Part shown: piece by piece, positions 1-29,699 of the stretch
Layout of the letters: each line of letters opens with the position of its first letter
Numbering within the stretch: the stretch's first letter is position 1
From: a virus
IMG/VR virus record: IMGVR_UViG_3300021962_000455
Location: 1 to 29,699 of that record
Reading direction: 5' to 3' (one strand)
DNA: 29,699 bases
Made by a program: the position numbers and the translations under genes
The notes under the pieces: generated by a model
Seen by the model: only the letters and a program-made list of their open reading frames with translations
Told to the model about the DNA's origin: nothing
Database searches by the model: none

Positions 1-96
1 AAAGAACTTGAAAAACAAACCGGTGATATCTTAGTTGATATCATCGAAAAATCATTAATGACAGGAAGTGTAGTTTATGCCAACGGAACGAATTGA
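1..96 (+). CDS. 3' end of an upstream gene (possibly uvsX-like), partial
   Basis: An open frame runs in from the left edge and ends at a TGA at 94-96, giving 31 residues beginning KELEKQTGDI and ending VVYANGTN. It overlaps the first 20 bases of the helicase gene, the same close packing seen throughout the window. In T4-like phages the recombinase gene uvsX often lies just upstream of the gp41 helicase gene, so a UvsX C-terminus is a reasonable guess from position. The visible residues contain no diagnostic motif and I cannot confirm it. The coding call itself rests on the intact frame and the coupling overlap. Confidence 0.55.
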   Translation, partial: KELEKQTGDILVDIIEKSLMTGSVVYANGTN

Positions 97-1486
97 AAGA
101 GCAATTCTTGGTCATCTTATGCATGATGAAGAATATTGCAGAAAAGTTTTACCGTTTTTGAAAGATGAATATTTTCATGATGATACAGAAAAACAAATTT
201 ATAAAATTGTAAATAACTTTTTGTTGGAATACAATGCAAGACCGTCAGTTGAAGCATTGAAGATTGAAGTATCAAATCTAAAAGGTCTTACTGAAAAGCA
301 ATATGAAACATTACAAGATATTGCAGAGACACTTAAACCCGAAGACACAAATAAAGATTGGTTACTTGACCAGACTGAAAAGTTTTGTAAAGACAAATCT
401 GTATATAACGCTATCATGAAATCTATTACTATCTTTGATGGTAAGGATAAGAACATGAGTAAAGATGCTATACCTCAGATTTTGTCTGAGGCCTTAGCAA
501 TCTCATTTGACCCAAATGTCGGTCACGATTATATTGAAGATTATGATAAACGATATGAATTCTACCATAGAGTGGAAGAAAGAATCTCCTTTGACTTAGA
601 ATATTTCAACATAATCACAAAAGGTGGTCTTCCAAGAAAAACCTTAAATGTCGCCCTAGCAGGTACAGGTGTTGGTAAATCACTATTCATGTGCCATGTT
701 GCCTCATCTTATTTGTCGCAAGGCAAGAATGTATTATACATCTCTATGGAAATGGCAGAAGAACGCATCGCAGAGCGTATTGATGCAAACTTGCTTGATG
801 TGACAGTAGACCAGTTGGTCGAACTCCCAAAGGCCTTCTATGAAAGCAAGGTGAGCAAATTAAAGGCTAAGACACAAGGTAAGTTGATTATTAAAGAATA
901 TCCTACCGCATCTGCCCATGCCGGCCACTTTAAAGCACTTTTGAACGAACTTTATCTCAAAAAGTCTTTTAAACCTGATGCTGTGTTTATCGATTATCTA
1001 AATATATGTGCGTCACAAAGATTCAAACACGGAAGTAATGTGAACACTTACACTTATGTTAAGGCAATCGCCGAAGAGTTGAGAGGTTTGGCAGTAGAAC
1101 ATGATGTTCCTATTATTTCTGCCACACAAACAACAAGGTCTGGTTTTTCCAATACTGACCCTGGTCTTGAAGATACCTCAGAATCATTTGGTTTGCCTGC
1201 CACAACTGATTTTATGTTTGCACTTGTTTCCACGGAAGAGTTAGAGTCCGCCAATCAGATTGTTGTAAAGCAGTTGAAAAACAGATATAATGACCCTACG
1301 AAATACAAAAGATTTGTCGTAGGAATTGATAGGGCAAAAATGCGTTTGTATGACTTAGAAGAATCCGCACAAAAGGACTTAGTAAACACTAACATACCCG
1401 AAACTGAAGAAGAAAATGACAAACCAGATTTCTACAAAGGCGCTAAGAATAGAAATAAAAGAGATTTTTCCTCTTTTAAATACTGA
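77..1486 (+). CDS. 41: Replicative DNA helicase, T4 gp41 / DnaB family
   Basis: This is the hexameric 5'-3' helicase that unwinds the lagging-strand template at the phage fork and pairs with the primase encoded at 12553. The 469-residue length fits T4 gp41. Residues 1-150 form the helical N-terminal domain, starting with the RIERAILGHLM type of sequence seen in DnaB-like proteins. The RecA-like motor follows, with Walker A AGTGVGKS at about 195-202, a Walker B strand VFIDYLNI near 306 and an ISATQTTR segment near 350 that matches the DnaB H3 region. The C-terminus is charged (EEENDKPDF, then RNKRDFSSFKY). The start overlaps the upstream gene by 20 bases. The next gene appears to start inside the last 71 bases. 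Confidence 0.95.
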   Translation: MPTERIERAILGHLMHDEEYCRKVLPFLKDEYFHDDTEKQIYKIVNNFLLEYNARPSVEALKIEVSNLKGLTEKQYETLQDIAETLKPEDTNKDWLLDQTEKFCKDKSVYNAIMKSITIFDGKDKNMSKDAIPQILSEALAISFDPNVGHDYIEDYDKRYEFYHRVEERISFDLEYFNIITKGGLPRKTLNVALAGTGVGKSLFMCHVASSYLSQGKNVLYISMEMAEERIAERIDANLLDVTVDQLVELPKAFYESKVSKLKAKTQGKLIIKEYPTASAHAGHFKALLNELYLKKSFKPDAVFIDYLNICASQRFKHGSNVNTYTYVKAIAEELRGLAVEHDVPIISATQTTRSGFSNTDPGLEDTSESFGLPATTDFMFALVSTEELESANQIVVKQLKNRYNDPTKYKRFVVGIDRAKMRLYDLEESAQKDLVNTNIPETEEENDKPDFYKGAKNRNKRDFSSFKY

Positions 1487-2168
1487 GAAGTATTGCCTGA
1501 ATACTCTTAACGGAGTATTAGATTCTGTTAAACCAAAACTCTTTAACAAACCAGTCGGTATCTCTTATCTTAAAAGGGTGATTAAAAGCGCCCTTAAAGA
1601 CTACAAAGTAAATTTTAGGACATATGAAGACCTAAAAATTGACAGCAATCATTTTGTTGTCACTGGTTGGTTTATTCCTGAAGAGGATGATGACGATGCA
1701 GACATTAATCCAATTCAGTTAAATTGTCACATGAAAGCAGATTGTGATGTTGTTGAATTCGATACCGAAGACAGATGGCACATGTTCAAGTTTAGAATTA
1801 TTCAAACTCTGATGCATGAGTTAATTCACCAAATTCAATATCAAATTCGTGACGGTGAAAATATCGATGGTCGCCTTTGCTATCGCAGTAAAGAATTGCG
1901 TAAACGCAGAAAAGAATACCAAGAATACTTGGGCGACTATGATGAGATTCAAACTCATTCTCACGACCTATACATGGAGATGAAACAATATTATCCAGGA
2001 TTGACTGTAGATGAAATTTTCTCATTGCCGTCAACTTATTTCACTCCAAATGATGTAACTACTCTGTATTCATATTATCGTGAATTCAAACATAATAAAA
2101 AAGTAGCACCCATCAAAAAACTAAAGCAATTCACTAAAGAATGGCACGAATTCTACGCCAATAAATAA
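1416..2168 (+). CDS. Putative zinc metallopeptidase-like protein (HExxH)
   Basis: The 250-residue protein carries the sequence LMHELIHQIQYQIRDG at about 129-144. This contains a zincin HExxH motif (HELIH) on a predicted helix, followed by DEIQTHSHDLYME, where a further acidic or histidine ligand could lie. An acidic run (EEDDDDAD) sits near residue 90. Proteins with this layout sit next to gp41 in other marine T4-like phages, as far as I recall, but their function is unknown. The ATG at 1416 lies 71 bases inside the helicase gene with only a weak purine-rich ribosome site (GAAGAAG). No later ATG exists before residue 100, so the true start may be 1416 or a rare codon. Peptidase activity is inferred from the motif only. 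Confidence 0.75.
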   Translation: MTNQISTKALRIEIKEIFPLLNTEKYCLNTLNGVLDSVKPKLFNKPVGISYLKRVIKSALKDYKVNFRTYEDLKIDSNHFVVTGWFIPEEDDDDADINPIQLNCHMKADCDVVEFDTEDRWHMFKFRIIQTLMHELIHQIQYQIRDGENIDGRLCYRSKELRKRRKEYQEYLGDYDEIQTHSHDLYMEMKQYYPGLTVDEIFSLPSTYFTPNDVTTLYSYYREFKHNKKVAPIKKLKQFTKEWHEFYANK

Positions 2169-2178
2169 TGTAACAAAC

Positions 2179-2196
2179 TGTTGTATTTTTACAACA
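2179..2196. other. Perfect 7-bp hairpin after the metallopeptidase-like gene
   Basis: TGTTGTA, a TTTT loop, then TACAACA form a perfect inverted repeat 11 bases after the stop codon at 2168. No T-run follows, so it is not a textbook intrinsic terminator. It lies just upstream of the promoter at 2213 and could act as a weak terminator or as an mRNA 3'-end stabiliser. Confidence 0.5.
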
Positions 2197-2198
2197 AA

Positions 2199-2231
2199 TC
2201 GGCAAAAAAGACTTGACAAATCGTTTGCCGA
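2199..2231. repeat. 8-bp inverted repeat flanking the -35 box
   Basis: TCGGCAAA (2199-2206) is repeated in inverted form as TTTGCCGA (2224-2231), with 17 bases between the arms. The -35 hexamer TTGACA (2213-2218) lies inside the interval and the right arm sits in the promoter spacer. Arm centres are 25 bases apart, which would suit a dimeric DNA-binding protein, so an operator is possible. As RNA the left arm would not be in the transcript, so an operator fits better than an mRNA hairpin. Confidence 0.5.
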
Positions 2232-2241
2232 ATGTTACACT
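2213..2241 (+). promoter_or_regulatory. sigma70-type promoter for the 2263-8695 gene block
   Basis: TTGACA (2213-2218), a 17-bp spacer and TACACT (2236-2241), with TGT directly before the -10 (an extended -10 TGn). Transcription would start near 2248, leaving a leader of about 15 bases before the ATG at 2263. The same pattern recurs at 12496, 24679 and 25606. Confidence 0.8.
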
Positions 2242-2262
2242 TAACCTATAGCGTAGAAGACC

Positions 2263-3495
2263 ATGATACAGACACTTAAAACCTACATCAAAGAACAGAA
2301 GAACACCCACATGGAACATGTGGAAGATGAAATCTTCAATAATGGTGTTGAAGGAACTCGCAAAGCAATCAATTTTTTGCGTGATTTGCGAGACATGCTT
2401 GCAGGTCATTCAAAATCAAAAATTGTATCTACTGTAAAATGGGATGGCGCTCCTGCGATTTTTGCAGGCATTGACCCTACAGATGGCAAATTCTTTATCG
2501 CCAAAAAAGGCGTATTCAATAAAAATCCTAAAGTATACAAAACTAATGCAGACATTGATGCCGACACTTCTGGCGATTTGAATGCCAAGTTTAAAGTAGC
2601 ACTATCAGAATTCAAAAAACTAGGCATCAAATCCGGTGTCTATCAAGGTGATTTGATGTTTACCAACGACAAAAAAATCGAAACTATCGATGGTCAAAAA
2701 TACATCACCTTTCATCCAAACACAATTGTCTATGCTATTCCAGCAGATACCCCTCTTGCAAAGAAAATTCAAAGTGCAAAAATCGGTGTTGTTTGGCATA
2801 CAGTCTATGAAGGAAGCACCTTTGAAACAATGTCAGCATCATTTGGACAGTCTATTGTTTCAAAATTCAATTCAGTTTCTAGCATCTGGATGTGTGATGC
2901 CACATATCAGAATGTCTCAGGAACCGCAACATTCACAAAAGCAGAAACAGACGAAATTACATCAAGTTTGTCAGAAATTGGTCGTATTTTTCAGTCTGTG
3001 CCTGCCGATGTTATAAATAACATAAGAGATAATGAGAGACTAAAAGCATTGGTGAAAGAATATAACAATTCTATCATCAAAGCAGGTAAAACAATTACCA
3101 ATACTAAGTCTCACACAACAGGTTTGTTTCATTATATTCATGACAAGTTTCAATCTGAAATTGACAAGTTGAAAAGTGAAAAAGGTAAGACTTCAAAAAC
3201 GCAAGAGCGTGATGAGGTTCTAACTTACTTCACAAAGCACAGTCAAAGTGACATTGCTAAAGTGTTCGACCTTATGAACATGTTGGCAAATGCAAAACAA
3301 GTGATTATTAATAAAATGAACTTGGCAGGTCATATCCCGACATTCTTGAAAACGAAGAATGGATTCAGAGTTACAAATGTTGAGGGTTTTGTTGCTATCG
3401 ATGAATTGACTGGCGGTGCCGTCAAACTAGTTGATAGAATGGAATTTAGTTATGCGAACTTTTCGCCTGATGTGATTAAAGGTTGGCAACGATAA
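2263..3495 (+). CDS. Predicted ATP-dependent ligase-like nucleotidyltransferase
   Basis: This 410-residue protein has an ordered set of motifs resembling the covalent nucleotidyltransferase (DNA/RNA ligase) fold. These are motif I KWDGAPAI with candidate adenylylated Lys59, a motif Ia-like KKGVF at 81-85, a motif III-like YQGDLMF at 127-133, KIGVVWHTVYEG at 173-184 as a possible IIIa region, a motif IV-like VEGFVAI at 373-379, and a motif V-like AVKLVDR with Lys388. A helical, Lys-rich insert fills about 200-355. I believe the family is catalogued in T4-like phages as a domain of unknown function (DUF6267, from memory). Substrate is unknown. The N-terminus MIQTLKTYIKEQKN has an IKE at 9-11 like a prohead-protease site. 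It is the first gene after the promoter at 2213. Confidence 0.75.
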   Translation: MIQTLKTYIKEQKNTHMEHVEDEIFNNGVEGTRKAINFLRDLRDMLAGHSKSKIVSTVKWDGAPAIFAGIDPTDGKFFIAKKGVFNKNPKVYKTNADIDADTSGDLNAKFKVALSEFKKLGIKSGVYQGDLMFTNDKKIETIDGQKYITFHPNTIVYAIPADTPLAKKIQSAKIGVVWHTVYEGSTFETMSASFGQSIVSKFNSVSSIWMCDATYQNVSGTATFTKAETDEITSSLSEIGRIFQSVPADVINNIRDNERLKALVKEYNNSIIKAGKTITNTKSHTTGLFHYIHDKFQSEIDKLKSEKGKTSKTQERDEVLTYFTKHSQSDIAKVFDLMNMLANAKQVIINKMNLAGHIPTFLKTKNGFRVTNVEGFVAIDELTGGAVKLVDRMEFSYANFSPDVIKGWQR

Positions 3496-3520
3496 GCAAC
3501 CAATGGATAACGGAGATTAA

Positions 3521-5239
3521 ATGAAAAATTTTAAAAGTTTTGTAGCACAGATTCAAGAAGAAAAATCCAAATCGGTTGTATTTGCTTTTGGCAGATTCAA
3601 TCCCGTAACTATTGGTCATCAAAAACTTTTTGAAAAAGTCGCATCAATTGGTTCTTCAAAAGACCATCATGTTGTCTTTGCGTCACATTCGCACGACAAT
3701 AAAAAGAATCCCCTAAATCCAAACGACAAATTAAAATTCTTGCGTAAAGCATTTCCAAAGAACAATGTGGAATTGACTAGTCGCACAATGCCTAGCACAC
3801 TTCAAATCATTGGTCATCTATACGATAAAGGTTATCGTGACATTACAATGGTTGCTGGTAGTGACAGAATTTCAGAATTCAAAGCACTTGTTAAAAAGTA
3901 TAACGGTGTAAAATCTACACACGGTTTCTATGATATTAAATTTGATGTTGTATCATCTGGTGACCGTGATGCTGATTCTGAAGATGCCTCTGGTGCATCT
4001 GGAACCAACATGCGTATGTATGCAAGAAATGATGATTTCACATCATTCAGAAAATATACACCTGCATCATTAAGCGATGCAGACGCTAAAAAAATATTTA
4101 ATCTAGTTAAAGGAAATTTAACTGAATTAGCATCACAAGAAAATTTAATTTTTCCTAGTGAACAAATTAGAGAAAAATTTATTTGTGGTGAAATTTTAAA
4201 TCCTGGAGATACTGTTCGTGATATCTATGAAGATATTGAATATGAAGTTGTATCTAGAGGAACAAATTTTGTCAAAGTAAAAGACTTCAATGGTAAGGTC
4301 CATAAAAAATGGGTCTCAGATTTAATTGAAGCGAAAGATGAATCAATTGAAGAAGGTTCTACTCCAGTCTATGATACCTACATCAAAGGTGGTTCTACCT
4401 ATGGTGATATTGTTAAGAAATATGGCGCCAATAAAGTAAAAGAAATTATTAGAAATCTAACTAAAGAAAGAGATTCTCTAAGAAAACATTCTGGTGAGTG
4501 GGCAGGTCCTGCACATCTAAAAGACCATGATTTTGCTATTCGTGGACTAAAGAAAAGCATAGGCGAAGAAGTAGAAGAACTAGATGAAGGTCGCCCATCA
4601 CAAAGACATCCCTTAGAAGGACATGAGTATCACAAAAAGACCGATGCTGAATTAGAGTATATTGCTAAAGACGCACACAAAGCGGCAGAGGCAATGAAAA
4701 GTCATAACACAAATGCAGAAAATAAATATCGTGACCAAGCAAACGATTCCGCAACTGTTCGTTATTGGAGAAAAAAGAATGGTATGCCCGATTGGTATAA
4801 AAAGAAATATGGACATATCAAAGAAAATCGCAATCGCTATAAAGAGTTGTTTGGTGAAGAAGAAGAGCGTTGTGCGTTCATTTCTAGAAAACAAATTGAA
4901 GACCTAGAAAAATTTGCAGATAACTTGCTTGATAGATTTGATATTGATATTGAATTCACAAAACATTTTAGTGAGCGCATGACAGATTCTCGCAATGTGC
5001 CATGTATTAAAGTTAATGAATTGCAACAATTATTTAAAAAGATTGCTAGAGAACAAGGCAATAAAGTTAAGCGTTTAAAAGGCAATGAAGGCGTATTAAA
5101 AGATTTACAATATAATTTGAATTTACCTATTGTCGTAAACTATAAGAATGATGAGTTTGAAGTTGTAATGAAAACAATCATGCGTAAAGCAAATTTTAAA
5201 ACATCTAATCAAACTGTAACTTACGAGTCCAAAGAATGA
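3521..5239 (+). CDS. TxGH nucleotidyltransferase fused to several phage modules
   Basis: Residues 18-195 form a cytidylyltransferase/NMNAT-type nucleotidyltransferase. It has GRFNPVTIGH at 24-33 (the (H/T)xGH nucleotide-binding motif), a central VAGSDR strand near 111, and ASGTNMR at 159-165, matching the ISSTxxR-type motif. About 222-270 is a small beta-rich module (GDTVRDIYEDIEYEVVSRG, then KKWVSDL). Residues 285-350 and 366-432 are charged helical modules seen in other marine phage proteins. Residues 478-562 form a C-terminal domain with KHFSERMTDSRN and KTIMRKANFKTS, whose role I do not know. The N-terminus MKNFKSFVAQIQEE resembles the T4 capsid-targeting peptide, with IQE at 11-13. An EEVEELDE linker lies at 349-356. 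The gene overlaps the next by 4 bases. The reaction could involve NAD, CDP- or another nucleotide donor; the substrate is not readable. Confidence 0.8.
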   Translation: MKNFKSFVAQIQEEKSKSVVFAFGRFNPVTIGHQKLFEKVASIGSSKDHHVVFASHSHDNKKNPLNPNDKLKFLRKAFPKNNVELTSRTMPSTLQIIGHLYDKGYRDITMVAGSDRISEFKALVKKYNGVKSTHGFYDIKFDVVSSGDRDADSEDASGASGTNMRMYARNDDFTSFRKYTPASLSDADAKKIFNLVKGNLTELASQENLIFPSEQIREKFICGEILNPGDTVRDIYEDIEYEVVSRGTNFVKVKDFNGKVHKKWVSDLIEAKDESIEEGSTPVYDTYIKGGSTYGDIVKKYGANKVKEIIRNLTKERDSLRKHSGEWAGPAHLKDHDFAIRGLKKSIGEEVEELDEGRPSQRHPLEGHEYHKKTDAELEYIAKDAHKAAEAMKSHNTNAENKYRDQANDSATVRYWRKKNGMPDWYKKKYGHIKENRNRYKELFGEEEERCAFISRKQIEDLEKFADNLLDRFDIDIEFTKHFSERMTDSRNVPCIKVNELQQLFKKIAREQGNKVKRLKGNEGVLKDLQYNLNLPIVVNYKNDEFEVVMKTIMRKANFKTSNQTVTYESKE

Positions 5240-7269
5240 CCGAAATTTCAAAACAATTAGACGAAGGCGTTTACGATAAAGGAATTTTCAAGGCAGTATT
5301 TTTTGCTGGTGGTCCTGGTTCAGGTAAAGACTTTGTTCTTCACAAAACTGTTGATGGGTTAGGTTTTCAAGAAATCAATTCAGATACAGCATTAGAATTT
5401 TTGATGGACAAAAATAATCTAGATAAGAAGATGCCCGATAGTGAAAAAGCAGAGCGTGAAGTTGTTCGTGCTAAAGCAAAAAACATTACAAAAATGCGTG
5501 AGACACTTGCATTACAAGGTCGCAAAGGAATTATTGTTAACGGAACTGGTGATGACCCCGCAAAGATTAAAAAAATTAAAGAGCGTTTAGAAGAATTGGG
5601 TTATGACACTTCTATGATTATGGTGAATACCCGTGATGAAGTTTCAAAGCAAAGAAATATTGAGCGAGGTGAGCGAGGCGGCAGAAGTGTTCCAGAAGAC
5701 ATTCGCAAAGAGAAATGGGATTCGGCGCAAGCAGCCAAAGCAGAATTTGCAAAAATTTTTGGTGACAATTATGTTGAATATGATAATTCAGATGACTTGC
5801 GTAAAGCGCCACCAGAATTAGTTAAAGCAAAAGAAGATGAACTGTTAGGTATTTTTAAAGGTATGCAGAAATTTGTATCTGCAAAACCAGGAACAACAAA
5901 AGCATCTGATTGGATTGCAAAAGAGTTAGAGAAAAAAGATACTTCTAAAGCAGAACCAACAGAACCAGAATCAAAAGATGGTGGTGAAGAACCAACTAAA
6001 GATGCAAAGGCCTCACAAGAACCTCAAGATTCAGAGGCCGCAAGAGAGGCAAAAAAACTTGGATTAATTTATCAAGGTTTTGGTCGATATGGAGTTCAAG
6101 GAAAAACAACGCATCGTGTTGTGGGTGGTCAATTAAAACAATTACAAAAAGAGGAAGTTGAAATGACAGACGATGAACTCAACGAAAGACCAATGACAGA
6201 TGATGAAATGAAAAAGCGTGAAGAAATTGTCAAGTCTATGAAAAAAGATGGCGGCATCGCAGACTTCAAAAAGCGTTACGGTGACCGTTGGAAAGAAGTA
6301 ATGTATGCTACAGCAAACAAACAAGCAATGAAAGAAGATTTGCGTAATTGGTTTGACCCAAAACATCCAGAAGGTGGTTGGAAAAGAGTAAACTCTTCAG
6401 GTAAAGTTGTGGGTGACTGTGCAAGAGAACCTGGTGAGCCAAAACCAAAATGCATGTCTAATTCAATGAGAGCATCTCTCTCTAAAAAAGAAAAGATTAG
6501 CGCAGTAAGAAGAAAAAGAAAAGAAGACCCAAATCCAGAGAGAAAGGGTGAACCAATAAATGTTAACGCAAAGGTTGAAGAAGATATGAAAAAATTAAAT
6601 ACTTTTGAACAATGGTCACAAAAATATAAAGACAGCATTGATTGTAACAATCCAAAAGGATTTAGTCAGAAAGCACATTGTGCAGGTAAAGATAAAAATG
6701 AAGAAGTCGAACAGATTGATGAAAAAAATGTTCCAACAAATCCAAAACTTTGGGCCAGAGCGATTGCACTAGCAAAATCTAAATTTGATGTTTATCCCTC
6801 TGCATATGCAAATGGATGGGCTGCTAAGTGGTATAAAGGCGAAGGTGGTGGATGGAAATCTGTTGCTGAAGAATTAACAGATAAACAAAAGAAACATTTA
6901 GATGTTGATAATGACCTTGATATTGATAAAAAAGATTTTGAAAAATTGAGAGCGAAAAAAGAAGAGTTAACACCTAAACAAAAAAAGATTGACTTCAATA
7001 AGAATGGTAAAGTTGATGGTCAAGATTTAGCAAAGTTAAGAGAAGAAGATGAGTATGATGATTCAGGTATGGCATATGATGAAATGGAATCAATCAAAGC
7101 AAAAGCAGAAGAATTGTGTTCACAGTTAAACAAGATGAAAGGACAACAGTTACCTTCTTGGTTAGCAAGCAAAATCACAAGAGCAGAAGAAAGCATTAGC
7201 ACAATTTATGATTACATGATGTTTGGTATGGAAGATGAAGAGCAAGATGACTATCAAGGAGAAGAGTAA
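5236..7269 (+). CDS. P-loop kinase / zeta-toxin-like protein with multiple fused modules and EF-hand-like loops
   Basis: Residues 17-215 resemble a small-molecule or zeta-toxin-type P-loop kinase. The Walker A is GGPGSGKD (25-32), NGTGDD at about 102-107 may be the second catalytic strand, and an Arg-rich lid (RNIERGERGGR) lies near 140-150. After an acidic linker (232-268) come a GLIYQGFGRYG module (276-300), a KKDGGIADFKKRYGDRWKEVMYATA module (338-360, split here by spacing), NWFDPKHPEGGWKRV with KPKCMSNSM and AVRRKRK (370-430, DUF6321-like from memory), KGFSQKAHCAGK (474-485), and FDVYPSAYANGWAAKWYK (517-534, DUF5872-like from memory). DVDNDLDIDKKD (556-567) and DFNKNGKVDGQD (586-597) look like calcium-binding loops. 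A C-terminal helix WLASKITRAEESI follows. QLDE (residues 7-10) and EEVEQIDE (489-496) resemble prohead-protease sites. The substrate is unknown. Confidence 0.8.
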   Translation: MTEISKQLDEGVYDKGIFKAVFFAGGPGSGKDFVLHKTVDGLGFQEINSDTALEFLMDKNNLDKKMPDSEKAEREVVRAKAKNITKMRETLALQGRKGIIVNGTGDDPAKIKKIKERLEELGYDTSMIMVNTRDEVSKQRNIERGERGGRSVPEDIRKEKWDSAQAAKAEFAKIFGDNYVEYDNSDDLRKAPPELVKAKEDELLGIFKGMQKFVSAKPGTTKASDWIAKELEKKDTSKAEPTEPESKDGGEEPTKDAKASQEPQDSEAAREAKKLGLIYQGFGRYGVQGKTTHRVVGGQLKQLQKEEVEMTDDELNERPMTDDEMKKREEIVKSMKKDGGIADFKKRYGDRWKEVMYATANKQAMKEDLRNWFDPKHPEGGWKRVNSSGKVVGDCAREPGEPKPKCMSNSMRASLSKKEKISAVRRKRKEDPNPERKGEPINVNAKVEEDMKKLNTFEQWSQKYKDSIDCNNPKGFSQKAHCAGKDKNEEVEQIDEKNVPTNPKLWARAIALAKSKFDVYPSAYANGWAAKWYKGEGGGWKSVAEELTDKQKKHLDVDNDLDIDKKDFEKLRAKKEELTPKQKKIDFNKNGKVDGQDLAKLREEDEYDDSGMAYDEMESIKAKAEELCSQLNKMKGQQLPSWLASKITRAEESISTIYDYMMFGMEDEEQDDYQGEE

Positions 7270-8141
7270 TGTCTGATTTCAAAAAGTTAATGGAGCAAAC
7301 TTCAAGAACATCTTTAGAAGAGAGTGTTCCTGGTTATTTTGAATTGAAAGATAAGATTGCTAAATTAGAGAAATCTGGCATTCGTGTTAGTGATGTTAAG
7401 CATTCATCTTCACAAGCATCATATGTAACTGTTGACGGTGAAGGCTATAAAAGAAAATATATTTTTACTTCTTCTGGAACTAAAGTTGAAAACATGGGGC
7501 AAGTAAAAGTTAAAGACGATGATGAAGATGAACCTAAAGCAAAATCAGGTCGTGGTCGCCCAAAGAAAGTTAAAGAAGATTTTAACATCGATGAAGAATT
7601 AGATGGTGATAACATTAGTGAAGAAAACGAAGAATTATCTGATGATTCTGAATTAGCACAATTAGTAAAAGATGCAGGTATTGATATCAAAGATGTTTTA
7701 TCAATCAGCGATACTGATTTTGAAGCAGAGATTGAGGCAATTGATGATTTCGAAGATATCGAAGACCTTTATGATGATGAAGAATTTGAACAAGAAGAAG
7801 GTGATATTAGCGAAGTGTTAAGCACACAAGCGAGAATGAGAAAGGCACAGCAAGCAAGACGCAACAAGTCTAAACTTCAGTCTCGCAGAAAGTTGCAATT
7901 AAAGCGCACATCAACACCACAGCGTTTAGACATGAAGGCAAGACGCCAAGCAATTCGTTTGATACATAAAAGAATTTTAAAAACTAGAGACTATTCAAAA
8001 TTGCCTCCAGGAGAAAAGGTTCGTGTTGATAAGATTGTTCAAAGATTAAGACCAGTTATTAATCGTATGGTTCCTAAACTAAGACCAAAGATTAAGAGTG
8101 CGGAACAACAAAGAATTCGAAATGCAAATAAACCAAAATGA
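7269..8141 (+). CDS. AT-hook-like protein with acidic centre and basic C-terminus
   Basis: The 290-residue protein has three zones. The N-terminal 80 residues start MSDFKKLMEQTSRTSLEE and contain a small beta region around VTVDGEGYKRKYIF. An AT-hook-like GRGRPKK at 94-100 is followed by a strongly acidic stretch (104-180). The C-terminal third (185-290) is very basic and helical, with RKAQQARRNK, KARRQAIRLIHKRIL and PPGEKVRVDKIVQRLRP. The basic C-terminal zone is familiar from marine T4-like phage proteins, but I know no function for it. DNA binding is likely from composition. LEE at 16-18 would fit a prohead-protease cut. The ATG sits on the TAATG of the previous stop, so the two genes are translationally coupled. 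Confidence 0.7.
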   Translation: MSDFKKLMEQTSRTSLEESVPGYFELKDKIAKLEKSGIRVSDVKHSSSQASYVTVDGEGYKRKYIFTSSGTKVENMGQVKVKDDDEDEPKAKSGRGRPKKVKEDFNIDEELDGDNISEENEELSDDSELAQLVKDAGIDIKDVLSISDTDFEAEIEAIDDFEDIEDLYDDEEFEQEEGDISEVLSTQARMRKAQQARRNKSKLQSRRKLQLKRTSTPQRLDMKARRQAIRLIHKRILKTRDYSKLPPGEKVRVDKIVQRLRPVINRMVPKLRPKIKSAEQQRIRNANKPK

Positions 8142-8695
8142 AAAAATTTAAAGACCACCTATACGAAGAGGCAATTCTAAATGCTATTGCATGGCATATG
8201 GAAAATGCACCACTACACGAAAGTATTTTTAGAGTAGGTTCAGAAAATTATTTCAAATTATGGCGCACCGCAAGAGCATTATATAATGAAGGTGCAATCG
8301 CTTATAATGAAAAATGCACAGATACATATCTATTAGAAGAAACAGATATTGGTGAAATTGCAGAATATGAAGGTCATCATGTTCCTCTTGATTGCCCCAT
8401 GATTGAAGAAGAAGACGAAAAAGATATTGAGTTAGGTAAACCAAAGCGTGGTGGTCCTAAAAAGTTTTTTGTTTATGTTAAAGACCCATCAACAGGTAAT
8501 GTCAAGAAAGTTACTTTTGGTGATACTACAGGGTTGAGTGTTAAACTTAATGACCCCGAAGCAAGAAAAAGTTTTGCGGCGAGACACCAATGTTCAACAC
8601 AAAAAGATAGAACAAGTGCCGCCTATTGGTCATGCAATTTACCTCGTTATGCTAAATCATTAGGACTATCTGGTGGCGGAAATTTCTATTGGTAA
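8138..8695 (+). CDS. Conserved T4-like phage protein of unknown function
   Basis: This 185-residue protein has an N-terminal helical part starting MKKFKDHLYEEAIL, an acidic middle (EEEDEKDIE near 90-97) and a well-defined C-terminal domain from about 104. That domain contains KKFFVYVKDPSTGNVKKVTF, DPEARKSFAARHQCS, SAAYWSCNLPRY and a GGGNFYW end. The two cysteines (152 and 166) and His150 could bind a metal. I have the impression that the domain is common in marine T4-like phages, but its function is unknown to me. LYE at 8-10 fits the capsid-targeting pattern of the preceding genes. It overlaps the previous gene by 4 bases, and the next gene starts 23 bases before its end. Confidence 0.75.
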   Translation: MKKFKDHLYEEAILNAIAWHMENAPLHESIFRVGSENYFKLWRTARALYNEGAIAYNEKCTDTYLLEETDIGEIAEYEGHHVPLDCPMIEEEDEKDIELGKPKRGGPKKFFVYVKDPSTGNVKKVTFGDTTGLSVKLNDPEARKSFAARHQCSTQKDRTSAAYWSCNLPRYAKSLGLSGGGNFYW

Positions 8696-8990
8696 ACCAT
8701 ATCAAGAGTTACTTGGTGATGGTTATAAGATAAGAAACTTTTTTGATAATGTGGATGATGCTGAACTAGTGTGGCATCGTGACAGAGAAAAAAGAATTGT
8801 CGAAGTCATTGTGTGTGACAGTTGGCAATTGCAGATGGATAATGAACTTCCTTTTGTAATGCAAGAGGGTTGTGAATACGAAATACCTGCGATGGTTTAT
8901 CATAGAATTATCAAAGGTAAAGGCATATTAAAATTAAAAATAAAGGAAGATAAATGTCATTCGAATTCGATTTTACAGAAGAAAAACTAG
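8673..8990 (+). CDS. Small conserved beta-rich (cupin-like) phage protein
   Basis: The 105-residue frame is read from a GTG at 8673, which has TAGGA (8661-8665) seven bases upstream. The protein contains AELVWHRDREKRIVEV, SWQLQMDNELPF and an EYEIPAMVYHRIIKG segment, an alternating beta pattern with two His residues that recalls a small cupin or jelly-roll fold. The function is unknown. It overlaps the preceding gene by 23 bases and the endolysin start by 37 bases. The last residues (KCHSNSILQKKN) are dictated by the shared bases. Confidence 0.7.
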   Translation: MAEISIGKPYQELLGDGYKIRNFFDNVDDAELVWHRDREKRIVEVIVCDSWQLQMDNELPFVMQEGCEYEIPAMVYHRIIKGKGILKLKIKEDKCHSNSILQKKN

Positions 8991-9586
8991 CAAAAATTAT
9001 TCCTAATGCCGCCTATGGCGTCAATGTTTGGTTTAACGAATTAACTGAGTTACTACCAGTTTTTGAAATTACTACAGTTGGTCGTGTTGCCGCTTTTATT
9101 GCACAGACAGCGCACGAATCAGGTGGGTATAGAGCATTGGCAGAAAATTTAAACTATTCAGCAGACGGTTTAAATAAAATTTTTCCTAAGTATTTTGCAA
9201 ATGCTGGTCGTGATGCCAATCAATATGCAAGACAACCAGAAAAAATTGCTAATGTAGTTTATGCAAATCGCATGGGTAATGGAACTACTGAATCTGGTGA
9301 CGGTTGGAGATATTGCGGTAGAGGTTTGCTACAATTAACAGGTAAACAAAACTATTCTAATTTTGCACAATATGCTGGCATTGCTGTTGAAGAAGCACCT
9401 GGTTATATTGAGACACCAAGAGGTGCAGTTCATTCAGCATGCTGGTTCTGGTTTTCAAATGACTTAAATACTTTCGCCGATGCAGGAGATTTTGTCGGTA
9501 TGACAAAGCGCATCAATGGCGGAACAATTGGACTTGATGACCGCATCAAGCATTACAACGAGGCTGTTCATATTTTTGGAGCATAA
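8954..9586 (+). CDS. Endolysin, glycoside hydrolase family 19 (chitinase-like)
   Basis: The 210-residue protein matches phage GH19 lysins that cut the glycan strands of peptidoglycan. The diagnostic AAFIAQTAHESGGY segment carries the likely catalytic Glu55. A second conserved block, ESGDGWRYCGRGLLQLTG, follows near 115-132 and then KQNYSNFAQYAG. The C-terminal ACWFWFSNDL and KRINGGTIGLDDR segments are also typical. There is no signal peptide, so export would need a holin. The ATG at 8954 has a strong AAGGAAGA site and lies 37 bases inside the preceding gene. The spanin pair lies 5 kb away, at 14710. Confidence 0.92.
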   Translation: MSFEFDFTEEKLAKIIPNAAYGVNVWFNELTELLPVFEITTVGRVAAFIAQTAHESGGYRALAENLNYSADGLNKIFPKYFANAGRDANQYARQPEKIANVVYANRMGNGTTESGDGWRYCGRGLLQLTGKQNYSNFAQYAGIAVEEAPGYIETPRGAVHSACWFWFSNDLNTFADAGDFVGMTKRINGGTIGLDDRIKHYNEAVHIFGA

Positions 9587-9587
9587 A

Positions 9588-9833
9588 ATGAATCTTAAAA
9601 AGTTTTTAGTAGGAATTAATGTTGTCATTTGGTCTTTTGTTGGTTATCAGGTTGCATATGCAGAAACAAAACCTGCGCCTAAAGTAGATTGCACACAAAA
9701 GAAAAATGAAGGCAAGATTGAGTGTAAAGCACCACCAAAGTCTGATGCTAAACCAGAAATTAAAAAACCTGAAAAGGTTCAAAGAAAAGCGCCTGCTGAT
9801 GTAAAGAAAAAAGCAGACGCCAATAACAAATAA
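9588..9833 (+). CDS. Small secreted Lys/Pro-rich protein
   Basis: The gene starts at the ATG at 9588, one base after the endolysin stop. An upstream in-frame ATG at 9516 lies inside the endolysin and is less likely. The 81-residue product begins MNLKKFLVGINVVIW and has a signal peptide with probable cleavage after VAYA (about residue 24). The mature part is short and dominated by Lys, Pro and Ala, with two Cys residues flanking KKNEGKIE. There is no lipobox, so it is not an o-spanin. Its position after the endolysin suggests a periplasmic or envelope role, but no family is recognised. Confidence 0.7.
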   Translation: MNLKKFLVGINVVIWSFVGYQVAYAETKPAPKVDCTQKKNEGKIECKAPPKSDAKPEIKKPEKVQRKAPADVKKKADANNK

Positions 9834-9842
9834 GGAAACATA

Positions 9843-10388
9843 ATGTCACAATTGCAGAGCATTCTAGAAGAGTTGCAAAATAAACAGAAAATTGAGCAAG
9901 GTAGATTGCCTAAGATTTTTTGTGACATGGACCAAGTTCTTGTCAATTTTATGTTGGGTGCTCAAGAAATATTGGGTGTTCCTTTTAATGAATATCCAGG
10001 AGAGAAAGAAGAGAAGTGGCAGAAACTAAAACAAGTAAATGGTTTTTGGGCAAATCTTCCAATCATGCCTGATGGTATGTTATTGTGGAAATATATTCGT
10101 GATTTTGAACCTGCTATTCTTTCAACACCATCACGCAGAATGCCTACATGTAAAGTAGAAAAGATTTTGTGGTTAAGAACACATTTGCGTTTTGTTGGTG
10201 AAACTCATATTGTAAGAAGACAAGATAAAAAGAAATATGCTGTTACTGATGACGGATATCCCAACTTGCTAATAGATGATTATAAGAAAAACATTCTAGA
10301 ATGGGAAACAGCAGGTGGGATTGGTATTCTTCATAAAGATACATTATCAACAATTAGAAAATTAAAGAATTTGGGATACACTAAATAA
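9843..10388 (+). CDS. HAD-superfamily phosphatase, deoxyribonucleotidase-like
   Basis: The 181-residue protein has the HAD motif I strand KIFCDMDQVLVNF with nucleophile Asp28 and acid/base Asp30. The usual DxDGV glycine is replaced by Gln31. Motif II is probably AILSTPSRR near 110-118, and motif IV is LLIDDYKKNI near 160, followed by AGGIGILH. This layout resembles the 5'(3')-deoxyribonucleotidase (NT5C-like) group, which dephosphorylates nucleotides. The first 20 residues (MSQLQSILEELQNKQKIEQG) precede the HAD core and contain LEE, so a processing peptide is conceivable. A second HAD protein is at 26723. The AAGGAAAC site precedes the ATG. Substrate is inferred from family only. Confidence 0.85.
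   Translation: MSQLQSILEELQNKQKIEQGRLPKIFCDMDQVLVNFMLGAQEILGVPFNEYPGEKEEKWQKLKQVNGFWANLPIMPDGMLLWKYIRDFEPAILSTPSRRMPTCKVEKILWLRTHLRFVGETHIVRRQDKKKYAVTDDGYPNLLIDDYKKNILEWETAGGIGILHKDTLSTIRKLKNLGYTK
10381..10387 (+). promoter_or_regulatory. Possible late promoter upstream of the structural gene
   Basis: CTAAATA at 10381-10387 overlaps the end of the HAD gene and matches the last six bases of the T4 late -10 box TATAAATA. A start near 10395 would leave a leader of about 65 bases containing the hairpin ATGTTA-8 bases-TAACAT (about 10411-10430). The motif is short and AT-rich, so chance is a real alternative. There is no -35 match. Confidence 0.3.
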
Positions 10389-10460
10389 TAGACAGACCTA
10401 GAAATGGTGATGTTAGATAATAATAACATTACATCTAGTTAATTTAAATAGGAGAAAAAA

Positions 10461-10907
10461 ATGGCCGACCAAAAAATATCACAATTAGTTGCCGCTACGG
10501 CAGCCGCAGCCGCTGATTTACTAAGCATTGTTCAAGGCGGAACAAATAAAAAATTAACATTCGCAAACTTGTTTAACAATATCGATGGTGATGTTGCATT
10601 AACTGGTGTTTTATCATTAAAAGGAACACCACAGACATTGACAGCAAGTGGTGCAGTTAGTTTGACCACAGCAATTACTCTTTTCACTCCAGCAGCTTCT
10701 CTTGCCGCAACATTGGCAGACGCAACAAAAGAAGGTCAAGTTAAAGTTCTTGTTCAAACAAATGCAACAGCAAACACAGTAGTAACACCAACAACACCAT
10801 CAGGTTTTACTACACTAACATTCAATGCGGCTGGTGATACAGCAACATTAATTTGGACAAACAGTAAGTGGAATATTCTATCTGTAAATAGCGTAGCAAT
10901 TGCATAA
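10461..10907 (+). CDS. Probable virion structural protein (fibre/decoration type)
   Basis: The 148-residue product is rich in Ala, Thr, Ser and Val and almost free of Cys, Arg and Trp, as in secreted-style beta structural proteins. It begins MADQKISQLVAATAAAAADL, the 'kISqL...a..aDl' opening common to phage tail-fibre and baseplate-associated proteins, followed by IVQGGTNKKLTFANLF. The C-terminal half (AATLADATKEGQVKVLV, then GDTATLIWTNSKWNIL) resembles a small fibre-like beta domain. It has the best ribosome site in the window (AGGAGAAAAAAATG) and a 72-base leader with a possible late promoter at 10381, consistent with high late expression. Confidence 0.7.
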   Translation: MADQKISQLVAATAAAAADLLSIVQGGTNKKLTFANLFNNIDGDVALTGVLSLKGTPQTLTASGAVSLTTAITLFTPAASLAATLADATKEGQVKVLVQTNATANTVVTPTTPSGFTTLTFNAAGDTATLIWTNSKWNILSVNSVAIA

Positions 10908-10916
10908 TTGAAATAA

Positions 10917-11279
10917 ATGGAATTTGAATTGAACGAGAGAAACTTTCTTCTTTACGCAATGCATAATTATGAAAACCCGCAATGTGTAAATATAGAAGAG
11001 TTTCATGAAGATATACAGAGGTTAAAATATTTAAAAAGATTATTTAAAAGATTTGAAGAAAAAAGCGAAATCAAAGAGCGTTTAATTTTAAATCATTTAG
11101 TAGTCTTAGGTAATGTTTATAAACCTGAAACATTGAGAAAGATTCTATTCTTTAAGATAGAAAAGGAGCACTGGCCGATGTTAAAAACATTTCTTTGCTT
11201 TTTGAATCTTATGAGTGTAGAAGACAATGAAAATATTCCTTTACATGTAGAAACAATTAAAACTTTAAGAAATATCTAA
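10917..11279 (+). CDS. Conserved T4-like phage protein, unknown function
   Basis: The 120-residue helical protein contains ERNFLLYAMHNYENPQCVN, KYLKRLFKRFEEKSEIKERLI, LNHLVVLGNVYKPETLRKILFF and a C-terminal LKTFLCFLNLM segment. I recognise the pattern as a family recurring in marine T4-like phages, often next to a homologue of the following gene, but I know of no function. The ATG at 10917 has little ribosome-site sequence, so translation may depend on the preceding structural gene, which ends nine bases earlier. Only one base separates its stop from the next ATG. Confidence 0.75.
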   Translation: MEFELNERNFLLYAMHNYENPQCVNIEEFHEDIQRLKYLKRLFKRFEEKSEIKERLILNHLVVLGNVYKPETLRKILFFKIEKEHWPMLKTFLCFLNLMSVEDNENIPLHVETIKTLRNI

Positions 11280-11280
11280 T

Positions 11281-12027
11281 ATGGGTAGACTGTTTGACCA
11301 ACTGTTAACATTCAGAATCCTTAAACTTCTTACAACGAAGTTTGAGGATACTCCTGCATTTAAGGCAGGTTTAATAGATGCAACAGGTAAACCACTCAAA
11401 GATATTAATACATTAACAAGTGCCGAGCAGATTGTTTATACTGCATTAGACAGATTAGTTTTTAGATTAAAAAGATTATTAACTAAATATTATCCTCAGT
11501 CAAAACAAAGATTATCATCCTTTGCAACAGCATTATATTTAATTAAAGAACATTCTGATTATTCTGATTTGCTTGATGATGAATTTTTAGAAGATGAGAT
11601 TGAAGAATTAATGATAGATGACGATATTCTTATTGAAGAGATGTTAGATGTTGGTTTATACATAAACAATTTAGGATTTTTATCACCATCTAATTTTTTA
11701 GTTGAGAATGGTGTTCCAGCAAACGCAGTTGGTTCTGGTGGTGTTGATTTGGAACCAAAAGCAAGTGCTGGACTATTAAGAAGAAAAGTAAAAGTCTTTA
11801 ATGTTTCAAATAACTTGTATTCTAAATTTATTGCAGGTAAAAAGAAATATACTCGTTGGTCAAATTATATTGATATGACTAATGAAGGTGATAAAGAACT
11901 CTATGATTATGCTAGAAAAAATCATCGTGCTGTTATAATTTTACAAAATTCAGATAACGGCTTAAAAAAAGCAATCAGATTCAATCGCTACGGTGGTGGG
12001 TCTTGGCATAAAATAGGAAAAAATTAA
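11281..12027 (+). CDS. Conserved marine T4-like phage protein, unknown function
   Basis: The 248-residue protein begins MGRLFDQLLTFRILKLLTT, a start familiar from marine T4-like phages. Residues 1-90 are helical and basic (VYTALDRLVFRLKRLLTKYY). Residues 98-130 are very acidic (LLDDEFLEDEIEELMIDDD). The C-terminal third has a Gly-rich turn (GSGGVDLEP) and a basic beta region (KKKYTRWSNYIDM). The function is unknown to me; a head or internal role is possible given the neighbouring structural gene. The gene runs directly into the next ATG without a gap. Confidence 0.7.
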   Translation: MGRLFDQLLTFRILKLLTTKFEDTPAFKAGLIDATGKPLKDINTLTSAEQIVYTALDRLVFRLKRLLTKYYPQSKQRLSSFATALYLIKEHSDYSDLLDDEFLEDEIEELMIDDDILIEEMLDVGLYINNLGFLSPSNFLVENGVPANAVGSGGVDLEPKASAGLLRRKVKVFNVSNNLYSKFIAGKKKYTRWSNYIDMTNEGDKELYDYARKNHRAVIILQNSDNGLKKAIRFNRYGGGSWHKIGKN

Positions 12028-12492
12028 ATGTCAATAGAGACTGAAGTTGAATTACTGAAGAAAGATATTGCTCAAGTAAATAATATTATGGGCAAGTTGG
12101 ATACCGCTATTGAGAAAATGAGTGATGTTGCTTTAGGTGTAAGACAAATGCTTGCTGTTCATGAAGCAAGATTGGCACAAGGTGATGCAATTCACAAAGA
12201 ACTTTTTGATGCCATCGAAGACCGAAGAAAAGAGACAATGGATAGATATGAAAATCTACATGTCAAAATTAGTCAAGTTAAAAAAGAGTTAGAGATGGAA
12301 AACGAAAAGATAGAAAAAGATATTCTAAAAGAATTAAAAGAGATGCGTCATGACCAGGAAGCACAACATAATGCCATGCTTTCTCGTATTGGTGATTTAG
12401 AAAATTGGAAGTGGAAAGTCGTTGGACTTGCCGCAGGCATTGCTTTTATCTTCAGTAACTTCTCAACACTAACCAAAATTCTCGGTGGTTAA
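12028..12492 (+). CDS. Coiled-coil protein with one C-terminal membrane segment
   Basis: Residues 1-125 of this 154-residue protein form an almost continuous heptad-type helix (TEVELLKKDIAQVNNIMGK through KKELEMENEKIEKDILKEL). A tryptophan-flanked membrane segment follows at about 128-149 (WKWKVVGLAAGIAFIFSNF). This layout resembles XhlA/hemolysin-type and other phage membrane-tethered coiled-coil proteins, sometimes linked to lysis. It could be a holin accessory or membrane anchor. It is the last gene before the promoter at 12496 that serves the primase. Confidence 0.7.
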   Translation: MSIETEVELLKKDIAQVNNIMGKLDTAIEKMSDVALGVRQMLAVHEARLAQGDAIHKELFDAIEDRRKETMDRYENLHVKISQVKKELEMENEKIEKDILKELKEMRHDQEAQHNAMLSRIGDLENWKWKVVGLAAGIAFIFSNFSTLTKILGG

Positions 12493-12495
12493 CTC

Positions 12496-12524
12496 TTGAC
12501 ATTTAATTAAGTCTATTGTATAGT
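12496..12524 (+). promoter_or_regulatory. sigma70-type promoter for primase
   Basis: TTGACA (12496-12501), exactly 17 bp, then TATAGT (12519-12524). A transcript starting near 12531 would have a leader of about 22 bases before the ATG at 12553. It lies in the 60-base gap after the coiled-coil membrane gene. Confidence 0.85.
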
Positions 12525-12552
12525 TGTGTAATCTCTATACAATGGATATGCT

Positions 12553-13548
12553 ATGAGTTTATATGTTGATATCAAATACCTAAATGAAATCTCTTTTCGC
12601 TTACAGAAGTTTGCGAAGAAAGGTTCATATCTATTTAATTTCCGTTGCCCATATTGCGGAGATAGTTCCAAAAGTAAAAATAAAGCAAGAGGTTATGTTT
12701 ACAAAGTAAAAGGTACCATGCTTTTTAAATGCCATAACTGTGGCAAAGGAACATCATTTGGGGCGCTTTTAAAATATCTAGATACAGAGAAGTATAAACA
12801 ATACATCATGGAGCGTTTCACCAACGGAGAAACGAAGAGAACAATGCATGATGAACCGGTATTCGATATACCGAAGTATGAACCAAAGAAGACTTTCGCA
12901 GGTCTAAAGAGTATTGCCGCACTTAAAGATGACCATCCCGCTAAACAATATGTGGTCAATAGGCAGATTCCTGAAGAGTATCACGCCAAACTCTTCTTTG
13001 CACCAAAATTCTTTTCTTGGTGTAACACACAGATTCCAAATAAGTTTCCAGAAATCAAGGAAGAACATCCTCGATTGATTATTCCTTTTTATGATGATGA
13101 GGGTCAAATCTTTGCGTTTCAAGGTAGAGCATTCGGTAACGAGATGCCTAAATATATCACACTTAAACTTGATACAACAAGAGATAAGGTTTATGGTTTA
13201 GACACCGTGGATTTTACTAAAACTGTATTTGTTGTTGAAGGACCGATTGATTCAATGTTTCTAAATAATTCAATAGCAATGGCGGGTGCAGATATGTCAC
13301 CTAGTGTCAATGCTGATTATATTTTTGTTTATGACAATGAACCACGCAATAAAGAAATTGTTCGTAGCATGGAGAAAGTTATAGACGAAGGTTATGCAAT
13401 ATGTATTTGGCCAGAAACAGTTGAACAAAAAGATATTAATGATATGATTCTTAACGGCAAAACAAAACAACAAGTTGCAAGTCTAATTCTTGAAAACTCC
13501 TATAAAAATTTAGAAGCAAAAATGAAAATCTCAAGCTGGAAAAAATGA
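12553..13548 (+). CDS. 61: DNA primase, T4 gp61 type
   Basis: This primase makes the RNA primers for lagging-strand synthesis with the helicase at 77. The 331-residue length fits T4 gp61. The N-terminal zinc-binding domain has CPYC (32-35) and CHNC (60-63), with GTSFGALLKYL after it. The central region contains PRLIIPFYDDEGQIFAFQGRA as two strands of the catalytic core. The Toprim domain shows VFVVEGPIDSMF with the catalytic Glu, then IFVYDNEPRN as the acidic metal-binding strand and KDINDMIL near the end. The gene has its own promoter at 12496. It overlaps the following gene by 4 bases. Confidence 0.95.
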   Translation: MSLYVDIKYLNEISFRLQKFAKKGSYLFNFRCPYCGDSSKSKNKARGYVYKVKGTMLFKCHNCGKGTSFGALLKYLDTEKYKQYIMERFTNGETKRTMHDEPVFDIPKYEPKKTFAGLKSIAALKDDHPAKQYVVNRQIPEEYHAKLFFAPKFFSWCNTQIPNKFPEIKEEHPRLIIPFYDDEGQIFAFQGRAFGNEMPKYITLKLDTTRDKVYGLDTVDFTKTVFVVEGPIDSMFLNNSIAMAGADMSPSVNADYIFVYDNEPRNKEIVRSMEKVIDEGYAICIWPETVEQKDINDMILNGKTKQQVASLILENSYKNLEAKMKISSWKK

Positions 13549-14000
13549 CAAAGAACATCTACGAACTAATGGATATTTGTAGAGAATTAACAAAGAGTAT
13601 TAGACACTCTGAGGGCAGTCTCTTTGACCATTTGTTTGGATGTTGGAAGTTAGCAATGAGAAAAGGTTATTCTGATGATATTTGTGTTGCTTTATTACTT
13701 CACTCAATATATGGAACTGCTTCATTTAAAATTGACAGTTTAGAAAGTAGAGAAACAATAAAACAATATGTTGGTGAGCATATCGAAAATCTTATATTTC
13801 AGTTTTGTAATTTACCTAATAGAGCGGAGATGTTGTTAGAATACTCTTGGCCAGATGAAGAGTTGAGATATAAACTTGCACAAATGGATTATATTAATAT
13901 TCTTGAGCAAAAAAATAGATTCCCTGTAGAGATGCAGGATGAAATAAAAAATGTAATTGAACTATATGAAAGGTTTTTAAATGAGCGTAAAGTTAATTAG
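13545..14000 (+). CDS. HD-superfamily-like protein (LLHSIYGT type)
   Basis: The 151-residue helical protein has SLFDHLFGCWKLAMRKGY (about 25-42), then VALLLHSIYGTASF near 48-61. His28 and the His-Ser pair of HSIYGT resemble an HD-type metal site in which Asp has become Ser. I recall this pattern as a catalogued family of unknown function (DUF6817), with HD hydrolases and MIOX-type oxidases as distant relatives. Its 4-base overlap with the primase and 20-base overlap with ThyX suggest a link to nucleotide metabolism. The activity is not established. Confidence 0.7.
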   Translation: MTKNIYELMDICRELTKSIRHSEGSLFDHLFGCWKLAMRKGYSDDICVALLLHSIYGTASFKIDSLESRETIKQYVGEHIENLIFQFCNLPNRAEMLLEYSWPDEELRYKLAQMDYINILEQKNRFPVEMQDEIKNVIELYERFLNERKVN

Positions 14001-14661
14001 TTATACACAACCAGCACCAGACTTTAACGAAAAGATTGAAGACGCACAAGACTTAGTTGCTTATTGTGCTAGAGTATCAAATCCAAGCAATCAATTAAAT
14101 ACAGAGAGTGCAGACAAGTTAATAGGTTATCTTATTAAGTGGAAACATTGGTCACCATTTGAAATGGTTAGTGCATGTTTAGAGATTGATACTACAAGAG
14201 ATATTGCAAGACAAATTCTACGCCATCGTTCTTTCTCTTTTCAAGAATTTTCACAGCGTTATGCTGACCCCACAAAAGATTTAAATTTTGTTGTTCGTGA
14301 AGCAAGACTTCAAGACGAAAAAAATAGACAAAATAGTATTGAGACTGAAGATAAGATGCTTCAAATCGAATGGGAACGAGCGCAACAAAGAGTAATTTAT
14401 GCGGCCAAGAGAGAATATGAGTGGGCGATTGAAAATGGTATTGCAAAAGAGCAAGCGAGAGCAGTTTTACCTGAAGGACTAATCCAATCTCGCATATATA
14501 TGAATGGAACTATCCGTTCATGGGTTCATTTTATTGAAACCCGAACTCACATCTCTACACAGAAAGAGCATAGACAAATCGCTAATGAGTGTGCATTTGC
14601 TATTGCTAAAATTTTCCCTTTGATTCAGAATTTCAATTGGGAACAAAAGTCGAATTCTTGA
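13981..14661 (+). CDS. thyX: Flavin-dependent thymidylate synthase ThyX
   Basis: ThyX makes dTMP from dUMP using FAD, methylene-tetrahydrofolate and NADPH. The 226-residue length fits the family. The signature RHRx7S is present as RHR at 81-83 and Ser91 (RHRSFSFQEFS), followed by QRYADP. IKWKHWSPFEMVSACLEI at 52-69 is the conserved His/Ser-containing region. The C-terminal ARAVLPEGLIQSRIYMNGTIRSWVHFIETR contains the usual LP and Asn-Arg-Ser residues (spread over about 158-187). The ATG at 13981 has an AAAGG site and overlaps the HD-like gene. With NrdA/B and dCMP deaminase it forms a dTTP-supply set. Confidence 0.97.
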   Translation: MSVKLISYTQPAPDFNEKIEDAQDLVAYCARVSNPSNQLNTESADKLIGYLIKWKHWSPFEMVSACLEIDTTRDIARQILRHRSFSFQEFSQRYADPTKDLNFVVREARLQDEKNRQNSIETEDKMLQIEWERAQQRVIYAAKREYEWAIENGIAKEQARAVLPEGLIQSRIYMNGTIRSWVHFIETRTHISTQKEHRQIANECAFAIAKIFPLIQNFNWEQKSNS

Positions 14662-14709
14662 AAAAACAGAATTTATACATATCAAACACAAGCAATAATG
14701 GAGTGAAAA

Positions 14710-15312
14710 TTGTTCATCGAAACCGTCTTATGGACACTTAGTTTTGTCCCAATTTGGGTAATTCATGCAACACTTTTTGCTGGTGCAGGTTTGTTTGTAA
14801 TCACTACTATTGCATCACACATCCCATTTATAAAAACATATGCAATGATTTTGAGACTAATCTCAATCATTGCCATTGTCATTGGAATTTACTTGGAAGG
14901 AGCATTAGGTTTTATTCAACAGCACAAAAAAGCAATGGATGAATTAAATGCGAAAATCAAAGTGGCGGAACAACAAGCAGATGATGCCAACAAAAAAATT
15001 AAAACAAAGATTGTAGAAACAGTAAAAATTATCAAGGACACAACAAATGCAAATGTTCAAGCGATTCGTGAATATGGTAGCGATAACTGTAAGTTGTCTA
15101 ATGTTGGCATCATGCTCCATGATGTTGCCAGCCAAAATCAAGTTCCCCCAAGCACCATCGGAACTGTTAGAGGAACCTCCGATGTTGAAACCAATAAACT
15201 CATCGAAACCGCAATCGAAAACTACGGAACCTGTTACGAAATGAGAGAAAAACTCAAAGCGTGGCAAGACTGGTATAAAACTCAAAAAGATATTTACGAA
15301 TCTGTAAAGTAA
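14710..15312 (+). CDS. i-spanin-like (Rz-like) membrane protein
   Basis: The gene is read from a TTG at 14710 with GGAG (14699-14702) upstream. The only nearby ATG (14698) leads to an immediate stop. The 200-residue product has two membrane segments (about 8-33 and 43-65), then a coiled-coil region (70-120) rich in Lys, Glu and Ala, and a soluble C-terminal domain with two Cys (about 127 and 178). This is an inner-membrane protein with a large outward coiled coil, as expected of an i-spanin, although one membrane segment is more usual. The strongest support is the nested o-spanin-like lipoprotein gene at 15047. A role in outer-membrane disruption at lysis is inferred. Confidence 0.75.
   Translation: MFIETVLWTLSFVPIWVIHATLFAGAGLFVITTIASHIPFIKTYAMILRLISIIAIVIGIYLEGALGFIQQHKKAMDELNAKIKVAEQQADDANKKIKTKIVETVKIIKDTTNANVQAIREYGSDNCKLSNVGIMLHDVASQNQVPPSTIGTVRGTSDVETNKLIETAIENYGTCYEMREKLKAWQDWYKTQKDIYESVK
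15047..15244 (+). CDS. o-spanin-like (Rz1-like) lipoprotein nested in the i-spanin gene
   Basis: This 65-residue frame lies wholly inside the 14710 gene in the +1 frame. The ATG at 15047 has AAGGA (15034-15038) eight bases upstream. The product has a basic N-terminus (MQMFKRF), a hydrophobic stretch, and a lipobox LASC at 20-23, so signal peptidase II would leave a 43-residue lipoprotein starting at Cys23. The mature part is Pro-rich (LPAKIKFPQAPSELLEEPP), which is typical of Rz1 proteins that reach from the outer membrane to the i-spanin. The embedded Rz/Rz1 arrangement is known from lambda. It fits a Gram-negative host. Confidence 0.85.
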   Translation: MQMFKRFVNMVAITVSCLMLASCSMMLPAKIKFPQAPSELLEEPPMLKPINSSKPQSKTTEPVTK

Positions 15313-15321
15313 TTATATAAT
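15293..15321 (+). promoter_or_regulatory. Possible weak promoter upstream of nrdA
   Basis: TTTACG (15293-15298), 17 bp, then a perfect TATAAT (15316-15321). The -35 matches only four of six bases. The -10 lies in a 14-bp palindrome TAATTATATAATTA (15310-15323) that includes the stop codon of the i-spanin gene. A start near 15328 would give a 36-base leader before nrdA at 15364. AT-rich chance similarity is possible. Confidence 0.4.
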
Positions 15322-15363
15322 TAGTCTTTGGTCTTAACAACAATAAAAAATTAGGTAAATAAT

Positions 15364-17157
15364 ATGGAAGAACATCTTGGCATAAGAATTGATTTGGGGC
15401 GTGATAAACTTTTTGATGAACTAGGCATCAAGAGATTAAAAGAAAGTTATATGAGAGAGGATGAGACTAGTCCTCAAGAAAGGTTTGCGTATGTATCAAA
15501 AGCGTTTGGGTCTAATGCAGAGCATTCACAGAGACTATACGAGTATTCTTCTAAACATTGGTTATCTTATTCTACTCCCATTCTTTCTTTTGGGCGTTCT
15601 AAGCGTGGCCTTCCTATATCATGCTTCTTACCTTATCTCTCAGATAGTGCAGAAGGTCTTGTCGATACTCTATCGGAAGTAAATTGGCTATCAATGTTAG
15701 GAGGCGGTGTTGGAATCGGTATTGGTATTCGTAGTGCTGATGACAAAAGTGTTGGGGTTATGCCTCATCTACGCACTTATGACGCTTCTTCTCTCGCTTA
15801 CAGGCAAGGCAGGACTCGCCGAGGTTCTTACGCCGCTTATCTTGATATTTCCCATCCTGATATTATGCTTTTTTTAGAGATTCGCAAACCAACAGGCGAC
15901 CAAAATATGCGTTGCTTGAACCTACATCATGGCATTAATATTACAGATGACTTCATGCAAATTATTGAAAAGTGTATGTTGGATAAAGATGCAGATGATT
16001 CTTGGCATCTCAGAGACCCACATGATGGCACTATAAGAGAAACTGTATCAGCGAGAGAGTTGTGGCAACGAATTCTTGAAACGAGAATGTTGACGGGCGA
16101 ACCTTACATTCATTTCATTGACACATCGAATAAAATGATGCCAGAGTTTCAAAAGAAATTAGGTCTATCAATCAAACAATCTAATTTGTGTAGTGAAATT
16201 ATTCTACCGACTGATAAGGAACGAACCGCAGTATGTTGCTTATCATCATTAAACTTGGAGTATTATGATGACTGGAAAAACGATAATATTTTCCTTCGTG
16301 ATGTTGCAGAAATGCTTGACAATGTTCTTCAGCATTTTATTGATAATGCACCTGCCCCCATTGAAAGAGCAAAATATTCAGCAATGCGAGAAAGAAGTAT
16401 CGGCATCGGTGCGTTGGGCTTTCATGCCTACTTGCAAAAAAATAACATTCCTTGGGAATCAGCAATGGCCACTGGCGCAAACATGAAAATGTTTAAGCAC
16501 ATAAGAGCGTATCTAGACCAAGCAAACATATATCTTGGTAAAGAAAGAGGTGAGGCACCAGATGCAAAAGGAACAGGTCAAAGATTCTCACATATGATGG
16601 CCATTGCACCAAACGCATCATCTTCAATTTTGATGGGTAATACAAGTCCGAGCATTGAACCTTTCAGAGCAAATGCGTATAGACAAGATACATTAAGTGG
16701 TTCTTTCTTAAATAAGAATAAACATTTAGATAAAATTATCAAGGAGAAATGTGATGCCGATTCAAAACTCGACTACCAAGAAATCTGGTCAAGTATCATT
16801 GCCAATGACGGAAGTGTCCAACACCTTGAATTTTTGGATGAGTGGACAAAAGATGTTTACAAAACAAGTATGGAAATTGACCAGCGATGGATTGTGGAGC
16901 ATGCAGCTCACAGACAAAGTTACATTGACCAAGCGCAGTCGCTAAATCTCTTCTTTAGACCAGATGCTCACATAAAATATTTACATGCGATTCATTTTCT
17001 TGCTTGGAAGCAAGGATTAAAAACACTATACTACTGCCGTAGTGAGAAGTTAGCAAAGGCCGATAAAGTATCAAAACGAATTGAGAGAGAAGTTATTAAA
17101 GAATTAGATTTAAAATCTATTGCAGAGGGAGACACTTGCCTAGCATGTGAAGGATAA
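15364..17157 (+). CDS. nrdA: Ribonucleotide reductase class I large subunit NrdA, short form
   Basis: NrdA reduces ribonucleoside diphosphates to deoxyribonucleotides with the NrdB radical subunit at 18867. Key residues are visible. Cys87 in LPISCF and one of Cys291/Cys292 in AVCCLSSLNL form the redox pair. The barrel finger loop NLCSE (274-278) carries the radical Cys276 with Asn274 and Glu278. The C-terminal shuttle cysteines are in CLACEG (593-596). At 597 residues it is much shorter than E. coli NrdA (761). The first catalytic Cys comes about 140 residues earlier, so the N-terminal ATP-cone is missing and dATP feedback inhibition through it would be absent. Unusually, three other genes separate it from nrdB. 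Confidence 0.95.
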   Translation: MEEHLGIRIDLGRDKLFDELGIKRLKESYMREDETSPQERFAYVSKAFGSNAEHSQRLYEYSSKHWLSYSTPILSFGRSKRGLPISCFLPYLSDSAEGLVDTLSEVNWLSMLGGGVGIGIGIRSADDKSVGVMPHLRTYDASSLAYRQGRTRRGSYAAYLDISHPDIMLFLEIRKPTGDQNMRCLNLHHGINITDDFMQIIEKCMLDKDADDSWHLRDPHDGTIRETVSARELWQRILETRMLTGEPYIHFIDTSNKMMPEFQKKLGLSIKQSNLCSEIILPTDKERTAVCCLSSLNLEYYDDWKNDNIFLRDVAEMLDNVLQHFIDNAPAPIERAKYSAMRERSIGIGALGFHAYLQKNNIPWESAMATGANMKMFKHIRAYLDQANIYLGKERGEAPDAKGTGQRFSHMMAIAPNASSSILMGNTSPSIEPFRANAYRQDTLSGSFLNKNKHLDKIIKEKCDADSKLDYQEIWSSIIANDGSVQHLEFLDEWTKDVYKTSMEIDQRWIVEHAAHRQSYIDQAQSLNLFFRPDAHIKYLHAIHFLAWKQGLKTLYYCRSEKLAKADKVSKRIEREVIKELDLKSIAEGDTCLACEG

Positions 17158-17158
17158 T

Positions 17159-17773
17159 ATGATTAGTGATGAAGAGTATGAAGAGTTATATAAGTGGACA
17201 GAAAATTACATCAACGAAAAGTGTATCATAAGAAAATATGGAATGCCAGGTAAAGCACCTGGCACAAAGTATTCTTGGATATTCTATTTACGAAATGGTT
17301 TGTTTAATCATGAATTTTCTTCTGCAATTGCACAGATGTTTCTTTATAAAATTGCAAACGAAGTGGGACATTTTGATTTTCAGATTTGCGGTTTAGAAAC
17401 AGCATCTACACCAATGCTGGCTACCATACCTTTGGTGGGTCGTATATTTGGTTTAGACATTAACGCATTCTCTATTCGCAAACAGCGAAAAGAATATGGT
17501 TTACTCAATTGGATTGAAGGTGTGCCAAATGATAAACCGTGTTTGATATTAGATGACCTCTGTAATTCATCCGTGTCGATGAAGCAGGCTTACGATGTGT
17601 TACAAGAAGAAAATCATTCTATTTTCCCTTATTCTTTTTGTATAGTAAATAAAGTGAATAAAAAAATACATGAAAAATTTAGAGTAGAACATGATATGTA
17701 TTTACCAAAACACATGCAAGTATTATATCTTTATGATTTAGATAATTTTAACCTTTCAGGTCCGTCACATTAA
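17159..17773 (+). CDS. Phosphoribosyltransferase, orotate-PRTase-like
   Basis: The start is taken as the ATG at 17159, one base after the nrdA stop, with GAAGGA upstream. A GTG at 17147 is in frame but inside nrdA. The 204-residue protein has the type I PRTase fold pattern: ICGLETASTPMLATIPL (about 76-92), FSIRKQRKEYG (104-114, matching the orotate PRTase RKxxKxxG loop), and the PRPP-binding strand CLILDDLCNSSVSM (128-141) with the acidic pair Asp132-Asp133. The family links PRPP to a base such as orotate. The usual Thr-Thr-Gly of the PRPP loop is Asn-Ser-Ser here, so activity or substrate may differ. It sits between the reductase genes. Confidence 0.8.
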   Translation: MISDEEYEELYKWTENYINEKCIIRKYGMPGKAPGTKYSWIFYLRNGLFNHEFSSAIAQMFLYKIANEVGHFDFQICGLETASTPMLATIPLVGRIFGLDINAFSIRKQRKEYGLLNWIEGVPNDKPCLILDDLCNSSVSMKQAYDVLQEENHSIFPYSFCIVNKVNKKIHEKFRVEHDMYLPKHMQVLYLYDLDNFNLSGPSH

Positions 17774-17807
17774 ATTAGAAATTTTATTATTAAAAGGATA
17801 AATTAAA

Positions 17808-18350
17808 ATGAAATTAGAAGTTCCACAAAAATGTGTAGGTAAAATTTCATCAGACTTGACAAATAAATTTTTATCAAGAATCAAACCGGAACATTGGTTA
17901 GAAAATACTGCCAGAAATCAAATGGGTAATCTAACACAAACTGAATCAATTATTTTCAGATTTTTTACTGATTATGAACACGCAAAACATGATGATTGGG
18001 AAAAACATATTATTAATTTTAAGATGTATGATGTTTATAAAGATTTGATTGATGAAGCAAAAGATGAATTAAAAAAATACTATAACTTTAAAAATTACAT
18101 GTGCTTTTTAGCAAAATTGATTCCTCATGGTCAAATTGGTCGCCATTCTGATGGTGGTGAATTTCTAGAAACTTGTCATCGTGTTCATATACCACTAAAA
18201 ACAAATCCTGATGTGTATTATATTATTGAAGGTAAACCTTATTATTGGGAAGCAAATAACATTTATGAATTTGACAACACCAGACAACATGAAGTAATGA
18301 ATGCTAGCTCTGAAGAAAGAATTCATTTGATGTTTAATTTATACGATTAA
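17808..18350 (+). CDS. 2OG-Fe(II) oxygenase, aspartyl/asparaginyl beta-hydroxylase-like
   Basis: The C-terminal part of this 180-residue protein matches the aspartyl/asparaginyl beta-hydroxylase group. It has GRHSDGGEF with His113 and Asp115, CHRVHIPLKTNP near 123-134, a turn in YYWEANNIYEFDNTR, then HEVMNASSEERIHLMF with the iron His161 and 2-oxoglutarate-binding Arg171. These enzymes couple 2-oxoglutarate decarboxylation to hydroxylation of a protein side chain or small molecule. The substrate is unknown. The ATG has an AAAGGAT site after a 34-base AT-rich gap. The second oxygenase starts two bases after its stop. Confidence 0.85.
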   Translation: MKLEVPQKCVGKISSDLTNKFLSRIKPEHWLENTARNQMGNLTQTESIIFRFFTDYEHAKHDDWEKHIINFKMYDVYKDLIDEAKDELKKYYNFKNYMCFLAKLIPHGQIGRHSDGGEFLETCHRVHIPLKTNPDVYYIIEGKPYYWEANNIYEFDNTRQHEVMNASSEERIHLMFNLYD

Positions 18351-18352
18351 TT

Positions 18353-18865
18353 ATGTTTAAAACATTAGTCATTGAGAATTTTATTGATGCAAAAACAAGA
18401 TTTGAACTAAACGAATTTTGTAAGTTACATCATTGGAAATTAATAAACAAATCAACACCAGATGTTAATTATATGTCTTGGGTTCGAATTCTAGAAAATG
18501 AATCTGAGTATGCTGATATGATTAAACATATGGTTGAGATTGAAACTAATTTAAAACTTAAAACTGTTCGTTTAAAAATTAATGGCCAAACACATGGACA
18601 ATGTGGGGTCATGCATACAGACATACACGAAACAAACACAAAAGAAAATCTTACATTAATTCTTTTTATAAATGATTTTTGGAACCCTATATGGGGAGGT
18701 CATTTATTGGTGGTTGAAGATAACAAAACGCATTCTTATATTCCAGAAGTTTGCAAAGCAGTAATATTAGATTCAAGTCTTCCTCATGTTGGATTAGAAC
18801 CGACTAAATGGTGTGAATCAATGCGAATGACTTGGGCTCAACAATTCGAAATTTTAGGAGAATAA
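18353..18865 (+). CDS. 2OG-Fe(II) oxygenase, prolyl-4-hydroxylase-like
   Basis: This 170-residue protein follows the 2OG-Fe(II) oxygenase pattern. VMHTDIHE gives His88 and Asp90. LTLILFINDFWNPIWGGHLL (100-119) is the usual strand-turn with GGxL. Then LDSSLPHVGLEP supplies the distal His145, and CESMRMTWAQQF the 2-oxoglutarate-binding Arg158. It resembles prolyl-4-hydroxylase-like phage proteins acting on proteins or, in other phages, possibly on nucleic acid or carbohydrates. It is a different subgroup from the adjacent oxygenase at 17808, so it is not a simple duplication. It abuts nrdB. Confidence 0.85.
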   Translation: MFKTLVIENFIDAKTRFELNEFCKLHHWKLINKSTPDVNYMSWVRILENESEYADMIKHMVEIETNLKLKTVRLKINGQTHGQCGVMHTDIHETNTKENLTLILFINDFWNPIWGGHLLVVEDNKTHSYIPEVCKAVILDSSLPHVGLEPTKWCESMRMTWAQQFEILGE

Positions 18866-18866
18866 A

Positions 18867-19859
18867 TTGGTCAGTAAAGAAAAACATAACTTAATGCAAG
18901 AACGAGATTCGTTTAAACCGTTCTACTATCCGTGGGCATATGATGCATGGTTAAAGCACGAACAATCACATTGGTTACATAGTGAGGTGCCTATGCTTGA
19001 AGATGTAAAAGATTGGAAGAAGAAATTAACACCAGAACAAAAACAATTTTTAACACACATCTTTAGATTTTTCACACAGGGCGATATTGATGTTGCTGGC
19101 GGGTATGTTAAGAATTATCTTCCTTATTTTTCACAACCAGAAGTTCGCATGATGCTTTTAGGTTTCGCCGCAAGAGAAGCATTACATATTGCCGCCTATT
19201 CGCATTTGATTGAAACTCTAGGTTTACCAGAGGCAATGTATAATCAGTTTTTAGAGTATGATGCTATGAGACAAAAACATGATTATGTAAAAGATATTTC
19301 AAATAAAAACGGAACAAAACAAAACACAGCAAAACATATTGCAGTATTCTCAGCGTTTACAGAGGGTATGCAGTTGTTCTCTTCATTTATTATGTTATTG
19401 AATTTTCCACGCCACGGTATGATGAAAGGTATGGGGCAGATTGTTACTTGGTCTATTGTTGATGAAACTATGCATGCCGAATCAATGATTAAATTGTTCA
19501 GAACATATATTGAAGAGAATAAAGAAATTTGGAATGATGACCTCAAATCTCAACTATATATCATAGCAGAGCGAATGGTTGAACTTGAAGATAAATTTAT
19601 TGACTTAGCATTTGAGATGGGTGAGATGAATAATCTGACCTCTGAAGATGTTAAAAAATATATTCGCTATATTGCAGATAGAAGATTAATATCTTTAGGA
19701 TTAAAAGGTGTATTTAAAGTAAAAAAGAATCCTTTACCTTGGGTAGAAGAAATGATTAACGCACCAACACATACAAATTTCTTTGAAAATCGCTCGACAG
19801 ATTATTCTAAAGGCGCATTATCTGGTAATTGGGATGAGGTTTGGGGAAAGGCCGCATAA
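18867..19859 (+). CDS. nrdB: Ribonucleotide reductase class I small subunit NrdB
   Basis: NrdB holds the di-iron tyrosyl radical used by NrdA. The 330-residue length fits. EALHIAAY (104-111) supplies Glu104, His107 and the radical Tyr111. An Asp in QGDIDVAGG (73 or 75) is the first ligand. The second EX2H half is DETMHAESM near 204. The start is read as TTG at 18867, one base after the upstream stop, with AGGAG (18856-18860). The next ATG is at residue 10, so the product could begin there. The following gene starts directly after its stop. Confidence 0.95.
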   Translation: MVSKEKHNLMQERDSFKPFYYPWAYDAWLKHEQSHWLHSEVPMLEDVKDWKKKLTPEQKQFLTHIFRFFTQGDIDVAGGYVKNYLPYFSQPEVRMMLLGFAAREALHIAAYSHLIETLGLPEAMYNQFLEYDAMRQKHDYVKDISNKNGTKQNTAKHIAVFSAFTEGMQLFSSFIMLLNFPRHGMMKGMGQIVTWSIVDETMHAESMIKLFRTYIEENKEIWNDDLKSQLYIIAERMVELEDKFIDLAFEMGEMNNLTSEDVKKYIRYIADRRLISLGLKGVFKVKKNPLPWVEEMINAPTHTNFFENRSTDYSKGALSGNWDEVWGKAA

Positions 19860-20294
19860 ATGAAAAAATTTTTAGCAATTTTATTTTTAATTCCAACATT
19901 AGTATTCGCACAAAAAACTCCGCAAGGTGCAACCTATGACGCACAGATTCTCCGTGTTAATGACGGCGATACTGTAGTCATAGCGGCACCCTTTTTACCT
20001 GCGCCACTTAAACCTGAACTTGCAGTTAGAATCTACGGAGTTGACACACCAGAAAAAGGATTTAGAGCTCAATGCCCTTCTGAAGATGCAAGAGGAAAAG
20101 CCGCTACTGAATTTACAAAAAACGCAGTCGCAAATTCCACTAAGCGTCAAGTTACGCTCTATGCATGGGACAAGTTCGGTGGTCGTGTTCTTGGCGATAT
20201 ATTATTGAATGGTCAATCGTTGAGAAGTGCCTTGATTGCAAATGGTTATGCTAGAGAATATTTTGGAGATGCAAAACAATCTTGGTGTAACTAA
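19860..20294 (+). CDS. Secreted SNase-like (thermonuclease) protein
   Basis: The 144-residue protein has a signal peptide (MKKFLAILFLIPTLVFA, cleavage near 17-18), so it is likely exported. The mature part has the staphylococcal nuclease core: AQILRVNDGDTVVI (Asp ligand), LAVRIYGVDTPEKG (Arg and Asp-Thr), and YAWDKFGGRVLGDILLNG with the second catalytic Arg. SALIANGYAREYFG follows near the end. Such nucleases cut DNA or RNA with calcium. A periplasmic or extracellular phage nuclease is unusual. It could degrade DNA left in the envelope or act against competing phage DNA. It abuts nrdB and lies two bases before the PD-(D/E)XK-like gene. Confidence 0.88.
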   Translation: MKKFLAILFLIPTLVFAQKTPQGATYDAQILRVNDGDTVVIAAPFLPAPLKPELAVRIYGVDTPEKGFRAQCPSEDARGKAATEFTKNAVANSTKRQVTLYAWDKFGGRVLGDILLNGQSLRSALIANGYAREYFGDAKQSWCN

Positions 20295-20296
20295 GA

Positions 20297-21205
20297 ATGG
20301 CACTAAAATTCGATTACGATATTGTAAGCAATCTTTTAATTTCTTTAGGTTACAAAAATCTAAAGAAAATGTCTGCTACTAAAATTGCTGTTCTTACAGA
20401 TGAGAACAGAGTTAAAGTTTTAGAGAATATTGAAAGTAAAATTAAAGGTTCTAGATATGATACAAAACCATCTGGCGAATCTTCAGTTGGTCGTGTTATT
20501 GTAGGACCTATTGCTGTATTAGCAAAACCAGCAGGTAAACAAGGTGGTGCCTCTGCTGGAGTTGGTAATGAATCAATTGTAGTCGATACAATTAATGAGT
20601 ATACAAAAAAAGGACCAATCAATGTTGTGTTCAAAGGTGGTAATAAATCATTTACAGTCCTCGCTTGTAAGAAAGCAGAACAGGTTGGTGGTGATACATC
20701 AAATAGAAAAAAAGCAGACATTAGATTAACAGATTCAAAGGGTAAGATATATCCAATTTCTATTAAAAAAGATGATGCAGAGACTTGGGAATCAGCAGAT
20801 TCATATTTTAGTAAAGATGCAAAAAATATTATTGATAAAGCAATTAAAGCGAACAAAACAAAATTAGTAAATCAAGGAAGTTATTTCACACTAGAACCTA
20901 ACATCGCTGTTACAGCAACAGCAAAAGAAAAAAAAGATGTTGTTTTTGGTTCAGACTTATCTCCTGATGGTTGTGTAATTACAAAAACATTTACATCAAG
21001 GTCTTTTGATTTGAAAGGTGATACACTAACAATTGATTGTTCAAATATCATTACAGAAATGAAAGATGTTAAAGGTGATAAAGATGTTTATTTTTTAATT
21101 CGTAATGATAAAACAAGAAAAAGTATTAGAGAGTATCCTGGCATTCGTATTCTCGCCGCATACAAAAAGAGAATCAATAAAAATGTAGTTATTGTAGATA
21201 GGTAA
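20297..21205 (+). CDS. PD-(D/E)XK-like restriction-endonuclease-fold protein
   Basis: The 302-residue protein shows GNESIVVDTINEY (Glu92 on a helix) after a Gly/Pro-rich GPIAVLAKPAGKQ stretch. Then KKADIRLTDSKGK with Asp141 and IYPISIKKDD with Lys157/Lys158 complete a D-x(n)-SxK pattern, where Ser takes the usual Glu/Asp place. This looks like the metal-binding core of the PD-(D/E)XK nuclease superfamily. The C-terminal 100 residues are beta-rich and basic. It could be a host-DNA-degrading, homing or resolvase-like enzyme. I cannot assign a cut site. It follows the secreted nuclease. Confidence 0.65.
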   Translation: MALKFDYDIVSNLLISLGYKNLKKMSATKIAVLTDENRVKVLENIESKIKGSRYDTKPSGESSVGRVIVGPIAVLAKPAGKQGGASAGVGNESIVVDTINEYTKKGPINVVFKGGNKSFTVLACKKAEQVGGDTSNRKKADIRLTDSKGKIYPISIKKDDAETWESADSYFSKDAKNIIDKAIKANKTKLVNQGSYFTLEPNIAVTATAKEKKDVVFGSDLSPDGCVITKTFTSRSFDLKGDTLTIDCSNIITEMKDVKGDKDVYFLIRNDKTRKSIREYPGIRILAAYKKRINKNVVIVDR

Positions 21206-21208
21206 ACC

Positions 21209-21445
21209 ATGACATTAGATTATTATAATTTGAAAACTATTGTTGAATTAGCAAAAGAAATTGAGAGTGAAGACCCAATAGATTGGTCTAATTTAAATGT
21301 AGATAAAAACTTAGCATATAACATCATAGCATCACAAGTCATAGAGTTGATGAAGCAGAGTGACGATATGATTAAAACAACAATGATAGTTAAATTGATT
21401 GTTGAAAATTTTGTGTTACATTTGAAGTTACAGAGATTGCAATGA
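21209..21445 (+). CDS. Small conserved helical phage protein
   Basis: The 78-residue, mostly helical protein begins MTLDYYNLKTIVELAKEIE. It contains DPIDWSNLNVDKNLAYNIIA, then a hydrophobic helix MIKTTMIVKLIVENFVLHLKL. It resembles small phage proteins of unknown function. It overlaps the dCMP deaminase gene by 4 bases (ATGA), so the two are translationally coupled. Confidence 0.7.
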   Translation: MTLDYYNLKTIVELAKEIESEDPIDWSNLNVDKNLAYNIIASQVIELMKQSDDMIKTTMIVKLIVENFVLHLKLQRLQ

Positions 21446-21882
21446 AAGATAAAATGATTCATGCTCATTTGAATGTTGCTAATGAGTATTCTAAACTAAG
21501 TCATGCAGTAAGATTAAAAGTTGGATGTGTGATTGTAAAAGAAGATAGAATTATTTCTATCGGATACAACGGAACACCATCAGGTTGGGATAATGTTTGT
21601 GAAGAAGTTATAGAACAACATGAAGATGGTGGTCAAGTTTTGAAAACAAAACCTGAGGTGCTACATGCTGAACAAAATGCAATTGCTAAATTGGCGAAGT
21701 CTAATGATTCTGGTCTTGGTGCTGATATGTTTATCACTCACGCCCCATGTGTTGATTGTGCTAAACTTATTCTTCAGTCTGGCATTAATAATGTATTCTA
21801 TAGAAGTGCCTACAGAGATGATGCGGGAATTAAATTTTTGGAAAAAGGAAAAGTAAAGGTGATTCATGTCAAAGATTCATGA
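21442..21882 (+). CDS. dCMP deaminase
   Basis: The 146-residue zinc enzyme converts dCMP to dUMP, the substrate of ThyX. Motif HAEQNAI (His and catalytic Glu) is near 74-80 and PCVDC, with the two zinc cysteines, near 103-107. KVGCVIVKEDRIISIGYNGTPSGWDN (split over 26-51) is the typical dCMP-deaminase nucleotide-binding region. The length is short compared with T4 (193 residues). The ATG at 21442 overlaps the upstream gene by 4 bases, and the zinc-ribbon gene begins inside its last 17 bases. Confidence 0.93.
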   Translation: MKDKMIHAHLNVANEYSKLSHAVRLKVGCVIVKEDRIISIGYNGTPSGWDNVCEEVIEQHEDGGQVLKTKPEVLHAEQNAIAKLAKSNDSGLGADMFITHAPCVDCAKLILQSGINNVFYRSAYRDDAGIKFLEKGKVKVIHVKDS

Positions 21883-22018
21883 ATATCAATGTATAAACTG
21901 CGATGCAGATTTTAAAATAAAACACGATATGGACTCAGATTACTGGCATATTGAATACTGTCCATTTTGTGGCGATAAACTAGATGAAGATAATTTTGTA
22001 GATGACGAAGATAATTAA
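21866..22018 (+). CDS. 50-residue zinc-ribbon protein
   Basis: A short open frame starts at ATG 21866, inside the end of dCMP deaminase, with AAGGTG six bases upstream. It ends at a TAA at 22018, after the resolvase start at 22002. The product has two Cys pairs, CINC (residues 9-12) and CPFC (32-35), a knuckle arrangement typical of a zinc ribbon, and a strongly acidic tail (DKLDEDNFVDDEDN). It fills what would otherwise be a 119-base gap. The function is unknown. Similar short zinc-ribbon proteins in phages can bind RNA polymerase or DNA, but this is inference. Confidence 0.75.
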   Translation: MSKIHEYQCINCDADFKIKHDMDSDYWHIEYCPFCGDKLDEDNFVDDEDN

Positions 22019-22643
22019 AACAGCAGGTATAGACTACTCACTAACATCACCAGCAATTTGTTTTGATAACAGATTTTTCTATCTCGGTAAAGAGTTCAAG
22101 ACCTGGGAATACAAAGGTTGGCAATTCGAATCTACCAAATATCCTACATATGAATGTGAAGAAGAGCGTCACCACAAAATTTCATTGTGGGCGACCGGCA
22201 TTATTGTTTCATCTAATATAGATAGTGTATACATTGAAGACTATGCTTTTGGAGCTAAAGGTAGAATTTTTAACATAGGAGAAAACACAGGACATTTAAA
22301 ACATGAGTTGTGGAGACACGGAGTTAAATTTTCAGTTGTAGCACCAACACAAATAAAGAAGTTTGCTACAGGAAAAGGCAACGCAGATAAACAAGCAATG
22401 TTTGACGCTTTTACCAAATTGGTGAAAGTAAATTTACAGGATGCCTTTGAACATAAAATTCTAAAGAATCCTGTAACCGACATTATTGATGCGTATTACA
22501 TTAGTAGATACGGAGAATCAATAAACAAAGGAGAAGTAGATGGCCAGAAGACCAGTGAAGCAACAGGTAGAGCAAGACCAACCAGCGCAACAGAGTCCAC
22601 AGAAAAGGGAAACAAATCTAAACGCACTAAGAGTAAAGATTGA
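22002..22643 (+). CDS. RuvC-like Holliday junction resolvase
   Basis: This RNase H-fold nuclease probably cuts four-way junctions made during recombination-dependent replication. AGIDYSLTSPAIC (Asp11) begins the fold. SVYIEDYAFGAKG carries the second acidic residue, followed by FNIGENTGHLKHEL as in phage RuvC-like proteins. KGNADKQAMFDAF leads into DIIDAYYISRYG with the final acidic pair. The core ends near residue 170. The last 35 residues are Lys/Ser/Thr-rich and lie over the PhoH start, so they may be unconstrained or specially adapted. The start overlaps the zinc-ribbon gene by 17 bases. Confidence 0.88.
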   Translation: MTKIIKTAGIDYSLTSPAICFDNRFFYLGKEFKTWEYKGWQFESTKYPTYECEEERHHKISLWATGIIVSSNIDSVYIEDYAFGAKGRIFNIGENTGHLKHELWRHGVKFSVVAPTQIKKFATGKGNADKQAMFDAFTKLVKVNLQDAFEHKILKNPVTDIIDAYYISRYGESINKGEVDGQKTSEATGRARPTSATESTEKGNKSKRTKSKD

Positions 22644-23310
22644 CCATCTAAAAACATTTGAACCTCTTACAGAAAACCAACGAAAATTTTATGAGGCATA
22701 TAAAAGACAAGATTATTTTATCGCATTACACGGAGTAGCAGGAACAGGTAAAACATTTATTGCACTATACAAAGCACTCGAAGAAGTCTTAGATAAAGCA
22801 AATCCTTTCAATAAAATCATTGTTGTTAGGTCATCAGTTCAGTCTAGAGACATGGGCCACTTGCCTGGAGATGTTGATGAAAAAATGAGTATCTTTAGAC
22901 AACCATATCAACAAATTTGTCACACTCTGTTTGGTAGAGCAGATGCTTATCAAAGACTAGATGAACAAGGGCATATAGAATTTATTAGCACATCATTCAT
23001 TCGTGGTATGTCATTTGATGATGCTATCATCATAGTAGATGAAATGCAGAATATGAATTTCGAAGAGATTGATACTGTAATGACCCGTGTCGGTTATCGC
23101 TCTAAGATTATCTGGTGTGGAGACTACAGACAAACAGATTTAAGAAAGAACAACGATAAATCAGGAATTTTAAAATTCTTTGATATTGCAAAACATATGA
23201 AATCATTTACTAGAATTGAATTTAGCGCAGACGATATTGTGCGTTCATCATTGGTGAAGGATTACATTCTAGCAAGAATGCACTACGAAGATACAGAGGA
23301 AAACTTATGA
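22540..23310 (+). CDS. phoH: PhoH-like ATPase
   Basis: The 256-residue protein has the PhoH family layout. A variable N-terminus (1-35) is followed by PLTENQRKFYEAY, Walker A GVAGTGKT near 65-72, KIIVVRSSVQSRDMGHLPGD (split over 91-112) and Walker B IIIVDEMQNM near 164. MTRVGYRSKIIWCGDYRQTD is the C-terminal motor segment. PhoH is widespread in marine phages. An RNA-helicase or RNase-linked function has been proposed but is not settled. The ATG at 22540 has AAAGGAGA and lies 104 bases before the resolvase stop, making a dual-coding segment. Confidence 0.93.
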   Translation: MARRPVKQQVEQDQPAQQSPQKRETNLNALRVKIDHLKTFEPLTENQRKFYEAYKRQDYFIALHGVAGTGKTFIALYKALEEVLDKANPFNKIIVVRSSVQSRDMGHLPGDVDEKMSIFRQPYQQICHTLFGRADAYQRLDEQGHIEFISTSFIRGMSFDDAIIIVDEMQNMNFEEIDTVMTRVGYRSKIIWCGDYRQTDLRKNNDKSGILKFFDIAKHMKSFTRIEFSADDIVRSSLVKDYILARMHYEDTEENL

Positions 23311-23669
23311 ATTACTATCAGGGAGAAGTTATAACTGAACCAAATCGTTGGGAGCAAGTTGTCAAGTTTTGGAATGTTTTTTCTATGGATAGAATTTGTG
23401 GTGTGTATTTAATGATAAGTTATCTATACGAACAACACAATGTGAGAATGGTTGCCAATGAAGAGTTTAAATATATTTGCGAGAGACTACACAGCAATAT
23501 GGCAGAAGTCTATCAGTCAAAAGAAAATTCTTTTCCATTTACAGAATTAGTTGACAAAGAAAAGTTAGAGAGTTATAATACAGCGTTAATAGAAGAATAT
23601 CCAAAACTTTTGCGTTATAGGGCAGAAGTATGGTATGAGAAAAAAACAGGACAAAAGTTAAATGAGTAG
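23307..23669 (+). CDS. Unrecognised 120-residue phage protein
   Basis: No family is recognised. The protein is soluble and mainly helical, with NRWEQVVKFWNVFSMDRI, YLMISYLYEQHNVRMVAN and a Lys/Glu-rich second half. The ATG overlaps the PhoH stop by 4 bases with AGAGGA upstream. The gene contains a perfect consensus promoter (23551-23579) that reads into the next gene. The overlap with the membrane protein gene at 23662 is 8 bases. Confidence 0.7.
   Translation: MNYYQGEVITEPNRWEQVVKFWNVFSMDRICGVYLMISYLYEQHNVRMVANEEFKYICERLHSNMAEVYQSKENSFPFTELVDKEKLESYNTALIEEYPKLLRYRAEVWYEKKTGQKLNE
23551..23579 (+). promoter_or_regulatory. Perfect sigma70 consensus promoter inside a gene
   Basis: TTGACA (23551-23556), exactly 17 bp, then TATAAT (23574-23579), all 12 bases matching the sigma70 consensus. 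It lies inside the coding sequence of the 23307 gene. A transcript starting near 23586 would reach the membrane protein ATG at 23662 with a leader of about 76 bases. The encoded residues VDKEKLESYN are unremarkable, so the protein sequence does not obviously force the match. Confidence 0.75.
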
Positions 23670-24558
23670 AAAATACGATGCACAAGTGATATTGCCCTTC
23701 ATCACCGCAATTGCTTTATCGGCGATTGCGGCGTTTTATTCTGTCATTGGTTTAGCGCAGATATTTCCTGGTTCATACTGGCCAGTTATCATAATGGGTT
23801 CAGTTCTTGAGGCATCTAAACTTGTAACCGTTTCGTGGTTGTATAACAATTGGAAAGAAACGGCACGAATCATGAAATACTATTTTGTTATTGCCATTAT
23901 TTTGTTGATGGGCATAACATCAATGGGTATCTTTGGTTATCTATCGAAAGCACACTTAGATTCAAATGTTGTTATAGGTGCCAATAGTGTTCAGTTAAAA
24001 ACACTAGAGACACAAGAGAAGATTGCTAAAGAGCGTTTGAATTATCTATTACAGAGAGCAGGTGACCCTGCCACAGCATCAAACAGAATTGATAGACAGA
24101 TTCAAGAAACACAGTCAGAGTTGAAAAGAATTGCCAATGAAAAACTTCCTTTAATGTCGGAAGAAAATAAACTAACGGCAGAGATTGGTCCTATCAAGTA
24201 TATTGCCGAAGCAATGTTTGATAAAGAAGACCCATCATTTATTGATAAAGCAGTTAGATTAGTTATATTCACAATCATCATTGTGTTTGACCCTCTTGCA
24301 ATTTTATTATTAATTGCCGCAAATCAAACAGTAAGAAAAAATGTAGAAAACGAAGACCGAGCAATACAAGCATCATTACCAAAAAACATGAGAGCGGTTC
24401 ATGTGAATGATATTGTTGAACCCATTATAGAGCAACCTGTAGAAGACATTACTGAAGAGGTTGAACAAACGCCAGTTAATCCAACAAGAGTTTGGAATAA
24501 GTTTAAATCATTTAGTGAGACAATTCGTAGACCATCGCAATTGAAGAAAGATGAATAA
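23662..24558 (+). CDS. Membrane protein with large coiled-coil loop
   Basis: The 298-residue protein has hydrophobic segments at about 10-33, 38-60 and 70-92, a long helical coiled-coil region (about 110-175), a fourth membrane segment near 193-218 (AVRLVIFTIIIVFDPLAILLL), and a charged cytoplasmic tail (EEVEQTPVNPTRVWNKF). It resembles coiled-coil membrane proteins seen in marine T4-like phages. The function is unknown; superinfection exclusion or an envelope-scaffold role is possible but unsupported. It may be driven by the intragenic promoter at 23551. Confidence 0.75.
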   Translation: MSRKYDAQVILPFITAIALSAIAAFYSVIGLAQIFPGSYWPVIIMGSVLEASKLVTVSWLYNNWKETARIMKYYFVIAIILLMGITSMGIFGYLSKAHLDSNVVIGANSVQLKTLETQEKIAKERLNYLLQRAGDPATASNRIDRQIQETQSELKRIANEKLPLMSEENKLTAEIGPIKYIAEAMFDKEDPSFIDKAVRLVIFTIIIVFDPLAILLLIAANQTVRKNVENEDRAIQASLPKNMRAVHVNDIVEPIIEQPVEDITEEVEQTPVNPTRVWNKFKSFSETIRRPSQLKKDE

Positions 24559-24564
24559 AATAAG

Positions 24565-24581
24565 ATTTCATAATGTGAAAT
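24565..24581. other. Hairpin after the coiled-coil membrane gene
   Basis: ATTTCA, a TAATG loop and TGAAAT form a perfect 6-bp stem seven bases after the stop at 24558. No T-run follows, so termination is doubtful. The rest of the 177-base gap (24559-24735) holds only the promoter at 24679 and no supported gene. Confidence 0.35.
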
Positions 24582-24678
24582 ATGCGGGTAGCAATGACTT
24601 GGATTTCGCTCAATTTTGACTAAAAAACAACGATTCCGCACTCATTTTCCACTTAAAAATCAAGCACTTACAAGACAC

Positions 24679-24707
24679 TTGACAAATTTCAAAAATTATG
24701 TTAGACT
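24679..24707 (+). promoter_or_regulatory. sigma70-type promoter with extended -10
   Basis: TTGACA (24679-24684), 17 bp, TAGACT (24702-24707) preceded by TGT. The surrounding bases ACTTGACAAAT and ATGTTA closely match the promoter at 2213. A start near 24714 gives a leader of about 22 bases with AGGAG before the ATG at 24736. Confidence 0.8.
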
Positions 24708-24735
24708 GAGCATGTTAAATTAAATAGGAGTTGTT

Positions 24736-24957
24736 ATGCTTAGAATTGAAAAACTGGCGAAGCGAGATACCGCTATGCTTATTGAAGAAAACGGCAAAAA
24801 AATCAAGGTCTATGGACTACCATACAGAGTTTCAGGTAAACCATTAAAAGGCAACGGAACATTTGCTAATGTTTCAATTTGCCAATTTTTCGCTACAGAA
24901 AAACAAGCACAAGAATTTTTTGCTAAAGTAGAATTGGAATGGAAAGGAGTATTTTGA
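24736..24957 (+). CDS. Unrecognised 73-residue protein
   Basis: This is the first gene after the promoter at 24679, with AGGAG six bases before the ATG. The product is basic in its first half (MLRIEKLAKRD, ENGKKIKVYGLPYRVSGK). It ends with FATEKQAQEFFAKVELEW, a helix resembling the end of small regulatory or binding domains. No family is recognised. A host-takeover role would fit an early promoter, but that is guesswork. The stop shares a base with the next ATG. Confidence 0.65.
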   Translation: MLRIEKLAKRDTAMLIEENGKKIKVYGLPYRVSGKPLKGNGTFANVSICQFFATEKQAQEFFAKVELEWKGVF

Positions 24958-25316
24958 TGTGCCCTATTACTAAAATGAAAGTATTTTTTGCCAATTGGTC
25001 ATCTACTATCGGATGGTTCTTGCTTATCATTGCAGGAATATTTTGTCTTGTCACTCCATCATTTGCGGCAGATAATAAACAATTATATGAACAAAGATGC
25101 TATGAAGTTTTTAATGAAAAGCGTGGTGAGTTTGCGAGAATCGGTTCAACACTAGGAACACTAGCGACACTTGGTAGAACAGGCGATGCCGCCACTCTTG
25201 CCGCCATTGCTGGTCCTGTTGTTGGTGCCAAAGTTGGTGAGCGAGTTGGTCCTGCAATTGTCGGTCCTCAAGCAACATACAACACACAATGCATTTATAT
25301 TCCGGTGGTCAAATGA
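24957..25316 (+). CDS. Secreted small protein with glycine-rich repeat
   Basis: The chosen start is the ATG at 24957 (TGATG overlap with the previous stop, AAGGAG eight bases upstream). The 119-residue product has a hydrophobic segment near 20-40 ending PSFA|ADN, a likely signal peptide or membrane anchor with a cleavage site. The mature half contains a Cys, then LGTLATLGRTGDAATLAAIAG and VVGAKVGERVGPAIVGP, a Gly-spaced pattern like glycine-zipper envelope proteins. A second Cys lies near the end. An envelope-located role, for example in superinfection exclusion, is possible. Confidence 0.65.
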   Translation: MCPITKMKVFFANWSSTIGWFLLIIAGIFCLVTPSFAADNKQLYEQRCYEVFNEKRGEFARIGSTLGTLATLGRTGDAATLAAIAGPVVGAKVGERVGPAIVGPQATYNTQCIYIPVVK

Positions 25317-25609
25317 AATTACGAGTATCCGAAGAGAAAGGATTTGCTTTTGATGTTGATGACATAACATATCATCCTTTGACCAATAACATTCAGTTGA
25401 GAGTTGAATCATTGAAAATGGAAGATGTTGGTGATAAACTAATTGCCATATTTGAAGGTGCCGAAAAATTTTGTAAAGTATATAAATCAAATAATTCAAC
25501 CAATGTTTTTTATGTCTTACTTGAAGAAGTAAAAAACATTACCACAGTTCTTTTTAATTCGGAAATCATGGCGATTGAATTTGCCAAAGAAATTACAAAA
25601 ACTACTTGA
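25313..25609 (+). CDS. Unrecognised 98-residue protein
   Basis: The start is the ATG at 25313, which overlaps the preceding stop as ATGA. An in-frame ATG at 25289 lies inside the previous gene. The protein is soluble and alternates strands and helices (MKLRVSEEKGFAFDVDDITY, then VFYVLLEEVKNITTVLF). It ends with a helix AIEFAKEITKTT. No family or motif is recognised. It is the last gene before the promoter at 25606. Confidence 0.6.
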   Translation: MKLRVSEEKGFAFDVDDITYHPLTNNIQLRVESLKMEDVGDKLIAIFEGAEKFCKVYKSNNSTNVFYVLLEEVKNITTVLFNSEIMAIEFAKEITKTT

Positions 25610-25634
25610 CAAAAACACCAAGACTACATATACT
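25606..25634 (+). promoter_or_regulatory. sigma70-type promoter for RNase H
   Basis: TTGACA (25606-25611), 17 bp, TATACT (25629-25634). The -35 begins in the last bases of the preceding gene. A start near 25641 gives a leader of about 24 bases before the ATG at 25665. Confidence 0.85.
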
Positions 25635-25664
25635 TGAACTAATTAAATTTTAGAAAGACACATT

Positions 25665-26513
25665 ATGATTCTTGTAGACTTGAATCAGGTTATGATTTCC
25701 AACCTGATGCAACAGATTAATTCACGCACCGATGTTGAATTGTCGCCAGACTTAATTCGCCATATGGTGTTCAATGCCCTTAGGTCATACAAAGTTAAAT
25801 TCGGCAAAGAGTTTGGTCGAATGATTATTTGTTGTGACAATAAAGACTACTGGCGCAAAAAATATTTCCCTTATTACAAAGCAAACAGAAAGAAGACTAG
25901 AGATGAATCTGGATTCGATTGGAATCTTATTTTCGAATGTTTGAATACTATCAAGAGAGAGATTAAAGAATACTCGCCATATCTTGTTATTGAGATTGAA
26001 CATGCAGAGGCAGACGACATTATCGGAACAATATCACACACAGTAAGAGAAGAACCAATTCTTATTTTGTCCGGCGATAAAGACTTTCAGCAATTGCAAA
26101 TCTATGATAACATTAAACAGTATTCGCCTATTCTAAAAAAGTTTATTGCTTGCGATAATGCAGAAACATTTTTGATTGAACATATCATTACAGGTGACAG
26201 CGGTGATGGAGTTCCTAATATTCTATCAGATGATGATGCTATCGTTAGTGAAGATAAAAGACAGAAACCGATTCGTAAAGATAAAATTGCAAAATGGGTT
26301 TCAGACTTAGATAGTTTATTGGGTAGTGTTAATCGAATCAATTATGATAGAAACAAAAAACTTATTGATTTGCGTGAAGTGCCTGATGAAATCAAACAGC
26401 AAATTCTTAGCAAATATAATGGTAATATGATTGAAGGTGGTCGTGAAAAATTACTGAATCTTTTCATTGCCAAGAGAATGAAAATGTTGATAGAAGTTTT
26501 AGAGGAGTTTTAA
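25665..26513 (+). CDS. rnh: T4-type RNase H (FEN-family 5'-3' nuclease)
   Basis: This nuclease removes RNA primers and adjacent DNA from Okazaki fragments. The 282-residue protein shows the FEN metal sites: MILVDLNQVM (Asp5), IICCDNKDYWRKKYFPYYKANR (split; Asp near 58 with the Lys/Arg-rich arch), IEHAEADDIIGT near 118, LSGDKDFQQL near 135, and TGDSGDGVPNI near 179 with the helix-hairpin-helix entry. The C-terminal portion is basic and helical. The gene has its own promoter (25606). Confidence 0.93.
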   Translation: MILVDLNQVMISNLMQQINSRTDVELSPDLIRHMVFNALRSYKVKFGKEFGRMIICCDNKDYWRKKYFPYYKANRKKTRDESGFDWNLIFECLNTIKREIKEYSPYLVIEIEHAEADDIIGTISHTVREEPILILSGDKDFQQLQIYDNIKQYSPILKKFIACDNAETFLIEHIITGDSGDGVPNILSDDDAIVSEDKRQKPIRKDKIAKWVSDLDSLLGSVNRINYDRNKKLIDLREVPDEIKQQILSKYNGNMIEGGREKLLNLFIAKRMKMLIEVLEEF

Positions 26514-26723
26514 ATGAAAATTACTTTGTTGCCTTGGTGGGCGATGCTGATTGCTATTATTTTAGTAGCAATTTTTATTATTGGTTTTCCTTGGGCGATT
26601 GTCTGGTCAATCAATACATTGTTTGCGCTATCTATCCCATACACACTTGAGACATGGTTAGCTGCATCCGTTCTCGCTTATATCTTTGATAAGAGTATTA
26701 CAATTAAAAGCAAGGCAAGTTAA
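26514..26723 (+). CDS. Small two-segment membrane protein
   Basis: This 69-residue product is mostly hydrophobic, with membrane segments at about 8-34 (WAMLIAIILVAIFIIGFPWA) and 45-58. It ends with a basic tail (DKSITIKSKAS). The ATG follows the RNase H stop directly, with GAGGAG upstream. No family is recognised. The stop overlaps the next ATG by one base. Confidence 0.7.
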   Translation: MKITLLPWWAMLIAIILVAIFIIGFPWAIVWSINTLFALSIPYTLETWLAASVLAYIFDKSITIKSKAS

Positions 26724-27205
26724 TGATTGAAAAAATTTATTTAGATATGGATGGCGTAATCGCCGACTTTGACAAACGATGGTTTGATGTTTTTGGTCGA
26801 ACACCACTAAAGTCGAGAGACAAAAAAGAATTTAGTGGCGATTGGGAAAATTTTATCAAAGACAAGAACTTTGAAAAACTTGATTGGTACGAGGGTGGAC
26901 AAGAACTACTATCTTATATCAAAAAACTAAATGTTCCTGTTGAAATTTTATCTTCAAGTGGTGGTAAAAAATTTCATAGTGAAGTCGAAACTCAAAAGAA
27001 AGTTTGGTTAAAGAAAAATGGTATAGCATACAAACCAAACATAGTAGCAGGTCGTAAATTGAAAGCAGAGTATGCATCACCTAAGGTTGTATTAATTGAT
27101 GATACACCAGATGTTATTGATGGATTCAAAAAAGCAAATGGTAATGCAGTATTACATAAAAATGCAAAAGATACAATTGAGAAGTTAAAACAATTAGGTT
27201 TATGA
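26723..27205 (+). CDS. HAD-superfamily phosphatase, 5'-nucleotidase-like
   Basis: The 160-residue protein opens with IYLDMDGVIADF, a canonical HAD motif I (Asp8 and Asp10). VEILSSSGG near 72-80 is motif II, and VVLIDDTPDVIDGFKKANG is motif IV with the acidic pair. GNAVLHKNA follows, as in the NT5C-like deoxyribonucleotidase group. It is clearly related in layout to the HAD protein at 9843 but retains DMDGV. It may dephosphorylate nucleotides; the substrate is unknown. Confidence 0.88.
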   Translation: MIEKIYLDMDGVIADFDKRWFDVFGRTPLKSRDKKEFSGDWENFIKDKNFEKLDWYEGGQELLSYIKKLNVPVEILSSSGGKKFHSEVETQKKVWLKKNGIAYKPNIVAGRKLKAEYASPKVVLIDDTPDVIDGFKKANGNAVLHKNAKDTIEKLKQLGL

Positions 27206-27378
27206 TTAAGTGGTTGAAGTATTCTGGTGTATGGATTACAGTTGTTGTTAATCCTCTTCACTGGCAGATGAGAGCAGACACAATTAGACCAGATGAACTA
27301 AACCCTAAACTTTATGGGGTTGTAGTGAATCTAGGTCCTATTGTTATTCGTATAATTGTAGATGACGGGAGTTGGTAA
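27202..27378 (+). CDS. 58-residue conserved-looking small protein
   Basis: An open frame from ATG 27202 (overlapping the HAD stop as ATGA) to TAA 27378 fills the gap before the next membrane gene. The product starts MIKWLKYSGVWITVVVNPLHW and continues through RADTIRPDELNPKLYGVVVNLGPIVIRIIVDDGSW. The hydrophobic-Trp start and the VVVNLGPIVIRII strand suggest a small membrane-associated beta protein. The family is not recognised, but exact end-to-end coupling with both neighbours supports it as a gene. Confidence 0.7.
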   Translation: MIKWLKYSGVWITVVVNPLHWQMRADTIRPDELNPKLYGVVVNLGPIVIRIIVDDGSW

Positions 27379-27731
27379 TGAGCATAGAACAAATAGTTAT
27401 TGCTACAGTTGCTTGGCTTATAATGATAGCGATTGTATACAGGCATAGTGGATTTGAAAAAATTCGTGATTGTTATTTGATGTGGACAAAAAAAGAATAT
27501 TGGACTGATTACAACACAGTAGAATTTCTTTCTTGGACAGCAAAAGCAATTATTATTGTGCCAGGTTTGATTTTTGGAATCAGTATTTGGTGGTTGTATT
27601 TTCTAACACTTTTTACAAGTTTAACATTAATTTGGGCAAGCAACAAAAAATTGTTGCCGACACTTGTAGGTTTCAATACACTATGGGCGTGGATTAGTTG
27701 TATGGTGTTGGCACAGCATTTGATTGGATGA
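27378..27731 (+). CDS. Membrane protein, about four segments
   Basis: The start is the ATG at 27378, sharing its A with the TAA before it, with GGGAG upstream. A TTG at 27372 is in frame but less likely. The 117-residue product has hydrophobic segments at about 5-20, 53-70, 72-88 and 93-113, with a polar loop (RHSGFEKIRDCYLMWTKKE) after the first. Function unknown. It belongs to a run of small membrane proteins from 26514 to 28047. Confidence 0.7.
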   Translation: MSIEQIVIATVAWLIMIAIVYRHSGFEKIRDCYLMWTKKEYWTDYNTVEFLSWTAKAIIIVPGLIFGISIWWLYFLTLFTSLTLIWASNKKLLPTLVGFNTLWAWISCMVLAQHLIG

Positions 27732-27732
27732 T

Positions 27733-28047
27733 ATGATTTTAAAAGTTGTAGATAAAATTCACACAGGCATTGAAGACGCTCTCATATGGGCAATGAGAGA
27801 CTATCAATCTCATCCGGTTAGATTTTTGATTGAAATCTTAGCGTGGATTCTTAGCATTGGTTGTTCTATTACAATGGCATTGACTGTTCCGAATCCTCCG
27901 CTATTGATTCTTTATCCTGTTTGGATTGCCGGATGTGCGCTATATTCTTGGGCGGCATGGAGTAGAAATTCCTTTGGAATGCTTGCAAATTATTTGTTAT
28001 TGACTACAATAGATACTATTGGTTTGATTAACATGATGGTGAGATAA
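27733..28047 (+). CDS. Small membrane protein of marine-phage type
   Basis: The start is taken as the ATG at 27733, one base after the upstream stop. A TTG at 27724 is an in-frame alternative. The 104-residue protein has three membrane segments (about 33-50, 56-74 and 80-100), with NPPLLILYPVWIAGCALYSW and NSFGMLANYLLLTTIDTIG. I have seen this pattern in marine T4-like phages but know no function. Confidence 0.75.
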   Translation: MILKVVDKIHTGIEDALIWAMRDYQSHPVRFLIEILAWILSIGCSITMALTVPNPPLLILYPVWIAGCALYSWAAWSRNSFGMLANYLLLTTIDTIGLINMMVR

Positions 28048-28491
28048 ATGATTAAAATTGAAACAGGTGTTGAATTGCGCTTTCAAGATGCGGCGGTCAT
28101 TGAGGTAGTTCCTGTTGACCCCGATTTTAGCGATGATAATTTTGGTGAAGTATTTTTGCGTGACCTTGTCCGTAACTATATAGATGATGTAAAAGGTTTT
28201 GGTGATGATTCTATCAAAGAACTGAATGATATCAAATCTGAATTTGAATCTTGTCTCAGAATAATTGTTGATTCTATCTTAGAAGAATCAGAACCAAACA
28301 CAAAATTTTCTTGTATGGTTGAAGAAGACCCTGAGACAGGTGAGGCAATCATTCAGTTGCCTGAAGAAAAAATGAAAGAGATGGACTGGCGGGCTGGTGA
28401 TTCATTACAGTATACATTAACAGAGAACAAACAAGTCGAGATTAGAAACATATCTAGAGAGCAAAGACAACAAAATGCTAAAGAAGATTGA
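28048..28491 (+). CDS. AbrB/SpoVT-like domain protein
   Basis: The 147-residue protein is acidic over its first 90 residues. Its C-terminal 45 residues form an AbrB-like swapped-hairpin pattern: EDPETGEAIIQLPEEKMKEM, then DWRAGDSLQYTLTENKQVEI. AbrB domains bind DNA as dimers in transition-state regulators and antitoxins. Here the acidic N-terminus and small domain may make a phage regulator, but the match is a short pattern only. It overlaps the next gene by 17 bases. Confidence 0.65.
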   Translation: MIKIETGVELRFQDAAVIEVVPVDPDFSDDNFGEVFLRDLVRNYIDDVKGFGDDSIKELNDIKSEFESCLRIIVDSILEESEPNTKFSCMVEEDPETGEAIIQLPEEKMKEMDWRAGDSLQYTLTENKQVEIRNISREQRQQNAKED

Positions 28492-29281
28492 AAACTATCT
28501 AAAAAATCGTGCTGGTATTCCAACACCCACAGCAGAAACTTGGAGTGGTTGGCGCAGACATGATGAAGAATATAAAAATAAAGCACCGCTAACACATGCG
28601 GTGTTTAACATTATTGATTATATCGATACAAGAATTCATTGGTGGATTGTGAATCCTGTAACTGATTTTTTCTACGGCATTCGTTGTCGATTTATCAGTC
28701 GCCCTTGGATGGCAGATTCTAAATTGAATCGCTATCAATGGATGGACAAAGATACTTTGATTCTTCACTCTAACTTTGAAACACTTGTTGATTATGTTGA
28801 AGTTGAACTTGCGACATACGGGTTTGGTCGTAGCACAGATAATAAATTACTTGAGTTGTGGAATCATGTTCCAATTTTGCGTTTCTTCAGACCAGAAACA
28901 AGAAATGTTCAACACGGATTAAACTACTTGCGTTGGTGTGCTAAACTTGCAAAGCCATACAGCAAACACTATGAAGAATCTTATGTTGAGAATGGTAAAG
29001 CAAAAGAAGGTTCGCAACCTTGGTGTGCCGAAGAGGCATTTGAACTATACAAATGGTGGAAAAAAATTCGACCAAAACGACCAGACCCTCATGATGCAGG
29101 TGGTTGGACAGAATACTGCAAAAGAAAAAGAGATAGCGGTCAAGATTTGCTAGATGACGATAATCAAGATGATACTAGTGAAATTCACAAAAAATGTTTT
29201 GAGCTTGAACAGCAGTATGAGAAAGAAGATACAGAGATGTTGATTCGTTTAATTAAAATTCGTAAATCATTGTGGGTGTAA
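28475..29281 (+). CDS. Conserved phage protein of unknown function
   Basis: The 268-residue protein is rich in Trp and Tyr and starts MLKKIENYLKNRAG. It contains IHWWIVNPVTDFFYGIRCRF, WMADSKLNRYQWMDKDTLIL, FETLVDYVEVELA and EEAFELYKWWKKIRPKRPDP. A charged helical C-terminus follows. Similar proteins occur in marine T4-like phages. The function is not known to me. The ATG lies in the last 17 bases of the previous gene. Confidence 0.75.
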   Translation: MLKKIENYLKNRAGIPTPTAETWSGWRRHDEEYKNKAPLTHAVFNIIDYIDTRIHWWIVNPVTDFFYGIRCRFISRPWMADSKLNRYQWMDKDTLILHSNFETLVDYVEVELATYGFGRSTDNKLLELWNHVPILRFFRPETRNVQHGLNYLRWCAKLAKPYSKHYEESYVENGKAKEGSQPWCAEEAFELYKWWKKIRPKRPDPHDAGGWTEYCKRKRDSGQDLLDDDNQDDTSEIHKKCFELEQQYEKEDTEMLIRLIKIRKSLWV

Positions 29282-29282
29282 C

Positions 29283-29582
29283 ATGCCATTATATCTAGTA
29301 GAGACAGTTTCAATTTTTCGCCAGCGTTATGTTATTGATTGCAAATCAGAGGAGCATGCGAATGACACAGTAGTATTCAATACTACAGGCGGTGCTGAAA
29401 GTGAGTTTAAAGAATTCTCACAAAAACATGTGGGTGAAGAAATTGTAAGCACAAGAGAAATTACAGAGGCAGAGGCATTACAATTATGTGATAAAGATAA
29501 TGATTATGCCAAGGTTTGGAATGATGAACACAAGAAAAATGTTTTCTTTACAGTTGTTAGTTATGGAGGAGATAAAGAATGA
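29283..29582 (+). CDS. Conserved small phage protein, unknown function
   Basis: The 99-residue product starts MPLYLVETVSIFRQRYVIDC. It has a helical SEEHANDTVVF and an acidic centre, then KHVGEEIVSTREITEAEALQL. The pattern resembles a small phage family of unknown function that begins with a YLVET strand and a conserved RYVI segment. The stop overlaps the next ATG by 4 bases. Confidence 0.7.
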   Translation: MPLYLVETVSIFRQRYVIDCKSEEHANDTVVFNTTGGAESEFKEFSQKHVGEEIVSTREITEAEALQLCDKDNDYAKVWNDEHKKNVFFTVVSYGGDKE

Positions 29583-29699
29583 AATACATATTTAAACAAA
29601 TCGACACCTATACTCCGTCAGAGACCACAGTAGAGTTTACTGCCGATACATTAGAAACAATTTTAGAACAATTTCATTTTTTTCTGAGAGGTTCTGGTT
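29579..29699 (+). CDS. 5' part of a conserved phage protein, cut by the window edge
   Basis: The frame starts at ATG 29579 (ATGA overlap with the previous stop, GGAGGA upstream) and stays open to the right edge. The 40 visible residues run MKYIFKQIDTYTPSETTVEF and end with EQFHFFLRGSG. The 'FhxFLRGSG' ending is familiar from phage proteins next to the preceding family. The rest lies outside the window. Confidence 0.7.
   Translation, partial: MKYIFKQIDTYTPSETTVEFTADTLETILEQFHFFLRGSG

Follow-up and report, generated by a model that had tools for sequence, protein, structure and literature searches.

Do five consecutive genes in a marine virus fragment encode proteins that are built into the phage head and delivered together with the genome? 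The window, which is the whole 29.7-kb stretch of DNA analyzed here, is an IMG/VR virus fragment of a T4-like marine myovirus whose relatives are Methylophilales phage Melnitz, phage C48C1 and Pelagibacter phage HTVC008M. Within it, a DnaB-like helicase gene and a 250-aa gene are followed by the cassette, genes 1 to 5, in consecutive order. An earlier note had proposed that all five proteins start with T4-like capsid-targeting peptides holding an [LI]xE processing site within 18 residues, and that they represent a packaged enzyme set. The five open reading frames on which this rested (2263–3495, 3521–5239, 5236–7269, 7269–8141 and 8138–8695, all on the plus strand) were borne out, as were their N-termini (MIQTLKTYIKE, MKNFKSFVAQIQE, MTEISKQLDE, MSDFKKLMEQTSRTSLEE and MKKFKDHLYE). 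The proposed content of a ligase-like protein, a TxGH protein, a P-loop kinase and a basic protein was recovered as well, in the form of KWDG, TIGH and Walker A motifs and a basic helical module. Virion data are lacking for this phage; with that reservation, we consider it likely that the locus is a T4-type capsid-targeting cassette with packaged enzymes. Support is strong for genes 1, 2 and 5, by conservation, retrieval of the T4 internal proteins (IPs) and virion data on homologues of gene 2, whereas genes 3 and 4 are individually weak.

Capsid genes are absent from the 29.7-kb fragment, and a search against a defence-system library gave no matches. No T4-type late promoter was found directly upstream of the cassette; the single TATAAATA in the window lies within gene 1, and this motif, which is rarer than expected by chance, was rejected as a cassette promoter. 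A sigma70-like site before the cassette (2213–2241) was also set aside, such sites being no more frequent than expected.

The [LI]xE motif is found in the first 18 residues of all five cassette proteins and of 8/38 other window genes, and three of the five carry the F4-K5 pair that had been pointed out. As the earlier note had itself conceded, a single [LI]xE is common by chance (13 of the 43 called window genes hold one), and for this reason we dropped the motif alone as evidence. The argument from joint occurrence stood only in part: the chance for the given five is ~0.0013, but the genes were chosen post hoc, and the decisive support comes from conservation in homologues. Genetic analysis of the T4 capsid targeting sequence (CTS) has established that residues 4 and 7 target the protein and that residues 8 and 10 serve processing (PMC9026906), and we took from it the rule that residues 4 and 7 be hydrophobic or aromatic and be followed by a processing site. 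This rule is passed by four of the five cassette genes, versus 4/38 other window genes (Fisher 0.0026). Genes 1, 2 and 5 have the hydrophobic residues (shifted by one residue in gene 1, and with His at position 7 in gene 5) and gene 4 has them partly, whereas gene 3 lacks a hydrophobic residue 7 and fails the rule because it has Gln at this position. The start codons of most genes were picked by a simple script, so that single N-termini may be wrong; those of cyanophage S-CREM2, used below, were taken from its record.

Gene 1 (2263–3495) encodes a DUF6267 protein (PF19782, E=8.5e-109) with a predicted capsid-targeting peptide, MIQTLKTYIKE (2263–2295). Of 58 non-redundant DUF6267 proteins in which the core could be recognised, 57 have a leader ending in [IL]xE, and with this the comparison of homologue leaders that the earlier note had suggested came out positive. 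The leaders follow the logo M-x-x-[FL]-x-x-[YF]-[IL]-x-E, with only I or L at P3, even though V and M were permitted, Y or F at P4 in 50/57 and F or L at P7 in 53/57. The strict pattern is met by 53/57 leaders, compared to at most 4/57 when leaders are shuffled; the family members share ancestry and are not fully independent, although the intervening leader positions vary freely. The leader ends 1–5 residues ahead of the domain core, and leaderless cyanophage DUF6267 proteins begin at that very core (MAKNTHLEH, MSKNTHLEH or MKNTHLEH). Therefore, the predicted cut after E in MIQTLKTYIKE/QKNTHMEH would yield a product almost exactly equal to the untagged cyanophage protein. The AlphaFold model of the gene 1 protein has a pLDDT of 86 overall and of 42 for residues 1–10.

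The body of the gene 1 protein resembles ligases and nucleotidyltransferases (KWDG motif). It meets the ligase-superfamily motifs I (KxDG), IV (EG) and V (Lys), and residues K59, D61, G62, E374, G375 and K388 are invariant across 29 DUF6267 homologues. The best PDB fold matches of the model are DNA ligases and an RNA editing ligase, although these are weak (prob 0.5–0.87, E=0.01–0.2, TM ~0.2), and a PDB sequence search with DUF6267 gave nothing relevant. This uncharacterised family is present in hundreds of marine phage genomes and is mentioned in no paper of the open-access literature searched, subscription literature being outside the scope of the search.

When the strict CTS rate was calculated for 41 gene families of homologous loci, only three exceeded 50%: DUF6267 (83%), gene 5 (58%) and a 131-aa Melnitz family (86%). 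The next family reached 12%, and the others lay between 0 and 12%. We also built a position matrix (PSSM) trained only on the DUF6267 leaders of metagenomic relatives, from which the window and Melnitz were left out. Among the 43 window genes it ranked gene 1 first, gene 5 third, gene 2 fourth, gene 4 eleventh and gene 3 seventeenth; a signal-peptide gene at 9588 also scored highly (rank 2). Applied to 100 kb of T4 (150 ORFs), the matrix placed IPIII and IPII at ranks 1–2 and IPI at rank 4. In Melnitz (197 proteins) all top five came from the gene set of the cassette, namely DUF6267, the gene before it, the 131-aa protein, a basic 130-aa protein and a fusion of the NMNAT-like enzyme to gene 5.

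The matrix was further applied to S-CREM2, whose virion list has been published (PMC10665884) and in which 28/187 proteins form the class of non-structural proteins detected by mass spectrometry (MS). Ranks 1–7 of 187 all belong to this class (hypergeometric P=8e-7): the cytidylyltransferase gp154, the SAM hydrolase gp6, gp13, the APH-like kinase gp14, gp136, gp209 and gp15. Control matrices built from the first residues of other families placed 0–4 such proteins in the top seven, mostly 0–2. Rule-based tests gave 5–7/28 versus 2–5/135 (p ~0.001–0.002), and no structural protein matched rules A–C (0/24). A rank-sum test across all proteins was weaker (p=0.038), which is what one would expect if tags are confined to a fraction of the virion-associated set. 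The Cas9-like gp12 was not counted as a match, since the sequence LRFASFMAEA, preceded by a CTG codon, begins only at its residue 17. We also observed that gp209 carries the annotation endolysin.

Gene 2 (3521–5239) links the cassette to published virion data. It encodes a cytidylyltransferase/NMNAT-like enzyme (PF01467, E=5e-7) with a C-terminal phrog_23027 domain; the motifs FGRFNPVTIGH ([TH]xGH) and SGTNMR (SxTxxR) are read from its translation, and its PHROG matches are phrog_3041, phrog_395, phrog_455 and phrog_23027. The predicted targeting peptide (3521–3559; cut MKNFKSFVAQIQE/E) has F4, F7 and a delayed site. Homology of the protein to gp154, a virion protein of S-CREM2, begins at residue 1 (E=3e-25), and its homologues start with MKNFSSFLTE/A in S-CREM2, MRFRQFIIE/A in S-SZBM1 and MKKFSAFLNE/A in S-SM1. 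Homologues are present in the virions of S-SM1 (PMC3037559) and S-SZBM1 (PMC9146016), and in those of S-CREM2 as detected by mass spectrometry (PMC10665884); virion cytidylyltransferases have been reported for S-SCSM1 and S-CBWM1 too (PMC9602691). The NMNAT family includes versions both with and without a leader, the latter in some lineages (G001, G002 and P-HM2).

Gene 5 (8138–8695) encodes a protein of unknown function with a phrog_7595 domain (E=9e-14), for which a fold search in the PDB gave no usable match. Its predicted targeting peptide is MKKFKDHLYE/E (8138–8167). In Melnitz-type phages the same domain is a C-terminal fusion to the NMNAT-like enzyme, with 54% identity between gene 5 and the C-terminal end of the fusion protein in Melnitz. 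For genes 1, 2 and 5, sequence, phylogenetic and published proteomic evidence agree, and capsid targeting is well supported.

Genes 3 and 4 are plausible cargo, but individually weak; as full CTSs their leaders lack PSSM support, and we keep them only as weak candidates. Gene 3 (5236–7269) encodes a zeta-toxin/AAA_33-type P-loop kinase (PF06414, E=1.2e-14; PF13671, E=2.9e-10) followed by short modules; its Walker A motif is GGPGSGKD, PDB adenylate kinases match at E=2e-6, and parts of it resemble the S-CREM2 virion proteins gp160 (E=4e-15) and gp14 (E=5e-4). Its predicted leader, MTEISKQLDE/GVYD (5236–5265), has weak targeting residues and a conserved processing site, with LQE/GVYD in Melnitz, LEE/GVND and LKE/GLQD in the relatives L037 and L086, and LKE/GLYD in HTVC008M. 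The Melnitz homologue, which is located 50 kb away, starts MKTFAELQE/GVYD. Gene 4 (7269–8141) encodes an acidic linker and then a strongly basic helical module (approximately residues 175–290), and residues 164–288 match phrog_23027 (E=2e-11). Its possible leader, MSDFKKLME/QTSRTSLEE/ (7269–7322), combines F4 and L7 with LxE and offers two alternative sites (LME, LEE); there is one close relative only, which retains LME and LSE. The basic module of gene 4 comes after an internal ISE, and a similar basic module has its own gene in Melnitz and C48C1, where it follows a leader immediately.

The tagged set is probably not confined to these five genes, as further Melnitz genes carry a similar leader, and judging from its sequence the gene at 9843–10388 (plus strand) is a probable sixth member. 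It encodes a HAD 5'-nucleotidase-like protein of the NT5C family (PF06941, E=2e-5) with the leader MSQLQSILEE (PSSM rank 5/43), and its homologues exist in leader-bearing (MKHLVELTKIEE/AELPQIYCDMD) and leaderless (MNNGLPQIYCDMD) forms. Fusions also connect the domains of these proteins: phrog_455 joins DUF6267 and NMNAT, and phrog_23027 the gene 4 module and the C-terminus of gene 2. The window has separate genes, each with its own leader, where Melnitz has one leader on the NMNAT–gene 5 fusion. This layout suggests, but does not demonstrate, that internal [LI]xE sites may release modules.

Could the leaders be a by-product of composition, as E/K-rich hydrophobic N-termini often yield [LI]xE and the five neighbors were picked post hoc? 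The abundance of the motif in the window (13/43 genes) and the low PSSM ranks of genes 3 and 4 are compatible with this, but chance does not account for 53/57 strict DUF6267 leaders against 4/57 or fewer after shuffling, for the 0–12% rate in other families of homologous loci, or for a profile that retrieves the T4 IPs and the S-CREM2 virion cargo. We thus regard chance as very improbable. It is also conceivable that the leaders are assembly tags for the tail, baseplate or neck, which would make the proteins minor components of the virion structure and not cargo injected from the head. Whole-virion MS gives no location for a protein, and the virion proteins gp209 and gp137 also score in the S-CREM2 ranking; however, at residues 4, 7, 8 and 10 the pattern agrees with the head CTS that experiments have defined in T4, the tail and baseplate proteins of S-CREM2 remain unmatched (0/24 structural proteins under rules A–C), and the cargo is enzymatic, all of which makes a tag for another virion part quite improbable.

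A further explanation is that these are ordinary intracellular early or middle enzymes, whose leaders serve expression or complex formation and whose matches in virion MS represent carry-over. The position of the cassette behind a DnaB-like helicase gene and a sigma70-like site, albeit of a non-enriched kind, and the lack of a T4-type late promoter directly upstream are in line with this explanation, and the S-CREM2 authors themselves cautioned that co-purification of abundant proteins with the virions was possible (PMC10665884). Carry-over nevertheless leaves unexplained why the detected non-structural S-CREM2 proteins, and not others, share the leader, and why leaderless DUF6267 proteins (S-SZBM1_141 and S-CREM2 gp87) are missing from the reported virion proteomes of both phages; we consider it unlikely. 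S-SZBM1_191 has a perfect leader, yet it is not among the 30 reported virion proteins. Packaging is not universal, since some lineages have a leaderless NMNAT and cyanophage DUF6267 is leaderless. The processing machinery is present in relatives: a gp21-family prohead protease (Peptidase_S77) was found in 7/8 long relatives (E=7e-44 to 4e-24), and gp23 likewise in 7/8. As a side observation, AUZ94865 of phage Atu_ph07, which combines an ART-like part with a kinase, is the 53rd CDS of its genome and lies inside a virion-rich cluster (CDS 31–76).

Capsid targeting of the T4 kind is a known mechanism; as far as we could check, what is new is the cargo set (ligase-like, NMNAT-like, kinase) and the phage group. 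The leaders resemble those of T4 IPI, IPII and IPIII, with 10 residues, hydrophobic positions 4 and 7 and an [IL]xE processing site, and gene 2 shares F4 and F7 with a delayed site with IPI in particular. IPs, however, are small and basic, whereas the cassette encodes multi-module proteins and large enzymes in which catalytic motifs are conserved, is found in marine Kyanoviridae-like phages, and yields mature parts without similarity to IPs. The T4 ADP-ribosyltransferase Alt is likewise an enzyme that is packaged with a short N-terminal leader (MELITELFDE), loses it by cleavage and acts immediately after injection, but the cassette enzymes are of other classes and include no Alt homologue. The virion cytidylyltransferases of cyanophages are homologous to the gene 2 enzyme, and those of S-SM1, S-CREM2 and S-SZBM1 are MS-detected and have the same leader; in the window, unlike in those phages, the enzyme sits in a cassette with neighbors that are tagged too. 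The open-access literature searched links no targeting sequence to the cytidylyltransferases of these three phages, S-SCSM1 or S-CBWM1, and holds no paper that ties capsid targeting sequences to cyanophage cargo; subscription literature was outside this scope. In phiKZ and SPN3US, many internal proteins are trimmed by a gp21-like protease and ejected, but these belong to another phage group and no shared cargo was seen (propeptides were not compared).

For the phage of the window, packaging, cleavage and injection are inferred, and so is what the enzymes do in the new host. The cargo would consist of enzymes or DNA-binding proteins encoded by genes 1, 2 and 5, with genes 3 and 4 and the nucleotidase gene at 9843–10388 as probable further contributors. 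Through residues 4 and 7 (F/Y/L), a leader of 9–18 residues would dock each protein into the scaffold core of the prohead, and the gp21-family protease of the phage would cut after [LI]xE, freeing the mature enzyme inside the head. DNA would then be packaged around the proteins, which would be delivered with the genome at infection and may act in NAD and nucleic-acid-end metabolism. A ligase, a kinase, a phosphatase and an NMNAT together would suit nucleic-acid-end and NAD repair in a newly entered cell. A more specific version, which we put forward as speculation and hold to be doubtful, is that of an injected repair kit, in which the DUF6267 ligase-like protein, the end-kinase-like gene 3 protein and the HAD phosphatase heal and seal RNA or DNA while the NMNAT-like enzyme restores NAD, all pre-loaded and acting before phage gene expression against host nucleases or NAD-depleting defences, with the longer members being polyproteins cut at internal [LI]xE sites.

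The virions of marine T4-like phages have repeatedly proved to contain enzymes whose route of entry was unexplained, and the leader supplies a T4 capsid-targeting explanation for them. It also allows cargo to be predicted by a sequence test that needs nothing but the genome, and gives DUF6267 a likely place of action. The natural pairs of the same enzyme, tagged and untagged, make directly testable what phages inject besides DNA, and the leaders suggest that the phage delivers a set of finished enzymes into the host along with its DNA.

A gene directly upstream of DUF6267 in the phages Melnitz (L001:10905-11990) and HTVC008M (L219:3191-4249), encoding 352-361 residues, carries the N-termini MQGFKTFLSE and MLSFTGYSNLSE, each with the predicted cut before an alanine (A), and is probably another cargo gene; at the corresponding position the window has a 250-residue gene without such a leader. 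Within the window, a HAD 5'-nucleotidase-like protein (9843-10388) starts with MSQLQSILEE, in agreement with the rule for the T4 capsid targeting sequence (CTS), and leader-bearing and leaderless versions both occur in its family. We consider this gene a probable sixth cargo gene. CTS-like N-termini were most frequent (86%) in a family of 131-147 residues of unknown function, for example MKNFKNHIAEE; one member lies at L001:20008-20403 (21306-21701 of the Melnitz record).

In the relatives G001 (L190, 46604) and G002 (L204, 144523), the second most CTS-like N-terminus belongs to the gp21-family prohead protease itself (MKLITEITEGLQVITEE), which is consistent with the suggestion that gp21 propeptides direct the protease to the prohead. 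Among the window genes, rank 2 in the CTS profile was taken by a small signal-peptide-like gene (9588-9833; MNLKKFLVGINVVIW), a score that is likely a false positive and exposes a limit of the profile. A sigma70-like site, TTGACA-17-TACACT (2213-2241), lies about 20 bases 5' of gene 1; sigma70-like sites in the surrounding region were not enriched relative to shuffles.

Genes 2-4 of the window also hold internal [LI]xE sites within the acidic linkers that separate their modules, such as EEVEELDE/GRPSQ, EEVEQIDE/KNVPT and EGDISE/VLSTQ (slash, predicted cut). Polyprotein processing by the prohead protease at these sites is possible, with no control for linker composition. Residues 264-303 of gene 3 (5236-7269) form a module of about 40 residues, LGLxYxGFGxY..GKxTHRxxGGQL, that is also found in the virion proteins gp12 and gp14 of S-CREM2 and, immediately after the leader, in the S-SM1 virion cytidylyltransferase; it is possibly a packaging or DNA-binding module. 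S-CREM2 gp160 (L168:28342-29235), a virion protein, shares modules with gene 3 and has, right after its predicted cleavage site, a stretch resembling a copy of the major capsid protein (GATGFTGAAAPEGPVAGYDPLM versus GADGFTGAAAPGGPNAGFDPVM).

In Agrobacterium phage Atu_ph07, AUZ94865 (L218:2275-4611; N-terminus MKWNDLNE) combines an N-terminal domain bearing an ADP-ribosyltransferase-like pattern (YRGM...RSANT) with a gene 3-type kinase. It is CDS no. 53, inside a cluster (CDS 31-76) rich in virion proteins, and two neighbouring genes start with MRWEQLTE and MRWEQLNE.

Perfect leaders were observed on the S-CREM2 SAM hydrolase (gp6) and APH-like kinase (gp14), both detected in virions, and the Cas9-like protein (gp12) has LRFASFMAEA from residue 17, after a CTG codon. 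These three proteins, gp6, gp12 and gp14 (L167:3837-5081, 7704-10313 and 10579-12846), are candidate injected counter-defence enzymes and would in that capacity be comparable to the T4 internal protein IPI.
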